Below, in pieces: positions 1 through 64,000 of a DNA stretch of 64,000 nt. Numbering within the stretch: the first letter of the stretch is position 1; each line of letters opens with the position of its first letter. The notes under the pieces were generated by a model. It did not search any database. It worked only from the letters and a program-made list of their open reading frames with translations, and was not told the origin of the DNA. The position numbers and the translations under genes were made by a program. The stretch is from Nitrospirales bacterium LBB_01 (GTDB lineage: Bacteria > Nitrospirota > Thermodesulfovibrionia > Thermodesulfovibrionales > Magnetobacteriaceae): assembly GCA_004376055.2 (NCBI GenBank), contig CP049016.1:1426001-1490000 (forward strand), given 5' to 3'.

Positions 1-39
1 CTTTTCCGGTGTCAGAGAGTTTTCCATGTTATGTCTCAT
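1..39 (-). CDS. Possible 5' end of a gene running off the left edge
   Basis: Reading leftward, ATG codons at 39 and 27 are in the same frame and open without a stop to the window edge (13 or 9 codons, MRHNMENSLTPEK). The upstream side (40-75) is AT-rich and could hold a promoter. Nothing about the product can be said from so few residues, and the reading frame may be chance. Confidence 0.25.
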   Translation of the reverse strand, partial: MRHNMENSLTPEK

Positions 40-92
40 ATTTAAACATAACACTCTCTAATTGTAAAGCATTTTCAAAAAGATAACTTTTG

Positions 93-202
93 TTGCCTAT
101 GCAGTTAGCTCCGTTAACAAAAAAACTGGATTCCTGCCTTCGCAGGAATGACAAAAAAAGCAAGCCCCCTCTTGTCATTCCCGCCTACGAGCGGGAATCC
201 AG
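93..202. repeat. Composite inverted repeat, copy 1
   Basis: A leader beginning TTGCCTATGCAGTTAGCTCC is followed by two small hairpins in inverted relation: CTGGATTCC..GGAATGACA at 125-152 and TGTCATTCC..GGAATCCAG at 173-202. Each half is itself a palindrome around a short loop (CTGCCTTCGCAG; CCGCCTACGAGCGG). The same unit occurs near 43156 (same orientation) and 57160 (opposite orientation). It sits downstream of the priA-like gene and could form a strong hairpin in RNA, so it may act as a transcript end; mobility is inferred only from copy number. Confidence 0.8.
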
Positions 203-274
203 TCCTTTTTCCCAATTTAAAATAAATAGAAACCTACCTCCTTAGAACCATGAAAATCCGCTAGCAGTTAATGT

Positions 275-2140
275 TCAGGCAGTAACAGGGTCAACATCAA
301 TATCGACAGTAATGTTTTTGTTAAGTATGATTTTGCTGAGTATTCTGCTTACGGAGCCGCTGTCTTTAGCCTTTATCAGAGCCTCAACGCTGTGTTTATA
401 ACCCTCTTTGACAACAGCCTTATCAATTGGGCCAAGCACCTCCGCCTCATCAGAGAGAAACAGGGCGGCTGGAGGCGCCACGCCGTTAAAGTGAATGTCA
501 ATCTTAGCCAGCCTGCCATAGGGGGGATAATGAAGCTGTTTTCTTTTATTTATTTCAGATTTAATAAAACCATCATAGTCGCTGTGTCTCAGAAATCGGT
601 AAATATCCTTATCAGCTATAGAGGTTTGAATGATTAAGCGCCCTGCGGTTGGAATCATTTCCGATAGAGCGGAAACATCTTGATACAGGCGCTCTGAGGC
701 CATGTAGTCGGGAAAACTGAAATACACGTCAGGGTTTGCAACTACTATGAGGTCAAAGTGGCCTCTGAAAAAAAGCCGTTTAAGTATTATTCTTGTGCCT
801 ACAACTATCGTGGCTTTTGTTGCGGCAGCTAAGAGTTTTTCAAGTTCTTTGGGAGTTTTTGCACAATCGGAGTCCACCCTCAGCGGCTGCGCCTCTGTGT
901 TTTTAAGGAGAAACTCTTCTATTTTCTGAGTGCCGGCACCGGCTTGTCTTAAATCAACACCCTTACATCGCGGACAAATTTCTTTGATTTTGCCCTCATG
1001 CTTACACCTGTGACAGAGCATGGTTTTTTTGTTATGCAAACCCAGCGGGGACTTGCATTTTGGACACTCATCTATGAGACCGCATTCGGCGCAAACAACG
1101 ATGGAGTGTCCACGCCTGTTTATAAAAATCAGGATTTTGTGCTGTTTTTTTAGAGCAGTTTTTATTGTAGATATGACTCTGTCTGAAAGTGTCTGACGTG
1201 TTTGCACCACAGACACTGCTTGTGGGTGTGCATAGCTTTTAATCTCAAGGTATTTGTATTTTCCTGTAGAGGCATTATAATAAGACGTTGCTGACGGGGT
1301 CTTAGACATAAGAATAACCGGGATGTTTTCCATATACGCTCGCATGATTGCAGCATCTCTTGCATTATAACGGGGACTTGAAAGCTGCTTGTAGTGTGGA
1401 CTTTGTTCTTCAAGCACAATAATCAGAGACGGTTTTTTTATCGGACAGAGCACGGCCGGCATTGTGCCGATAACTTTTGAGGCAGTACCGTCAATGAGCT
1501 CATGATATGTATCACGTTTTTGTGCAGAGGTTAGCCCGCTGTTAATGGTGACATTGCCTGTGGCTCCGGTATCGCTTACCATGTTGGCAAGTATTTCAGA
1601 ATCAGCCTTTCCCGGGCATAAGACAATGGCAGAGGAGACCTCACTTAATAGCCTTACGGCATATGAAAGTTCATATAAAAAATCCGGCATTTTTATTAAT
1701 ACACAGGTATAGCTGTTTTGTTTAACCACCTTAAGCGCTTCAGATAACTCAGTGTCACGTATAGTTAGCGCTCTGTAGAGGTGTTTCGTTGGTTTGCTTT
1801 TGCGCTTCTTTGTCGATTTATGGAATAACTCATCCGGCAGCACGGAGGCAAGGACAAGTCCTGCATTTGAAAAATAATAACTACTGACCCATTCTATAAG
1901 TTTTAAGTGAGAGGGGGTAAGTATTGGGCTTTCGCCTTCAAGGCTGATTATAGATTTAAGGGTTTTTCCTACACTTTCGCTTTTATAGGTAGAATCGCCG
2001 AGAATTATTCCTGTTTTGGTTTTATTACGAAGCGGCGCTGTAACAAGCATCCCTGGCACTGCCTTTTCACTAAACTCATCAGGGCAAAGATATGTTAACG
2101 GTTGAAGATTAAGCGCAAATATGACATCTATTACCCTCAC
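275..2140 (-). CDS. priA: PriA-like replication restart protein, helicase motifs lost
   Basis: This 621-residue protein has the PriA layout: an N-terminal DNA-binding region (residues 1-110), a helicase-like core, an inserted zinc domain with eight cysteines in four CxxC pairs (350-392: CAEC, CPKC, CHRC, CPRC) and a C-terminal domain with YPPYGRLAKI. PriA normally binds stalled forks and reloads DnaB using a 3'-5' helicase. Here the Walker A loop GxTGSGKT is absent (residues 146-156 read CVLIKMPDFLY), the DEEH box is LEEQ (243-246), and the QxxGRAGR motif VI is replaced. Flanking core sequence (PRYNARD, VILMSKTPSA) is still clear, so this is a PriA with a dead motor, not another family. Actinobacterial PriA shows a comparable loss. 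It would act as a structural primosome factor. It is the only priA in view. Confidence 0.85.
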   Translation of the reverse strand: MRVIDVIFALNLQPLTYLCPDEFSEKAVPGMLVTAPLRNKTKTGIILGDSTYKSESVGKTLKSIISLEGESPILTPSHLKLIEWVSSYYFSNAGLVLASVLPDELFHKSTKKRKSKPTKHLYRALTIRDTELSEALKVVKQNSYTCVLIKMPDFLYELSYAVRLLSEVSSAIVLCPGKADSEILANMVSDTGATGNVTINSGLTSAQKRDTYHELIDGTASKVIGTMPAVLCPIKKPSLIIVLEEQSPHYKQLSSPRYNARDAAIMRAYMENIPVILMSKTPSATSYYNASTGKYKYLEIKSYAHPQAVSVVQTRQTLSDRVISTIKTALKKQHKILIFINRRGHSIVVCAECGLIDECPKCKSPLGLHNKKTMLCHRCKHEGKIKEICPRCKGVDLRQAGAGTQKIEEFLLKNTEAQPLRVDSDCAKTPKELEKLLAAATKATIVVGTRIILKRLFFRGHFDLIVVANPDVYFSFPDYMASERLYQDVSALSEMIPTAGRLIIQTSIADKDIYRFLRHSDYDGFIKSEINKRKQLHYPPYGRLAKIDIHFNGVAPPAALFLSDEAEVLGPIDKAVVKEGYKHSVEALIKAKDSGSVSRILSKIILNKNITVDIDVDPVTA

Positions 2141-2185
2141 TCAGGAATCTCCTTCTTTGAGTCATTGTACTTGCCGCTGATAAGC

Positions 2186-3835
2186 TTATGTGTGTTGGTG
2201 TTTTGAATCGTAAAAACGTATAGCCTTAAACCCAAGACTTATCGGCACTTTATAATCGGCCTTTTTATGGTTTCCTATATGCAGAATTCTCTCAGGTAAG
2301 AGTTTTTCTGAAAACAATACATGTTTAAACAGGTTGCCAGAAATCTTACTCAAACCCTTTTCAGATGACACGTACAAACATTTAAAAACTCCGGCTAATG
2401 ATTTCAACCCCAGAATCTCCCACAATATATCCTTGTCAAGATACATGTCAGAGACGGCTATAATTTTTTTATCCTTAGACTGTATCCATTTAAACAAAGG
2501 TACTATGCCGTTTTTTAAGGAAATCGTCTCATTTTCAGCTATGATTTCAAAGGTTATTATTTTGTTAACCAGCCTCTCATCAAGTCTGCCAAGAATTTGC
2601 CTTGACATATCCTGCACAATTGCTCTGTAGGAACACTCATAATCTGCACCGGCATTTAGAGAGGATTGTCTGTGAGTTGACTCTATATTGTTTCTGATAG
2701 TGGAGATTTCCAGAGCTGTTGCATCTATACCGCAGGTGTCTCTTAGATGTTTTGAAATTCGCTCCGATACAACGGATTTAACACGCTCCGATTGTTCTGC
2801 AAATCTTTCAAAAACTGTATCACACAGATTAAAGGAGACAAGGTCAACGTCTGAGATGAATGATTCTATCCCGGCTTTCAGAGATTCTATATCTTTTACC
2901 GTCAAGCACTTTTTCTCCTTAAAGGAGCGCAGAGTGAGAAATTTACCGAGCCTGTGGCTAACTGAATCTCTTATTACATATCGCTCTCTAAGCAGCCGTG
3001 CCGCATACTCTTCATATCCAACACGCTGGGACTTAATACCGTAAGTCATTTCCTTAAGATGGTCTAAAAATGGTGATATTTCCTCCCCAAAAATATACTT
3101 AATAGTCTCCGTAACAAGCTCATAAGCCTCAATATGTGCGCTTACAGTATCAGAAAGAATTGTGTTTTTCCCGTGCATTCTGTAAAACAGGAGTTCAGTG
3201 TCAACAAGAAAACGAAATTTACTCTCATCCCGCCTCATTGCTCTTATGGCAAATTCGTAATCAAGTACGTACCTAAGATGAGTGAGCGTGCCTATTTCGT
3301 CAAAAAGAGTCCGTCGTATAAAAAAATTAGATGTGCTTATGGTGTAATTGCCTATTAAGATGGCTCTAAGCGAGGATTTATTGCTTCGATAGGTGTTTTT
3401 TAGTTTTTCGTACCACTTGACCCATGGTTGAGCCGGGTCTGATATTACGTTTGACTCAGCATCAATCAAAGTGATGGCAGTGACCACAAAATCAAGTCCT
3501 TCTGTTTTTGCTCTGTGAAGCAAAACCTCAAGGCGGTTGCAATAAAAGACGTCGTCAGAGTTAATGATAGCCACGAAATCGCCACGTGAAAGTGAAATCC
3601 CCTTATTTATAGCATCATGTGAGCCGCCGTTTTCCTGATAATAGTATCTGATACGAGGGTCGTTGTATTTTTTTATGACATCCTCTGTGCCGTCTGTAGA
3701 GCCGTCATTTACGATTATCAGCTCAAAGTTTTTAAAGCTCTGCAGCAGCACACTTTCTATTGCATCCGCCACATACATTTCGTGGTTATAAGCCGGCATA
3801 ACCACGCTTATTTCTGGTCTGTTTGTCTCTGTCAT
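2186..3835 (-). CDS. Family 2 glycosyltransferase fused to a HAD-like domain
   Basis: Residues 8-235 form a GT-A family 2 glycosyltransferase: VVMPAYNHE at the N-terminus, VNDGSTDGT at 42-50, the metal-binding NSDD at 92-95 and LDYEFAIRA near 191. Residues 330-549 match the HAD-like domain often attached to such transferases: VSFNLCDT (334-341), VSDMYLD (461-467), lysines near 493-497, and HIGNHKKAD (519-527). In that family the first motif is usually SFDIFDT and the last HIGDxxxxD; here both aspartates are asparagine, so phosphatase activity is doubtful. The sugar donor and acceptor cannot be told; surface polysaccharide synthesis is the likely setting. It lies one base after its paralogue and was probably created by tandem duplication. 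Confidence 0.85.
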   Translation of the reverse strand: MTETNRPEISVVMPAYNHEMYVADAIESVLLQSFKNFELIIVNDGSTDGTEDVIKKYNDPRIRYYYQENGGSHDAINKGISLSRGDFVAIINSDDVFYCNRLEVLLHRAKTEGLDFVVTAITLIDAESNVISDPAQPWVKWYEKLKNTYRSNKSSLRAILIGNYTISTSNFFIRRTLFDEIGTLTHLRYVLDYEFAIRAMRRDESKFRFLVDTELLFYRMHGKNTILSDTVSAHIEAYELVTETIKYIFGEEISPFLDHLKEMTYGIKSQRVGYEEYAARLLRERYVIRDSVSHRLGKFLTLRSFKEKKCLTVKDIESLKAGIESFISDVDLVSFNLCDTVFERFAEQSERVKSVVSERISKHLRDTCGIDATALEISTIRNNIESTHRQSSLNAGADYECSYRAIVQDMSRQILGRLDERLVNKIITFEIIAENETISLKNGIVPLFKWIQSKDKKIIAVSDMYLDKDILWEILGLKSLAGVFKCLYVSSEKGLSKISGNLFKHVLFSEKLLPERILHIGNHKKADYKVPISLGFKAIRFYDSKHQHT

Positions 3836-3836
3836 A

Positions 3837-4763
3837 TCAGGGAAGTTTTAGAACACGTGCAACTGTCTTAAGCAGTTTAAAAAGAGTGGTGCCTGGTTTT
3901 ATGTATATTTTTAATATCTTTCTTAGTGTAATATTTCTATCATAACTACCGCTTCCTGCTTTAATACCGAAGGTCATATCTTTAAGATGATCTAAAAATG
4001 GAGACAACCCCTCGCCAAAGACGTGTTTCATAGTTTCTGTTACCAATTCATAATCCTCATTATATGCGCCTACGGTATCTGAAAGAATTGTGTTCTTTCC
4101 GTGTAAACGATACAAGAGGTGTTCCTCGTCAACAAGAAAGCGAAATCTCTTCTCATCACGTTTCATTGCTCTTATGGCAAATTCATAATCAAGAACGTAC
4201 TTAAGATTACTGAGTGTACCTATTTCGTCAAAAAGAGTGCGTTTTACAAAAAAGTTGGAGGTACTGATTGTATAATTACCGAGTAAAATGGCTTTAAGCG
4301 GCGATTTATAGTTTCTATAGATATTCTTTATTTTCTCGTAACCCATAATCCACGGATGGTTTGTGTCTGTTATTATGTTTGAATCAGCATCAATCAGAGT
4401 GACGGCGGTGACAACAAAATCAAGCCCTTCAGTTTTTGCTCTGTGAAGCAGTACCTCAAGACGATCGCAGTAGAAGGCATCGTCTGAGTTGATGATAGCC
4501 ACATAGTCACCCCTTGAATGCAAAATCCCCTTGTTTATAGCATCGTGTGAGCCGCCGTTTTTCTGGTAATAATAGCGTATGCGAGGATCGTTGTATTTTT
4601 TAATGACATCCTCTGTGCCGTCTGTAGAGCCGTCATTTACTATTATCAGTTCAAAGTTTTTAAATGTCTGTGACAGCACACTGTCTATCGCATCAGCTAC
4701 GTACTGCTCGTGGTTATAAGCCGGCATTACTACACTTATTTCTGGTCTGTTTTTATATTTCAT
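3837..4763 (-). CDS. Family 2 glycosyltransferase, paralogue of the next gene
   Basis: A 308-residue GT-A glycosyltransferase with VVMPAYNHE (11-19), VNDGSTDGT, NSDD and LDYEFAIRA motifs. Its first 270 or so residues are nearly superimposable on those of the downstream gene, including long identical runs around the nucleotide-binding loop. It lacks the HAD-like extension and instead ends in a short basic, hydrophobic tail (KILKIYIKPGTTLFKLLKTV), which could be a membrane-association helix. The two genes are one base apart and co-oriented, so they are surely co-transcribed. Likely role: transfer of a sugar in surface glycan assembly; the specificity is unknown. Confidence 0.88.
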   Translation of the reverse strand: MKYKNRPEISVVMPAYNHEQYVADAIDSVLSQTFKNFELIIVNDGSTDGTEDVIKKYNDPRIRYYYQKNGGSHDAINKGILHSRGDYVAIINSDDAFYCDRLEVLLHRAKTEGLDFVVTAVTLIDADSNIITDTNHPWIMGYEKIKNIYRNYKSPLKAILLGNYTISTSNFFVKRTLFDEIGTLSNLKYVLDYEFAIRAMKRDEKRFRFLVDEEHLLYRLHGKNTILSDTVGAYNEDYELVTETMKHVFGEGLSPFLDHLKDMTFGIKAGSGSYDRNITLRKILKIYIKPGTTLFKLLKTVARVLKLP

Positions 4764-4845
4764 TTAATGAGTTACCCTTCACCGCAGATACTAAAGTATA
4801 ATGACTTTGTTTGTCAAGCTAATGGGGGGGTTGTCAACTGAATAA

Positions 4846-5031
4846 TTACTCTTTAACAATAAGCTTTGATATCTTATACAGCAGGCTTTTTGGTGAGTTC
4901 TGTATTTTCCAGTAGTTAGTTTTTATATAACCTACTACTGCGGCAATTATAATCAACACTGCTACAACCAACAGCAGAGCTATCGCTGTATATAATAATA
5001 TGTCCGGATGGTTGTCGTATAAATTGTACAT
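4846..5031 (-). CDS. Small single-pass membrane protein (hypothetical)
   Basis: The 61-residue product has one strong hydrophobic segment (residues 13-36: LYTAIALLLVVAVLIIIAAV) followed by a basic tail. I do not recognise the family. No convincing Shine-Dalgarno sequence precedes the ATG at 5031. It lies alone between the glycosyltransferase pair and hypD, divergent from hypD, with 68 bases in between that must hold the hypD promoter. It could be a real small membrane protein or a chance hydrophobic ORF. Confidence 0.4.
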   Translation of the reverse strand: MYNLYDNHPDILLYTAIALLLVVAVLIIIAAVVGYIKTNYWKIQNSPKSLLYKISKLIVKE

Positions 5032-5099
5032 TCTATTAACTTTGGCTCATTCGCTATTATATCATTTTACTTGTTAAGAAAACCCAAGTCTGTTCTAAT

Positions 5100-6197
5100 A
5101 TGTTAAGATTGGAAAGGTTTAAAAACATAATGAGCGATCTCGTAAAACTAATACACGACACAGCTCCGTCAAAGGCGATAAAACTGATGGAGGTGTGCGG
5201 CACGCATACGGTGAGCATTTTTAGGCATGGGATAAAGGCGCTTCTGCCAAAGCAAATATCGTTGATAAGCGGCCCCGGCTGCCCTGTCTGTGTAACCAGC
5301 GTTAATGACATTGACGCCGCTATAGCTCTGTCAAAGATGCCCGAGGTGATACTTGTCACCTTTGGTGATATGATGCACGTTCCCGGCTCTAACAGGATGT
5401 CCTTGCATAAGGCACGAGCTTATGGGGCACGCTCTGAGGTTGTCTATTCGCCGCGTGATGCGCTTCAGATTGCCTCTGATAACAGCAACTCCAAAGTCGT
5501 ATTTTTTGCAACCGGATTTGAAACAACATCGCCGCTTATTGCCGCTACCATTGAGGAGGCTATAGAAAGAGGCGTCAATAACTTCTATGTTTACAGCGCT
5601 CATAAACTGGTTCCTCCGGCTCTCAGAGCTCTCTTAAGCTCTCCAGATGTAAAGATTGACGGGTTTATCCTGCCCGGTCACGTAAGTGCCATAATAGGCA
5701 AAGCGCCCTATGAGTTCATTGCCTCAGAATTTACCAAACCAGGCGTCATCACAGGATTCAACTCCGATGAAATCCTCATGGGGATATATATGCTGCTTGT
5801 GCAGATTGCCGCTAATGATGCTCAGATTCAAATCCAGTACTCAAAAGTGGTGAGACCAGAGGGCAACCCTAAAGCGGTCTCTATGATTGAAAAGTACTTT
5901 GATGTTTGTGATGCCTATTGGCGCGGAATTGGCGCAATACCCTCAAGCGGACTTAATCTTAAAGAAAAATATTCACATTTTGATGCTAAAAAAATATTTC
6001 AGATAGACGTTAAATCAGACACAGCAGACTCAACCGCCTGCATGTGCGGGGATGTTTTAAGGGGAATTAAGACGCCTCCTGAGTGTGCCCTGTTTGGTAA
6101 GGGCTGTAAGCCCGAAAATCCGGTAGGCGCTTGTATGGTGAGTGCTGAGGGCAGTTGTGCTGCATATTACAGATATGGAGGAGCAACAGTTGGATAG
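5100..6197 (+). CDS. hypD: Hydrogenase maturation protein HypD
   Basis: HypD is the iron-sulfur scaffold on which, with HypC, the Fe(CN)2CO unit of NiFe hydrogenases is assembled. The 365-residue product has the usual length and signatures: MEVCGTHT (residues 31-38), GPGCPVC near 60, the FATGFETTSP loop, LPGHVS, and the cysteine-rich C-terminus CMCGDVLRGIKTPPEC...GKGCKPENPVGACMVSAEGSC that binds the 4Fe-4S cluster. It overlaps the start of hypE, so the two are translated together. The partners hypF, hypA and hypC are 3-6 kb away on the other strand. Confidence 0.97.
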   Translation: MLRLERFKNIMSDLVKLIHDTAPSKAIKLMEVCGTHTVSIFRHGIKALLPKQISLISGPGCPVCVTSVNDIDAAIALSKMPEVILVTFGDMMHVPGSNRMSLHKARAYGARSEVVYSPRDALQIASDNSNSKVVFFATGFETTSPLIAATIEEAIERGVNNFYVYSAHKLVPPALRALLSSPDVKIDGFILPGHVSAIIGKAPYEFIASEFTKPGVITGFNSDEILMGIYMLLVQIAANDAQIQIQYSKVVRPEGNPKAVSMIEKYFDVCDAYWRGIGAIPSSGLNLKEKYSHFDAKKIFQIDVKSDTADSTACMCGDVLRGIKTPPECALFGKGCKPENPVGACMVSAEGSCAAYYRYGGATVG

Positions 6198-7185
6198 AAT
6201 TTTGCTTGGGGCTGGAGGCGGCGGCAAGCTCATGCACGAGCTTATCGAAAAGTATTTTGTGCCGGCATTTGATTTAGGACAAATGATGGACTCTGCAATT
6301 TTAAACATTAAGCCCGGAAAACTTGCCTTCACTACTGATTCATTTGTAGTATCTCCACTGTTTTTTGCTGGGGGCGATATTGGTTCACTTGCAGTTAACG
6401 GGACAGTAAACGATCTGTCCGTTTCAGGAGCGGAGCCGTTGTATCTCAGTGCTGCGTTTATTATAGAGGAGGGGTTTCTACTTTCAGACCTTGCTACAAT
6501 AGTTGAGTCTATGTCAAAAGCTGCAGCCAAAGCAAATGTAAAAGTTGTAACCGGAGACACAAAGGTCGTAGGAAGAGGAAAGGCGGATAGGATTTTTATA
6601 AACACAACCGGCATTGGACTTTTGCCGGATGGGGTTGAGAGTTCTCCCCTAAAAATAGACACCTCCGATGTCATCATAGTAAGCGGAGAAATTGGCAATC
6701 ACGGAGCCTGTATAATGTCCGGACGAAACGGACTGAGTTTTACGCCGCCGCTTCTAACCGACACAAGGCCGTTAAACGGTCTCATTAAAGAAATGCTTAC
6801 TTGTTCAAAAAATATACATTTTATGCGTGACCCAACCAGAGGCGGGATTGCCACAGCTTTGAAAGAGGCAGCCTTAGCCTCAAACAAATGTATCGTGATT
6901 AAGGAGCACCTGTTACCGATAGCAGATCAGGTACGGGGGCTATGTGACCTTCTGGGACTTGACCCGCTCTATATTGCCAATGAGGGGATTTTAATAGCAA
7001 TCGTTGATAGAAAGGATGCCGACAAATTACTTGAAACAATGAAAAAACACCCCTACGGAGGCAACTCGGCTATAATCGGAGAAGTAATGTCGTCACCACA
7101 GGGTATGGTCATAGTGGAGACAGCGTTAGGCGGAAAACGTGTCGTTGAAATGCAGACTCACGATCAACTGCCAAGGATTTGCTAA
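6175..7185 (+). CDS. hypE: Hydrogenase maturation protein HypE
   Basis: HypE is the AIR-synthase-like enzyme that dehydrates the carbamoyl group placed by HypF on its C-terminal cysteine, giving the thiocyanate used for the cyanide ligands. Seen: ILLGAGGGGKLMHELI at the N-terminus, FTTDSFVVSPLFF, RDPTRGGIA, and the diagnostic C-terminal PRIC ending exactly at the stop. I chose ATG 6175 because family members begin just before ILL; a GTG at 6142 is an in-frame alternative. Either start lies inside hypD. The stop codon overlaps that of the convergent histidine kinase gene (7182). Confidence 0.95.
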   Translation: MEEQQLDRILLGAGGGGKLMHELIEKYFVPAFDLGQMMDSAILNIKPGKLAFTTDSFVVSPLFFAGGDIGSLAVNGTVNDLSVSGAEPLYLSAAFIIEEGFLLSDLATIVESMSKAAAKANVKVVTGDTKVVGRGKADRIFINTTGIGLLPDGVESSPLKIDTSDVIIVSGEIGNHGACIMSGRNGLSFTPPLLTDTRPLNGLIKEMLTCSKNIHFMRDPTRGGIATALKEAALASNKCIVIKEHLLPIADQVRGLCDLLGLDPLYIANEGILIAIVDRKDADKLLETMKKHPYGGNSAIIGEVMSSPQGMVIVETALGGKRVVEMQTHDQLPRIC

Positions 7186-9296
7186 AGCGACAGCAGTTCT
7201 ATTGTAAAGACCGCTCCATCTCCTGCATTATGAGCATACAGACGACCTTTCATCTTATGCTCTATGATTATTTTACCCAGATACAAGCCCATACCGATAC
7301 CTTTACCCTGCATCTTCGTAGTGAAGTAGGGATCAAATATCTTGTTAAAAACTCTTTCAGAAATTCCACCTCCGTTATCGGTTATAGATACGGTAACTTT
7401 ATCTGATTCCATGTTCATACTGACTTCAATATTGCCGGGCTCGTTTACAGCCGTGTTATCCATGATTGCGTCTTCTGCATTGTTGAGAACACCCAAAATA
7501 ACCTGTTTAAATTCGCTTTCATAACCTTTTACTTTCACATTTTCTAAAAGGGTTGCTTTACATTTTATCCCAAAACTCTCTATAGATTCTGTAAATTTCT
7601 TCAACGTATCTTCAACTGCTAAGCCAACATCAAATTCCTCAGAAACATCCGAGTGTTTATAAAAACTTCTGAACTCACTAATTGTGTCAGAGATGGAACG
7701 AAGAGTGGACATTGCGCTTTGGACGGAATCCTTCAGGTAGGTTTTATCAAGTTGTCCAAATTCAAAAGCATCCTCAATATCGCCAATTGTGAGAGCGATT
7801 TCATTAAGCGGCTGTCTCCAGTTGTGAGCGATAGCTGTTATCAGCTCACCCATGGACGCTAATCTGGAATTGTTAACCAGCATTTGTTCCATTCGTTTTC
7901 GCTCAGTCACATCCAAAAGGCTGCCTACGATTCCATACCCACGTGACATGGACAACACCTGTGCTTTGACAACAATCACGTCATGAATTTTGCCGTCACT
8001 GTATGTAATCCGCGCTTCATAGACTTGTTTTGCTCCGGTTCTCATCAGTTCTTTGTCGTTCATACTTAAAATATTTACGAGTTCTTCGGAGAGGATTTCA
8101 TGGATAAGTCTGTCAATGATATCTCTTCTGCGCAATCTGACAATGTCTGCAAACTCCCTGTTGCAGCTCATGAATTTTCCACTGTAATCAGTGAGAAAAA
8201 CAGGATTTGGTATGGCCTCAAGAAACAGCAGTAAAAATTTAAGGTCAGACTCAAGTATCTTTTTGTGTTTGATAGTCTTGTTATTAATATAAAGCAGCGA
8301 AATTATCAAAATAAGAATAAGAGTGCCGGCAACGAGTTTTAATACAAAATCCTCATATAATTTTATATCTCTGTTTTCCAAAACAGAGAGCAGGTAAGCA
8401 TCGACGTGTTTTTCCGTACTTAGTATCGGAAGAAAGGAAATTATATAATATTTATCGTTATATTTAAGTAGATGAGAAAACGATAGACTCCGTTTCAGAG
8501 CGTTTGCAACAGCATTTTTTGCAAGCAGTAAAATCTTCTCAGTGGTATCTTTTTTTAAAGGCGCATAGCCGCTGTTCCCAATATCGGATGGCTCAATCAG
8601 ATAGTCGTCACTAATGTAGTTCTCTGTGTATTTATGTAAAGTTGAGGAGGCAGGTTTTTTGCTGATGCTTTCCTTCTTAACCATAAAAACATATTCCGCC
8701 GGTAATTTCTTAAAAATATTTCTCTCAAAACCGCTAAAATGGACGCTTGTTTCAAAGCTGCCTACTAAGACATTGTCCTTAATGATTGGAAATACATACC
8801 TGAAAGCGCTGAAATATAAGCCGTGTTCAAACCCCTCTACATGAATTTTATTACGTAAGACAGAGTTAACCGAGTATCTGGCATCTTTGAGATAATCGTC
8901 AAAAGCCCCAGGTTTATTAAATCTTAAAAAAGTGGTACCATCTGATAAATGGAAATGAAGTTGAACAATATCAAGGTCTTTGAGTTTTTCATAAAACGGG
9001 CTTAATATGGTGTATAAATTGTTACGCAGCAGTGTTTTTCCATCTTTGTCGGCGGAGTCAGCATCAGAGATAATTTTAAGTATTTCGGCTCTGCTTGATA
9101 TGTCACAGTCTATAGAGTGTCCAATCAGGCTGAAGTTAGAAAAAACGCTTTGGTAATTACCTCGTAACTGGCTTGTTGCGCTGCTTAGTATTTCATTTTT
9201 GGTAGTAGTCATAAAAAAAAATAGCAGCAGTGCCAACACCGTCTCAACAGCGGCAAATGCAGTAACATAGTATTTTAGTTTGATTTCTCGTTGCAT
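7182..9296 (-). CDS. Membrane sensor histidine kinase (dCache-PAS-HisKA-HATPase)
   Basis: Order in the 704-residue chain: TM helix (about 8-30); an extracytoplasmic double-Cache domain of the dCache_3 kind (QLHFHLSDGTTFLRFNKPG, then YFSAFRYVFPI); a second TM helix (about 330-352, LVAGTLILILIISLLYI); a PAS domain (PNPVFLTDYSGKFMSCN); HisKA with the phosphoacceptor in AHNWRQPLNEI; and an HATPase domain with N box (LNNAEDAIMDN), DNGGGI and GKGIGMGLYLGK. It should sense a small extracellular ligand and phosphorylate an unlinked response regulator, as none is adjacent. It converges on hypE with overlapping stop codons and lies before the J-domain gene in reverse; a link to hydrogenase control is only suggested by position. 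Confidence 0.93.
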   Translation of the reverse strand: MQREIKLKYYVTAFAAVETVLALLLFFFMTTTKNEILSSATSQLRGNYQSVFSNFSLIGHSIDCDISSRAEILKIISDADSADKDGKTLLRNNLYTILSPFYEKLKDLDIVQLHFHLSDGTTFLRFNKPGAFDDYLKDARYSVNSVLRNKIHVEGFEHGLYFSAFRYVFPIIKDNVLVGSFETSVHFSGFERNIFKKLPAEYVFMVKKESISKKPASSTLHKYTENYISDDYLIEPSDIGNSGYAPLKKDTTEKILLLAKNAVANALKRSLSFSHLLKYNDKYYIISFLPILSTEKHVDAYLLSVLENRDIKLYEDFVLKLVAGTLILILIISLLYINNKTIKHKKILESDLKFLLLFLEAIPNPVFLTDYSGKFMSCNREFADIVRLRRRDIIDRLIHEILSEELVNILSMNDKELMRTGAKQVYEARITYSDGKIHDVIVVKAQVLSMSRGYGIVGSLLDVTERKRMEQMLVNNSRLASMGELITAIAHNWRQPLNEIALTIGDIEDAFEFGQLDKTYLKDSVQSAMSTLRSISDTISEFRSFYKHSDVSEEFDVGLAVEDTLKKFTESIESFGIKCKATLLENVKVKGYESEFKQVILGVLNNAEDAIMDNTAVNEPGNIEVSMNMESDKVTVSITDNGGGISERVFNKIFDPYFTTKMQGKGIGMGLYLGKIIIEHKMKGRLYAHNAGDGAVFTIELLSL

Positions 9297-9321
9297 AGTG
9301 TTCTTACATATTATACACGAT

Positions 9322-10215
9322 TTACCTTGAAATCATATCAAAGCCATACGTGTAAGCAGCGATAATCAAAATAAACAGAAATAGAAACATATAAATCTTC
9401 CGCTTCTCTATCCGGCTGTACGATACTCTGATACTAAGGTGTTTATCCCATGAGGCTGCGCCGGTTCGCTTTAATAATTTATACTCCCTTGCCATCGTGT
9501 AGAAAAAAACAAAAGGAATTCCTAATGCAAACCCATAAGCATACACCATAAATTCCCGGCTGAGCGCCTCAATAAATGTCAAACTCTTACCAGCTGCGTT
9601 TGATACTCTTATGCCAAGCAGGTACTTGCCTCCGGTTGAGCCGGTTGCGGCTAAAATAAAAGATTCCATCAGTGTTATTATCATAATGGTAAAAAAGAAT
9701 TGAATGATATAGCCGTCAAGAAATGTGTTTTTTATCATAGCGCCTGCTATAAACCCACACGGCATACTTAAACTATATACATCAAACAGCCGCGCCAAAA
9801 GTCTTGCCCACTGAGGTTCTAAAAAATATATGTCAGAGCGTTTTATTGGGCGGGTTGAAGATTTTGACTTGCTTTGAGTAGTCTTATTCTGAGATTGTGT
9901 TTTGGTTTGTGTGTTTTTTGCTGATTCCTTGTTGTCTGCTGTTTTTTTATCTTCTGCTCTGACTTTATCTGACTCCTCAGCATGTCCAGTGTCATTTTTA
10001 ATGTGGTAGTCTTTTAAATTGCGATACGCCTCATTAATTTCACTTAACTTATCGCCCGCCTTTTTCTGAAGTTTAGGGTCATGCGCAAACCTGTCAGGAT
10101 GCCAAACTTTTACAAGGTCCTTGTATGCCTCCTTTATCTCCTCAGGGCTGGCTTTGGAGTTAAGTCCAAGCACTTCTAACGATTTTTCAATATTATTGCT
10201 ATCGTGGGTAACCAT
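9322..10215 (-). CDS. J-domain protein with C-terminal RDD membrane domain
   Basis: Residues 12-68 form a DnaJ J-domain (LGLNSKASPEEIKEAYKDLV, HPD at 39-41, then INEAYRNL). A low-complexity Lys/Gln/Ser linker (about 75-125) leads to an RDD domain from about residue 133: PQWARLLARLFDVYSLSMPCGF followed by three or four TM helices and the sequence TGSTGGKYLLGIRV. The J-domain should recruit DnaK to the cytoplasmic membrane face. RDD domains are transport- or stress-linked but ill defined. The fusion is not a canonical DnaJ (no G/F or zinc region). It sits between the kinase and hypF on the same strand with a 26-base gap to the kinase, so the three may be co-transcribed. Confidence 0.9.
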   Translation of the reverse strand: MVTHDSNNIEKSLEVLGLNSKASPEEIKEAYKDLVKVWHPDRFAHDPKLQKKAGDKLSEINEAYRNLKDYHIKNDTGHAEESDKVRAEDKKTADNKESAKNTQTKTQSQNKTTQSKSKSSTRPIKRSDIYFLEPQWARLLARLFDVYSLSMPCGFIAGAMIKNTFLDGYIIQFFFTIMIITLMESFILAATGSTGGKYLLGIRVSNAAGKSLTFIEALSREFMVYAYGFALGIPFVFFYTMAREYKLLKRTGAASWDKHLSIRVSYSRIEKRKIYMFLFLFILIIAAYTYGFDMISR

Positions 10216-10278
10216 ATGTAAACCTAATTTTGGGAAATTTTCTTCAGCTAAAACACAAGTTATCTATTCTTGCATGTA

Positions 10279-12618
10279 CTACGGATAGTTGTCAACACGT
10301 ATATGCTTAGAGCTTAAACATTGTGCCCGCTCTCTTACAATATATGCCTGACCAAGAGACAGTCCCCCGTCATTACACGGCACCTTTTCATTTACATAGA
10401 CATTCAAACCAGCGCTCTTAAGCCTTTCAGTCGTTTTATTGATAAGGAAAGCGTTTTGAAAAGTGCCCCCGCTTAGAACAACATTTCCTATATTGTGCTT
10501 TATGCTTATATTGTTAACCGTCTCACAAATTGCTGCTACAACAGTGTTATGAAATGCGGCGGATATTTTACCTTTGTCCACCGAGTTTAGTATATCGGTA
10601 ACGATTGCGGAGATGGTTAATGAAAAATCAATTACGCCATCAGTTGTGATTTGAAACGGGTAAGTAGCAGTATGACTCTCATCAATTATGGACTCTAAAG
10701 CCAATGCGGCCTCAGCTTCAAAAGTGTTTATATCGGTAAGGGACAGCATTGAGGACACAGCATCAAATAGCCGTCCGGCACTTGAGGACATGGGGCTGAA
10801 CTCTTTAAGCGGAATAATACGCATCAGATTTTCTATAAACTCCCGCCCGTGTCTATCCATAAATCCAAAATGATTAAGCACATCAGGGGCATCTTTCTTA
10901 AAGACGTCACTTATGTAACTTACGGCCATCCTACGCGGTTCTTTGATGGCTTGAGAGCCTCCGGGAAGAGGCACATATTTAAAATGCGCTATCCGTTTAA
11001 AATCATAAACATCTGCGATTAAAAACTCTCCGCCCCACATGTTGCCATCAGTGCCAAACCCAGTGCCGTCAAGCAGTACGCCGATTGCCTTGTCTCTTAA
11101 ATTATGCTCGGCTGCCACTGAACCAAAGTGTGCGTGATGGTGCTGGACAGTGGTCTTTTCAATATGAGGGTTTAAGATGCAGCTTGAGGACGAAAAATAT
11201 CCCGGGTGCATATCACATGCCAAGTATACTGGCTCTACATTATAAATGAATGTCATCTGTTTAAGGTGAGCTTTAAAAAATTCAATTGTATCAATATGTT
11301 CCATATCTCCGGTATGAGGCCCTTGTATAGCGTACCTGCCTTTAGTCAGTGTAAAGGTGTTTTTTATGTCTCCTCCATAAGCTATAACCTCCGGGCCCTC
11401 ATGAGATAGGATAATCGGTGACGGCACAAACCCACGCGCTCTTCTGATGAGATTTACCGTGTTATCAGCACGTACGCTTAACACCGAGTCATCTATTCCC
11501 ATGTGAATATCCCTGTTGTGTATAACAAAGGCGTCTGCCACATCAAATAATTTTTGGAGCGCCTCCTCATTGTCAAAAATTATCGGCTCACCGGAGAGAT
11601 TACCGCTTGTCATAACCAGCGCCTTAAAATTAGGCTGTCTGTCTGTTGAAAATCCGCTCTGACGATAAAACAAAAGATAATGAAGCGGCGTGTAGGGTAG
11701 CAAAAATCCATAAGCCATGTTCTGACCGCTTACAGCAAAGGGTAGGGCGGCGGTTTTTTTCTTTAGCAGCACAACAGGTCTTTGAGGACTTTCAAGCATT
11801 TCCCGTTCTTTGACTGAAACATGGGCAAACTCCTCAATAGCCGCAACATCCGGCGACATCATGGCAAAGGGCTTGTTGCCTTTTCTTTTTTTGCTCCTTA
11901 ATCTATTAACCGCATCCTCATTTAGAGCGTCACAGCAGAGGTGATAGCCGCCAAGACCTTTAACAGCAAGGATCGCCCCAGCCTTTAAGTATTCAATTGC
12001 GTTTGTGATGGGATTTTTCATGGCAGGTTGATAAGCATTAGTCACGGAGAGAAACTCAACCGATGGGCCGCATCGGGGACAGGCGTTAGGCTCTGCATGA
12101 AACCGCCTGTTTTCTGGGTCATCGTACTCATACTGGCAGTCATTACACATCGTAAAGTCAGACATCGTTGTGTTTACTCTGTCGTAGGGGATGGTTTTAG
12201 TTATCGTGTATCTGGGGCCGCAGTTAGTGCAATTAATAAAAGGATACAGATACCTTCTGTCAGAAGGCGTAAAGAGTTCTCTGAGACAATCCTCACAGAT
12301 TGAAATATCAGGGGAGAGCATGGTAAAGGCGGATGCTTCTGTAACACTTTCAAGAATTTTAAAATCATTGCTGCCATTAGGGGCAAGTGTTAACGAGCTA
12401 ATGTTATCAATATGAGAAAGGGGAGGTGGATTTTTTAAAAGTCTCTCTATAAAACTATCGGTTTCCTCTCCCTCAATTTCTATTTTTACGCCTGATGAGG
12501 TATTTGTTACAAAACCACTTAATCCGCAGGACTTTGCCAAATTATACACATACGGCCTGAAACCCACCCCCTGAACTGTGCCGCTAACTGTTATCTGAGT
12601 CCTTTTAACCACGCACAA
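10279..12618 (-). CDS. hypF: Carbamoyltransferase HypF
   Basis: HypF makes the carbamoyl group that becomes hydrogenase cyanide. All four parts are present in 779 residues: acylphosphatase domain (GTVQGVGFRPYVY, about 13-25), two zinc fingers (CEDC...CTNC and CNDC...CPRC, about 109-185), a YrdC-like domain (KGLGGYHLCCDA, then KRKGNKPFAMM) and a Kae1-like C-terminal domain (QHHHAHFGSVAAEH, LDGTGFGTDG, VVLSGGTFQNAFL). The start is a TTG at 12618 or GTG at 12612; no in-frame ATG precedes the acylphosphatase domain. It is 24 bases downstream of hypA in the hypC-hypA-hypF order. Confidence 0.97.
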   Translation of the reverse strand: MCVVKRTQITVSGTVQGVGFRPYVYNLAKSCGLSGFVTNTSSGVKIEIEGEETDSFIERLLKNPPPLSHIDNISSLTLAPNGSNDFKILESVTEASAFTMLSPDISICEDCLRELFTPSDRRYLYPFINCTNCGPRYTITKTIPYDRVNTTMSDFTMCNDCQYEYDDPENRRFHAEPNACPRCGPSVEFLSVTNAYQPAMKNPITNAIEYLKAGAILAVKGLGGYHLCCDALNEDAVNRLRSKKRKGNKPFAMMSPDVAAIEEFAHVSVKEREMLESPQRPVVLLKKKTAALPFAVSGQNMAYGFLLPYTPLHYLLFYRQSGFSTDRQPNFKALVMTSGNLSGEPIIFDNEEALQKLFDVADAFVIHNRDIHMGIDDSVLSVRADNTVNLIRRARGFVPSPIILSHEGPEVIAYGGDIKNTFTLTKGRYAIQGPHTGDMEHIDTIEFFKAHLKQMTFIYNVEPVYLACDMHPGYFSSSSCILNPHIEKTTVQHHHAHFGSVAAEHNLRDKAIGVLLDGTGFGTDGNMWGGEFLIADVYDFKRIAHFKYVPLPGGSQAIKEPRRMAVSYISDVFKKDAPDVLNHFGFMDRHGREFIENLMRIIPLKEFSPMSSSAGRLFDAVSSMLSLTDINTFEAEAALALESIIDESHTATYPFQITTDGVIDFSLTISAIVTDILNSVDKGKISAAFHNTVVAAICETVNNISIKHNIGNVVLSGGTFQNAFLINKTTERLKSAGLNVYVNEKVPCNDGGLSLGQAYIVRERAQCLSSKHIRVDNYP

Positions 12619-12642
12619 AACTCATCTGCTCTGTGAGGGTGT

Positions 12643-12987
12643 TCAGACTGCTTCTACATAAAGCAAATGCAGCTCAAAACCCTTAGTGGCTGACACATCC
12701 GTAGAATTACACACAGGGCAGATCAGTACAAATCTATCAACGGGCTCAAATGTTTTAGCACAGTGTTTACAAACACATTGTGGTGTGACTTTCTCTGTAA
12801 TAAGTGTAGATGTCTCGGCAATCGTCCCTACTTTTACAGCATCAAATGCAAGGCTAAGCCCCTCACTGGTCACGCCTGAGGCAAGACCCAACTCTACAGT
12901 TACCGATTCAATTAGGCTGCAACCACTCTGTAAGCAGTGAGTTACAGCATTATCAAGTATGTTTTGAGCAATATGTAATTCGTGCAT
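12643..12987 (-). CDS. hypA: Hydrogenase nickel-insertion protein HypA
   Basis: The 114-residue product begins MHE, whose His2 and Glu3 bind nickel, and has the structural zinc site C-x2-C (CKHC, about 78-81) and C-x2-C (CPVC, about 95-98). It delivers Ni to the large subunit, normally with the GTPase HypB. No hypB is present here, so the partner must be encoded elsewhere. The gene is 9 bases after hypC and 24 before hypF, a clear operon. Confidence 0.96.
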   Translation of the reverse strand: MHELHIAQNILDNAVTHCLQSGCSLIESVTVELGLASGVTSEGLSLAFDAVKVGTIAETSTLITEKVTPQCVCKHCAKTFEPVDRFVLICPVCNSTDVSATKGFELHLLYVEAV

Positions 12988-12996
12988 ATTCCCTCG

Positions 12997-13221
12997 TTAT
13001 GTACTGAGTGCTCCAGTCTCCCTGAAAAATCTGAAAGTTTCCATAGCTGCTGTCTCATCAACTCTCTGTATTGCAAATCCAGCATGAATTAACACATAAT
13101 CCCCAACAGAGACAGCCTCAGGCATCAGGAGCAGACTTATCTCCCGCCGCACCCCTAAAACATCAACTACTGATAGATGATTATGTATGCTCACTATTTT
13201 TGACGGCACTGCTAAACACAT
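12997..13221 (-). CDS. hypC: Hydrogenase maturation chaperone HypC
   Basis: A 74-residue HypC/HupF protein starting MCLAVPSKI; Cys2 is the residue that holds the Fe(CN)2CO unit and contacts the large subunit. The DYVLIHAGFAIQRVDE segment is the second family signature. It forms a complex with HypD (5100-6197). It lies 14 bases downstream of a DsbC-like gene and 9 upstream of hypA, so transcription may begin before the DsbC-like gene. Confidence 0.96.
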   Translation of the reverse strand: MCLAVPSKIVSIHNHLSVVDVLGVRREISLLLMPEAVSVGDYVLIHAGFAIQRVDETAAMETFRFFRETGALST

Positions 13222-13235
13222 GTTATCTATTCGCC

Positions 13236-13745
13236 TTATCTCATTGCAGGCCCAATTATGCTTTCAATCAGATTAATATCAGCACCATGAACTGGCTGTC
13301 CATTTACGATTAAGAACGGGGTGCTCTCAACGCCGAGCCGTGTAGCTATAGATTGATGGATATTGATAGTTTCTGTAACGCTTTTACTTGTGCAAGCAGG
13401 CGGTGTGTCACTGTCATGTTTTCCGGCAAAGGTTTCCTCAAGTGTTTTCCATGGGTTTTTTGAACATAGAATTGAGCGCACTTTGGCCTCAGCAAGCGGG
13501 TGTAAGTTTTTAAGCGGCACAAAGAATATATATCTTGTTATATCTTTTCTCGTATTCAGGTAAGTATTTAGTTTTCTGCAAAACGGGCAATCCGGGTCGT
13601 CAAACTCGATGACTACATTTTTCCCCATACCAACCCGCATAGCTGCATCTATTGGGATGTCGTCTTTTCCAGCAGCACCTGCAACATTAGCATAAGCACA
13701 CACTGCCAACACAACAAATAGAGTAACCATTTTAATTGCCTTCAC
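13236..13745 (-). CDS. Periplasmic DsbC-like thioredoxin-fold protein
   Basis: A Sec signal peptide (KMVTLFVVLAVCAYANVAGAA) precedes a thioredoxin-fold domain with the active-site motif CPFC in FDDPDCPFCRKLN and the cis-proline loop ESTPFLIVNG. At 169 residues it corresponds to the catalytic half of DsbC/DsbG with no clear dimerisation domain. Two further cysteines (LCSKNPW and PPACTSK) could form a structural disulfide. Start is GTG 13745 with GGAGG eight bases upstream. It heads the hypC-hypA-hypF transcription unit by position; a role in disulfide or haem-protein maturation is possible but unproven. Confidence 0.85.
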   Translation of the reverse strand: MKAIKMVTLFVVLAVCAYANVAGAAGKDDIPIDAAMRVGMGKNVVIEFDDPDCPFCRKLNTYLNTRKDITRYIFFVPLKNLHPLAEAKVRSILCSKNPWKTLEETFAGKHDSDTPPACTSKSVTETINIHQSIATRLGVESTPFLIVNGQPVHGADINLIESIIGPAMR

Positions 13746-13832
13746 AATAGAACCTCCGAACGCTTCTTTTAGTAATACTATAAGTAAATTTTGACGTGAA
13801 GGTCAATATGTGAAGTAAATTTGTGCCCACTT

Positions 13833-14552
13833 CTACTTATATGACAAGTCAACGGTTCTTGCAAGCACCACGGCAGTGACATGAGTGGCACCGGCTTTAA
13901 GCAGAGTTTTAGCACATTCATTGATAGTAGTGCCTGTGGTTACAACATCGTCAACGAGGATGACGCGAGTGTTTTTTATGTTTTTAGCGACATGAAATGC
14001 GCCTCTTAATGCCTTTTTACGATCGTCTTTGTTAAGCAGTGTTTGGCTGTCTGTTTCTTTTTTCTTTAGCAATAGGTCTATAGATAGTTTAATACCGGTG
14101 TGTTTGGAAATTTTATCGGCAAGCAGGAGACTTTGATTAAATCCCCTGTGATTAAGTCTCTTTCTTGTTAATGGCACTGGCACTATGACGTCAGCCTCTG
14201 GAATTGGCAGTTCACACAAGAGTTTGCCAAGAGGAGTGGAGAATCTGAAAATTTTGGAGAACTTAAAAAGGTGTATAGCCTCTTTCAATGCCCCGTCATA
14301 AATGCTATAAGCTAACAGAGAGGATACACGGGGTCTATCGGCATAACAATCGCCGCATATAGTAACATCAGGGTGAAGGCCGGGTTTAGAACAAAGGCGG
14401 CACACTCCCCCCTTAAGTCTCTCTATAGCGCCCCAGCAATCCCTGCATATCGGAGCGATAGATACGTCCTTACCTGCGTTAGAACACAGTGGACACTTGC
14501 TGGGATAAAAAAGCCTTGCTACAGCATTAGCTATTTTTAAACCCAGCTTCAT
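13833..14552 (-). CDS. ComF family phosphoribosyltransferase-like protein
   Basis: The 239-residue product has an N-terminal zinc-ribbon region with CPLC, CRDC, CRLC and CGDC pairs (residues 18-70) and a C-terminal type I phosphoribosyltransferase fold with the PRPP loop VILVDDVVTTGTT (about 195-207). Also typical are PVPLTRKRLNHRGFNQS and the LTRKRLNHRGFNQ basic patch. ComF relatives take part in DNA uptake or nucleotide salvage; the exact reaction is unknown. The gene is 4 bases downstream of purA. Confidence 0.88.
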   Translation of the reverse strand: MKLGLKIANAVARLFYPSKCPLCSNAGKDVSIAPICRDCWGAIERLKGGVCRLCSKPGLHPDVTICGDCYADRPRVSSLLAYSIYDGALKEAIHLFKFSKIFRFSTPLGKLLCELPIPEADVIVPVPLTRKRLNHRGFNQSLLLADKISKHTGIKLSIDLLLKKKETDSQTLLNKDDRKKALRGAFHVAKNIKNTRVILVDDVVTTGTTINECAKTLLKAGATHVTAVVLARTVDLSYK

Positions 14553-14556
14553 TTGA

Positions 14557-15852
14557 CTATCTTGTAGTCTGAAAATCCTTAAGATAAATAATATCGTCTC
14601 TTGTTTTACCGGTTGAGATAATAACTATGGGTACGCCAAGTTTTTCCTCAATCATTTTTAAATAGGCTCTGGCATTTTTAGGGAGCTTAGCGAAAGATTG
14701 TACGTTGCTTGAACTTTCCGTCCAACCGTCAAACTGTTCATACAACGGCTCACATGCCTCAAGCACCGGCAGCTCTTTAGGAAAATCGTTTAATATTTTC
14801 CCTTTATACTTATAGCTGACACAGACGTCTATTTTGTCAAAGCCGTCAAGTATGTCCAGTTTTGTTATGATAAGTCCAGTTAGTCCGTTTACCCTTACAG
14901 CGTGCCTAAGAACAACCAAATCAAGCCATCCACAACGACGCGCCCGTCCTGTGGTAGCTCCGTACTCACCGCCTTTTTCCCTTAACAGTTCACCCACGTT
15001 GTTTTCCAATTCAGTTGGAAAGGGGCCGCCTCCCACGCGGGTCGTGTAAGCCTTCACAACGCCAAGCACCTCATCAATAGTTTTTGGCCCCACTCCCAGA
15101 CCTGTCATCGCCCCTCCGGCACAAGCGCTGGATGACGTTACATACGGATAGGTTCCGTGGTCTATGTCAAGCATTGTACCCTGTGCGCCCTCAAACAGTA
15201 TTTGTTTTCCTGCTTTAATAGCGTTGTCAATGATTACGTCGGTATCATCCACGTGCTGGGCAAGCGCTTGAGCATAGCGCATGTATGTATCGTAAATTGC
15301 TACAGCATCCAGCGGCTCTTCATTATAAAGGTTTTTTAACAAAAAATTTATCTCAACAAGATTATTTGTAATCTTTTCCTTAAACAGTTCCGGCCAGTAT
15401 AGGTCTGAAATCCGGATGCCTGAGCGCGCAATCTTATCGGCATAAGCTGGCCCTATGCCACGCCCTGTTGTGCCTATTTTTTTATCTCCCTTTTTGGATT
15501 CTTTTATCCCATCCATTATGGCGTGGTAGGGCATTATCATGTGTGCGTTTTTACTTACCTTCAGATTGTCACCAACCTCCACCTTACGCTTTCTAAGCTC
15601 TTCTATCTCTTCTATCAACGCCTCAGGAAAGATTACAAGTCCGTTGCCCATAACACAGAGCTTTTCCTTATGGAGAATCCCTGATGGGATTAGGTGAAGT
15701 ATAAACTGCTCATTGCCGATAACTACCGTGTGTCCTGCATTGTGTCCACCTTGGTAACGAGCAACTACGTTGGCTTTTTCCGTAAGGCAGTCAACCACCT
15801 TACCCTTTCCCTCATCGCCCCACTGTGCTCCTACCACTATTATATTTGCCAT
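14557..15852 (-). CDS. purA: Adenylosuccinate synthetase
   Basis: PurA joins aspartate to IMP using GTP, the first step towards AMP. The 431-residue product is full length with QWGDEGKGK (10-18), the catalytic His in GGHNAGHTV, GTTGRGIGPAY, FEGAQGTMLDIDHGTYPYVTSS in the middle (seen in full in the translation) and TTGRARRCGWLDL. The ATG at 15852 has GGAGG upstream. Order: serA, purA, then the ComF-like gene, all on the minus strand. Confidence 0.97.
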   Translation of the reverse strand: MANIIVVGAQWGDEGKGKVVDCLTEKANVVARYQGGHNAGHTVVIGNEQFILHLIPSGILHKEKLCVMGNGLVIFPEALIEEIEELRKRKVEVGDNLKVSKNAHMIMPYHAIMDGIKESKKGDKKIGTTGRGIGPAYADKIARSGIRISDLYWPELFKEKITNNLVEINFLLKNLYNEEPLDAVAIYDTYMRYAQALAQHVDDTDVIIDNAIKAGKQILFEGAQGTMLDIDHGTYPYVTSSSACAGGAMTGLGVGPKTIDEVLGVVKAYTTRVGGGPFPTELENNVGELLREKGGEYGATTGRARRCGWLDLVVLRHAVRVNGLTGLIITKLDILDGFDKIDVCVSYKYKGKILNDFPKELPVLEACEPLYEQFDGWTESSSNVQSFAKLPKNARAYLKMIEEKLGVPIVIISTGKTRDDIIYLKDFQTTR

Positions 15853-15874
15853 TGTGCCTCCATCTTACTATAAG

Positions 15875-17458
15875 TTACATATCTATGGTTATTTTCTTAA
15901 CACTTAGTATGTTGGGAAGATTTCGAATCTTGCCCATAATTGTGCTGCTTATGTCCTCATCCACGCTTACTACTGATACAGCCATACCTCCCTTTGACTC
16001 TCTGCCAAAGGACATGCGGGCTATGTTTATTCCGCTTTCACCAAGCAGCATCCCGATGCTCCCTATTACGCCGGGTTTATCGTTGTTGTTTATAAAAAGC
16101 ATATACCCCTCTGGGATTAACTCAAGAGAATAGTTGTTAATCCTTATTATACGCGGGTCTTTCTTGCTAAACAATGTGCCAGAAAAAATATGCTCAGTGC
16201 TGTCACATTTTATTTTCAATGTGAGCATTGTACTATAGGCGCCAGAGTCGGCGCTTTTTGTAACCTTTACGTCTATTCCGCGCTCTTTGGCTATTAACGG
16301 AGCATTTACAAAGTTCACGGTCTCTTCTAAAATTGGACTTAGATAACCCTTTACTGCAGCTATAACAACTGCCGCCTCTGGTATCTCCGATGCCTCGCCT
16401 GTTAGCTCAATGTTTATTTCTCTCACCTCATGCTCTACTAACTGAGAGGCAAAAGCGCCCATTCTGCCGGCAAGGTCTATGTATGGCTTCAAGATGCCGA
16501 CTTTGTCTTGTGGAATTGACGGGAAATTTACGGCATTTCTAATCGTACCATTGACAAGGTAATCTGCTACCTGTTCGGCTACAGCTAAGGCGACGTTTTC
16601 CTGAGCCTCCATAGTGGATGCTCCAAGATGCGGCGTGCAAACCACCTCATCAAGCGCAATGAGGGAAAGGTCAGCGGGCGGCTCCTTTTCAAACACGTCA
16701 AGCGCAGCGGCAGCCACCTTACCGCTTTTTATAGCATCGTACAACGCTTTTTCATCTACTATGCCGCCACGGGCACAGTTTATCAGCCGCACACCTTTTT
16801 TCATCTTTGCGATACTCTGCTCATTAATAACGTACTTAGTCTCTGGCGTCATAGGGGTGTGCACAGTTATAAAATCTGATTCTTTAAAAAGCTCATCAAG
16901 AGACACCTTTTTAATGCCAAGTTTCATTGCGGTCTCTTCACTTAAAAACGGATCATAGCCCACAACATTCATCTCAAGTCCAATAGCCCTCTTAGCCACC
17001 TGAGCACCGATATTACCGATACCCAGTATCCCAAGTGTTTTATTAAAAAGCTCCACGCCCATAAACTTTTTCTTTTCCCACTTGCCGTCTTTCATTGATT
17101 GCGTCGCATGGGGGATTTTTCTGGCTATAGAAAAAAGCAGCGCAATAGTGTGTTCAGCGGTTGTTATGGTGTTGCCGCCAGGTGTGTTCATTACAACTAT
17201 ACCTTTTTTAGTGGCAGCGGCTTTGTCAACATTGTCAAGCCCTGAGCCTGCCCGCCCGATTACTTTGAGTTTCTCTGCCAATTCTATTACGTCAGCAGTA
17301 AGTTTAGTGGCGCTTCTTATCACTATTCCGTCGTAACCTGCTATGCAGCTCTTTAGCTCATCAGCGTTCATGCCGGGCTTTACATCAACATCAAGCCCTG
17401 ATTTTTTTAGTATCTCCAGACCCATTTCCGATATATTGTCACTTACCAAAACCTTCAT
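15875..17458 (-). CDS. serA: D-3-phosphoglycerate dehydrogenase, long form with ACT domain
   Basis: SerA oxidises 3-phosphoglycerate to phosphohydroxypyruvate with NAD, the committed step to serine. The 527-residue type 1 enzyme has the substrate domain (residues 1-100), NAD domain with GILGIGNIGAQVAKRA (GxGxxG, about 145-150), the catalytic His in CTPHLGAST, an intervening ASB domain and a C-terminal ACT domain (NNDKPGVIGSIGMLLGESGI) that normally binds serine as feedback inhibitor. It is immediately downstream of the class-V aminotransferase, which may supply the next step. Confidence 0.97.
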   Translation of the reverse strand: MKVLVSDNISEMGLEILKKSGLDVDVKPGMNADELKSCIAGYDGIVIRSATKLTADVIELAEKLKVIGRAGSGLDNVDKAAATKKGIVVMNTPGGNTITTAEHTIALLFSIARKIPHATQSMKDGKWEKKKFMGVELFNKTLGILGIGNIGAQVAKRAIGLEMNVVGYDPFLSEETAMKLGIKKVSLDELFKESDFITVHTPMTPETKYVINEQSIAKMKKGVRLINCARGGIVDEKALYDAIKSGKVAAAALDVFEKEPPADLSLIALDEVVCTPHLGASTMEAQENVALAVAEQVADYLVNGTIRNAVNFPSIPQDKVGILKPYIDLAGRMGAFASQLVEHEVREINIELTGEASEIPEAAVVIAAVKGYLSPILEETVNFVNAPLIAKERGIDVKVTKSADSGAYSTMLTLKIKCDSTEHIFSGTLFSKKDPRIIRINNYSLELIPEGYMLFINNNDKPGVIGSIGMLLGESGINIARMSFGRESKGGMAVSVVSVDEDISSTIMGKIRNLPNILSVKKITIDM

Positions 17459-17496
17459 CTAATAAATCCTCCTGTTGCTTTTCACAAAATAACCTG

Positions 17497-18630
17497 TTAA
17501 AAGAGAAGCTCCTCACAAGCCGCTACACCTTTTCCTAACTCAACTGGGGCTCCAAGTTTCCTTAAAGTCATCTCAATAGCCGAGACAGCCGTAATAATGT
17601 CAAACCTGTCGGCATATCCAAGGTGTGCGATTCTGAATATTTTCCCCTTAGCGGCATCCTGTCCACCGGCACAGGTCACGCCATAGGTTTCTCTAAGAAC
17701 TTTATAGATTTTCTGTCCGTCAACTCCCTCAGGGGCCTCTATAGCAGTCACCGCATTGCTTGGGTTTTCTTTGGCATACAATCCTAACCCAAGCGCACGT
17801 GCAGCAGCTCGTGTTGCATTTGCAAGTCTGGTGTGGCGGTCAAAGACATTTTGCAGTCCCTCTTTCTCAAGAATTTTAATACACTCGTTAAGCCCTATAA
17901 TCAGGGTTACCGGAGATGTAAAATTGGTCTGATTTTCGCTCTGTTTCTGTCTTTCCACCTTCAGGTTAAAGTAGTAGTGGGGGAGCTTTGAGATTTCTGC
18001 CATTTTCCATGCTTTTTCCGACACACTTACAAAGGCAAGTCCGGGGGGCAGCATAAGACCCTTTTGCGACCCTCCAACCATTATATCTACAGACCAGTCA
18101 TCTGTTTTTAAATCATGGGCAACCAAAGAGCTTATGGCGTCAACTACAAATATGGCGTCATGGTTTTTTACGATTTTACCGATAACCTCTATGTCGTGAT
18201 TAACGGCGGTTGAGGTCTCGGTTGCCTGAATAAAAACGCCCTTTATAGCGCTGTCTTTTTTGAGCGCATCCGCCACATCATCCGGTTTGACGGAATACCC
18301 CCAATTAACTTTTAACTCTATGGGATTAAGTCCATAAGCCTTAGCGATTTTTAGCCATCTCTCTCCAAACTTGCCGCCGTTTATTACCAGAACTTTGTCG
18401 TCTTTGTTAAAGAAATTGGTGACAGAGGCAACCATCCCTCCGGTTCCGCTGCAACTAAGGATTAAAACATCGTTCTTTGTCTGATAGAGCCACTTTAGCC
18501 CCTCGCGTGCCGAGTCAAGGATTGGGATGAAATCCGGAGCTCTGTGATGAATCATGGGCATTGCCATGGCAAGAAGCGCCTCCGGCGGCACTGGTGTGGG
18601 CCCTGGTGCTAACAAATACCTTTTTAACAT
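17497..18630 (-). CDS. Class V aminotransferase (alanine/serine-glyoxylate type)
   Basis: This is a 377-residue PLP enzyme beginning KRYLLAPGPTPVPPEAL, typical of the alanine-glyoxylate/serine-pyruvate aminotransferase group (also annotated as the soluble hydrogenase 42 kDa subunit). The PLP lysine is in GGSQKGLMLPPG (about residue 190) and the cofactor-binding DAISSL loop lies ahead of it. Its place 38 bases upstream of serA suggests that it works on phosphohydroxypyruvate, as an unorthodox phosphoserine aminotransferase, or in glycine/serine exchange. The alternative is photorespiratory-type glyoxylate transamination. Confidence 0.9.
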   Translation of the reverse strand: MLKRYLLAPGPTPVPPEALLAMAMPMIHHRAPDFIPILDSAREGLKWLYQTKNDVLILSCSGTGGMVASVTNFFNKDDKVLVINGGKFGERWLKIAKAYGLNPIELKVNWGYSVKPDDVADALKKDSAIKGVFIQATETSTAVNHDIEVIGKIVKNHDAIFVVDAISSLVAHDLKTDDWSVDIMVGGSQKGLMLPPGLAFVSVSEKAWKMAEISKLPHYYFNLKVERQKQSENQTNFTSPVTLIIGLNECIKILEKEGLQNVFDRHTRLANATRAAARALGLGLYAKENPSNAVTAIEAPEGVDGQKIYKVLRETYGVTCAGGQDAAKGKIFRIAHLGYADRFDIITAVSAIEMTLRKLGAPVELGKGVAACEELLF

Positions 18631-18853
18631 TTTTAACTATCCTCCTCAATAATTTCTTTTATCGCTTTCCGACACCTGTGCAAATCAGTAAAAATATCCT
18701 GATTGTGTAAATTTTATTTTCAATACGTATTTACAACAAGGCAACCACACTATTATAATAAAAAGTGTGAAAAAAAAATAGGTTTTCACAAAAATACTTA
18801 CTATCTTATTACATTGAGTGTAGTAGGGAATTAAATTAAGGGGGTGTAAAGAA

Positions 18854-19828
18854 GTGGCAGTTTTTTTCAGGCTTTTTATTTTCGTAATTTTTGTAGTTGG
18901 CGGGTACAATCTCATGAAGCCCTACGGGTTTACCTATGAGGGCGTGTTTGTAGGGCTGATACTGGGAATTATGGTTCTGGGCAGCGAATATTTTCTTAAG
19001 AAACTAAAGATTGGAAAAATTGTAGGCGGAATAACCGGTCTTGTTTTGGGAATAACGCTTGGCAGACTAATAATTTTTCCTATCAGAAATCTCGTAGGTG
19101 CCTATCCTGTAATATCGTACATGATAGAGGCATTTACGGGTTACACGGGTCTCCTAATCGGTCTTATGAGGGGCGAAAACCTTTCAGCCTCCAGTATTAT
19201 AAGACTTTTCAGAGGCCAAGGGCTGGAGGAGAATCTTAAAATTCTTGATACCAGCTCCATAATTGACGGACGTATTGCCGATGTTTGCGACACAGGGTTT
19301 CTGGATGGGATTTTCATTGTGCCCCAGTTTATTCTTCAGGAGCTGCAGCACATAGCGGATTCCTCAGACTCAATGAAAAGAAGCCGCGGCAGACGCGGTC
19401 TTGACGTTTTGCACAGGATACAGAAACTCTCTACCATAACCGTACGGCTTATTGAGGAGGATTTTCCAAAAATCAAAGAGGTTGACTCCAAACTTGTGGC
19501 GCTTGCTAAGATGATGAACGCTAAGATTATTACTACAGATTTCAATTTAAACAAGGTAGCTCAATTACACGATGTTTCGGTTTTAAACATCAATGAGCTT
19601 GCAAATGCCCTTAAACCTGTGGTGCTGCCCGGGGAGACTATGAAAGTGTTTATAATTAAAGAGGGTAAGGAATCCAACCAGGGAGTTGCCTACACAGAGG
19701 ACGGCACAATGGTAGTAGTTGAAAACGCAAGGAAAATGATCGGCAAAAACATTGAAGTCGCCGTAACCAGCGTTCTTCAGACAACGGCTGGCAGGATGAT
19801 ATTTTCCAAACCGGCTAATGAGTATTAG
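18854..19828 (+). CDS. PIN/TRAM domain membrane protein
   Basis: Four hydrophobic segments occupy residues 1-110 or so, followed by a PIN nuclease domain (LDTSSIIDGRIADV at about 130, then ELQHIAD, and KIITTDFNLNKVA with the conserved acidic residues) and a TRAM RNA-binding domain at the C-terminus (GKESNQGVAYTEDGTMVVVE). This YacL-like family is a membrane-anchored presumed RNase. Start is GTG 18854 with AAGGGGGTG upstream at 18838-18846. It diverges from the aminotransferase gene across 220 bases. Confidence 0.92.
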   Translation: MAVFFRLFIFVIFVVGGYNLMKPYGFTYEGVFVGLILGIMVLGSEYFLKKLKIGKIVGGITGLVLGITLGRLIIFPIRNLVGAYPVISYMIEAFTGYTGLLIGLMRGENLSASSIIRLFRGQGLEENLKILDTSSIIDGRIADVCDTGFLDGIFIVPQFILQELQHIADSSDSMKRSRGRRGLDVLHRIQKLSTITVRLIEEDFPKIKEVDSKLVALAKMMNAKIITTDFNLNKVAQLHDVSVLNINELANALKPVVLPGETMKVFIIKEGKESNQGVAYTEDGTMVVVENARKMIGKNIEVAVTSVLQTTAGRMIFSKPANEY

Positions 19829-19863
19829 TCTGGTAAGAGATTTTTTGAAAGAAAAGGCATAAT

Positions 19864-19932
19864 CCGCAGATGACGCAGATGAACGCAGATAAGAATAAAA
19901 TACAAATCTGCGGAAATCTGTGCAATCTGCGG
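19864..19932. repeat. ATCTGCG-word inverted repeat cluster
   Basis: Three copies of CGCAGAT (19864-19890) are followed, after a short AT spacer, by ATCTGCGG at 19906-19913 and 19925-19932 in the opposite sense, so the whole block can fold as a long stem with CCGCAGAT pairing to ATCTGCGG. It separates the PIN/TRAM gene from ispD. A related cluster lies at 39514-39545 and single words near 21187. Role unknown; a transcript-end structure is plausible. Confidence 0.65.
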
Positions 19933-19973
19933 AAAAATCTTTATTCTGTTGTATCTTTTGAGGACTTTTTTTA

Positions 19974-20669
19974 ATGTCAACAATTGCGATAATTCCGGGA
20001 GCCGGCCAGGGGAGCAGGTTTAACTCCGAAAAAAATAAAATATTTCATACTATTTGCGGAAAACCGGTAGTTGCGTACGTTTTTGAGGTGTTACAAAAAC
20101 TTGACATCATTGACGAAATCATCCCTGTGCTGAGGGATTGTGATATTAGAGACGGAGAGTTGATAATTGAGAAATATGTTATAAGTAAGGTTAAAAAGAT
20201 AGCACCGGGCGGCCTGATTCGCCAACAATCTGTACTTAATGCTATTAAGTTAATTGATGATAAAAATGCGTGTGTTGTAATCCATGACGGAGCACGACCG
20301 TTTGTAAGCCCTGAGTTAGTTACAGGGTGTATAAATGCCCTTAATGAGTGTGACGGGGTGGTGGCAGCCGTAAACATTAAGGATACGGTAAAGAAAGTTA
20401 AAGACAATTTGTTTGTTGAAAAAACATTGAAACGACAGGAACTGATGGCAGTTCAAACGCCGCAGGTTTTTCGTTTTGGGACAATTTATAACGCCTATGA
20501 GAGGGCACTTAACGATAACCTTGAATTTACCGATGACACATCAGCGGTGGAACACTACGGAGGTAGAATAAAAATTGTACCATCTTTCTATGGAAACATA
20601 AAGATTACTACGAAAGAGGATATGGACTACGCTGAGTTTATCGTATCAAGGGGAGGTTTTTCTCGGTGA
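19974..20669 (+). CDS. ispD: 2-C-methyl-D-erythritol 4-phosphate cytidylyltransferase
   Basis: IspD transfers CMP to methylerythritol phosphate in the DXP isoprenoid pathway. The 231-residue product has the nucleotidyltransferase P-loop-like IIPGAGQGSRFNSEKNKIF, VVIHDGARPFVS, KRQELMAVQTPQVF and FTDDTSAVEHYGG. It overlaps ispF by four bases (GTGA at 20666-20669), the usual coupling of these two genes. Confidence 0.95.
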   Translation: MSTIAIIPGAGQGSRFNSEKNKIFHTICGKPVVAYVFEVLQKLDIIDEIIPVLRDCDIRDGELIIEKYVISKVKKIAPGGLIRQQSVLNAIKLIDDKNACVVIHDGARPFVSPELVTGCINALNECDGVVAAVNIKDTVKKVKDNLFVEKTLKRQELMAVQTPQVFRFGTIYNAYERALNDNLEFTDDTSAVEHYGGRIKIVPSFYGNIKITTKEDMDYAEFIVSRGGFSR

Positions 20670-21151
20670 TTAGGGTTGGAATCGGGTATGACAGCCACAA
20701 ATTTGTAAAGGGCAGGAAACTAATCATAGGCGGCGTTGAAATCCCGTTTGAATATGGCCTTGCGGGGCACTCGGATGCAGACGTTTTAACCCACAGCATA
20801 ATTGATGCGATAATAGGGGCAGCAGGGCTTGGCGATATAGGCAAGTTGTTTCCCGACACTGACCCAAAATGGAAAGATGCCGACAGCGTTGCCATGCTGA
20901 CGACTGTTATAGAGAAAATTACTGCAATGGGATTTGTGGTTGGCTGGATAGACAGTGTAGTAATAACTGAGGAGCCAAAACTCTCCCCTCACATAGAGAG
21001 CATGAAAACAGCCATATCAAAATCCGGTATATCTTGTGGATGTATCAACATAAAAGCAAAAACCAACGAAAAAATGGGTTTTATCGGAAGAGGTGAGGGC
21101 ATAGCCGCTATGGCCACTTGCGTTATTGCGATGCAAAAAAATGATTCCTGA
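20666..21151 (+). CDS. ispF: 2-C-methyl-D-erythritol 2,4-cyclodiphosphate synthase
   Basis: IspF cyclises CDP-methylerythritol 2-phosphate, releasing CMP. The 161-residue protein starts GTG (MIRVGIGYDSHKF), with metal ligands in the DSH motif and GHSDADVLTHSIIDA, and the signature NIKAKTNEKMGFIGRGEGIAA. The GTG start sits in the stop codon of ispD, so translation is coupled. The gene is convergent with hemW. Confidence 0.96.
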   Translation: MIRVGIGYDSHKFVKGRKLIIGGVEIPFEYGLAGHSDADVLTHSIIDAIIGAAGLGDIGKLFPDTDPKWKDADSVAMLTTVIEKITAMGFVVGWIDSVVITEEPKLSPHIESMKTAISKSGISCGCINIKAKTNEKMGFIGRGEGIAAMATCVIAMQKNDS

Positions 21152-21220
21152 TACATATTGTAAATAGGATACGGAATAATGATTTTTTCCGCAGATTGCG
21201 CAGGTTTTCGCACATAAGTG

Positions 21221-22336
21221 TTATTCAATAAGCTGACAAATACAATAATTACTAACCAAAAATCCCTTTTCTGTTAACGTTATTAGATTGCAGTTGATTT
21301 CAATGAGTCCGGCGTTTAAGAGTTCTGCCGCAGCTTTGGGAATATTGTCAAAATGCACTCCGCAGCTGGTTCGCAGCCCTAAAAAAATTCTTTCTTTTTC
21401 CGCTTCATTTTCTGTCACTATAAGCGGCTCTACAATTGGCAGTGTCCCGTTATTGATAGCCGCAGCGTATGTGTTTATGTTTGCCGCATTAGAGTATCTT
21501 TTAGTTAAGCCGTCTGCTGAAACGTGTGAATGTGCCGCAGTTCCAAATCCTGTATAAAACCCTTGCCTCCAATAGTTTAAATTATGCTGACACTGCCTGT
21601 CTCTATGTGCATAGTTGGATATTTCATAGTGGTCGTATCGTGCTTGTTTAAGCGTACTGGTTAAGAAATCATACATCTCTATTGTTGTGTCTTCATCCAC
21701 AAGATGTGTGTTGCCAATTTTGATGTCAGTCCATAGCGGCGTATGTTCCTCTGGAGTCAGCTCATAAGCCGATATATGGGCAGGATTGTAGCTTAGCGCT
21801 TCATTTACCGTATCCTGCCACGTTTCTATGCTCTGTCCAGGTATTGCATACATTAAATCCAACGAAAAATTTGGATAAATCTCGCTGACCCTGCAGATTG
21901 CCTCACGTGCATCATCACTGCTATGGAGCCTTCCCAATGATTTCAGTAAATCATCGCTAAATGATTGGACTCCCAGACTTATTCTGTTTACTCCGAGTTG
22001 CTTCAGATATTTGAGATTATCATAATCGCTTTGAATAGTTGCCGGATTTGCTTCAACTGTAATCTCAACATCCGGTCGGAATTTAAAGTTATCATAAAGC
22101 ACCTTCATAATGGCTGAAAATGATTCATTAGATATAACAGTAGGCGTGCCCCCGCCAAAATAAAGTGTCCGGATTTGTGATATTTCAGCACGGCGCAACA
22201 GTATTTCCTTTATCAGCGCTTTGATATATATCTGTTCTAACTTTAAACTATAAGGAATTGAATAGAAATCGCAATACCGGCATTTTTTCAGACAAAAAGG
22301 AATATGTATGTATATGTAGGTATCGTTACTTTCCAC
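21221..22336 (-). CDS. hemW: Radical SAM protein HemW-like
   Basis: The 371-residue chain has the radical SAM cluster motif CLKKCRYC (C-x3-C-x2-C at about 15-22) preceded by YIHIPF, then FGGGTPT, GVQSFSDDLLKSLGRLH and LMYAIPGQ, all HemW/HemN-like. HemW proteins are haem chaperones rather than coproporphyrinogen oxidases; the C-x2-C-x3 context and small size favour HemW. The start ATG at 22336 is followed at once by the haem/SAM motifs. Confidence 0.9.
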   Translation of the reverse strand: MESNDTYIYIHIPFCLKKCRYCDFYSIPYSLKLEQIYIKALIKEILLRRAEISQIRTLYFGGGTPTVISNESFSAIMKVLYDNFKFRPDVEITVEANPATIQSDYDNLKYLKQLGVNRISLGVQSFSDDLLKSLGRLHSSDDAREAICRVSEIYPNFSLDLMYAIPGQSIETWQDTVNEALSYNPAHISAYELTPEEHTPLWTDIKIGNTHLVDEDTTIEMYDFLTSTLKQARYDHYEISNYAHRDRQCQHNLNYWRQGFYTGFGTAAHSHVSADGLTKRYSNAANINTYAAAINNGTLPIVEPLIVTENEAEKERIFLGLRTSCGVHFDNIPKAAAELLNAGLIEINCNLITLTEKGFLVSNYCICQLIE

Positions 22337-22386
22337 GAAATAGTATAGCAGTTAAGACTCAATATTTTTTCCACTTACGTGCGCTT

Positions 22387-22421
22387 GCAAAAAGACATCT
22401 GCCCCCTTATTAAAGAGGGCA
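22387..22421 (-). terminator. Probable terminator after the PQQ-propeller gene
   Basis: On the minus strand TGCCCTCTTTAATAAGGGGGCA can fold (TGCCC with GGGCA, 22400-22421), followed within eight bases by a T-rich run (GTCTTTTTG). It is 30 bases past the stop of the propeller gene and before hemW. Confidence 0.45.
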
Positions 22422-22450
22422 GTGTCCTACAGGTTACTTAACAAATATCT

Positions 22451-24255
22451 CTAAAACCCAAGCATAATCTTATTGCCGCCCGGGCCCTCTGTGCTGTCGT
22501 CTTCACATACATACCCTATCAGGTTACGACGTGGGCTGGTCGTTCCCTGAAAACACGCCATAACAAGACTCTTACATGTTGCAGTTATGCCGGTAGTTGT
22601 TGCCGTTGTGGAAAACTTCAACGTACCTGCATAAGCGTCAGAACTACCCGCATCCGACGATATACTTATTGTATCTGAACCGCCTGTCACACTTTGTCCG
22701 CTAAAAGCATACTGACGTGTTGTTTTAGAAGCAAGTGCCGTAGTAAAAGTATTTGGTGTCCCTGTTGAAGTACCGTTAGGGTTTGAGCCTACCGTAAACG
22801 ACACGGTTAAACTCTCTGATGACATATTAGACGCTACACAATATGTCACACCACTGGCGTTTGTGTGGAAGTACGGCAGATAATATGTAACTTGTGATTT
22901 GCTGTTGGAAATTATGGTAGTTGCGTTTACTGTTGTAGTGGTTGTTGAGGCTGTAGTTGAAGTGCCGCCTGATAACGCCGTTGTGGTTGTGGTAGTTGAG
23001 TTGCCGCTTGACGATGATCCTTTCACCGCATAGAGGGTTGTATCGGATGAGCTGAAAAACAGGGTGCCGTCGGCCCCTATTGCCGGGCAGTTTTCCGCAA
23101 TACTTTTTGAAGTTGAATATGACCACAGAAGTGTGCCGTCTGATTTCAGGGCATACATTTTTCCATCTATTGCTCCCACATAAACAGTAGCGTCAGCACC
23201 GATGACCGGAGCTGTTAGAACTCCATACTTGGTGGCTGATGAGGAGTCAGGATTCGTTCCTGTCTGGTATGACCACAAAGTAGCGCCAGTGCTGGAATTG
23301 AGAGCATATACTTTGCCGGTACTCGCTGTGCCCACATAAATAATACCCGATGAGGAAAGGGCAGGCGTTAAATTTCCTGCAGTACCATCAGCCGATTGCC
23401 ATATCTGTGTCCCATCCGATTTAAGTGCAGTGACCCTGCCATTTCCGCTGATATATATGGTGCCGTCAGATCCAACAACAGCGCCGCTGGCTCTTGTATT
23501 ATCTACTTTTTTACTCCATTTAAGAGTGCCGTCAGAGGAGTTTAGCGCATAAAGAGTGCCGTCAGTTGTACTGTTGGCGTCCCCTGCTCCCACATACACA
23601 CTAAGTCCATCGGGGCTTAAAGTAGGGGATGCAAGGGGAGCTATCGAACCTGCGGTTTTATATTTCCATTTAAGGGTACCGTCTGATTTCAGGGCATAGA
23701 CGTATGTATCCCAAGAACCTATGTATATATAGTGCCGTCAGATCCTATGCACGGCTCACCATAAATATTTTTTGTTGCTTCAGAAAAAGTCCACTTTGTA
23801 CTCCCTGTAGATGTAAGGGTATAAAGACTAGTTCCAGCAACGGCGTATATCGTGCCATCAGTGGCAACAGCCGTTGCCCCGCCGCCATTTACAGTAGCAG
23901 TCCACTGTACTTGCCCTGTGTCGACACTGATGGCAAGTACTTGACTTGAGGCAAAATTAGAATATATTGTTAGTCCATCGTTACTTATGCTGGGGGTGTT
24001 GGGCGGTACATTTGTACTAGTGCTGCTCTGATAACTCCACTTTAAGGTACTTGTTTGCGGCCCGTTATAGGCGCTCTGCCCTGTATGCTGTGCATCGTGA
24101 TGAAACATGGACCATGGGCTTGAACTGGCACTATATGTTTTGTCAGCATAAAAGACAAATAGGCAGCATAAAACAGCCGCTGCTAAAATAAAAACGCAGC
24201 CTTTCACGTGCCTATTCAACTTTTCACTATAACGTTCTAAGCAGTTAGATTTCAT
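22451..24255 (-). pseudogene. Exported PQQ-like beta-propeller protein, split by a frameshift
   Basis: Two abutting reading frames belong to one gene. The first (24255-23719) has a signal-anchor (VFILAAAVLCCLFVFYADKTYSA) and propeller repeats with WSMFHHDAQHTGQS and GSDGTIY; it stops at a TAG. The second frame resumes with YIGSWDTYVYALKSDGTLKW and runs to 22451 through five or more repeats of the type SDGTLLW..IGADGTLF, a Ser/Thr-rich linker (about 23030-22920) and a C-terminal beta domain with two cysteines. The shift is at a TATATATA run (23724-23731): removing one TA restores a single frame of about 600 codons. The product would be an extracytoplasmic propeller, perhaps binding or scaffolding. 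The cause could be sequencing error, real inactivation or slippage. Confidence 0.85.
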
Positions 24256-24321
24256 TTAATTTAGCGCCTCCATTTTTACATATTTTGTCAAAATCCTTAC
24301 TTTGATAGTGCTATAAATTAT

Positions 24322-24338
24322 AGAACATGGCTTGTTCT
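24322..24338. promoter_or_regulatory. Inverted repeat between divergent genes, possible operator
   Basis: AGAACA-TGGCT-TGTTCT is a perfect 6-bp inverted repeat with a 5-base spacer, placed between the divergent propeller and Janus/Ocnus genes. It is too widely spaced for a GAAC-N4-GTTC LexA box. It may bind a dimeric regulator, but it is a single copy. Confidence 0.3.
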
Positions 24339-24468
24339 TTCCACAAGCAGTTTGAAATAATATCTTGTATTCATTCTCAATTGGTCAAAAAGTAACCTCT
24401 TTAATTGCTAAAAAACATGTCCTCATGCTACAGTATATTACAAAAGCGTGACTTAGGAGCATAACAAC

Positions 24469-24879
24469 ATGGATTTTAAATATATTGACTACTCGGATTT
24501 TTTTTATCAAACCACTCATAAGACTGCTACCCCTTATGAGCGTACCGGTAAATTTGTCCAGTTGACAAACGAAACCACCGAGTTTGTTGTATTTTCTCCT
24601 AAAGACAACACTACATATCATGCCGATATCTTAGCGATTTTCTGTAAACAGCAGGGAATTGCGCATACCTATAATGCGGCTGATAAGTATCTGGAGATAT
24701 TGGATACGGGCTGGAAAATTATAGGCGGCGGAATGTGGAAAATTGATGAGAAAGAAAAGCTTTTAGCGCTTTGGGGCTACTCTCAGGCTTATGGCAAATT
24801 TGACACTGATGGCATCATAGACAAACTTACCTCAGTCGGCTTTCTAAACGGTTTTACCATACAGATAGAGGGTAAGTAG
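24469..24879 (+). CDS. Janus/Ocnus (PHPT1-like) phosphohistidine phosphatase homologue
   Basis: The 136-residue protein resembles the Janus/Ocnus family, whose animal member PHPT1 removes phosphate from histidine. Seen: YHADI at residues 50-54, where the His corresponds to the catalytic His of PHPT1 (which also reads HADI); then IIGGGMWKID (84-93, PHPT1 has LGGGRI) and WGYSQAYGKFD (102-112, PHPT1 has YGYSMAYG). Length fits the family (about 125). The start has TTAGGAGC upstream. It is followed eight bases later by mltG. Function in bacteria is undefined; the abundance of histidine kinases here makes a phosphohistidine role attractive but unproven. Confidence 0.7.
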   Translation: MDFKYIDYSDFFYQTTHKTATPYERTGKFVQLTNETTEFVVFSPKDNTTYHADILAIFCKQQGIAHTYNAADKYLEILDTGWKIIGGGMWKIDEKEKLLALWGYSQAYGKFDTDGIIDKLTSVGFLNGFTIQIEGK

Positions 24880-24886
24880 AGAGATT

Positions 24887-26008
24887 ATGAAAAAGAAACT
24901 CATTATCTCAACTCTCATAAGTGGACTGCTCTTTTTTGCCTACTTTTTTGTTGAGCTGCGTATGCCTGTCAAGTTTCCAAAGGATGAGGTAGAGCTATAC
25001 ATTGCAAAAGGGACGACCTTTAGAGGCGCTGTTAATAAACTTGTCAAAGAGGGGGTTTTAAGAAGGTTTTCGTTAATCTACTTTGCCGGTAAATTTAAGG
25101 GATTTGACCGGAGGATAAAGGTTGGTTTCTATAGGTTTAAAAGCGGACAGTCGCCGCTATCTGTAATTGATACGTTAGGCTTGGGAGATACTGTCAAAAT
25201 AAAGGTCAGTATAGTGCCGGGAGAAACCCTAATGGATGTCTCCCGCAAGTTTGGCGATGTCAACAAGACTGAGGAGATAACGGATAGCACAGAGCTGAGT
25301 GCGGATTTCTTAAAACATGCCCAAGATGCCGATACCCTAAAGAGTTTAAATGTAAAGTCTCCGTCGCTTGAGGGCTATCTATATCCTGACACGTATCTGA
25401 TAGAAAAGGGTATCTCCTCAAAGGATGCGTTAAACGCAATGGTAAGCAATCTTAGGAAACACTATCCGCCGGATTTTAAAGAGAAGGCATCGGTACTCGG
25501 TATGACGGAAAATCAGGTGCTGACTCTGGCTTCTATTATTGAGAAAGAGGCAAAACTTGACAGCGAACGTTTTCAGATTTCCGCTGTGTATCATAACAGG
25601 TTAAGACTGCAGATGCAGCTTCAGGCTGACCCAACTGCCATATACGGAGTAAAGAGCTACAAGGAGGGGGTAACTAAGAGCGATCTAAAAAATGTTACAC
25701 CTTATAATACATATAGGATTTATGGACTACCGCCTGGGCCAATAGCCATGCCCCAGCAACGATCAATACAGGCGGCTCTTGAACCTGCCGATGTATCATA
25801 CCTATACTTTGTAGCCAAAGGAGACGGCTCTCACAGGTTTTCAGAGACCTATGATGAACACACAAGAAATGTTGGAATGTACAGAAACACTGTTAATAAA
25901 GCGGTTGCTGCTGATAAAATACAAAAACCAGTTAAAGTCACAAGAAAAACTGCTAAGGTACATAGTAAGAAAAAAAGATCATCTGCTCGTAAACGAAAAA
26001 GACGATAA
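24887..26008 (+). CDS. mltG: Endolytic murein transglycosylase MltG
   Basis: MltG cleaves nascent peptidoglycan strands at the inner membrane. The 373-residue product has one N-terminal TM helix (LIISTLISGLLFFAYFFVEL), a LysM-like region, and the YceG catalytic domain with SIIEKEAKLDSERFQISAVYHNRL (catalytic Glu), LQADPTAIYGV, NTYRIYGLPPGPI and FVAKGDGSHRFSETYDEH. It ends in an unusual basic tail rich in Lys and Arg (about residues 345-373). Its TAA overlaps the ATG of ispG. Confidence 0.95.
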   Translation: MKKKLIISTLISGLLFFAYFFVELRMPVKFPKDEVELYIAKGTTFRGAVNKLVKEGVLRRFSLIYFAGKFKGFDRRIKVGFYRFKSGQSPLSVIDTLGLGDTVKIKVSIVPGETLMDVSRKFGDVNKTEEITDSTELSADFLKHAQDADTLKSLNVKSPSLEGYLYPDTYLIEKGISSKDALNAMVSNLRKHYPPDFKEKASVLGMTENQVLTLASIIEKEAKLDSERFQISAVYHNRLRLQMQLQADPTAIYGVKSYKEGVTKSDLKNVTPYNTYRIYGLPPGPIAMPQQRSIQAALEPADVSYLYFVAKGDGSHRFSETYDEHTRNVGMYRNTVNKAVAADKIQKPVKVTRKTAKVHSKKKRSSARKRKRR

Positions 26009-27066
26009 TGTTAAAAAGAGCAAAAACCAGACAGATTCGCCTCTCTAAGGTTGCTATAGGCGGAGATTCGCCCGTAACCGTGCAATCAATGACAAAGACC
26101 AGAACCACTGATGTTGAAAGCACAGCGTATCAGATTAATTCCCTTGAAATAGCTGGTTGTGAGCTTATACGTCTTGCCGTACCAAATATGGATGCTGCGC
26201 TTTGTTTAGGAAAAATAAAGGAGCGAATACACATTCCCATGATAGCAGATATACATTTTGACTGGAAACTGGCACTTGAGGCAGTGGCTCAAGGGGTGGA
26301 CGGGTTGCGGATAAATCCTGGCAATATAGGCCCCTTGTGGAAAGTACAAGAGGTTGTGACAGCGTGTAAAGACAATGGCATTCCGATTCGCATTGGTGTA
26401 AACGGCGGGTCGCTTCAGAAAGACATATTGACTAAATATGGGCATCCGACGCCAGAGGCGATAGTGGAAAGCGCCGAGCGTCATATTGAAATACTTGACA
26501 ACATGAACTTTAAAGAAATAAAAGTGTCCCTTAAGGCGTCAAATGTGCCAATTACTATAGAAGCCTACCGCCTGTTCAGCGCTCGGCACGACATTCCTCT
26601 TCACATTGGTATTTCTGAGGCCGGGATACCTGAAACCGGAATAATAAAAAGCGCCGTTGGGCTTGGAACGCTGCTATATGATGGAATTGGGGATACGATG
26701 AGGGTGTCTCTAACAAGTGAGCCTGAGGAGGAGGTGCGCGTTGCGTATGAGATATTAAAATCTTTGGGGATTCGTCAGCGGGGTATAAATTTCATATCAT
26801 GCCCGACCTGCGGCCGCACGCGTGTTAATCTGGTAAAACTTGCGCATGAGGCATCGGAGCGGCTAAAGAGTGTAAAGAGCACAGTGACTGTGGCAATAAT
26901 GGGCTGTGAGGTCAATGGCCCTGGTGAGGCCAAAGAGGCCGACTATGGGATAGCCAGCGGCAGCGGCGAAGGGCTGCTATTTAAGAAGGGCGAGGTCGTC
27001 AGAAAGGTAAAAGAGTCCGATTTGATTACAGCCCTCATTGATTTAATAAATGAAGAGGTAAATTAA
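26008..27066 (+). CDS. ispG: 4-hydroxy-3-methylbut-2-enyl diphosphate synthase
   Basis: IspG reductively opens the methylerythritol cyclodiphosphate ring, the penultimate step of the DXP pathway. At 352 residues it is the compact bacterial form: VQSMTKTRTTDVEST, IADIHFDWKLAL, GLRINPGNIG, GISEAG, and the 4Fe-4S ligands in FISCPTCGRT and MGCEVNGPGEAKEADYGIA. Its ATG overlaps the mltG stop (TAATG), so the two are co-translated. Confidence 0.97.
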   Translation: MLKRAKTRQIRLSKVAIGGDSPVTVQSMTKTRTTDVESTAYQINSLEIAGCELIRLAVPNMDAALCLGKIKERIHIPMIADIHFDWKLALEAVAQGVDGLRINPGNIGPLWKVQEVVTACKDNGIPIRIGVNGGSLQKDILTKYGHPTPEAIVESAERHIEILDNMNFKEIKVSLKASNVPITIEAYRLFSARHDIPLHIGISEAGIPETGIIKSAVGLGTLLYDGIGDTMRVSLTSEPEEEVRVAYEILKSLGIRQRGINFISCPTCGRTRVNLVKLAHEASERLKSVKSTVTVAIMGCEVNGPGEAKEADYGIASGSGEGLLFKKGEVVRKVKESDLITALIDLINEEVN

Positions 27067-27125
27067 GTATTTACAGTAATTTTAGCGGCCTCTTGATGTA
27101 CTCCCACAATAAGCGTTTACTAAAT

Positions 27126-27347
27126 CTATACAACATCTTGCATGGGTCTTATTCTGGGAGTGGGGAGTTTGCGCTTCTCAGCCTCAAAATGACTAATTAC
27201 ATCATCAACAACCTCACATAGCTCAGAGTACAATTTTACAGGATCATCCCCATGAATACCGGTAATCAAATCAGGACACCTTCCGATATATGCTTGATCC
27301 TTGTCACTCCATTCAACCCACTTATGGTACATATCTGTTTTTTTCAT
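27126..27347 (-). CDS. hicB: HicB-like antitoxin
   Basis: This 73-residue protein has the partial RNase H fold seen in HicB: YHKWVEWSDKDQAYIGRCPDL followed by GIHGDDPVKLYSEL. It should bind and neutralise the HicA-like RNase encoded four bases upstream in an ATGA overlap and may repress the pair. No separate DNA-binding domain is evident at the C-terminus, which is short and basic (KRKLPTPRIRP). Confidence 0.82.
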   Translation of the reverse strand: MKKTDMYHKWVEWSDKDQAYIGRCPDLITGIHGDDPVKLYSELCEVVDDVISHFEAEKRKLPTPRIRPMQDVV

Positions 27348-27547
27348 TGTTTCACCGTTTCTATAGCCTGTTTAATTTGCTTTTCCTGATAAGGTTTAGC
27401 GTCATCGCCTGACCTCCCACTTATAGTCACTGCTCCAGCATACCTGATATGTGCATATTTACGATGTGATCCTTTACCGCCACCCAAAATTTCATAGAAC
27501 CCTGCCTCTAAAAGCTCATTAATAAGCTCCCTGACCTTCTTTGCCAT
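27344..27547 (-). CDS. hicA: HicA-like toxin (mRNA interferase)
   Basis: At 67 residues this has the HicA double-stranded-RNA-binding-like fold: KVRELINELLEAGFYE, then GGGKGSHRKYAH with the catalytic His in GSHRKY. HicA toxins cut mRNAs until bound by HicB. It is the promoter-proximal gene of the pair and overlaps hicB by four bases. The pair lies directly next to a small mobile element (27607-27914), which begins 60 bases upstream of its start. Confidence 0.85.
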   Translation of the reverse strand: MAKKVRELINELLEAGFYEILGGGKGSHRKYAHIRYAGAVTISGRSGDDAKPYQEKQIKQAIETVKQ

Positions 27548-27606
27548 TAATCACAATTATAGCACGATTCAATATTTCGCGAATATTTTTTTTCTTACAG
27601 TTCTGG

Positions 27607-27914
27607 CAGGGCAAACGCATTAGAAAAAATATTGTTGTTAACGCTTGGTTTCTTGGGCGAGATTGCCCTCCCCTGAAGGGGATTCCCCTTGTCGCTATCG
27701 CTTCTCGCAATGACAAATAAAAAAAACGCTCTACGCAGCCTTCGTAAACCATAAACGACTCTAAGATAAACAAACAAGCCCTTGTTGTCATTGCGAACCC
27801 ACGCAGTGGGTGTGGCAATCCCGTCCCATGCACACACTTGCGAATCCTTTCAGTTCCTTATTTTAAGAATGCGCACCCTTTTGGGACATTGAGAGCTCTA
27901 ATGCGTTCGCCCTG
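27607..27914. mobile_element. 308-bp MITE-like element with TIRs and target duplication
   Basis: The ends are CAGGGCAAACGCATTAG (27607-27623) and, inverted, CTAATGCGTTCGCCCTG (27898-27914), matching at 16 of 17 positions. Both ends are flanked by the identical 10-mer ACAGTTCTGG (27597-27606 and 27915-27924), a target-site duplication. There is no transposase frame, so it is non-autonomous. A 10-bp duplication is compatible with IS4-type transposases. The interior carries REP-like inverted blocks ending in CGCAATGACAA. It inserted between hicA and tyrS. Confidence 0.85.
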
Positions 27915-27927
27915 ACAGTTCTGGTGC

Positions 27928-27956
27928 TTGACAATTATAAGTAAATAATATACCAT
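27928..27956 (+). promoter_or_regulatory. Possible upstream promoter
   Basis: TTGACA (27928-27933) and TACCAT (27951-27956) are 17 bases apart, directly beside the mobile element's right target duplication. It would give a transcript of about 190 bases ahead of tyrS. The -10 match is weak. Confidence 0.3.
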
Positions 27957-28120
27957 AATATTGTATTTATTGAAAAACCCCCAAAACAATTGGACAGAGG
28001 TTTTGATTTATCATATACTTCATTAGAATTTAACAAATTTAAGCAGAACAAAAAAAGGATTAACTTCACATATTCACCGGAATAGATTATCACGTCGCAG
28101 ACTCTTAGTAAATTCCCATA

Positions 28121-28149
28121 TTGACGCAGCAAGCCTTAACTGTTATTAT
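28121..28149 (+). promoter_or_regulatory. tyrS promoter, predicts leaderless mRNA
   Basis: TTGACG (28121-28126), a 17-base spacer and TATTAT (28144-28149) form a strong sigma-70-type promoter. The tyrS ATG is at 28158, eight bases after the -10, so transcription should begin at or beside the start codon. No Shine-Dalgarno sequence is present between. Confidence 0.6.
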
Positions 28150-28157
28150 ATATCCGC

Positions 28158-29366
28158 ATGTTTACTCCTGAAGAACAGCTGTCTGAACTCACACGGGGAG
28201 TTTCAGAGATAATCACTGAGTCGGAGTTTGTTGAAAAACTCAGAAAATCGTATGAAACCCAAATCCCTCTAAAAATCAAGGCCGGGTTTGACCCCACAGC
28301 GCCGGATATTCACCTTGGACACACAGTTCTCATTGAAAAGATGAGACAGTTTCAGGAATTAGGTCATGAGGTCATATTTCTGATAGGCGACTTTACCGGA
28401 ATGATTGGCGACCCAAGCGGAAAAAACGAACTGCGAAAACCCCTTTCTAAAGAAGAAGTCCTTGCAAACGCTCAGACCTATAGAGAGCAGATTTTTAAAA
28501 TCCTCGCTCCCGAAAAAACAAAAATCGTGTTTAACAGCGAATGGTTCACTCAGATGGATGCTATCGGGATTGCCCGTCTTGGCGCTATGCAGACTGTAGC
28601 AAGAATGCTTGAAAGAGATGATTTTAAAAAACGCTTTGCCAGCCAAAATTCCATCACTCTTTTGGAGTTTTATTACCCATTGTTTCAGGGTTACGATTCG
28701 GTGCACTTAAAAGCTGATGTTGAGCTTGGCGGCACTGACCAGAGGTTTAATCTTTTGATGGGGCGAGATCTGCAAAGAACCCATGCGCAAAAGGAGCAGG
28801 TTGTAATCATGCTGCCCCTGCTTGAGGGGCTTGACGGAGTTAATAAAATGTCTAAAAGCCTCGGTAACTATATCGGTATAAATGAGCCGCCTAATGAGAT
28901 TTTTGGCAAAATCATGTCGATTTCCGATGAGCTTATGCTTAAATATTTTGATATGTTAAGCCATAAGAGCGCTCAGGAATTGACAACTCTTAAGGATGCT
29001 CTGAAAGCCGGCACATATCACCCTAAAAAAGCCAAAGAAAACCTCGCCATAGAAATAGTAGAGCGCTATCACGGACATGATGAGTCGCTAAAGGCAAAAG
29101 AACATTTTGACAAGGTGTTTACGGCTCATGAGATACCAACAGACATGAAAGAGGTCGTAATCATGTCGGCAGAGGCGGTTTGGATATGTAAAATCATGAA
29201 AGATAACGCTCTTGCTGTAAGCACAAGTGAGGCAATGAGAGCCATCAAGCAGGGCGGTGTAAAAATAGACGGCAGAGTGGTTACCGACGCTAACGAAAAA
29301 CTATCTAAAGGTCAGTTCGTTATAAGCGTGGGTAAAAGAAAATTCCTTAAAGTCAATATAAACTAA
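28158..29366 (+). CDS. tyrS: Tyrosyl-tRNA synthetase
   Basis: A class I synthetase of the TyrS2/TyrZ type, 402 residues. The HIGH-like motif is HLGH in [15 protein letters not shown], tyrosine recognition includes [23 protein letters not shown], the KMSKS motif is intact ([10 protein letters not shown]), and an S4 RNA-binding domain forms the C-terminus ([19 protein letters not shown]). It ends six bases before a possible start of the acyltransferase gene. The start codon lacks a ribosome-binding site; see the promoter just upstream. Confidence 0.97.
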
Positions 29367-29371
29367 CGAAT

Positions 29372-30166
29372 TTGTTTCTCTCTCCATTACAAGTAGAATA
29401 TCTGCCATTTGAAAATGGAATCTACAAAACCGAAAAGCACGGTAAAACGATGTTTCCATCTCTGTTTTTCTATCCAAACATGGCGCGCACGGTTTATCAG
29501 GCAAGTTGGGAGGCTAAGACCGGAATTTATGACAGAAAGAACTCCTTTAAAAGCGGCATTACGATTGTTCATGAGCTTGAAAAGGTTGGGGTTACTTTTA
29601 ACGTCACTGGAATAGACAACATCAAAAACACAGAGGGAGCGTGTTTGTTTATTTCAAATCACATGAGTGTGATGGAGACGTTTATACTGTCTATGTTTAT
29701 CTGCCCCTATAAGGAGTTGACGTATGTGGTAAAGGAGAGTCTGTTTCGTTATCCTATATTTAAGCACATAATGTTTGGTATAAGGGCGATCGCTGTAAGC
29801 AGAAAACACCCCAAAGAGGACCTAATGTCAGTGCTTAACGGCGGCTGTGCCGCTCTTTCTGAGGGACGCTCAGTTGTAGTGTTTCCCCAAAGCACACGAA
29901 GTGTGGAGTTTAACGCAGCAGCATTTAACACTATAGGGGTTAAACTTGCCAGACGGGCTAATGTCCCAGTAATTCCAATGGCGCTTAAAACCGATGCCTG
30001 GGGAAATGGCAAGTATCTGAAAGATTATGGCAAAATAGACCCGGAAAAGAAAGTTCATTTTGCCTTCGGAGCGCCGCTTGTCATAAAAGGAACCGGTGCA
30101 GAAGAGCATAAGGCCATCACGGATTTTATAGAGGGTAAGCTAAAGATGTGGTCAGAGACAACATGA
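29372..30166 (+). CDS. 1-acylglycerol-phosphate acyltransferase family protein
   Basis: A PlsC-family acyltransferase of 264 residues, expected to acylate lysophosphatidate at the inner membrane face. The usual NHxxxxD motif appears as NHMSVMET, so the catalytic acid is Glu; the FPEGTRS block is FPQSTRS; the VPVIPMALKTD block is present. These substitutions point to a distinct subfamily. The start is unclear: TTG 29372 or ATG 29450, neither with a good ribosome-binding site. It follows tyrS and precedes the CHASE2 cyclase by 12 bases. Confidence 0.8.
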   Translation: MFLSPLQVEYLPFENGIYKTEKHGKTMFPSLFFYPNMARTVYQASWEAKTGIYDRKNSFKSGITIVHELEKVGVTFNVTGIDNIKNTEGACLFISNHMSVMETFILSMFICPYKELTYVVKESLFRYPIFKHIMFGIRAIAVSRKHPKEDLMSVLNGGCAALSEGRSVVVFPQSTRSVEFNAAAFNTIGVKLARRANVPVIPMALKTDAWGNGKYLKDYGKIDPEKKVHFAFGAPLVIKGTGAEEHKAITDFIEGKLKMWSETT

Positions 30167-30178
30167 TGAGATTACTTT

Positions 30179-32185
30179 ATGATTAATTTAGAACAATTAA
30201 AACGTGGGTTTTTCCTCTATTTTTTAACCGCAGCCATTACGCTGCTTTTTGTTACGCTTGCCATATATGATCCGGTTTTTATAACGGAACGTCTTGAAGT
30301 AAAACTTCTTGATGTGAGAATTTATGTAAAGAATCTGATAAAGACCGATGATGCCCCTAAAAACATAGTAATGGTTTATGTCGATGAGAAGAGCATAAAA
30401 GAGATAGGACGCTGGCCATGGAACAGGGATATTGAGGCTGATTTGGTGCGTAATATTTCAAAGGATACTCCTAAAGTGATAGCTATTGATGTGATGTTTA
30501 GCGAGGCTGAAAATGCGGCAAGTGACGATAAACTGGCTGCGGCACTAAAGGATGCCGGAAACGTGGTTTTGGCAATGGCCTTTATATTCAAAAGCAGTAA
30601 TACAGCTTTAACCGGCGTTGCCGATGCACCAGATTTCCTATGGGATTCGGCATTCATGGAGGTAAAGACGATACCCGGTATAAATTGGAAAGGCTGGGCT
30701 GCTAAACCAGACAAAGTGCTTCCACCTATTGAAAAATTTGCCACCGTTGCCTCACTTGGGCATGTTTACACTCACCCTGACACTGACGGCGCTCTAAGGT
30801 GGGCAATCCTTTATGTTAATTTTGGCACAGACTGTTACCCGCATCTTGCCCTCCAGACGGCTCGCATTGCAATGGGATTAAAGCAAAAGGATATGATACT
30901 ATATGGCGGCTCCAGCATTAAACTTGGAAGCAAATATATACCTGTTGACCTAAGCGGACGGGTTATCGTTAATTACAGAGGAGTTAAAACTCACTACATT
31001 TCAGTTTCGGCATCAGATGTTATAAAAGGTAAAATTGAAAAAGGGTTTTTCAATAACAAGATTGTTTTTATAGGGACCTCGGCGCTTGCAACGTTTGACC
31101 AGAAAGTTACTGCAGTGTCAGCCGATACCCCAGGTGTAAACGTTAACGCTAATATTGTGGAAAATATTCTTTCCACAGGTTTTATAAGAAAAAGCCCTAG
31201 AATCATTGAAATAATTGTGATATGTCTTACCGGCATTTTGTTTGGACTGATTATAAGATCCAGAGCTTTGTTAAGTTCCATTTTAGCGCTCATCTGTATA
31301 TCTGTTTACATGTTCATTTCATTTTACTTATTTATTAAGGCAAATCTATGGCTAAATATAACCTATCCGGCTGCCAGCATGGTTACTACATTTAGTTTAC
31401 AGACCATTATCAAATTTCTCGCAGAGGAAAGAAGAGGACGGCAGGTACGAGGCATATTTTCAAGATATGTATCCCCGCAAATTGTAAATGTTCTCATAAA
31501 CAGCCCAGAAGGAACACATCTTGGCGGTAAGCAGCAGACGCTGACTATTCTATTTACAGACATTGTGGGTTTCACCACGATTTCTGAAAAGCTTACTCCA
31601 GAAGAAGTAGTGCATATGCTAAATGAGTATTTTAGCGATATGGTAGAGATAATTTTTAGGTGGACCGGAACACTGAATAAGTTCATAGGCGATGCCATTA
31701 TGTGTTTTTGGGGAGCTCCGGTTGTTAATCCACTTCACGCTGTGTATGCTGTTAAATGCGCCTTGCATATGATTGCTAAAAAAGAGCAAATTCAGGCTAA
31801 ACGTCTTTCTGAGGGGAAAGCTCCTATAGAAATAGGCATAGGCATAAACTCCGGCGAGGTTCTCATTGGTAACATTGGCGCTGTAGGAAAACAGATGGAT
31901 TACACTATTATAGGCGATCATGTTAATTTATGTTCAAGAATTGAGGGTCTGACAAGAAAATTCAATTCGCATATTCTTATCTCAGAAAATACTTTTAAAG
32001 AGATTCGTCCCCACATAGACTCAGACTTGCTCTACAGTGTATCGGTAAAATGTGTCGGCAAAGTCGCTGTAAAGGGTAAAGCGCAGCCTGTCAGCGTTTA
32101 CGATGTTAAGGCTTTGCCGTCAGGTTCGGTCTCTGAGGTTGTTGACGAGATATTCGATGAGGTAATTTACATGAAAGACAAATAG
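30179..32185 (+). CDS. CHASE2-domain adenylate/guanylate cyclase
   Basis: A 668-residue receptor cyclase: N-terminal TM helix (FFLYFLTAAITLLFVTLAIY), a large extracytoplasmic CHASE2 domain (IVMVYVDEKSIKEIGRWPWNRD, VIAIDVMFSE, NYRG, KIVFIGTSA), three TM helices (about 340-415), and a class III cyclase domain. The metal-binding aspartates are in FTDIVGFT and FIGDAIM, the purine-selecting Lys in LNKFIGD, and the transition-state Asn/Arg in HVNLCSRIEG. All catalytic residues seem present, so cAMP synthesis is likely. Short spacing to the acyltransferase gene suggests a shared transcript. Confidence 0.95.
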   Translation: MINLEQLKRGFFLYFLTAAITLLFVTLAIYDPVFITERLEVKLLDVRIYVKNLIKTDDAPKNIVMVYVDEKSIKEIGRWPWNRDIEADLVRNISKDTPKVIAIDVMFSEAENAASDDKLAAALKDAGNVVLAMAFIFKSSNTALTGVADAPDFLWDSAFMEVKTIPGINWKGWAAKPDKVLPPIEKFATVASLGHVYTHPDTDGALRWAILYVNFGTDCYPHLALQTARIAMGLKQKDMILYGGSSIKLGSKYIPVDLSGRVIVNYRGVKTHYISVSASDVIKGKIEKGFFNNKIVFIGTSALATFDQKVTAVSADTPGVNVNANIVENILSTGFIRKSPRIIEIIVICLTGILFGLIIRSRALLSSILALICISVYMFISFYLFIKANLWLNITYPAASMVTTFSLQTIIKFLAEERRGRQVRGIFSRYVSPQIVNVLINSPEGTHLGGKQQTLTILFTDIVGFTTISEKLTPEEVVHMLNEYFSDMVEIIFRWTGTLNKFIGDAIMCFWGAPVVNPLHAVYAVKCALHMIAKKEQIQAKRLSEGKAPIEIGIGINSGEVLIGNIGAVGKQMDYTIIGDHVNLCSRIEGLTRKFNSHILISENTFKEIRPHIDSDLLYSVSVKCVGKVAVKGKAQPVSVYDVKALPSGSVSEVVDEIFDEVIYMKDK

Positions 32186-32240
32186 GGGTGAGGCACCCCA
32201 CTTGTAGTACGGGCAGTGCCCTCCCTTAAATTATCTTAAG

Positions 32241-33122
32241 TTATTGAGACGAATAGCTTAGTACGTTAGCAATTATATCGGCAAAAGAAGTCAGCACCTC
32301 CTCATCCGCTACATCTCTCTTATGACCCTCACGCACATAGGCACAAATCACGCCCAGCAGCTTATTAGCGGCAAGTATCGGCACACAGTAGTGGCCATGC
32401 GGCAGGGCATCCTGGTTAAGCTCATGGCGTTTGTCAATTTTCTCGGCAAACACTATCTCCTTAGTTGACATAGCCATACCGCACAGACATTTGCCTGGGG
32501 TTATTTTTTCACAATCAGGCGTTCCTAAGGATGCTTTAAGTACAAGCACAGCCGGATCATCTTCAACTAAAAAGATGGCACCCTTTGTTTGAAGGAAAAG
32601 CCTCGGAATTGACGTTATCAGACCAAGTGACTGCTCTAATTTTTCCTTCAATGTAATTGGTTTTAAAAATACCTTCAAAATCGTATTTATGACCTTATTT
32701 CTGGCCTCCATTCTGTGCTTATAAAGGGCCATGCTGATTGTTACCAATAAGTCTCTGATCGCAAAAGGTTTAATTATATAACCGTAAGGCTCCGTTGTGC
32801 GTGCACGGCTTAGGGTATCCAGATCAGTATGAGCGGTCAGATACACAATTGGGATGTTATAGAGCGCATCAATCTGTCCTGCAGCTTCAATGCCGTCCAT
32901 GTCGCCCTCAAGCGTTATATCCATAAGCATAAGATCAGGTAATAAATCCCCTGCTTTTTGGATTGCCTCCTCTCCAGATGCGGCAATATCTAAAACATTA
33001 TACCCCAGTTTCTTTAACTTCATCTCGATGTCCCTGGCTACGATTATCTCGTCCTCCACCACTACCACTCTTATCCCCGTGGGGATATTGCTGCCTGCAT
33101 TTGTCTGATCCATGTCTTTCAC
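32241..33122 (-). CDS. Response regulator with C-terminal GAF domain
   Basis: The N-terminal receiver (residues 15-130) has acidic pocket VVEDE, phosphoacceptor Asp in LMDITLEG, conserved Thr in LTAHT and Lys in IIKPFAI. A GAF domain (about 165-290) with LCGMAMSTKEIVF and HYCVPILAANKLLGVICAY follows; no DNA-binding domain. It probably acts through its GAF ligand or by protein contact. It is four bases downstream of the PAS kinase gene, its presumed partner. Confidence 0.92.
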   Translation of the reverse strand: MKDMDQTNAGSNIPTGIRVVVVEDEIIVARDIEMKLKKLGYNVLDIAASGEEAIQKAGDLLPDLMLMDITLEGDMDGIEAAGQIDALYNIPIVYLTAHTDLDTLSRARTTEPYGYIIKPFAIRDLLVTISMALYKHRMEARNKVINTILKVFLKPITLKEKLEQSLGLITSIPRLFLQTKGAIFLVEDDPAVLVLKASLGTPDCEKITPGKCLCGMAMSTKEIVFAEKIDKRHELNQDALPHGHYCVPILAANKLLGVICAYVREGHKRDVADEEVLTSFADIIANVLSYSSQ

Positions 33123-33126
33123 CTCG

Positions 33127-34623
33127 TTAAATTATTATCTTAAACTCTGTTCCACCATCTGTGCTGATATCTATTGTTCCCTTTAGTTTCCTTACAATAA
33201 GATCATGTATCAACTGTAAACCCAATGATTTTGCTTTTTTTAGATCTGTGTCTTTTGACATACCAACGCCATTGTCACTGAGTGTAAGATGAAGTTTGCC
33301 GTCCTCAGCTCTATGGAAAGTGACCATTATCTGTCCTTTGGAATTGCCGGGAAAGGCATATTTCAAAGAATTTGTAACAAACTCATTAATAACCAACCCG
33401 CATGGAATTGCAACGTCTATATCCAACGTGTGAACGCTGATGTCTGTCTTAAGCTCTACGTTACCATGCTTGAGGTTATATGAGTTTAACAGCTCGGAGG
33501 CCAGAGAACTAAGGTATTCACCAAAATCCAGAGTTGACATGTCCGTTGATTCATAGAGTTTTTCATGAATTAAAGCCATTGCCCTGATGCGGCTTTCGCT
33601 GTCCTTAAATATGTCATGCAGTTTGGGGTCTGAGATGGTTGCAGATTGAAGGCTCAAGAGGCTTACGATAATCTGTAGATTGTTTTTGACCCTGTGATGC
33701 ACCTCTTTAAGCAGCATGTTTAAATCCTTCACGTTTCCGCGGATTTGGTGCTCCATCTCGGTGCGTTTTACTATCTCATCACGAAGCTGCTTATTGGTCT
33801 CTGAAAGAGTATTTGTGCGCTCCTTTACCAAACTCTCAAGGTGTTCATTGTACTGACAGATTTGTAACTGCATATTTTTGCTCTCAGTTATATCCTCACA
33901 TGTTATTACAATCGCTATCGGTCTCAAATCGTCGTCCAGCACTATTTCTGATTCAAGCTTAACGTACATATCTTTGCCTGAAGCCATATTACAAAGACGC
34001 TCTGCGCTGTAGTTTTTGAAGCCATCCATACTCTTTATGTGCGACATGCAAGGCAGCACGTCTGTGACGTTCTTCTCTATCAGGGCAGATATATCAGAGC
34101 CGTGCATCCGAGCCAATGCCGAGTTTGCAGTGACTATGGCGCCCTCCATGTCGGTAACACAGACGCCAATTTTCACAAATTCAAGGGATTTTTTAAGTGT
34201 TAGTAAGTTCTGTTTGAGTTTATAGTCGGTAGCATCCCTGAAATAAAGAATTGTAAAGAGCTGTTCTTTAATTTTCATTACGGAGAGCGATATCTTGCAA
34301 TATATTTTTGCATGGTCCTTGGCTATCGCCTCTACGTAAATGGTTTTAGCCTCAGAGATATAAGCACCGGGCTCAGGTCTGTCTATATTTTTTAAAACTG
34401 TTTGATGATACTTTTCAGATATGATACTTTTCAGAAAATTTTTACCGAGGATATCTTCATGTTTATACTTGAAGTATTTTTCTGAGTGGTCGTTCCAAAA
34501 AACTATATTGTTACCAATATCCAATACAGCCAGCGCATCATTTACGGCAGCGCTCATAAGATTAAATATATCCTCAGGCGACTGAACGAAATCAAGTGTC
34601 TTATTTTGCAGTGTAATTGACAA
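33127..34623 (-). CDS. Soluble PAS-PAS histidine kinase (HisKA_2 type)
   Basis: The 498-residue kinase has no TM segment. PAS1 lies at about 15-125 (DALAVLDIGNNIVFWNDHSEKYF), PAS2 at about 145-255 (GVCVTDMEGAIVTANSALARMHG), a coiled coil at 262-300, then the HisKA_2 dimerisation domain with EVHHRVKNNLQIIVSLLSLQS (phospho-His) and an HATPase domain with VINEFVTNSLKYAF and LSDNGVGM, G2 box SLGLQLI. It should phosphorylate the adjacent receiver-GAF protein. Signal: cytoplasmic, unidentified. Confidence 0.93.
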   Translation of the reverse strand: MSITLQNKTLDFVQSPEDIFNLMSAAVNDALAVLDIGNNIVFWNDHSEKYFKYKHEDILGKNFLKSIISEKYHQTVLKNIDRPEPGAYISEAKTIYVEAIAKDHAKIYCKISLSVMKIKEQLFTILYFRDATDYKLKQNLLTLKKSLEFVKIGVCVTDMEGAIVTANSALARMHGSDISALIEKNVTDVLPCMSHIKSMDGFKNYSAERLCNMASGKDMYVKLESEIVLDDDLRPIAIVITCEDITESKNMQLQICQYNEHLESLVKERTNTLSETNKQLRDEIVKRTEMEHQIRGNVKDLNMLLKEVHHRVKNNLQIIVSLLSLQSATISDPKLHDIFKDSESRIRAMALIHEKLYESTDMSTLDFGEYLSSLASELLNSYNLKHGNVELKTDISVHTLDIDVAIPCGLVINEFVTNSLKYAFPGNSKGQIMVTFHRAEDGKLHLTLSDNGVGMSKDTDLKKAKSLGLQLIHDLIVRKLKGTIDISTDGGTEFKIII

Positions 34624-34772
34624 CTTTGCCCCGTTAACCCTGAAGGACTCTCACCATGTCACGAATCCATGTTGTTATATGAATGCTTATTTTGAACACC
34701 GCTACAATTAAAACAAATCCATACAAATTAGTCAATAGTAATAGTCAGAAAAAATTGGCAACAAGATTGTAA

Positions 34773-34798
34773 CCCCCCAGACATAGCTGTCTGGGGGG
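34773..34798 (-). terminator. Strong hairpin after the OmpA-like gene
   Basis: CCCCCCAGACA-TAGC-TGTCTGGGGGG is a perfect 11-bp stem with a 4-base loop, 12 bases past the stop of the OmpA-like gene. On the minus strand it is followed by TTACAATCTTG, so the U-run is poor; it may still end transcription or protect the 3' end. It also stands upstream of nothing on the plus strand. Confidence 0.6.
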
Positions 34799-34810
34799 TA
34801 TAGTCATGTG

Positions 34811-35614
34811 TTAGTTTGGTTTTGTAGTTTTTTCTACAGCCTTTTTGGCTTTCTTGGCTTTTTTAACTTTTTTATGCTCTGGTTTCATTACTTTAGCAGG
34901 GGTGTAGGAGTCCTTTTCAATCTGTGAAGAGATACGAATCTCCACACGTCTGTTTTTTGCCCTGCCGGCTGCTGTGGCATTTGTATCCACCGGCTGTGAA
35001 AAACCGAAACCGTTTGCTTTAATGCGAGAGCTGCTGATACCCTGTTTTTCAAGATAGTCAGCAACAGCGGTAGCACGCCTCATTGAAAGAGCGTCGTTGT
35101 AGCTTTTTGATGCCTTGTTGTCAGTGTGTCCATCAACTTCAATTTTGGCATCTGGGTAGTGTTTTGCAAAGTCTATAGCTTGATTGAGTTCAACATAGTA
35201 CTTGGCCTCAATGTTACTCTTGTCGGTAGCAAAGTTAACAAGAACAATTTTAGCTACTTCTTTCCACTCACGTGCCTTTGCAGGCTCTGGCGCTGGCTGT
35301 GGCTTAGGTGGACAAAGGGCATTTGCCATCTGGATTGCTTTTTTAGCCAACTCAATACCCTCGGCAGTGTGGCAGGCAAGGTACGTATCATAAGCATCGT
35401 CTCTCATCTTTGCAGCCTTAGCAAACAGATCCGGACACTCTTTGTCTTTTCCTGCTGCCTGAGCCTTTGCTATAGCCTGATCAGCCTCAGGGAGTTCCTT
35501 GTGGTAATACCACACGGAATGCTTTGGTGCGTACACAAGCTCAGTGCAACCCGACAACAAAAATGCCGCTGCTACTACTAACAGTACTAACTTTAAAATC
35601 CCACTTTGTTTCAT
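34811..35614 (-). CDS. OmpA family lipoprotein
   Basis: A lipoprotein signal (LLVVAAAFLLSGC, lipobox LSGC about residue 20-23) precedes an alpha-helical region with Ala-rich repeats (residues 40-110), a Pro/Ala linker (PPKPQPAPEPA) and a C-terminal OmpA-like peptidoglycan-binding domain: LVNFATDKSNIEAKYY, VDGHTDNKASKSYNDALSMRRA, and RRVEIRI. A lysine-rich tail follows (about 245-267). It should tether the outer membrane to peptidoglycan. Start ATG 35614 has AGGAGG upstream. Confidence 0.93.
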   Translation of the reverse strand: MKQSGILKLVLLVVAAAFLLSGCTELVYAPKHSVWYYHKELPEADQAIAKAQAAGKDKECPDLFAKAAKMRDDAYDTYLACHTAEGIELAKKAIQMANALCPPKPQPAPEPAKAREWKEVAKIVLVNFATDKSNIEAKYYVELNQAIDFAKHYPDAKIEVDGHTDNKASKSYNDALSMRRATAVADYLEKQGISSSRIKANGFGFSQPVDTNATAAGRAKNRRVEIRISSQIEKDSYTPAKVMKPEHKKVKKAKKAKKAVEKTTKPN

Positions 35615-35691
35615 AAATACTACCTCCTCACTTTTTTTTTACAGCAATAATTGTGAGTCTATGTATTAAGGAGCTCACATCCATTTATAAG

Positions 35692-36582
35692 TCATAAGTC
35701 AATCTCCTCACCCTCAACAGCTGCAGTTATCTTTAAACCTGCGTGCTGTAGTTCATTATACTTGTCAATGGTGTACTGCAGGAGTTCATCCATTTTATCG
35801 TCAGAGCGTGAGGGCTCATGGTGAAATATTACAAGGTGTTTAACATCAGCCTTAATAGCAAGGTCAAGTGCGTGGAGAGTTGAACTGTGACCCCAGCCGA
35901 CCCTTGTTAAGTACTCGGTATCTGAGTACTGTGCATCACAAATCAATACGTCAACTCCTTTTGCAAATTCCACAGTCCGTGCATTTTGTTCTTTGACTAT
36001 CAGTTCAATTTCCTGCCGTTCACTGTCATCAACCACGGAATTTGCCATAAAATTATAGTATGGTTCGTTATCTCCAGTATAAACAATACTTTTATCACCC
36101 TCAGTCACGCGGTAACCAAAACAAGTTACGGGGTGATTCATGAGTTTTGATTTTATAGTGAATTCGCCCGCCTGAAGTGTTTCCTCCTTTAAGTCTCTGT
36201 AGTTAATGGTGGCTGAGAGCTCGTCGGAGTTTACGGGGAAATATGAATAAACCATCTGTTGAGCCATAATCTCCCGCAGACTCTTATCAAAATGTGGGGG
36301 GCCATAGATGTTAATTACATTTTTAGGTATATAGGCTGGAAGAAAAAATGGAAAGCCGTGAATGTGGTCCCAATGTGTATGGGATAAGAGCAGATGGATA
36401 GTCAGCGGTGAGCGTGGGGCAAACCTCTCTCCAATGGTTCTTATACCGGTTCCGGAATCAAAAATCAAAATAGTGCCTTCTTTGCCTGTAAGCTCAATAC
36501 ATGACGTGTTGCCGCCATATCTGACCGTTTCTTTCCCAGGCGTTGGAATTGAACCCCTGACACCGCAGAACCTTATCTTCAT
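35692..36582 (-). CDS. MBL-fold metal-dependent hydrolase
   Basis: A metallo-beta-lactamase-fold protein of 296 residues starting MKIRFCGVRGSIPTPG, a start typical of the phosphodiesterase-like MBL group. Metal ligands: HTHWDHIHG, MNHPVTCFGYRV, YTGDNEP, ICDAQYSDTEY, and GHSSTLHALDLA with a terminal FHHEPSRSD. I prefer ATG 36582, preceded by GGAGACAGAGG, to a GTG at 36597. The substrate is unknown; cyclic nucleotide or phosphodiester hydrolysis is possible. Confidence 0.9.
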   Translation of the reverse strand: MKIRFCGVRGSIPTPGKETVRYGGNTSCIELTGKEGTILIFDSGTGIRTIGERFAPRSPLTIHLLLSHTHWDHIHGFPFFLPAYIPKNVINIYGPPHFDKSLREIMAQQMVYSYFPVNSDELSATINYRDLKEETLQAGEFTIKSKLMNHPVTCFGYRVTEGDKSIVYTGDNEPYYNFMANSVVDDSERQEIELIVKEQNARTVEFAKGVDVLICDAQYSDTEYLTRVGWGHSSTLHALDLAIKADVKHLVIFHHEPSRSDDKMDELLQYTIDKYNELQHAGLKITAAVEGEEIDL

Positions 36583-36672
36583 CCTCTGTCTCCACACTCA
36601 TTTTCTGACAATATACCGAATATACTAACATTAACAATCACAAAAAGGGAATAATTTTTTACGGAAATACTG

Positions 36673-36678
36673 TATAAT
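36673..36678 (+). promoter_or_regulatory. Probable argS promoter -10 element
   Basis: A consensus TATAAT preceded by TG lies 40 bases upstream of the argS ATG, with T-rich DNA where a -35 would be. A modest AAAGGAAA ribosome-binding site follows at about 36700. Confidence 0.45.
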
Positions 36679-36717
36679 TTATGTCAAATACAGCATAGAA
36701 AAGGAAAATAATTTCAG

Positions 36718-38385
36718 ATGATAGAAAAATTTATTCTCGAGGCAGTTGAAGGTATGGGCGTCAAACTGGACTTTGCAGGTGTGGAAATTCCAAAGCGTGA
36801 GGGACAAGGGGATATTTCAACGCCAGTGGCTATGAGTCTGTCTGGAAAGTTGAAGACTGCGCCCAGAAAAATAGCGGAGGCTCTCATTCTGGCTCTTAAC
36901 AGCAGGCCTGAGATAAATGCCATGTTTGAAAAAATAGAAATCCTTGGGCCCGGGTTTATTAATTTTCATCTTAAAGCCGACTTTATATACGATCGTTTAA
37001 TGAGTCTTTATAACGACAGCAAGGAGTTCTTACGGGTAGAGCTTGGGTTTGGAAAAAGAGTGCAGGTAGAATTTGTGAGCGCTAACCCCACAGGCCCATT
37101 GCACCTTGGGCATGGAAGAGGGGCAGCCTTAGGAGCTGCCCTTGCTAATCTTCTTACCGGAGCAGGCTATGAGGTTGAGAAGGAGTTTTATATAAATGAC
37201 GCCGGACGACAGGTGTCGCTCCTTGGTCAATCGGTTTTTGGAGCTTACCACAAACTGTGTAACTCCGATAAATATCCCATTCCTGAGGATGGTTACAGGG
37301 GCGATTACATTGAAGTTATTGCTAAAGACATAGCGGAAACTCATGGGAACTCCCTCATAAACCGCAATTTTAGCGAGGTTTCAACAATTTTTATAGATTA
37401 TTCCTATAAAAAGATGCTCAAATGGATAGACGACGATTTAAGCACTTTCAATGTAACTTTTGACAGATGGCAAAGCGAACGGGAACTCTTTGACAGCGGC
37501 ATAGTCGGTGCCTCCATTGATTTACTGAGACAGCAGGGTTACATCTACGATGAGGACGGAGCGGTGTGGTTTAGAGCAACAGCGTTTGGAGACGAAAAGG
37601 ACAGAGTCATAATAAAAAGCGATGGCACTTATACATATTTTGCCTCTGATATTTCATACCACATACGGAAATTTCAACGTGGATTTGACGAATGTATCAA
37701 TATATGGGGAGCCGACCATCACGGCTATATCCCACGCGTAAAGGCGGCAATTAAGGCGGCAGGTGTTGATGACTCAAGGCTTACGGTGCTCCTTGTGCAG
37801 ATGGTATCTCTTTTGAGAGCAGGGGTGCCGGTTCAAATGTCTAAGCGTGCCGGTGAGTTTATCACTCTTAAGGATTTAATTGACGAAATAGGGGCCGACA
37901 CTGCCAGATTCATATTTCTAACAAGAAGACCGGACAGCCAACTGGAGTTTGACCTTGATGCTGCAAAGGCGCAATCGGCGGAAAATCCTGTCTTTTACGT
38001 TCAATATGCCTTTGCAAGAATAAACAGCATATTTTCTAAAGCTCATGAAAGGGGCATTCAAACAACGAGTGCTGAGATAAACCTCTCACTTCTGGATAAA
38101 CCGGAGGAGCTTCAAATCATAAAAAAGCTCATCCTCTACCCGTTGATATATGAAAACGCAGCCCGTGCACGAGAGCCGCACAGGATAACATTTTATCTTC
38201 AGGAGCTATCCGGAATGTTTCACCCATACTACAATAAGTACAGAATCCTTAGTGTGGAGGGATCTGAGGAAAGCACTGAGTCGCTCACGTTGACACATGC
38301 GCGGCTAATCCTGTGCGAGTCAATTAAGACCATAATTGAGGCCGGACTGAAAACGCTTGGCATTACTGCTCCTGAGAGAATGTAA
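36718..38385 (+). CDS. argS: Arginyl-tRNA synthetase
   Basis: A 555-residue class I synthetase with the N-terminal tRNA-recognition domain (residues 1-85, KREGQGDISTPVA), the HIGH motif in VSANPTGPLHLGHGRGAALG, the anticodon-binding C-terminus (ENPVFYVQYAFARINSI) and SKRAGEFITLKDLIDEIGAD in the KMSK-like position. Complete, with ATG 36718. Its stop codon TAA forms the left edge of a 125-bp inverted-repeat element. Confidence 0.96.
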   Translation: MIEKFILEAVEGMGVKLDFAGVEIPKREGQGDISTPVAMSLSGKLKTAPRKIAEALILALNSRPEINAMFEKIEILGPGFINFHLKADFIYDRLMSLYNDSKEFLRVELGFGKRVQVEFVSANPTGPLHLGHGRGAALGAALANLLTGAGYEVEKEFYINDAGRQVSLLGQSVFGAYHKLCNSDKYPIPEDGYRGDYIEVIAKDIAETHGNSLINRNFSEVSTIFIDYSYKKMLKWIDDDLSTFNVTFDRWQSERELFDSGIVGASIDLLRQQGYIYDEDGAVWFRATAFGDEKDRVIIKSDGTYTYFASDISYHIRKFQRGFDECINIWGADHHGYIPRVKAAIKAAGVDDSRLTVLLVQMVSLLRAGVPVQMSKRAGEFITLKDLIDEIGADTARFIFLTRRPDSQLEFDLDAAKAQSAENPVFYVQYAFARINSIFSKAHERGIQTTSAEINLSLLDKPEELQIIKKLILYPLIYENAARAREPHRITFYLQELSGMFHPYYNKYRILSVEGSEESTESLTLTHARLILCESIKTIIEAGLKTLGITAPERM

Positions 38386-38509
38386 TCCTAATTCTAATTC
38401 AATCGTCTAACTTTGTTGGCTTCGTTACAAGCTCCTCAACGTACAAAACAGTACGTCTGCGTCGCTTGCTCCTTGCCGCCTCGTTATACTTCTGAATTAA
38501 AATTAGGAT
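38385..38509. repeat. 125-bp inverted-repeat element after argS
   Basis: Ends ATCCTAATTCTAATTCA (38385-38401) and TGAATTAAAATTAGGAT (38493-38509) are inverted copies matching at 16 of 17 positions. The interior has a perfect small palindrome ACGTAC-AAAACA-GTACGT. No target duplication is clear. It could be a MITE or a long transcript-end hairpin; the left end contains the A of the argS stop codon. Confidence 0.65.
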
Positions 38510-38563
38510 AATATCGGTTCTCACGTTTGACACAAGGGCTGTTAAAAATAGATAATTAAAAGT

Positions 38564-39487
38564 ATGAAGGCCGGTTTTAACTCCTTTGGTTCTCATATGA
38601 AGTTACTCTATGGTGAATCCGTGTATAAGGTAAATGTTGACGCCGGTTTTACGTGTCCAAACAGGGACGGTACTGCCGGTTACGGCGGGTGCATATACTG
38701 TAATAACGACAGCTTCAGGCCTGGTCCCTGTGAACCCGCTCTTGGAGTTGATAAGCAGGTTGAAAACGGCATCAGCTATCTCTCTAAACGCTACAAGGCC
38801 AGAAAGTTTATAGCATACTTTCAACCCTACACTAATACCTACGCACATGTTGATGAGCTAAGAAGGTTGTACTACCAGGCGCTGTCTAACCCAAGCGTAA
38901 TCGGTATAGCCATAGGCACACGTCCGGATTCGGTTGACGAGGAAAAGCTGCAACTTCTAAAGGATATTTCCAGAGACTATTTTGTATTAATTGAGTACGG
39001 ACTTCAGTCCATCTACGACAAAAGCCTGACCTTTATAAACAGAGGGCACAACTATGACTGCTTCTTAAAAACCATTGAGCTGTCAGCCAAAATGGGGCTA
39101 AAGAATTTAGGCGCTCATATTATTGTTGGGTTTCCCACCGAGTCGCTCTCTGAGATGATGGATATGGCAGGGGTTATATCCACTTTGCCTATAAATTTTC
39201 TCAAAATCCATCAGCTTCAGGTTATAAAGTCTACAGCTTTGGCTGTTGCATACGAAAAGAGTCCTTTTTACGTCTTTTCTTATGAAGAATATCTTGAATT
39301 TATCAGGGAATTTATCCAAAAACTATCGCCTCATCTTGTCATTCAGAGGCTTTTTGCCACCGCCCCTGATGACATCCTGATTGCCCCTCTGTGGAATAAA
39401 ACCAGACAGCAAATTATCCGCGACATAGAGCTTATGTTTACAGGAAGGGACATTTATCAGGGTAAACTTTTTAGATTTTTAGATTAA
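38564..39487 (+). CDS. YhcC-type radical SAM protein (TIGR01212 family)
   Basis: The 307-residue protein carries FTCPNRDGTAGYGGCIYCNN, the family's spaced cysteine motif, then KFIAYFQPYTNTYA, AIGTRPDSVDEEKL, LIEYGLQSIYD and GAHIIVGFPTES. These are YhcC-like radical SAM enzymes of unknown reaction; a tRNA or cofactor modification is often suspected. The start is not preceded by a strong ribosome-binding site. Confidence 0.92.
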   Translation: MKAGFNSFGSHMKLLYGESVYKVNVDAGFTCPNRDGTAGYGGCIYCNNDSFRPGPCEPALGVDKQVENGISYLSKRYKARKFIAYFQPYTNTYAHVDELRRLYYQALSNPSVIGIAIGTRPDSVDEEKLQLLKDISRDYFVLIEYGLQSIYDKSLTFINRGHNYDCFLKTIELSAKMGLKNLGAHIIVGFPTESLSEMMDMAGVISTLPINFLKIHQLQVIKSTALAVAYEKSPFYVFSYEEYLEFIREFIQKLSPHLVIQRLFATAPDDILIAPLWNKTRQQIIRDIELMFTGRDIYQGKLFRFLD

Positions 39488-39513
39488 AGACTATCATCTT
39501 TATCCAAAAACCC

Positions 39514-39545
39514 ATCTGCGAAAATCTGCGAAATCTGCGGAAAAA
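39514..39545. repeat. Tandem ATCTGCG words
   Basis: Three ATCTGCG words at 39514, 39524 and 39533 occur in direct array with A-runs between. They sit between two convergent genes, as do the related words near 19906 and 21187, suggesting a dispersed intergenic repeat. Confidence 0.55.
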
Positions 39546-39555
39546 ATCCTTTTTT

Positions 39556-41766
39556 CTAGGTTTTCAACTTCTGCTTAAACACCATATTGACTTGTTTTCT
39601 CAGAGCTTTCAAGCACCATATTTGGTGCTGTGAAAAAGGTTTTTGTTCTGCGCCGGCATTGTCGGCATAAATAACTGCGACGGGCTTGTCAGCAACAATT
39701 ATTGGTAATACGATAAAGGCATCTGCATTTAATACACTAGTGTACCACTGCGGTATCCGCTCTTTTACATTGGGGGCTTTGGAGTCAGCAACGACCATAT
39801 CGGAACCTTGTTTTAGAGCAAAATTAAACACATCGTCAGAGTCAACGATTGGAAAATTGAATTTGCTTACAATAACATCTATATCGGCTCCAAAACCAAA
39901 CCATCCGACCATTCTGTCTTGTTTGGAATTTTTCCGACAAATCAGCACATGTGAAAATCCCATTGTATTATAGATAATCTCTAAAATCATACGCAGCGTG
40001 TCGTTTAAAGAATAATCCTCTAAAAGAGCAGTTGTAATATCGTAAATGGCTCTTTGAAATACAACACTTTCCTGTTTTTCGGGTGCTGCGGGCAATGTTC
40101 CGCCAAGAAACTCCGTATCACCGAGCTTGTTTTCCTCAGCAACTGGGGCAGCGGCTTTAACCTCGGCAGGGGTTACAACTCCTATTGTAGCGTGAAAGTC
40201 GCTTATTTTTTTGAAGAGCTCTATTTGATCAGCTTTAATGTCGTAAATGCTGAAATAGTGACCCATCTCCTTCAACATAGAATCTAAAGTAACAGCTACT
40301 TGGTCTTGTGATAATGTAAAGCATTCGCCGTAGCGTTTCATTATTTTTCTGAGAGACGCTTGCTTTTCGGCCATGTCCATAGAATCATTTAACATCAGAG
40401 AGCATATTTCATTAGAAAAGGACACAACACCTCTGAGCTTATCGTCATAGGTCTCTGATTTGATAATTCGTTCGTTGTCAAGCTTGTGCATACAGTAGAT
40501 GGCTTGTTTGGGTAGTTTCCAATCTGTAGAAACGCTTATGCCAATTTCCTCATAAGAGAGACCAAGCACAGAGCGTGATGCCATTTCTTCACTAAACTGT
40601 TGTGTTTTTGCTGTAACAAGGTCATACTCTTGTGGAAAAAAGTAAGCAATCAAAATTTTACCAAGATCATGGAGTATTGAACAGATAAAAGCCTCCTCTG
40701 CATTTATCTGTGTTGCACCGCTTAGCGCTATGTTTTTTGAAATCAAAGAGCTCATTAGTCCGTTTATGATTAAAACTTTAAGCTCGTTGGCAACATTTTT
40801 GTCGGCAATGTCTTCAAATAGCAGCAGAGACAGTGCTGTGCTTCTTATCTGTACAAATCCCAGAAGCATTATTGCCCGTGACATCGTGCTGATTTTACCG
40901 TCATACTGAGCATAGTAAGCGGTATTAACAAGGGATAGCAGTTTGTTGGTTAGTGAAAAATCATCTAAAATGACGTTTGTCAGCTGAGTTACAGATACCC
41001 CGTCAACTTTAAGATCCTCCGGCAGTTTCATTAACAAGTCTATTGTGTGAGACATTACGGGAAATCCGTCTTTATTGGTTTTTTCCTTAATTGCTTCTAC
41101 TGTAGTGAGTTTCTTTGAAAATGCACCTAACGGTTTTCCATATAAAATCATATCGGGACGTTTTTCTTGTTCTTGTGGTTTCAACTGTTGGGGCGGCTTC
41201 TCTTCCTTTTTAACGGTATCTGCAATATTAATTACTTTGTATATCTTTAAAGCACCCTTACTTGTGTGTTCGAGGGTTTTTTCGCCTTTGCAAGATTCTT
41301 TATCCTTTTCCGGGAGAGCGTTGTAAGCCTCTTCGGTTAAATAGATACAGTCTGAGTCGGTTTTTGATATAAGTAAAGATGCCGTACTTGTTACCGGTTT
41401 TAAGTCTTCATTTTCCATAAGGCCGGTGTGAATGGCTATTTTAAAAAGTACAGGCATATTGCTAAGAGTAAGAAGATTATACTTATCAACTATTCCCTTT
41501 ATATTGAAAGCGGTATGCAGGGCATTACTGCAGTCGTCAAAAGAATAATATGTCTTAGTGCCGATACCTTTTATCTTAACACCCAGGTTTTTAGTAAGAA
41601 GTATATCGTTTAGCTTATCTATGATAACCGATATCGAGGGTCTTTCCATATGTCTGCCGGGTATGTAAGTGCTGGTAAATTCAGTTATCATTACCGTGAC
41701 ACTTTTTGCCGGAGTTGACGGTGCTTTTTCCCTGCTGTCTCCAGGCGTCCCTGTATTGCTTGACAA
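39556..41766 (-). CDS. HDOD-GAF protein with degenerate cyclase domain
   Basis: Order in 736 residues: a class III cyclase-like fold (about 20-185: VTVMITEFTSTY, GVKIKGIGTKTYYSFDDCSNAL, FKIAIHTGLM, GALKIYKVI); a HDOD domain (about 210-455: FPVMSHTIDLLMKLPEDL, LLSLVNTAYYAQYDG, SRAIMLLGFVQIRS, CSILHDLGKILIAYFFP); and a GAF domain (about 565-730: YDITTALLEDYSLNDTLRMIL, VLPIIVADKPVAVIYAD). The cyclase part lacks the metal-binding aspartates expected at FTDxxG and GDxxM, so it cannot make cAMP. The HDOD core keeps HDLGK. Start is TTG 41766 with GGAGGAG upstream. Likely a signalling scaffold. Confidence 0.85.
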   Translation of the reverse strand: MSSNTGTPGDSREKAPSTPAKSVTVMITEFTSTYIPGRHMERPSISVIIDKLNDILLTKNLGVKIKGIGTKTYYSFDDCSNALHTAFNIKGIVDKYNLLTLSNMPVLFKIAIHTGLMENEDLKPVTSTASLLISKTDSDCIYLTEEAYNALPEKDKESCKGEKTLEHTSKGALKIYKVINIADTVKKEEKPPQQLKPQEQEKRPDMILYGKPLGAFSKKLTTVEAIKEKTNKDGFPVMSHTIDLLMKLPEDLKVDGVSVTQLTNVILDDFSLTNKLLSLVNTAYYAQYDGKISTMSRAIMLLGFVQIRSTALSLLLFEDIADKNVANELKVLIINGLMSSLISKNIALSGATQINAEEAFICSILHDLGKILIAYFFPQEYDLVTAKTQQFSEEMASRSVLGLSYEEIGISVSTDWKLPKQAIYCMHKLDNERIIKSETYDDKLRGVVSFSNEICSLMLNDSMDMAEKQASLRKIMKRYGECFTLSQDQVAVTLDSMLKEMGHYFSIYDIKADQIELFKKISDFHATIGVVTPAEVKAAAPVAEENKLGDTEFLGGTLPAAPEKQESVVFQRAIYDITTALLEDYSLNDTLRMILEIIYNTMGFSHVLICRKNSKQDRMVGWFGFGADIDVIVSKFNFPIVDSDDVFNFALKQGSDMVVADSKAPNVKERIPQWYTSVLNADAFIVLPIIVADKPVAVIYADNAGAEQKPFSQHQIWCLKALRKQVNMVFKQKLKT

Positions 41767-41906
41767 GCTAACTCCTCCTGTCTGTCACAATCTAATATAA
41801 ACAGAAGATTGTAACATATTGTTTACTGGTAATTCTATGTCCTCTGCCAAAAGAATGTGAGGAGATTGCTCTATCAATCAAACTTAGGAAAATTATATAC
41901 TACTTT

Positions 41907-42914
41907 ATGCAGTTAGATACTGACTCTCTGATTCTTGCCATAGACACATCTTGTGACGACACCTCGGCAGCTGTAATAAGAAACGGCAGGAGTGTGTTGT
42001 CAAGCATTGTGTATGGTCAGGGAGAGATTCACAGCCTCTACGGCGGAGTGGTACCGGAGGCGGCCTCAAGACGGCACACGGAGATGATTTGGCCAACTGT
42101 ACAATTAGCCATGGAAAAATCCAACACTGAGTTTAGTCAATTATCGGCAATTGCGGTTTGTAGCGGCCCGGGACTTATTGGCTGCCTTATAGTTGGAACA
42201 TCGTTTGCGAAAGCTCTTGCTTACGCATCCAATCTGCCCCTTATCGGGGTAAATCACCTTGAGGGACACGTCTGTTCTGTCTTTTTGACCCATGAGTCTG
42301 TTTTCCCGCACATATCGCTTGTCATATCAGGTGGACACACCAGCCTTTACTTAGTGCAGTCTATGGGCGCTTATGAGGAGATTGGCCGCACACGGGATGA
42401 TGCCGCAGGGGAGGCTTATGACAAGGTGGCAAAAATGCTTGGACTAGGCTATCCCGGAGGCCCTATTATTGATAATTTAGCAAAAACCGGAGACCCAAAA
42501 GCAGTTAATTTCCCAAGAGCGCTGATTAAAGGTACGCTTGATTTCAGTTTTAGCGGCCTTAAAACCTCAGTAAGAAACTATCTGCTGCACAATCAGAACA
42601 TATCAACTGAGGACGTCTGTGCATCGTTTCAAGCTGCCGTGACAGATACGATTATTACAAAGTTACTGTGGGCAGCTGAAACACATGGAATTAACACGCT
42701 TTCCGTCTCAGGCGGTGTAGCTGCAAACGAGGGGCTGCGTCAGCGGCTGCAGACACTTAAAAACATGCGGGTACTTTTGCCTCCCAAAGAACACTGCACA
42801 GACAACGCTGCTATGATTGGTCTTGTAGGAGATTACTATTTCAAACAGGGAGCAGTCTCAGACTTAACCCTAAATCCTAAAGCGTGTTTATCAATAACCG
42901 CAAACTGCGGTTAG
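41907..42914 (+). CDS. tsaD: tRNA N6-threonylcarbamoyladenosine transferase TsaD
   Basis: A 335-residue Kae1/TsaD protein that transfers threonylcarbamoyl to A37 of ANN-decoding tRNAs, with TsaB/C/E. Motifs: AIDTSCDDTSAAV, PEAASRRHTEMIW, the metal-binding HLEGH (about 113-117), ISGGHTSLYLV, AAGEAYDKVAKMLGLGYPGGP, SGGVAANEGLR and CTDNAAMIGLVG. It ends at a perfect 8-bp hairpin over the stop codon. Confidence 0.97.
   Translation: MQLDTDSLILAIDTSCDDTSAAVIRNGRSVLSSIVYGQGEIHSLYGGVVPEAASRRHTEMIWPTVQLAMEKSNTEFSQLSAIAVCSGPGLIGCLIVGTSFAKALAYASNLPLIGVNHLEGHVCSVFLTHESVFPHISLVISGGHTSLYLVQSMGAYEEIGRTRDDAAGEAYDKVAKMLGLGYPGGPIIDNLAKTGDPKAVNFPRALIKGTLDFSFSGLKTSVRNYLLHNQNISTEDVCASFQAAVTDTIITKLLWAAETHGINTLSVSGGVAANEGLRQRLQTLKNMRVLLPPKEHCTDNAAMIGLVGDYYFKQGAVSDLTLNPKACLSITANCG
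42895..42913 (+). terminator. Hairpin over the tsaD stop codon
   Basis: TAACCGCA-AAC-TGCGGTTA is a perfect 8-bp stem with a 3-base loop that includes the TAG stop of tsaD. There is no U-run, so intrinsic termination is doubtful; it lies between convergent genes and may form in both transcripts. Confidence 0.35.
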
Positions 42915-42922
42915 TCCTGTCC

Positions 42923-43084
42923 TCAACAACCGTGAAAAGTCAGCACGTGGTCAAACAAGTCGTTTGAGTTTTCAAATCTGTCCCCGCAGAATGGGCAGTT
43001 AGGAAGTTGAGTTAGGCGATTTACAGTTGCGTTTAACTCCTCTGTGCTATGTTCTGTCGGATTTGATAAGCGTTTTTTTATCAT
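42923..43084 (-). CDS. C2H2 zinc-finger microprotein (53 residues)
   Basis: The frame encodes 53 residues ending CPFCGDRFENSNDLFDHVLTFHGC (given by position: cysteines 30 and 33, histidines 46 and 51). The spacing C-x2-C-x12-H-x4-H, with Phe and Leu at the hydrophobic core positions, is that of a classical C2H2 zinc finger, rare in bacteria. The first 25 residues are basic and polar. No strong ribosome-binding site precedes ATG 43084, but an AT-rich block (about 43095-43115) might hold a promoter. It converges on tsaD. Function unknown; DNA, RNA or protein contact is possible. Confidence 0.6.
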   Translation of the reverse strand: MIKKRLSNPTEHSTEELNATVNRLTQLPNCPFCGDRFENSNDLFDHVLTFHGC

Positions 43085-43155
43085 ATCGGTGCGTATAATA
43101 TAATATCAAAAAAAATCTTTAATTTGCGAGCCGTGACTGAACGCTAAATATTTTA

Positions 43156-43286
43156 TTGCCTATGCAGTTAGCTCCGTTAACAAAAAAGCTGGATTCCTGC
43201 CTTCGCAGGAATGACAAGAAAAAAAGGAATGACAAGAAAAAGAAATGGCCCCCCTTTGTCATTCCCGCCTACGAGCGGGAATCCAG
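43156..43286. repeat. Composite inverted repeat, copy 2
   Basis: Same unit and orientation as at 93-202: the TTGCCTATGCAGTTAGCTCC leader, CTGGATTCC..GGAATGACA, and TGTCATTCC..GGAATCCAG. Here GGAATGACAAGAAAA is repeated in tandem (43207-43239), lengthening the loop. Between 43085 and 43155 I see only AT-rich DNA. Confidence 0.8.
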
Positions 43287-43418
43287 TTCTTTTAACTGTA
43301 TCATTTGCTGAATGAAAAAATTTACAGGAGTTAACTCAATAAGCATTATATTTTTCAATCGTTTACTTGACTACAAACAACACAATCTGTTAACATAATT
43401 AGTAAATACCAATGTAGG

Positions 43419-43856
43419 ATGGAGATACTGTTAGTGGAAACTCTTAATAGCCGTGGTGGCAGGAAACTGAGCAAAGATGAGCAAAGAAAGAGGTCTAAAA
43501 GGCTTGAGGAAATCCTTAAGATAAGGGCAAAGCTCGTAAATATGAGGTCACAGTTGATGAGTGAGGCAGAGGCAGCTATGAATAACGTGCCTGATACATT
43601 AACTTTTCCAGACCTTGGGGATCAGGCAAGTGCTGAGATAGACAGGAATTTTTCACTCAGGCTCAGGGAGCGGGAGCGGAAGCTCTTAAAAAAAATAGAC
43701 AAGTCCCTTGAGGATATAGAAGGCGGTAAGTACGGATTCTGCGAAACCTGCGGTCAGGAAATCGGTATAAGGAGGCTTGAGGCAAGACCGGTTACAAGTC
43801 TTTGCATTGATTGTAAGGTTGAGCAAGAGGAAGAGGAGAAGATGAGGGAGGATTAG
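43419..43856 (+). CDS. dksA: DksA/TraR family zinc-finger transcription factor
   Basis: DksA binds RNA polymerase through the secondary channel and, with ppGpp, retunes promoters. The 145-residue product has the acidic tip DLGDQA (about residues 66-71, matching the DxxDxA of DksA), a coiled coil (RLRERERKLLKKIDKS) and the C4 zinc finger CETCGQEIGIRRLEARPVTSLCIDC. The start is ATG 43419, or GTG 43434, which has GGAG ten bases upstream. A second family member is at 55574. Confidence 0.92.
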   Translation: MEILLVETLNSRGGRKLSKDEQRKRSKRLEEILKIRAKLVNMRSQLMSEAEAAMNNVPDTLTFPDLGDQASAEIDRNFSLRLRERERKLLKKIDKSLEDIEGGKYGFCETCGQEIGIRRLEARPVTSLCIDCKVEQEEEEKMRED

Positions 43857-43963
43857 TCTTTATCACTCCATCTATAGTGTATGCCGTCTCTTGGTGTTTA
43901 TCTAAAGTGTTACTTGAACTTTAGCCTTGAATCTTATTGTTTTGTCTGTTTGGCGTTTTTGTA

Positions 43964-44215
43964 ATGAAACACCAAGACCTCAGTAACTCACTGCGTCTTA
44001 TAAGGGTTAAATACGGCCTCAGGTTTGTGGTTAGTAAAGTCACGCCCGGGCATGTTGTACTTATCGTTCTTAACAGGAAAATTTTTGACTCTCTTCTTGC
44101 CGATTTTTTATCTGAGGGTATTGAAGAGTGTGTTTACGACATAGATGAGAGGTTGCTCTCTTTTTACTTAGGCGGTGTAAAGTTCACTTTGCTTAGTAAG
44201 GAGGGTTGTGGTTGA
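43964..44215 (+). CDS. Hypothetical protein
   Basis: I do not recognise this 83-residue protein (MKHQDLSNSLRLIRVKYGLRF at the start). It is soluble and mixed alpha/beta, ending in KFTLLSKEGCG. The ATG at 43964 is chosen over an upstream TTG, although its ribosome-binding site is weak. It lies between dksA and the caspase-like gene on the same strand; a hairpin follows. Confidence 0.55.
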   Translation: MKHQDLSNSLRLIRVKYGLRFVVSKVTPGHVVLIVLNRKIFDSLLADFLSEGIEECVYDIDERLLSFYLGGVKFTLLSKEGCG

Positions 44216-44228
44216 TGTTAGAAAATGG

Positions 44229-44247
44229 TGAATGCGGTCAGCATTCA
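44229..44247 (+). promoter_or_regulatory. Inverted repeat before the caspase-like gene
   Basis: TGAATGC-GGTCA-GCATTCA is a perfect 7-bp inverted repeat with a 5-base spacer, 32 bases before the ATG of the caspase-like gene and 14 after the previous stop. It may be an operator or a weak hairpin; there is no U-run. Confidence 0.35.
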
Positions 44248-44278
44248 TAAATAGCAATTGTTAAAGGAGCATGGTTTT

Positions 44279-45367
44279 ATGCGGTTTAAGAAAATCCCTG
44301 TATGTTTCTTTGTTTTACTACTAAGTTGCGGTCTGCTTGTAAGTGTATCACAGGCTGAGAAGCGAAAGAAAACATACAGCCAAAAAGACATCGAAGATAT
44401 AGAAAAGCAGACAGAAAAGCAGCTTGATAACAAAACCAATAAAATTAATCCACAAGCTAAACCAACAGCAACACCTCCTGTTACTACAACGACCGCTCTG
44501 CCTGTCGTTGCTCCTGCCATCCCACAGGCAGCCACAACAGCTAAAACTCCAGTACAACCTGTACAGACGGTATCAGTAGAAGATGTTGGAGACAATTTGG
44601 ATACTGAGAAAACTGATGTAAGGTCGCCGCATTCAAACATTTTAGCATTTGCCTCTCGCCCGGATGAGCCTGCGTATCCAGAGCTAAAACGAGGTAAAAT
44701 TGCATACGGAATTTTAAGTGTTCTATCTCCCTTTAAAAACGATAATACAACGCCGCTTTCAGATTTAACTGCTCCGCTTCCTTACAGCATGAATAAAAAT
44801 GAGAGAATGACAGTTCATGAACTCCTAAACAGAGCTTCAACCGAGATAGTGCAGGCCGGTCTAACCTCAAAAAGCGGCATTGTAAAGCCTTATATTCTTA
44901 CCGGAGGTAATGATTTCCATATGTGTCCGGCTAATGGAGGCAAACTTTATGGCATCTTTATTGGAGTTCAAACGTACAAAATGGATACCTCTATGGTAAA
45001 CTCATATTCAAAAAATGATGTGCTGGATTTTCAAAACGCTATATCAAATCTCTGTGCAAATACCAGCATCCACGTTTTTATTGACGACAATGCCACAATC
45101 GGTGCAATTTATGAAAGCCTTGCCGACATCAAGCAGATGGCTGCTCAGAAGGATTCGTTTCTATTTTATTATTCAGGGTTTAGCTCAATAAGAGAAGGTA
45201 TTGGATATATGTTTTTACCTGGCACGATAAATGATAAAGTTTTAATAAAAAACACTTCTTTGGATTTTAACTCGCTTTTTGATTTCAGCCAGACTTTGAG
45301 AGCGTCAAACATAATGTTTTTTATTGACACAGCAGCCCTCGTGCGTGAACTACTGGTGGTGCAATAG
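44279..45367 (+). CDS. Exported caspase-like protein, catalytic dyad lost
   Basis: The start is ATG 44279 with AAAGGAG upstream. A signal peptide (CFFVLLLSCGLLVSVSQA) is followed by a charged and then Pro/Thr-rich region (about 30-100) and a folded domain. Residues about 223-355 have the caspase/metacaspase order: KLYGIFIGVQTYKMD, NDVLDFQNAISNL, VFIDDNATIGAIYESLADI, DSFLFYYSGF, then IMFFIDTAAL. In active members the last two blocks read SGHG and DAC; here His is Phe and Cys is Ala. The gene ends just before ruvA (5-base gap). Probably a periplasmic pseudo-protease; the assignment rests on motif order only. Confidence 0.65.
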   Translation: MRFKKIPVCFFVLLLSCGLLVSVSQAEKRKKTYSQKDIEDIEKQTEKQLDNKTNKINPQAKPTATPPVTTTTALPVVAPAIPQAATTAKTPVQPVQTVSVEDVGDNLDTEKTDVRSPHSNILAFASRPDEPAYPELKRGKIAYGILSVLSPFKNDNTTPLSDLTAPLPYSMNKNERMTVHELLNRASTEIVQAGLTSKSGIVKPYILTGGNDFHMCPANGGKLYGIFIGVQTYKMDTSMVNSYSKNDVLDFQNAISNLCANTSIHVFIDDNATIGAIYESLADIKQMAAQKDSFLFYYSGFSSIREGIGYMFLPGTINDKVLIKNTSLDFNSLFDFSQTLRASNIMFFIDTAALVRELLVVQ

Positions 45368-45372
45368 CTACC

Positions 45373-45948
45373 ATGATTGGTTCTTTAAGAGGAAAGTTAA
45401 TATCTAAAAAACCGGTTGGTATTGTTATTGAGGCAAACGGAGTGGGCTATGAACTCTCCGTGCCAATAAGTGTGCTGTCATCCATTCCGGAGGTTGGCAG
45501 CGAGGTTTTTATGTACATTTATACCCACGTGCGTGAGGATGCTCTACAGCTCTACGGTTTTATAAGCGAAGAGGAAAAGGGGTTTTTTGTTAAAATCATA
45601 GGTATCTCTGGTATTGGGCCCAAAATAGCGCTTGCCATACTTTCAACAATAACTGTGGAACGATTCAGGAAAGCGATTGAGTCTGAGGACACAAAGACAC
45701 TGTCTATGGTGCCGGGGGTGGGAAAGAAAATGGCAGGACGTCTTATACTTGAACTTAAAGATAAACTGCCCTCACAAACCGGAGCACAACCGGATGACGA
45801 CTACACAGACACTATTTCTGCGCTTGTTAATCTGGGCTATAAGCGCTCTGACTGCATAAATGCAATTGAACACATCAGTAAGCGGGGAGTTAAGGATATT
45901 GAATCGGTGTTGAGAGAATCCCTTAAATATTTGTCAAAGAGTAGCTGA
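45373..45948 (+). CDS. ruvA: Holliday junction DNA-binding protein RuvA
   Basis: RuvA binds four-way junctions and loads RuvB. The 191-residue protein has the N-terminal OB domain ([14 protein letters not shown]), two helix-hairpin-helix motifs ([13 protein letters not shown] and [16 protein letters not shown]) and the flexible-linked C-terminal RuvB-binding domain ([16 protein letters not shown]). It is four bases upstream of ruvB. Confidence 0.97.
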
Positions 45949-45952
45949 GACA

Positions 45953-46960
45953 GTGCCTGAGCGAACTATAGAGCCTGTAGCGCTTGATGATGATACGCTA
46001 TTTGACCGTGCGCTAAGGCCAAAAAGATTTTCAGAATTTGTTGGACAAGAGCGAATCAAGGAAAACTTAGCCGTATTCATAGAGGCAACGAAGCTGCGCT
46101 CGGAGGCTCTTGATCATGTGCTGTTTTGCGGCCCACCGGGGCTGGGCAAGACCACATTTGCAAACATCATAGCGAATGAACTAAAGGTCGGGTTAAAGTC
46201 AACATCGGGGCCTGTGCTTGAAAGAGCCGGAGACCTTGCTGCAATACTGACAAACCTTTCAGATTTTGACATCCTGTTTATTGATGAGATACATAGACTG
46301 CCAAGAGCAGTTGAGGAGATACTGTATCCAGCAATGGAGGATTTTAAGCTGGATATACTGATAGGTCAGGGGCCAAATGCCAGAACTCTGAAGTTAAACC
46401 TGCCGCGTTTTACCCTAATAGGGGCAACCACAAGGACAGGACTTTTGACCTCTCCGCTTAGGGACAGATTTGGAGTGATAGACAGACTGGAGTTCTATAA
46501 TCATGAGGAGCTTGTCATGATAGTGAAACGCTCGGCCTCAATTCTTCAGGTAGTTCTAAAAGATGATGCCGCATTTGAAATAGGGCGTCGCTCAAGGGGG
46601 ACTCCAAGAGTGGCAAATCGTCTGCTTCGGCGGGTGCGGGACTTTGCTCAGGTTAAAAACAATGGAGTGATTGATCTAAATATTACCAAGTTTGCCCTTG
46701 AAGCGTTAAACATAGACGGGCGTGGACTTGACGACATGGATAGAAAGCTCTTAAGCACGATAATTGAAAAGTTTGGAGGAGGTCCAGTAGGAATTGAGAC
46801 TCTTTCTGCCGCTGTAAATGAGGATAAGGACACGATTGAGGACGTCTATGAACCGTATCTTTTACAGGAGGGTTTTATAGAGAGAACGCCGCGGGGCAGA
46901 CTAGCAGCACAAAGCGCATACGAGCATCTGAATAAGACCCCTAGGAGCAGACTGTTTTGA
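45953..46960 (+). CDS. ruvB: Holliday junction helicase motor RuvB
   Basis: A 335-residue AAA+ ATPase driving branch migration. Walker A is GPPGLGKTT, Walker [10 protein letters not shown], sensor 1 GATTRTG, then LRDRFG arginine finger region and a winged-helix C-terminus ([30 protein letters not shown]). Start is GTG 45953. It follows ruvA; ruvC is not in this window. Confidence 0.98.
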
Positions 46961-46979
46961 CACTCAACAACAATACATC

Positions 46980-47531
46980 ATGAATACTCTGATTCACATA
47001 TGCTGTGCCAACTGTGCCACGTATCCGCTAAGCTCATTTGCAGAGCGTGGAGTGGATTTCACGGGTTTTTGGTACAATCCCAATATTCATCCGCTTACAG
47101 AGTATGGGTTGCGGCGTGATGCGCTCAATGTCCTTCAGAGTGAGTGGAATTTTAAAGTCATCTATGAAAACCGTTATGACTTAAAGGCTTTTCTAAAGAC
47201 AGTTTTAAACACTGAGGGCAGCCGCTGTAAAAAGTGCTACACGATGAGGCTTGAAGAGACCGCAAAGAGGGCAAAATCTCTTAATTATCAGTCATTTACA
47301 ACAACCCTGCTTTATAGTATCTATCAGAAGTTTGATTATATAATAGACACAGGCAGGGAGCTCTCGGAAAAGTACGATATAGAGTTCTACGAGGAGGATT
47401 TCAGAACAGGTTGGGGTAGGGGGATTGAATTATCCAAATCACTGTCTCTTTACAGACAAAAATACTGCGGATGTATATTTTCAGAGATGGAACGTTACGC
47501 TAAAAAAATAAAAATAGAAAAGGATGCATAA
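46980..47531 (+). CDS. queH: Epoxyqueuosine reductase QueH
   Basis: QueH makes queuosine in tRNA from epoxyqueuosine and is the non-B12 alternative to QueG. The 183-residue (DUF208) protein has the expected cysteines: ICCANC at the start, CKKCYTMRL (about 79-87) and YCGCIFSEM near the end, with YNPNIHP, DFRTGWGRG and the EEDF segment. It overlaps the next gene's start by none, with its stop just before ATG 47532. Confidence 0.93.
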   Translation: MNTLIHICCANCATYPLSSFAERGVDFTGFWYNPNIHPLTEYGLRRDALNVLQSEWNFKVIYENRYDLKAFLKTVLNTEGSRCKKCYTMRLEETAKRAKSLNYQSFTTTLLYSIYQKFDYIIDTGRELSEKYDIEFYEEDFRTGWGRGIELSKSLSLYRQKYCGCIFSEMERYAKKIKIEKDA

Positions 47532-49244
47532 ATGGACACAGACACTAAAGAGCCAATAGATGACCTTGACGACTTATTTGTTGATGAAACAGAGGGTGAG
47601 TTAAAGACAGCAAAAGATAAGTGGAAAGTGATTATAGTTGACGATGAGCCGGGCGTGCATGACGCAACTATTCTTAGCTTAATGGATGTCGTGTTTGATG
47701 ACAAGGAAATCATTTTTTTGCAGGCCTACTCTGGAACTGAAGCAAAAACCCTTATTGAAAACAATCCCGACAGTGCTGTTATGCTCCTTGATGTTGTCAT
47801 GGAAACTGATGACGCCGGTCTTCAGGTAGTAAAACATATTCGTAATGAACTGAATAATAATCTTGTCCGTATAATTCTAAGAACCGGTCAACCGGGACAG
47901 GCGCCCGAGGACAAGGTCATCATGCAGTATGAAATCAACGACTATAAGTCAAAAAATGAACTTACCAAGCAGAAACTATTTACCACAATGGTCTCAGCCC
48001 TGCGTGACTATAGAAATCTGGTCACCATTGACGGCACAAAAAGAGGACTTGAACAGATTATAAACGCATTTCCCACTCTTTTTGAACTTCAGTCAATGGA
48101 TGATATTATCTCAGGTATTTTGACTCAGCTGTCCTCGCTGTTGAGGCTTGACGAGGGTTCGGTGTATCATCTGGACTCATCCTTTGTTGCAAACAAGAGC
48201 TCAAAGACTATAACTATAGTCAAAGGTACCGGAGCTTATGGGCAGCTTATTGGCAAACCAGCAAAAGATGTGTTAGAGCCTGCTAAGTATGAACTTCTTC
48301 TTTGTGCCGAAACAGAGCAAAGGAACATTTTTACCGGTAACTCTTGTGTGGTTTATTTTAGAAATAAAACAAACCTCTATAACATGGTCTATATACGCAG
48401 TCACAGGCAGCTTAATGAGATAGACAAAAACATGGTAGAAATATTCTGTAACAACATCTCTATGGCTTTTGAAAACATAGAAAAACACAAAATCCAGGAA
48501 TCCATGAAACTGGCAAAAGATATTCAGATGGGTATGCTGCCTGTAAATTTCCCAGACATCATGGAGCATGGAATTGACCTGTATGCTTTCATGCAGCCTG
48601 CACGGGAGGTTGGAGGAGACCTGTATGATTTCTTTTTTATCAACGACGCCCTCATGTGCTTTGTAATTGGGGATGTGACCGACAAGGGAGTTCCAGCAGC
48701 GTTCTTTATGGCTGTCACAAAGACGCTAATTCGTGCTGTTGCCAAAAGTTACACCGATACCGGTGAGATTCTCCGGTTAGTCAACAACGATTTGTGCAGA
48801 GATAACGAAAAGTCCATGTTCGTAACGCTTTTTATTGGAATTATAGACACAAAAACCGGCGTGTGCTCCTACAGTAACGGCGGACATAACCCTCCCTTCA
48901 TAGTCAGGCACTCTGGAGAAATTAAACCGCTTGAGCTTAGCGAGGGAATTCCCGCAGGCATTATGGAGGACTCCGAGTACAAATCCGATGAGTTAACTTT
49001 TGCCGCAGGAGACGCCATTTTCCTATACACAGACGGCGTCACTGAGGCTATGGACACAGAGAACAGGATTTTTGACGATGACAGGCTTATCGCAGTGCTT
49101 AGTAAAAATAGGGGGAAATCGTCAAAAACTATCGTAGAAGAAGTTGTCAGCGCACTTTCAGAGTTTACAACCGGTGCGGAGCAATCCGATGACATCACTA
49201 TGTTGTGTTTTAATTATAAGCCTGACCCCAAATCCAACTTATAA
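47532..49244 (+). CDS. Response regulator fused to a PP2C (SpoIIE-type) phosphatase
   Basis: In 570 residues: an acidic N-terminal leader, a receiver domain (about 33-150: IVDDEPGVHD, phosphoacceptor in MLLDVVMETDD), a DUF3369-like GAF-related middle (about 165-320), a coiled coil, and a SpoIIE/RsbU PP2C domain (about 325-565: AKDIQMGMLP, PAREVGGDLYDFF, VIGDVTDKGVPAA, YSNGGHNPPF, LFLYTDGVTEAMD). It would dephosphorylate an anti-anti-sigma or similar partner when phosphorylated; the partner is not adjacent. A copy of its 3' end occurs at 50458. Confidence 0.94.
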   Translation: MDTDTKEPIDDLDDLFVDETEGELKTAKDKWKVIIVDDEPGVHDATILSLMDVVFDDKEIIFLQAYSGTEAKTLIENNPDSAVMLLDVVMETDDAGLQVVKHIRNELNNNLVRIILRTGQPGQAPEDKVIMQYEINDYKSKNELTKQKLFTTMVSALRDYRNLVTIDGTKRGLEQIINAFPTLFELQSMDDIISGILTQLSSLLRLDEGSVYHLDSSFVANKSSKTITIVKGTGAYGQLIGKPAKDVLEPAKYELLLCAETEQRNIFTGNSCVVYFRNKTNLYNMVYIRSHRQLNEIDKNMVEIFCNNISMAFENIEKHKIQESMKLAKDIQMGMLPVNFPDIMEHGIDLYAFMQPAREVGGDLYDFFFINDALMCFVIGDVTDKGVPAAFFMAVTKTLIRAVAKSYTDTGEILRLVNNDLCRDNEKSMFVTLFIGIIDTKTGVCSYSNGGHNPPFIVRHSGEIKPLELSEGIPAGIMEDSEYKSDELTFAAGDAIFLYTDGVTEAMDTENRIFDDDRLIAVLSKNRGKSSKTIVEEVVSALSEFTTGAEQSDDITMLCFNYKPDPKSNL

Positions 49245-49385
49245 AAGAAGTCAAGACCGCAGTAAGTTTGAAAAATTACTTGACTTATTCGTGTTAGTTT
49301 GGCTAAATTGTTACCGATACTGTGCGTTGTATTGTATAAAAATAATGGGTTTTGACGAGCTCATAATTTATTGGGGGAGGTAACT

Positions 49386-50426
49386 ATGCAAAAGGATATG
49401 CACTTTTACGGAGTTTACGCCTTAGCGCGTGCTGCAGGTTTAGGTTTGGGGGAGGCTTTTACAGTCGCCCATTCCTCGCAATTTGTCGATGATGCTGTTG
49501 ACAGAGATATGCTTAACAACGACTTGGGGAAAGCAGTTATTTCTTTAATGACAAGCCATAGGGCGATTGATTCCGAAAATTCTAACGATTATGATCAATG
49601 GCATGTTTGGGTGCCGTTTCATTTTTTACCTGGTAATGTCGGTAACTCTTTTAATGAAAAAGTTATTTGCAGAAAAAACAGTATCCCTGCACATAAGATA
49701 CTACAAAACGCTCTTTCTAAGCACGACTCACCATTTTGGCCTCACTTGATAGGGGTCACGGCACACGTATATGCCGATACATTTTCCCACTTCGGCTTTC
49801 TTGGAATAAGCTCCGATTGGAACAAAGCTGATGAGGCAACAATCAACATAAATGTGCAGTCACCCAATATTTTGCAGTATATTAATGAGAAATTTGAAAC
49901 ATTCAAAGCTAAATTCGCCGGAGTATTTGCTTCATTAGTTCCGGTTGGGCATGGTTCCGTTGAAACATTACCCGACAGGCCGTATTTAAAGTGGAGTTTT
50001 AAATACTTAACCGGTAAACACATGAGCGAGGATGAAAACAGAAATAATCAGGATAGTTTTTTAGAAGGCTGTAAGTGTTTATATGAGTTTTTTTGTGACT
50101 ACGTTAATATCAGCGGCAGAGGCGACAGAAATAAGAGAAAACCATGGGGTGATATAAAAAGTGATATTAAAACAATAATAGACACTGAGGGAATGTTGTC
50201 TGAAAGAATCGATTTATGGAAAGACAAAATAAGAGCTAATGTTTTTTGTGCTTCTGAACCAGCAGATCTATCTTTAAATTACGATGAGAATATATGGAAA
50301 ATCGGTAATCTTTCTCCTACCTATCAATATAAAGATGACATATTGCATTTTATAAATGCGGCCAGAACTCACAAAAACTATGTTCTTTATGAGCTGTTAC
50401 CTCAATTGGATTTAGTTATTACATGA
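49386..50426 (+). CDS. DUF6765-like protein of unknown function
   Basis: A 346-residue soluble protein beginning MQKDMHFYGVYALARAAG, resembling proteins annotated DUF6765. Conserved-looking His/Asp clusters (HSSQFVDDAVD, QWHVWVPFHF, GVTAHVYADTFSHFGF) recall metal-binding helical phospholipase-C-like folds, but this is only an impression. ATG 49386 follows GGGGGAGG at 49373-49380. It begins an accessory stretch between the phosphatase gene and rpsB. The catalytic function is not known. Confidence 0.65.
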   Translation: MQKDMHFYGVYALARAAGLGLGEAFTVAHSSQFVDDAVDRDMLNNDLGKAVISLMTSHRAIDSENSNDYDQWHVWVPFHFLPGNVGNSFNEKVICRKNSIPAHKILQNALSKHDSPFWPHLIGVTAHVYADTFSHFGFLGISSDWNKADEATININVQSPNILQYINEKFETFKAKFAGVFASLVPVGHGSVETLPDRPYLKWSFKYLTGKHMSEDENRNNQDSFLEGCKCLYEFFCDYVNISGRGDRNKRKPWGDIKSDIKTIIDTEGMLSERIDLWKDKIRANVFCASEPADLSLNYDENIWKIGNLSPTYQYKDDILHFINAARTHKNYVLYELLPQLDLVIT

Positions 50427-50457
50427 GATGCGGTTAACCGTATATTAAACTAAATAA

Positions 50458-50595
50458 GCAGTGCTTAGTAAAAACCACGGCAAGCCTTCAAAAACCATCG
50501 TAGAAGATGTTGTAAGCTCGCTTTCTGAGTTTACGACTGATGCGGCGCAGTCGGATGACATCACTATGTTGTATTTTAATTATATGCCTGATTAA
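50458..50595 (+). pseudogene. Duplicated 3' fragment of the PP2C phosphatase gene
   Basis: This copies the last 45 or so codons of the gene at 47532-49244. Its 46 codons read AVLSKNHGKPSKTIVEDVVS... up to DDITMLYFNYMPD and stop, against AVLSKNRGKSSKTIVEEVVS... DDITMLCFNYKPD (49092-49232). There is no start, so it is a remnant. The DUF6765-like gene lies between original and copy, implying a partial duplication or insertion of the new gene into a duplicated locus. Confidence 0.9.
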
Positions 50596-50623
50596 AGGTA
50601 CTATACTTAGGAAATAAACATTT

Positions 50624-51346
50624 TTATTCAAAAACTAAATCGATGCAATCTAAAAAGTAGTTCCAGCTACTCACTTTATTTCTATATTCATTGTTGCAGC
50701 ATAAATCAGTGTAGTCTAAATTATAAGCGATTTTGTACGAGTCGTCCTCATGCTTTCCATATTTTTTGCCGCATAAATGATAGATTTTATCAATAATATT
50801 TGTAGGATGTCCGTATGATTCAGGATTATCGTTGATTAAATCATATCCCAATTCGTTCTTGATAAAACTAGGGATCAAAGCACCATCAATTTTACAAAAC
50901 ATTTTGTAATCCATCAGAAACCACGCTTCTGTTTCCATTATTGCAAGAACATATTTTATTTTGTCATAAGAATCTTTGTTCTTGAATAGCTTTTTAAAAG
51001 CTTCTATAATTTTTTTCTTTTCTTCTTTTTTTATTTTTTCCCCATCTATTTTTACTCTGTATAGATCATGAAGGCCAACGATATAGTCATATCCATTATC
51101 TTTAATCAAGGACTCTGCTTTTTCTTTAATTTTTGATGTGACATTGCTGTCTCCGCCTACATCATAAATTCGAACCTCATATTTAGCATTTGGATTCTCT
51201 CTCATAATAACTTTTTCACTCATGTACTGACTTATATACTTGTGCCGTTCTAATTTTAAATTATGATAACCCATATAAGCTAACAGAAATTGCTCAACAA
51301 AAATCGCTTCAGTTTGTCCCTCAACAAAAAAGTATATTTTTTTCAA
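50624..51346 (-). CDS. TOPRIM/DUF4276-like protein, partner of ATPase
   Basis: The 240-residue product starts KKIYFFVEGQTEAIFVEQFL, the Glu-containing first motif of TOPRIM-like DUF4276 proteins (Glu9). Later blocks are DYIVGLHDLY (Asp94) and VLAIMETEAWFLMD (about 133-146), like the ME-W-AD block of that family; the DxD is not obvious. It overlaps its upstream ATPase by four bases (ATGA), so the two are translated as a pair. Such ATPase-TOPRIM pairs include OLD-like, PARIS and AbiL/RloB systems that act in phage defence. It is AT-rich compared with the flanking core genes. Confidence 0.7.
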   Translation of the reverse strand: MKKIYFFVEGQTEAIFVEQFLLAYMGYHNLKLERHKYISQYMSEKVIMRENPNAKYEVRIYDVGGDSNVTSKIKEKAESLIKDNGYDYIVGLHDLYRVKIDGEKIKKEEKKKIIEAFKKLFKNKDSYDKIKYVLAIMETEAWFLMDYKMFCKIDGALIPSFIKNELGYDLINDNPESYGHPTNIIDKIYHLCGKKYGKHEDDSYKIAYNLDYTDLCCNNEYRNKVSSWNYFLDCIDLVFE

Positions 51347-52446
51347 TCATTGCCCCATTCTTTGTACATTTTTCCGGAAAGAATATCAAAGTTATTTAAA
51401 CCGGTAAGCACAAATTCATCAAATGCTTCTCTGTTATTTTTATAATTAAAAGACTCAACTGTATGTCCGGTTCTCTCCAGCACATTTAAAGAAGTAATAT
51501 ACACGGCATTTATTAAAAATCTGTCATTGGATGCCGCAATTAGCTGTATTTTCGAGTCCTTCAGCTTTTCCATAATAAGTTTCGTCAGCTTTGAAGACCT
51601 TTCAAAGTCTAACCCCTCACCAATATCGTCTATTACAAGGGTTAAGGGCGTATTCTTTATCAAAAATGCTTCAACTATAATAATTGTTGAGAGTGCACGG
51701 AGCATACCCGGTGACATATCATGCTGATTGGTAGAAAGTTTTAAACTCTCCTCCTCAACGTATATATAAGGGTCTCCATATGGACTGTTAAAGATGTCAA
51801 TGTCTTTTATGTTATAACCAATACTTACAAAGTCTGATAACAGTGCACTCTTCTTATCGGTCTTTATAATTATTTCTAAACATGATATTACCAACTCCTG
51901 ATTAAATCTCTCAGGGGTGTTTTTATACATAAAAAAATGTGGGCTAAACTGTGTAAAGTTTAAGAAAAGAAAATCATCTGCCCATGACCACAGTTTTTCC
52001 AGAAATGGAAATTCTTTTTTATCACGGCGCACGTTTACCGTTAACTCTTTTTCAGGAGGTGAGAAATCTATCATTTCCTCGCCTTCAGAAGGAGATATTT
52101 TCCCGGTATCTTTACTTCTGTTTATTAATAATTTCTCACCGATTTCTAACTTCTCCAGTTCTATTTGTTCTTCTGATAGCTTTAATGTATATTCATATTT
52201 AACTTGTGGGTTAATTTCAGTATCTAAAAATTCAATATACCACGACCGTTGGGCTTTGCTCATAAAACTACTATAATTGATTGATTTCATGATACATGAC
52301 TTCAAATCCAAAATAACTTGCAAAAGTCTGGTCTTACCAGTTGCATTCAGACCGATAATTAGATTATGCACACCCAAATCAGTGTTTTTTAATTCCCATT
52401 GTCTGCCAAAAACTGTTTCACTATATTCAAGTTTTGTTATAATCAT
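51343..52446 (-). CDS. ABC/SMC-type ATPase (AAA_21-like) of a two-gene module
   Basis: ATG 52446 follows GGAGAGG at about 52455; an in-frame ATG at 52467 is less likely. The 367-residue protein has Walker A GLNATGKT (32-39), a helical middle, an ABC-like signature region MSPGMLRALS (244-253), Walker B LVIDDIGEGLD (270-280) and an AASND switch block (304-308). This is the single-polypeptide AAA_21/OLD-type ATPase that often partners a TOPRIM protein. It diverges from rpsB and is followed by the TOPRIM-like gene. AT-rich. Confidence 0.82.
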   Translation of the reverse strand: MIITKLEYSETVFGRQWELKNTDLGVHNLIIGLNATGKTRLLQVILDLKSCIMKSINYSSFMSKAQRSWYIEFLDTEINPQVKYEYTLKLSEEQIELEKLEIGEKLLINRSKDTGKISPSEGEEMIDFSPPEKELTVNVRRDKKEFPFLEKLWSWADDFLFLNFTQFSPHFFMYKNTPERFNQELVISCLEIIIKTDKKSALLSDFVSIGYNIKDIDIFNSPYGDPYIYVEEESLKLSTNQHDMSPGMLRALSTIIIVEAFLIKNTPLTLVIDDIGEGLDFERSSKLTKLIMEKLKDSKIQLIAASNDRFLINAVYITSLNVLERTGHTVESFNYKNNREAFDEFVLTGLNNFDILSGKMYKEWGND

Positions 52447-52630
52447 TTCCTCTCCTGTATTCAACAAACAGTTACTTCAATTATTAGATGACTATAACAT
52501 ATTTTTATAGGGCATGTAATGGATGTTGTCCATGGCTATTCACCTGTTTTAACACGGGCATTTTAAAAAAAACTTACTCCCATTGAAAAAACCATAATAA
52601 GTATGTTACAGTAGCTGGGTTAAAAACGCA

Positions 52631-52707
52631 CGCCGGATGGGTTATAGCGAGAGAAAGTTTTTCGGTGGTTTCCCTCTCTTTCAGAGTGGGCACGAAAAAC
52701 TCCGGCG
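52631..52707 (+). promoter_or_regulatory. Structured leader upstream of rpsB
   Basis: CGCCGGA (52631-52637) pairs with TCCGGCG (52701-52707) in a 7-bp outer stem. Inside, GAGAGAAA (52649-52656) pairs with TTT-CC-CTCTC (52669-52678) with a CC bulge. The rpsB start is 37 bases later with GGGAGG before it. In many bacteria the rpsB leader binds S2 to limit its own synthesis; whether this fold does so is inference. Confidence 0.4.
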
Positions 52708-52744
52708 GAGGAAAAAAACCGTTGTTAAGGGAGGTAAGTAGCGT

Positions 52745-53512
52745 ATGGTAGTATCAATGAAGGAGCTTCTTGAGGCCGGAGTGCATTTTGGTCATCAGGT
52801 AAAGAGATGGAACCCTAAGATGAAAAAGTTCATTTTTGGGGAAAGGAACGGCATCTACATAATAGACCTGCAAAAGACAGTGAAGGGAATGGAGGAGGCG
52901 TATAATTTTATTAAGGATGTTTCAGCATCGGGGAAAGATGTTCTTTTTGTGGGCACTAAAAAGCAGGCGCAGGACGCCATAGCGGAGGAGGCGGCTAAGT
53001 GTGGCGCTTACTACATAAACCAGAGATGGCTTGGCGGAATGCTCACCAACTTTATAACAATCAAAAAGAGTATAGAAAAACTCAAAAAAATAGAGACAAT
53101 GAAAGAAGACGGTACCTTTGATGTTCTGCCTAAAAAAGAGGTAGCCGCACTGGAAAAAACGCGTATGAAACTCCAAAAAAATCTGGGCGGTATCAAGGAC
53201 ATGAAAAAGATTCCCGGCGCCGTGTTTGTTGTTGACCCAAGACGGGAAAACATAGCCGTAATGGAGGCAAGAAAGCTCTCCTTACCGGTTGTATCAATAG
53301 TGGATACAAACTGTGACCCTGACCTTATAGATTACGTAGTACCCGGCAATGATGACGCTATACGTGCAGTTAAGCTTGTCACGTCAAAGATAGCGGATGC
53401 AATCTTAGAGGGTAAAGCTATGTTGAACAAGGAGCTCTCGGAACAGGCAGAGGATGTCAAGATAGAGGAAAAAATCATGCAGGATGAAGCAGCAGAAGAA
53501 GGGAGGGAGTAA
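52745..53512 (+). CDS. rpsB: 30S ribosomal protein S2
   Basis: A 255-residue S2 ([84 protein letters not shown]). An acidic C-terminal tail extends beyond the core. It opens the rpsB-tsf-pyrH-frr operon. ATG 52745 follows AAGGGAGG. Confidence 0.98.
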
Positions 53513-53519
53513 GAGAGTC

Positions 53520-54864
<1,345 letters not shown>

Positions 54865-54865
<1 letters not shown>

Positions 54866-55422
54866 TGTTAAAAGCGTTAGAAAAGAAGGCTGATGAGAAA
54901 ATGGCAGGCGTTATAGTCCATTTAAAGAAGGATTATGCAGGGGTGAGAACTGGGCGGGCATCGCTTGGGCTTGTAGATGGAATTATAGTTGACTACTATG
55001 GAACACCTACGGCACTGCACAAGGTAGCAACACTTGGTGTGCCTGACCCTCAGACAATTTCCATTCAACCGTGGGAGCAAAAGGTAATCCCTATGATTGA
55101 AAAGGCGATACTGAAGTCTGATCTTGACCTGACACCCAGCAATGATGGTAAGGTGGTTAGAATAAAGATTCCGCCACTTACCGAGGAAAGAAGAAAGCAT
55201 CTGGTAAAGGTCATAAAGAAAAAGGCTGAGGAGGCAAAGGTTTCAATAAGAAATATACGTCGTGATATTAATGACGAGTTAAAGAAACTGGAAAAAGATG
55301 AGCACATCAGCGAGGATGAGACCAAACGCTCACAGACGGAGAACCAGAAGCTGACGGATTCCTTTATAAAACAGATTGATGAGATAACATCCCATAAGGA
55401 AAAAGAGATAATGGAGGTGTAG
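54865..55422 (+). CDS. frr: Ribosome recycling factor
   Basis: A 185-residue RRF (KMAGVIVHLKKDYAGVRTGRAS, YGTPTALHKVATLGVPDPQ, PPLTEERRKHLVKVIKK, NIRRDINDELKKL). It splits post-termination ribosomes with EF-G. Start ATG 54865 overlaps pyrH. The GGAGG near its end may serve the small ORF after it. Confidence 0.98.
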
Positions 55423-55424
55423 CG

Positions 55425-55577
55425 TTGCAAAGTAATTTTATGTTAAAAGTTGAGGATGCAAAACTTCCTGACATCCAAAAAGCCCTTAAAGGCGCATCTA
55501 TTCAGGTAAAGAGCATAGTAGAGGTGTTTAAAGAAGGCGGGACTGATAAGGGAAACGAGGAGCCGCCAAAAGAATGA
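55425..55577 (+). CDS. Small hypothetical ORF between frr and a dksA-like gene
   Basis: The 50-residue frame starts TTG 55425 with GGAGG eight bases upstream, inside frr; an ATG at 55440 is an alternative. It ends at 55577 in an ATGA overlap with the next gene. Sequence is amphipathic and charged (VEDAKLPDIQKALKGASIQV..EVFKEGG), with no TM segment. The tight coupling on both sides supports real translation. No family recognised. Confidence 0.55.
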   Translation: MQSNFMLKVEDAKLPDIQKALKGASIQVKSIVEVFKEGGTDKGNEEPPKE

Positions 55578-56002
55578 CTCAAAACACCAAAGAGGGGGGC
55601 AGCATGGAGGACGACAGCACAGTAAGACTGAAAAGCGTAAAAAAAATTCTCCTTGAGGAAAGACAGTCTCTCTTAATGGAGGCTAAAACTGAAATTTCCA
55701 ATTTTGTAAAGGGTGACGAAAGACAGTTGATAGACGCAGCCCTTGACGATGGTGACTGGTCTGTTGTTGATGTGACAGAGGATATTATTTTACAGAAACT
55801 TCATCATCACAAGTTGAAGTTAAATAAGATAGATGAGGCTTTACGTAAAATCCATAACGGCACATACGGGATATGCGAGGACTGCGGACAGGAAATAAGT
55901 GCAGGGAGATTGCGGGTGCTGCCCTATGCTGTACATTGTGTGGAATGTAAAGAGCGAGTTGAAAAAATTGAGCAGATGGAAAGGGAACAGCCTTTTCAGT
56001 AA
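55574..56002 (+). CDS. DksA/TraR-like zinc-finger protein, second copy
   Basis: A C4 zinc finger of the DksA type (CEDCGQEISAGRLRVLPYAVHCVEC) follows a coiled coil. The acidic tip reads DDGDWS and not the DxxDxA of canonical DksA. Length is 142 residues from ATG 55574; ATG 55604, preceded by GAGGGGGG, gives 132 residues and may be the real start. It ends the rpsB operon and may link it to stringent control. Confidence 0.85.
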   Translation: MTQNTKEGGSMEDDSTVRLKSVKKILLEERQSLLMEAKTEISNFVKGDERQLIDAALDDGDWSVVDVTEDIILQKLHHHKLKLNKIDEALRKIHNGTYGICEDCGQEISAGRLRVLPYAVHCVECKERVEKIEQMEREQPFQ

Positions 56003-56197
56003 AAATTTGTCTTGAGACACGTGAAATAATTCGGCTATGATACGTTTTGGATGTAGTCTTTGAGCTTGTGAGTTTCAAATGTTATCAGTATTAAATGCCA
56101 CGTGACTTGGACGCTTGATTGTTAAAACTTGTTTTATTATGTTTTACTATGTGATGTCTTATTTCGTTAAAATATCTATTTTTATGACAGTATAAAA

Positions 56198-56947
56198 ATG
56201 ACTGCAACTATAAAAAAAGAATATGACATTTCGGTGGTAATTCCAGTTTATAACGAACAGGGGTGTATTAGACAAGTTGTTAGTTCATGGGCAGACACAC
56301 TTTCAGAACTTGGAATCAAATATCTTATAACTGTCTTAAATGACGGCTCACATGATAAAACCTCTGAGATTCTGTCAGCTTTTGTTAAAGATAAAAATAT
56401 TCGGATAATTAATAAAGAAAACGAAGGACATGGTCCCACCATTTTACTTGGGTATAAAGAGGCCGTGAGTGTCTCTGACTGGGTGTTTCAATGTGATGGC
56501 GACGACGAGTTGAAGCCTGCTGATTTTCCCCTTCTTTGGAAAAACCGTCTTTCTTATGACGCACTATTTGGCAAAAGAACCAACAGAAACCAGAACTTAA
56601 TTCGTAAATTTATTTCTAAGATTTCAGTGTTAGTGGTGCACATATTTTTTGGTAACTCTATTTCTGATGTCAATGTTCCGTACAGGCTAATTCGCTCCGA
56701 TATTGTTGAGAAAATTGTAAATCGTATTCCCACCAAAACATTTGCGCCTAATGTAATTATATCCGGCGTCTTGTCAAAAGCTAAACTAAGGATATATGAA
56801 CATCCGGTATCTTTTGAACCTCGTAAAACAGGTAAGACTTCAATTGTTAAATTAAAACTCTGGAAATCTGCTTTCAAGTCTTTTTTCCAAACAGTGGTAT
56901 TTTCTTTAAAAAATGAGAGTTTAATCAGGGAAATAAAACTGTTATAG
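56198..56947 (+). CDS. Family 2 glycosyltransferase (polyprenyl-phosphate type)
   Basis: This 249-residue GT2 has SVVIPVYNEQGCIRQVV, VLNDGSHDKT and the DxD-like FQCDGDDEL. VNVPYRLIRSDIVEKIV near 167 recalls DPM1/GtrB-like polyprenyl-phosphate glycosyltransferases. No TM helix follows, so a partner may be needed. The start ATG 56198 has no clear ribosome-binding site. The substrates are unknown. Confidence 0.8.
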   Translation: MTATIKKEYDISVVIPVYNEQGCIRQVVSSWADTLSELGIKYLITVLNDGSHDKTSEILSAFVKDKNIRIINKENEGHGPTILLGYKEAVSVSDWVFQCDGDDELKPADFPLLWKNRLSYDALFGKRTNRNQNLIRKFISKISVLVVHIFFGNSISDVNVPYRLIRSDIVEKIVNRIPTKTFAPNVIISGVLSKAKLRIYEHPVSFEPRKTGKTSIVKLKLWKSAFKSFFQTVVFSLKNESLIREIKLL

Positions 56948-57081
56948 CAAACATAACGTTGAGTTACAAAACTTTATAGTTAAGAGTAAATTCGGTGAAA
57001 TTTCCTTAAATCTATTTTTTGATATCCTCCATTTGTACTGAATTAACAGCATGTACAACTTTGACCAAGTCTAAGGTTGAA

Positions 57082-57112
57082 AAGTATATTAAGTTGAAAT
57101 GCTTATATACTT
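57082..57112. other. AT-rich hairpin in a 450-base intergenic stretch
   Basis: AAGTATATTAAG (57082-57093) and CTTATATACTT (57102-57112) pair with one bulged base around an 8-base loop. Elsewhere in 56948-57398 are only repeat copy 3 and the promoter of the TPR gene; no gene or RNA is apparent. Confidence 0.4.
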
Positions 57113-57159
57113 AACTCAGGTACATAGTTTTATGTCAGCTAAGGATACCTTAAAAAGGA

Positions 57160-57290
57160 CTGGATTCCCGCTCGGGGGCGGGAATGACAGAGGAGTGGAT
57201 TTTCTTTTTCTGTCATTCCTTTTCTTTTTCTGTCATTCCTGCGAAGGCAGGAATCCAGTTTTTTCTTTGTAGAGCTAATGGCATAAGCAA
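57160..57290. repeat. Composite inverted repeat, copy 3 (opposite orientation)
   Basis: The reverse complement of the unit at 93 and 43156: CTGGATTCC..GGAATGACA (57160-57189), then TGTCATTCC..GGAATCCAG, then a diverged leader ending ..GCATAAGCAA. TTTTCTTTTTCTGTCATTCC is present twice in tandem (about 57201-57239), the same kind of loop expansion as in copy 2. Confidence 0.8.
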
Positions 57291-57295
57291 TTAAG

Positions 57296-57324
57296 TTGAT
57301 TTTATTATTTGTATATGCTACAAT
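57296..57324 (+). promoter_or_regulatory. Promoter of the TPR gene
   Basis: TTGATT (57296-57301), a 17-base spacer, and TACAAT (57319-57324) give a sigma-70-type promoter 75 bases before the ATG at 57399, which has AAAGGAGG upstream. Confidence 0.55.
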
Positions 57325-57398
57325 TTACATAACCCGTTGAAACCGCAAGATTGGCAACGTGCGTATGTGTTTGCCAAAAGGAGGTGTGGATAAGATAG

Positions 57399-58469
57399 AT
57401 GGGATTTTTTGATTTCTTAAAAAAGGATGCTGAAGCCTATAACCACGCCGGAAATGTACACTACACGGATGGCGACTACGATAAGGCCATCGCAAGCTAC
57501 ACCAAAGCCATAGAGATGAATCCATTGTTTACCGTTGCTTATGTTAATCGAGCGGACGCTTATGCTGCAAGGGGAAACCGAAAAAGAGCTGTTGCTGATT
57601 ATACCAAAGCTATAGAGTTAGAGCCTGATTACGCATTGGCCTACTTTAACCGAGGCTTAGTATATCTCAAACAGGAACGCAAGGACAAGGCTATGGCTGA
57701 CTACAAGACTGCTGTTGAACTAAATTCAGATTATGGCGATACCTACTTAAGACACATGTACACTCATCATGACTTAAAAGACAGCACAGCTGGGGACGGC
57801 ACAACTGTTATAAATGTGCTATCAGTAACTAAAGATATCAAAAAAACAGACATTAAAAAAAACATTCCCATGCTCGCAGCCACATTATCAGCAGTGGCTT
57901 TATTTGTGGCGTTGATTGTGATAGGTGCAAATAAACCCCCTGATGAGCCAAAAGTAAAAACACCGGCTCAGTATGTAAGCAGCGGCTGTTCCTTTTTTGA
58001 CAGAGAGGGAGATGATAAAGCTGAAACCACCACTGAAGATAAGGATGCGGCAATAGCCGACTATACCAAAACAATTGAGGCAAACCCAAAGGATGCCGCT
58101 GCATATTTTTATCGAGCTTCTTTACTTGAAAGCAAAGGGGATATTGATAAAGCTATTGCTGATTTTACAAAAGCTATAGAGGTAAATCCAAGGTATGCTG
58201 AGGCTTACTTCTACAGAGCTACTTTTTATATGGAAAAAAGAAATTATGATAAGGCTATTGCTGATTTTACAAAGACCATTGAGTTAATGCCGGACACTGC
58301 CGAGGCGTACTACTATCGTGCCGAGTGCTATGCAAAAAGGGCTGACACCGAAAAGACTGTCACAGATATGAAGGAGGCAGCCCGCCGCGGCTCTGAACCT
58401 GCCCAAAAATATCTGAGCACAAGAAGAATCACATGGTTAGATAACATTACAGTGCAACATGAAAAATGA
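57399..58469 (+). CDS. TPR-repeat membrane protein
   Basis: Three TPR units (residues 12-115, each of the AIASYTKAIEMNP kind), one central TM helix (about 154-175: MLAATLSAVALFVALIVIG), and three further TPRs (about 208-330, with AIADFTKAIEVNPRYAEAYFYRA). The gene therefore places TPR blocks on both sides of the membrane. A role as scaffold for envelope proteins is likely; partners unknown. ATG 57399 has a strong ribosome-binding site. Confidence 0.88.
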   Translation: MGFFDFLKKDAEAYNHAGNVHYTDGDYDKAIASYTKAIEMNPLFTVAYVNRADAYAARGNRKRAVADYTKAIELEPDYALAYFNRGLVYLKQERKDKAMADYKTAVELNSDYGDTYLRHMYTHHDLKDSTAGDGTTVINVLSVTKDIKKTDIKKNIPMLAATLSAVALFVALIVIGANKPPDEPKVKTPAQYVSSGCSFFDREGDDKAETTTEDKDAAIADYTKTIEANPKDAAAYFYRASLLESKGDIDKAIADFTKAIEVNPRYAEAYFYRATFYMEKRNYDKAIADFTKTIELMPDTAEAYYYRAECYAKRADTEKTVTDMKEAARRGSEPAQKYLSTRRITWLDNITVQHEK

Positions 58470-58509
58470 CAGATATCTGTTTGAATAAAATATTTCCGGG
58501 CGGCATGTC

Positions 58510-59610
58510 TTGAAAATCCTTCATTTACTTTACGAAAGCAAGGGGGATAGTTTTGGAATTGGAGGGGTTGGCGTAAGAGCCTATGAATTATACAAATTTA
58601 TAGGTAAGCGCCATGACGTCACACTGCTTTGTAAAAAATACAAGGGCGCCAAAGACGGCGTTATTGAGGGAATAAAACATGTTTTTTGCGGGATTGAAAG
58701 CAATAGCCTCACTGTGGCACTTCTTTCTTATGCGCTCTTTGCATCTATTTACGTGCGGCTAAACGGTCATAAGTATGATGTAATTATAGAGGAATTTTCA
58801 CCTGCAATTCCAACGTTTTTGTGTTTTTATAAGAAACGCCCTTTAGCTGTTCAGATTCAAGGTTTTACAGGATGGCAGTATTTCGGAAAATATAATCCGT
58901 TTTACGCTCTAACCCTTTTTGTTTTTGAACGCATATTTCCAAAACTCTATAAAAACATCATACTTGTCAATGGCGTAACAGCAAAAAGACTCAATTTGCC
59001 AAAAAATAAAAATATTGCAATTATCCCTAATGGTATTGATGAGACGCTTTTAAAAACTCAGGTAGGCGAGGGCAGCTATATTTTATATCTGGGGCGGATA
59101 GACATTCACACAAAGAGGCTTGATTTGCTCATAAAAGCGTATGAGGATGTGTATAAGTCTTATCCAGAGGTTAAGTTAGTGATAGCCGGGGATGGCAGAG
59201 ACATGGAAAAACTAAACACAATACTTTCAGGATTGGATGAGAATGTAAGAAATAATATTTCTCTTCCGGGATGGGTGGAAAAAGAGCAAAAAGTTGAGTA
59301 TTTAAGTAATGCCCTCATGGTTGTCCTGCCCTCACAGTATGAAGTGCAGCCAATAGCAGTCACGGAGGCATTAGCAGCAGGGAGGGCTGTAATTGTAAGC
59401 GACATTGAGGAATTAGAGGCTATGGTAAAAAGTGGTCTATGTGTTTCGTTTAAAAGCGGGGATTATCAAGCTTTGGCAGTACAAATTATGAATTTATTAA
59501 AAGATACTAAATTAAGACAAACTCTGGGACGAACAGGCAGAAAGTGGGCTTACGATTACCATTGGGAAAAGCTGTCGTCTGATTTTGAAAAATTCCTTCT
59601 CACACTTTAA
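58510..59610 (+). CDS. Family 4 (GT-B) glycosyltransferase
   Basis: A 366-residue GT-B fold: MKILHLLYESKGDSFGIGGVGVRAYELYK at the N-terminus, and the donor-binding half with IAIIPNGIDETLL, ILYLGRIDIHTKRLDLLIKAYE, VIAGDGRDMEKL and VLPSQYEVQPIAVTEALAAGRAV (EX7E region). It transfers a sugar in cell-surface glycan assembly. Start is TTG 58510. It converges on the phosphopantetheinyl transferase gene. Confidence 0.9.
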   Translation: MKILHLLYESKGDSFGIGGVGVRAYELYKFIGKRHDVTLLCKKYKGAKDGVIEGIKHVFCGIESNSLTVALLSYALFASIYVRLNGHKYDVIIEEFSPAIPTFLCFYKKRPLAVQIQGFTGWQYFGKYNPFYALTLFVFERIFPKLYKNIILVNGVTAKRLNLPKNKNIAIIPNGIDETLLKTQVGEGSYILYLGRIDIHTKRLDLLIKAYEDVYKSYPEVKLVIAGDGRDMEKLNTILSGLDENVRNNISLPGWVEKEQKVEYLSNALMVVLPSQYEVQPIAVTEALAAGRAVIVSDIEELEAMVKSGLCVSFKSGDYQALAVQIMNLLKDTKLRQTLGRTGRKWAYDYHWEKLSSDFEKFLLTL

Positions 59611-59624
59611 ACACGCCTGCAGAT

Positions 59625-60272
59625 TTAAGGGAAGAAAACCTCGAGAATTTGAATCCCATCTTCGATAGAAAAATCAGTGGCAGCGTGGCACATATAACGG
59701 CGGTCTATAGAAACCTCAGTAAGATGCCATCTGTGGCCATAAAGTTTGGCTGCACCCTTCGTATCTATTTTTACATCCGACAGCGGAATTGATAACCCTC
59801 TGCCCTCAGCCTTAATCAAACTTTCTTTCATCGTCCAGTATTTGTAAAAACTTGTGCAGCTACTATCCCCGGCTATCTCCTGCCACTGTAAGGCATCCAT
59901 ATATTTTTGAAAACCCTCCGTGTCAATTGCTCTTATTAACTCTATGTCTATCCCCACTCTGCCCTCATTGGTTATGATACAGACGACACAGCCATCTGTG
60001 TGAGAAATATTAAAATCAATTTCGGAATCCTTAAAAAAAGGCCGTCCCCATTCATTTAAATATATATTGTGAAGTGTCAAATTTGAATCCTTAAAATATT
60101 TATTAATACCTGAAGCAAGCAGCAGCCTGCCATAAAGAGCCGCCTCTCTATCTTGCCACCTTAGAAATCTGCGAATGTTCTGTCTATCCTTTTCTGGTAG
60201 CAAGTTCATATATGATTCAAAAACTTTTTCAGGAAGCTGCTTCTTAAAACGGATATATTGTATAACAACCAT
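59625..60272 (-). CDS. 4'-phosphopantetheinyl transferase, Sfp type
   Basis: The 215-residue enzyme attaches phosphopantetheine to carrier domains of NRPS/PKS. Sfp motifs: NEWGRPFF, FNISHTDGCVVC, GIDIELIR, and YKYWTMKESLIKAEGRGL (the W-T-x-KES block). The length and motifs place it with broad-specificity NRPS activators, not AcpS. It ends the minus-strand cluster and is four bases downstream of the thioesterase. Confidence 0.93.
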   Translation of the reverse strand: MVVIQYIRFKKQLPEKVFESYMNLLPEKDRQNIRRFLRWQDREAALYGRLLLASGINKYFKDSNLTLHNIYLNEWGRPFFKDSEIDFNISHTDGCVVCIITNEGRVGIDIELIRAIDTEGFQKYMDALQWQEIAGDSSCTSFYKYWTMKESLIKAEGRGLSIPLSDVKIDTKGAAKLYGHRWHLTEVSIDRRYMCHAATDFSIEDGIQILEVFFP

Positions 60273-60276
60273 ATTA

Positions 60277-60969
60277 TTATAAAGTAAGCGAATCGGTAAT
60301 TATTCTCCCTATTTCCAGTATGTGCTCATAGATGAAAAAATGGGAGCCGGGGAATTGTAACAGTTTTATCTTGTGAACTGTCTCATCCTGCCACATCAGG
60401 ACGTCTCTGTAGCTTATCTCCTCTTTGAGCCCTCTCATTACCGTTATGGGTGTATTTAGTAGAGTTGCAGGTGGTTCATATTCATAAGTCTCTACGGCTT
60501 TAAAATCAGCCCTTATTATTGGCTCAAAGAGCTCCATAAGCTCATCGTTTTGCAGTACCTCAGCTGGACAGCCGTCATATTTTTTAAGAAGCTCCATAAA
60601 TTCGTTCTTTTGGAGCTTATGGCGGTCACGTCTTCTGTTTTCAACTGATGGCGCTTCACATCCTGTTATAAATAGGTGTTCCGGCAACTGTTTGTGTTCT
60701 TGTGTCAGTTTCTTTACCAGCAGGTATGCTAACCATCCCCCCATGCTGTGTCCCCAGAAGGCATACCTGCCGTTTATTTTCTCTTGCATTTGATTGTATA
60801 ACCCATCTGCCATGTCGTGAATGTTTGTCTGAAGCGGAGTGCCGTATTTTCGCCCGCGTCCTTGAAGCTCAAGCGGGGCTATTTCTATAAAATCCCCGAG
60901 ATGCGCCTGAAAATCTCTGTAAGAATATGAACTGCCGCCGGCAAATGGAATGCAAAACAGGGTAATCAT
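60277..60969 (-). CDS. Type II thioesterase (NRPS/PKS editing)
   Basis: ATG 60969 gives 230 residues starting MITLFCIPFAGGSSYSY, the family start; a TTG at 60996 lies inside the upstream gene. The alpha/beta hydrolase has ELQGRGRKYGTPL, the nucleophile Ser in FWGHSMGGWLAYLL (GxSxG), LFITGCEAP, MRGLKEEISYRDVLMWQDET (Asp region) and the catalytic His in FPGSHFFIYEH. Such enzymes clear mis-loaded carrier domains. Confidence 0.93.
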   Translation of the reverse strand: MITLFCIPFAGGSSYSYRDFQAHLGDFIEIAPLELQGRGRKYGTPLQTNIHDMADGLYNQMQEKINGRYAFWGHSMGGWLAYLLVKKLTQEHKQLPEHLFITGCEAPSVENRRRDRHKLQKNEFMELLKKYDGCPAEVLQNDELMELFEPIIRADFKAVETYEYEPPATLLNTPITVMRGLKEEISYRDVLMWQDETVHKIKLLQFPGSHFFIYEHILEIGRIITDSLTL

Positions 60970-60986
60970 CTTTACAGAGGCTCTAA

Positions 60987-61160
60987 TCAGTAGCAATCAC
61001 GCTTTTTTCTTTTATCTGAGGCAAAAAACAGGATTATTCCTATGAATGGCGATAAAAGAAGACAGGCAAAGAAATAACCCCAAAACCCAAACTTTCTGTT
61101 AGCTCCAAACATAGCAATAATCAGACTTGCAAATACGTATAATATTATATACTCAATCAT
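60987..61160 (-). CDS. 57-residue membrane microprotein
   Basis: ATG 61160 overlaps the stop of the binding-protein gene (ATGA) and has a perfect AAGGAGGTGGAG ribosome-binding site. The product has two TM helices: YIILYVFASLIIAMFGA (4-20) and FGFWGYFFACLLLSPFIGIILFF (about 24-46), separated by NRK, with a basic tail. Unknown family. Its place between binding protein and thioesterase argues that it belongs to the same system. Confidence 0.75.
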   Translation of the reverse strand: MIEYIILYVFASLIIAMFGANRKFGFWGYFFACLLLSPFIGIILFFASDKRKKRDCY

Positions 61161-62386
61161 TTCTCCACCTCCTTGTGTATGTCATTTAACTTTTCATCAA
61201 AAAACTTTTTCACATCTTCATATGTCTCTTGTTTCCCAGTTTTTTTCAAAATAAATTTCCCATTATGCATGGTCTCAAAACATAAGTATTCATCACCGAT
61301 ATCACCATTTTCTCTCATGTCATAGTAACCTGCAACACTTTCCCATCCGTCAATATATCTGATGTTTGACGCTATCACAGAAGGTTTTGTAGTGCCGCCT
61401 TTTGTGAAACCATAAATTAAAAGCTCTACAGCGTCATATCCAAGGGCTGCCATTTCATTCGGCTGCTTTCCATATATTTTCTCAAAGCGTCTGACAAACT
61501 CCCTTGTTGGCGTATAGTTGTCTTCACGATTAAAATCACTTGTCGTTACGACACCCTCTGAGGCACTTCCTGCTATTTCCCAAAGTAAAGATGAGTGTAT
61601 ACCGTTTCCTCCTATAAAAGGCGCCTTTATTCCCATCTCTCTTGCTTGCTTTAAAAAGTGAGCAGCAGCAGGAACTGTTCCTGCAAGTAACACTGCATCG
61701 AACTTGCTTGCACTTAACATCATAGTACTGATTACCCCCCTGTAATCAGCGTGAATCGTATTATATGAAGCCCCTTTTTTTACATTAAGCTCGAGGTCTG
61801 AAGCATACATCTGAAAATATGCTGCCAACCCTGTGCCGTAGGGCGAACCGTCGTCAACCACTAAGATGGTTTTATAGCCCATGTCGTACATATATTTAGC
61901 CAGCCACAAAGCACTATGTTGATCCGAGGCTCTATTTCTGAACACATATTCAAAGCCATGCTTTGTAAGAGCTACATTTGTTGCTCTTGGTGTTATAAAA
62001 ACAACACCATTATATTCGTACACTACCGAGACGGGAATCGCAACGTCAGTACTTAAATGACCTATAACCGCTATGACATTTTCATTATCTGCAAATTCAC
62101 GCGCTATTTTGATAGCCAGTTTCGGTTTTATCATGTCATCTCTTTCTATGTACCTCATTTTTCTTCCCTTAAAGCCGCCCTTTGCGTTGAATTCCTCTAT
62201 CGCTAACCTAATGCCATCTATCATATCTTCGGTTTGTGTAGAAGATTTCACGACCCCGATAACTATATCCCCTCCAATGTTCTCTGCTTTTTTACCTCTT
62301 TCCTCTGATTTTTCATAATAATTCTTGCATGAATTAAGTATTAGTATAAAAAGCAGAAACAAAATTAAAGCAAATGTTCTCTTCAA
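61157..62386 (-). CDS. Type 1 periplasmic-binding lipoprotein (Leu/Ile/Val family)
   Basis: A lipoprotein signal (ILFLLFILILNSC, lipobox LNSC about 16-19) precedes a type 1 periplasmic-binding fold: DIVIGVVKSSTQTEDMIDGIRLAIEEFNAKGG, VIGHLSTDVAIPVS, FITPRATN, VVDDGSPYGTGLA, FDAVLLAGTVPAAAHFL, EMAALGYDAVELLIYG. No permease or LIV-type ATPase is adjacent. It follows the SPFH gene by five bases and overlaps the small membrane gene. It may sense a ligand or the exported product. Confidence 0.92.
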   Translation of the reverse strand: MKRTFALILFLLFILILNSCKNYYEKSEERGKKAENIGGDIVIGVVKSSTQTEDMIDGIRLAIEEFNAKGGFKGRKMRYIERDDMIKPKLAIKIAREFADNENVIAVIGHLSTDVAIPVSVVYEYNGVVFITPRATNVALTKHGFEYVFRNRASDQHSALWLAKYMYDMGYKTILVVDDGSPYGTGLAAYFQMYASDLELNVKKGASYNTIHADYRGVISTMMLSASKFDAVLLAGTVPAAAHFLKQAREMGIKAPFIGGNGIHSSLLWEIAGSASEGVVTTSDFNREDNYTPTREFVRRFEKIYGKQPNEMAALGYDAVELLIYGFTKGGTTKPSVIASNIRYIDGWESVAGYYDMRENGDIGDEYLCFETMHNGKFILKKTGKQETYEDVKKFFDEKLNDIHKEVEK

Positions 62387-62391
62387 ATCCG

Positions 62392-63258
62392 CTATTTCCC
62401 TGTGTCCAAAAGAACAGGCAATCCGGACTTACCGGCCCCTATGACTATAACCTTTGAGTTAGGAGATTTTGACAGCTCTTTGGTAGCATTTATACCCTCA
62501 TATCGTAGTATGTTTTCGCTTAAAGAAGCGTTTATTGTATCGTTATAAAGTTTTATTCCATCGGCCTCCACCTTTTTTCTTATGGCCTCTTGTTTTTCTC
62601 TTTCTATCTTGAACAAGTATGCGAGCGCTAGTTGTTCCTGTTCAACTTTATTTAAAATGGCTTTCTGTATTTCTTCTGGCAGTGTTACCTTTGTTATCAT
62701 AACGCTGTCTATTTGAACAAATCTGCGCGATACCTGTTTGAGAGTCTCGTTTAAGAATGTCTGGATCGCTGCATTTTTGTTTGAATAAATTTCCTCAGCG
62801 TCATAATTACCTACTACGGCACGCAGGGCGGCCTCCACCTCCGGTTTTACTATTGCGTTATAATAATCAGTCCCGACTGCCTGGTGCAGCACTCCTAACA
62901 CCTGGTAATCCGGACGATATCTGACAGCAACATCCAGATGTACCATTAACCCTAGTTTGGTTAGTGCATCTACTCCTTGATGGGATGTCTGAAATCTGAC
63001 ATTGTAAACAGTCATCTTATCCCATGGGAATATCAGTTGTATTCCCTCTCCGTAAAATATATCTACCACCGTGCCGCCAAAAAACCTCTTATAAAGTACG
63101 CCCATCTCTCCGGAGCCTATAGTGATAACCATCCTGTTCCAGAGAAATGCAAGTGTTAGCGCTATCAATATCAGAGTTACCAGCATCTGCGGGATGTGCT
63201 CACTAAGGTTATTTCTGAAACAGGTTATGCGTTTTCTTAGTTTAGTTGTGATTCCCAT
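62392..63258 (-). CDS. SPFH/band-7 membrane protein
   Basis: One TM helix (about 27-50) and an SPFH domain: VITIGSGEMGVLYKRFFGGTV, GIQLIFPWDKMTVYNVRFQTSH, LDVAVRYRPDY, and a long alpha-helical tail (QEAIRKKVEADGIKLY). The start is ATG 63258, with GAGG nine bases upstream, or ATG 63267. It overlaps the 3' end of the ABC exporter, so the two are coupled. SPFH proteins form membrane scaffolds. Its coupling to a peptide exporter is unusual. Confidence 0.88.
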   Translation of the reverse strand: MGITTKLRKRITCFRNNLSEHIPQMLVTLILIALTLAFLWNRMVITIGSGEMGVLYKRFFGGTVVDIFYGEGIQLIFPWDKMTVYNVRFQTSHQGVDALTKLGLMVHLDVAVRYRPDYQVLGVLHQAVGTDYYNAIVKPEVEAALRAVVGNYDAEEIYSNKNAAIQTFLNETLKQVSRRFVQIDSVMITKVTLPEEIQKAILNKVEQEQLALAYLFKIEREKQEAIRKKVEADGIKLYNDTINASLSENILRYEGINATKELSKSPNSKVIVIGAGKSGLPVLLDTGK

Positions 63259-64000
63259 GATGTCCATCCTCAGTTATTTTTCCGTAATCCATCTTAAACA
63301 CCCGGTCTGCGACATAAAAGTACTTGTCATCATGAGTGGCTGCGATTATCGTTTTACCCTCGTTCTGCATTTTCCTCAATATTGTGTCATAAAAATATTT
63401 TCTAAAATGCGGGTCCTGATCTGCCGCCACCTCATCCAGCACATAAACCGCTTTGTCCTCCATTAGGGATTCAATAAGAGCAAGCCGTTTTCTCTGTCCT
63501 GTGGAGAGTTTTATATCAGTAAACTTACCATCAACGTATGAGGCTTTCTCCGCAAGTTCCATCAAGTTAATCAGCTCGTTTAACTTTATCTCGTCAACAT
63601 TGTCTATTCCATAGAGCCTGTCAAAAACATGGGATTCAGTGAAAATAACTGAAATCAGGTCCCTGTAATAGGTGTAATTTGTCATATTTACCGCTATATC
63701 ATCCACCATAATTGTTCCAGACTGAGGGTAATAGAGTCCTGTCAGCATTTTAAGCAGGGTGGTTTTGCCGGAACCGTTTCCACCGACTAAGAATACTATT
63801 TCACCACGTTTGATGCTCAGGTCTATAGGCCCAACGGTAAAGGATTGTTTTGCCTCACTTTCAGGGTAAGTAAATGTTAGTCTTTTGAGAGTTATTGCAT
63901 CAAATGTTTCCTTACTTTTTAGAATTGCATCAGGAGCCGTGTGTTTCATGTCGTCAGCATTTTCCAGAAGTTTTTCAAGATTATCAAAGCGCTCAAGCGA
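63242..64000 (-). CDS. Cyclic-peptide-type ABC exporter (ATPase half, cut by window edge)
   Basis: The frame is open at the right edge and its visible part covers the nucleotide-binding domain of a SyrD/PvdE-like cyclic peptide exporter: Walker A GGNGSGKTT, Walker B YVLDEVAADQDP, signature KLSTGQRKRLAL, and ITLKRLTFTYPESEAK. The linker LERFDNLEKLLEN continues upstream, so the membrane domain is missing beyond 64000. Such exporters move NRPS peptides to the periplasm. It is the first visible gene of the minus-strand cluster. Confidence 0.88.
   Translation of the reverse strand, partial: SLERFDNLEKLLENADDMKHTAPDAILKSKETFDAITLKRLTFTYPESEAKQSFTVGPIDLSIKRGEIVFLVGGNGSGKTTLLKMLTGLYYPQSGTIMVDDIAVNMTNYTYYRDLISVIFTESHVFDRLYGIDNVDEIKLNELINLMELAEKASYVDGKFTDIKLSTGQRKRLALIESLMEDKAVYVLDEVAADQDPHFRKYFYDTILRKMQNEGKTIIAATHDDKYFYVADRVFKMDYGKITEDGHHGNHN

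Follow-up and report, generated by a model that had tools for sequence, protein, structure and literature searches.

The two genes described here lie on the minus strand of the window (the whole 64-kb stretch of DNA analysed). The upstream gene encodes an AAA_21/OLD-type ABC ATPase of 367 aa (51343..52446), a putative sensor/inhibitor subunit, and the downstream gene a DUF4276 TOPRIM-fold protein of 240 aa (50624..51346), a putative nuclease effector; both assignments are based on Pfam, PADLOC and AF2 models. The ATPase gene starts with ATG behind a Shine–Dalgarno sequence (AGGAGAGG), with the ribosome-binding site AGGAGAGGAA at 52447..52456 (minus strand), and occurs as a single copy in the genome (one 3.27-Mb contig). 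The DUF4276 gene starts with TTG and overlaps the stop of the ATPase gene by 4 bp (TTGA, 51343..51346, minus strand).

DNA homology to a genome of the same genus, G062 (L015:8354-10284, 81.5% identity), spans the whole mobile cassette of promoter and two genes (50617..52550, minus strand; 1.93 kb), and the leader of rpsB that is common to G062 and G198 resumes at window position 52565. The GC content of the cassette is 32.3% compared with 41.5% for the whole window, and GC was low in every copy compared (31.0% in G062 and 30.2% in G096, with surroundings of about 41-43%). The initial annotation had reported overlapping, AT-rich genes at 50624-52446, and both the two minus-strand ORFs with their 4-bp overlap and the base composition agree with this. 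In the upstream sequences of the cassettes, a −35-like element (TGGACA, 52527..52532) and a −10-like element (TATAAA, 52504..52509) were read on the minus strand, with the variants CTGACA/TATAAA in G062 and L041 and TTGACA/TATACT in G096. The spacer between them is 17 bp in all four cassettes (window, G062, L041 and G096), and these elements form a conserved, putative promoter. The rpsB-tsf-pyrH-frr operon begins 299 bp upstream of the ATPase start codon, and the other flanking genes encode QueH, a SpoIIE-type response regulator and a DUF6765 protein.

Mobility of the cassette within the genus

Within the genus of the window genome, the cassette occupies three different chromosomal sites. In the window genome it adjoins rpsB, whereas G062, G198 and L041 carry it next to a DUF4346 gene and G096 carries it between fusA and gatA. 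The corresponding empty sites were found reciprocally, i.e. the window genome has no cassette at the DUF4346 and gatA sites, and G062 and G198 have none at the gatA and rpsB sites. Synonymous divergence from G096 was 0.61 for the ATPase gene compared with 0.89-1.70 for rpsB, pyrH and the SpoIIE gene, while at the amino-acid level divergence from G096 was higher for the ATPase than for the products of the same three genes. This pattern fits exchange of the cassette within the genus. No integrase, transposase or recombinase gene is present between the homology-defined ends, which rules out an autonomous transposon. Integration linked to a tRNA gene was likewise ruled out, as the 64-kb window contains no tRNA gene and no Rfam match.

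The SpoIIE–rpsB junction is, as judged from gene content, a small variable site in the genus. The space between the SpoIIE gene and rpsB in G062 holds a CHASE2-domain gene (L035:4879-6048) instead of the DUF6765 gene and the cassette; this CHASE2-domain gene also lies upstream of rpsB in G198. The DUF6765 gene itself (49371-50426; PF20551, E=7.8e-81) has a weak resemblance to Zn-dependent phospholipase C; it is absent from the three same-genus genomes searched, but G104, a genome of the same order, has a tandem pair of such genes. The 3′ end of the SpoIIE/response-regulator gene (49092-49225) is repeated beyond the DUF6765 gene, at 50458-50591 (134 bp, 83.6% identical), and the DUF6765 gene looks to have been inserted together with this second copy of its target gene's end. 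An accessory island next to the ribosomal operon had been proposed initially: the rpsB operon does adjoin, but the supposed island consists of two separate insertions, the cassette and the unrelated DUF6765 gene. Elsewhere in the window, the products of two adjacent glycosyltransferase genes (2186-4763) are nearly identical at the N-terminus, which suggests that the genes were recently duplicated in tandem, and an ORF at 27519-27833 resembles translated dispersed-repeat sequence (LREAIATRG...) and not a gene.

An ABC ATPase and a DUF4276 protein with a predicted TOPRIM fold

The second protein matched DUF4276 (PF14103) in Pfam above the gathering threshold (E=2.7e-10); at E<=1, the only other Pfam match was a weak one to OLD-like_TOPRIM. 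Its best PADLOC match, by E-value only, was HEC-01B (PDLC04188; 1.1e-11, profile positions 12-177 of 230), and this model was matched by 46 of 69 DUF4276 relatives at 1e-5 (again by E-value, not by PADLOC's own cut-offs). HEC-01B was the sole PADLOC name matched among these 69 proteins. The AF2 model of the protein (pLDDT 93.7) gave its best structural matches to OLD (6nk8, Z 10.6; 6p74, Z 9.3) and PH0156 (2p62, Z 10.2), with PARIS AriB close behind (8ux9, Z 9.2; 8v46, Z 8.5) and the best unrelated fold at Z 7.4. Thus the DUF4276 protein is predicted to have a TOPRIM nuclease fold, closest to OLD and PARIS AriB, and the model resembles DNA-cleaving OLD no less than it does AriB.

The conserved residues among the relatives include those of a putative active site. 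E9, G10 and E13 are present in 68 of 69 sequences (E9 with one gap), and D94, E138, E140, P181 and K198 in all 69. In Burkholderia pseudomallei OLD, metal A is bound by E400, D455 and D457 and metal B by E404, T506 and E508, and the catalytic lysine is K562 (PMC6755086). Residues E9, E13, D94, E138, E140 and K198 of the DUF4276 protein follow the order of OLD E400, E404, D455, T506, E508 and K562, and together with secondary-structure positions this order suggests that they would map onto the OLD two-metal site. E138-x-E140 also parallels the D/E-x-E of P2 OLD and Cran1. The protein thus combines the fold and catalytic Glu of the TOPRIM superfamily with a departure at the DxD motif, which here reads D94-x-Y96 (D94 in 69/69; residue 96 is Y in 52 and F in 8). 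As DxD is replaced by DxY, full nuclease activity is not guaranteed; Cran1, an active OLD protein, likewise lacks DxD (L391/D393; PMC12796447).

The ATPase matched AAA_21 (PF13304) above gathering (E=1.5e-9) and, among PADLOC profiles, AbiLi (3.9e-18), AriA (9.5e-16, over the full profile) and HEC-01A (9.8e-7); the HEC-01A profile was matched by 62 of 71 ATPase relatives at 1e-5. The folds nearest its AF2 model (pLDDT 91.3) were Rad50, SMC, PtuA and AriA (Z 16-18.5; AriA structures, Z 16-17), and sequence-only PDB searches with the ATPase and DUF4276 alignments returned no useful relative. Walker A, the ABC signature and the D-loop are intact across the 71 aligned sequences, with G37, K38, G247, D273, L279 and D280 invariant and S245 present in 70. 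At the position of the catalytic Glu after Walker B, in turn, all 71 have Asp (Asp274), and at that of the H-loop His all have Asn (Asn307). From these two substitutions, we infer that hydrolysis would be slow, absent or switch-like. The stretches evolving fastest relative to congeners, residues 81-120 and 201-240, are candidate recognition surfaces.

The reading of these proteins in the initial annotation was largely borne out. The motifs that it quoted all occur in the two proteins, and it had placed the Walker A lysine (K38) and the TOPRIM glutamate (E9) correctly; to these can be added the ABC signature S245-x-G247-M and Walker B D273. Its OLD/PARIS-like architecture of ABC ATPase plus TOPRIM protein agrees with the HMMs, the structure models and the invariant active-site residues. 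Among the families that it had named for searching, DUF4276 and AAA_21 were found as above, but DUF4435 (AriB) gave no Pfam match at E<=1 in the partner; the PADLOC search that it had also suggested yielded the HEC-01B, AbiLi, AriA and HEC-01A matches. The statement that the second protein is not clearly any known one has to be revised, since it belongs to a named family, DUF4276/HEC-01B.

Pairing, distribution and genomic neighbourhoods

Relatives were collected by an alignment-based scan of genome contigs, which found at least 260, and the best 80 were kept. Of these, 79 had room for a downstream gene, and in 77 of the 79 loci a DUF4276 gene lies directly downstream of the ATPase gene in the same order; the remaining two loci, L075 and L115, have a solo ATPase. 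Spacing within these 77 pairs is tight: the genes overlap in 52, by exactly 4 bp in 39 of them, and are within 12 bp of each other in 65. The pairwise distances among the ATPases correlate with those among the DUF4276 proteins (r=0.85, host phylogeny not controlled for), which shows co-inheritance of the two.

Among the rows that went into the tree, the pair spans at least 12 phyla, and by ATPase gene the nearest named relatives among the matches listed are Nitrospirota. The ATPase tree required 15 phylum changes compared with a minimum of 11 and a shuffled mean of 40; so few changes indicate a long history of the family within several phyla and some transfer from one phylum to another. Prevalence is low, at about 2.5-4% of genomes, with clear matches in 5 of 198 Nitrospirota (single-sequence search) and strong matches in ∼8 of 198 genomes in the order of G210 (Bacteroidales) and ∼8 of 196 in that of G212 (Cyanobacteriota). 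For both genes, dN/dS relative to congeners was 0.18-0.34, indicating that they are kept functional under purifying selection, and this selection together with recurrence in at least 12 phyla sets the pair far above chance. A degraded copy was also seen (L045:10001-11831), with a stop right after the ATPase Walker B/D-loop and another within the DUF4276 frame.

Most genes adjoining the homologues are ordinary ones. One Bacteroidales clade has the pair at a fixed position next to gyrB and an AlkD-like gene, a placement that looks stable and counts against a role in defence, and in several cyanobacteria the pair adjoins a peroxiredoxin gene or a glgC-like gene (the latter judged from sequence). 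A comparison of PADLOC matches near the pair and far away (293 and 129 models matched, respectively, with <=2 proteins per listed model in both) revealed no clear enrichment for known defence genes, and is coarse because one helicase can match many models. The genes flanking the pair in the window rule out a defence island there.

Viral copies were recovered by an alignment-based search of IMG/VR, which gave ten contigs: on nine of them the pair is intact, and on the tenth it is truncated by the end of the contig. A single-sequence viral search was empty. On L190 and L192, the pair lies beside phage integrase and excisionase genes, and on L192 phage genes flank it on both sides. On L196, it is beside a phage repressor gene, and genes for a CII-like regulator and a P2-A-type replication protein lie close by. 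Tail, methyltransferase or packaging genes occur near the pair on L187, L188/L189, L191 and L194. Some of these copies are at prophage edges, and a few could be host flank. Two results count against a role in defence: a search of 50,697 annotated phages gave no match, and plasmids gave just two. In a plasmid record of Bacteroides finegoldii (L008:4935-6726), the pair lies within a cluster of capsular polysaccharide genes, flanked on one side by a tyrosine kinase gene and on the other by a gene with a sugar-transporter annotation.

Proposed function and relation to known defence systems

A candidate role in defence is supported by the mobility of the cassette, its presence on viral contigs and the PADLOC HEC-01B models; low prevalence, three sites in one genus, empty orthologous sites and low GC are accessory behaviour that we also count in its favour. 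We consider it fairly probable that the pair is a self-contained anti-phage module of the abortive-infection type that works like PARIS, with a sensor and a TOPRIM effector. The AriA hexamer of PARIS keeps three AriB sequestered until a phage protein such as Ocr frees AriB, which dimerises and cleaves tRNA (PMC12409363). The window pair is built from the same two types of component, arranged alike, so its mechanism is most likely PARIS-like in outline, and complex formation, sensing, trigger, substrate and protection are all inferred on this model. The ABC ATPase would bind ATP, form an oligomer and hold the TOPRIM protein in an inactive state. The fast-evolving surfaces would serve to sense either a phage product or a change caused by the phage, and the DUF4276 protein, released or rearranged, would cut nucleic acid with its two-metal site. 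The substrate may be host tRNA (as for AriB) or DNA (as for OLD), and cleavage would stop growth or phage replication. More tentatively, DUF4276 pairs may be a widespread sister class to PARIS in a dozen phyla and in prophages, with an ATPase that would bind ATP but barely hydrolyse it (invariant D274/N307), a TOPRIM effector whose metal site is modified (DxY), and a trigger and substrate unlike those of PARIS.

Part of the evidence could also be read as chromosome maintenance, in which a Rad50/SMC-like ATPase and a TOPRIM nickase would serve DNA repair or the cell cycle in the manner of Cran1, an OLD-family protein of Sulfolobales (PMC12796447). The Bacteroidales synteny with gyrB and an AlkD-like (DNA-alkylation-repair) gene, the ordinary neighbours of most homologues and an ATPase model equally close to Rad50/SMC and AriA/PtuA are consistent with such a housekeeping function. 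A core repair gene would, however, be expected to be near-universal in a clade, whereas the pair is sparse even in its home orders (about 2.5-4%), sits at different sites in sister species and is carried by viral contigs, so we regard this explanation as improbable. We give about the same low weight to selfish, toxin–antitoxin-like addiction, with a DUF4276 nuclease toxin curbed by the ATPase and phage protection absent or incidental. Its appeal lies in the compact unit of a promoter and two overlapping genes that is mobile without its own integrase, and in the solo ATPases L075 and L115; yet the pair is mainly chromosomal and almost absent from sequenced plasmids, a 367-aa ABC ATPase with divergent surfaces exceeds what an antitoxin needs, and the related ATPase/TOPRIM pairs of known function are antiviral (PMC12409363, PMC10568477).

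Within the favoured anti-phage reading, and overlapping with it in probability, the effector might instead cut invading DNA so that cells survive, i.e. OLD/Gabija-like restriction. TOPRIM domains of DNA-cleaving OLD proteins rank first among the structural matches, narrowly ahead of AriB, and E138-x-E140 resembles the D/E-x-E of P2 OLD and Cran1. These Z differences of <1 are ties, however, and two separate genes are the arrangement of PARIS, whereas OLD and GajA are fused; restriction is thus a rather unlikely version of the anti-phage reading.

DUF4276 has no assigned function in Pfam, and neither experiments on a DUF4276 protein nor any paper naming DUF4276 were found in the literature searched. 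The pair offers a compact construct of two genes whose active site is named, natural versions carried by prophages, and clear predictions derived from PARIS and OLD. If protective, it would be a second widespread split ATPase/TOPRIM defence besides PARIS.

Compared with known systems, the ATPase is close in fold to PtuA of Septu and retrons, but its partner is a TOPRIM protein and not an HNH nuclease, and there is no reverse transcriptase or msDNA; Septu was ruled out by the lack of an HNH partner. AbiLi of AbiL is the best PADLOC match of the ATPase, but the partner is DUF4276 with no Pfam match to RloB/AbiLii at E<=1, which rules out AbiL. As for OLD class 1/2 nucleases and Gabija GajA, the C-terminal domains of OLD are the closest to the DUF4276 model, and the order of metal-site residues is the same. 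In OLD class 1-3 and GajA, ATPase and TOPRIM are fused, whereas they are encoded by distinct ORFs here, both in the window and at the 77 paired loci among the best 80 of at least 260 relatives, and the window pair has no adjoining UvrD-type partner as in Gabija. Membership of fused OLD and Gabija was ruled out because the genes are not fused. PARIS shares with the pair separate genes for ABC ATPase and TOPRIM nuclease, with AriA and AriB among the close solved structures, and the window ATPase is, like AriA, a separate AAA/OLD ABC ATPase gene. The partner differs in having DxY instead of DxD and in being DUF4276 instead of DUF4435, and no PADLOC match to the AriB model was found among the 69 DUF4276 relatives; PARIS membership was therefore ruled out. 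The closest curated entry is PADLOC HEC-01, itself a predicted candidate system, which appeared in the literature found as software output only (PMC12724379). The two share the two-gene layout and a HEC-01B/DUF4276 partner; the window ATPase matches HEC-01A but scores higher with the AbiLi and AriA models. DUF4276/HEC-01B places the pair in this existing, computationally proposed candidate system, and protection by the pair would turn the HEC-01 candidate into a defined one.
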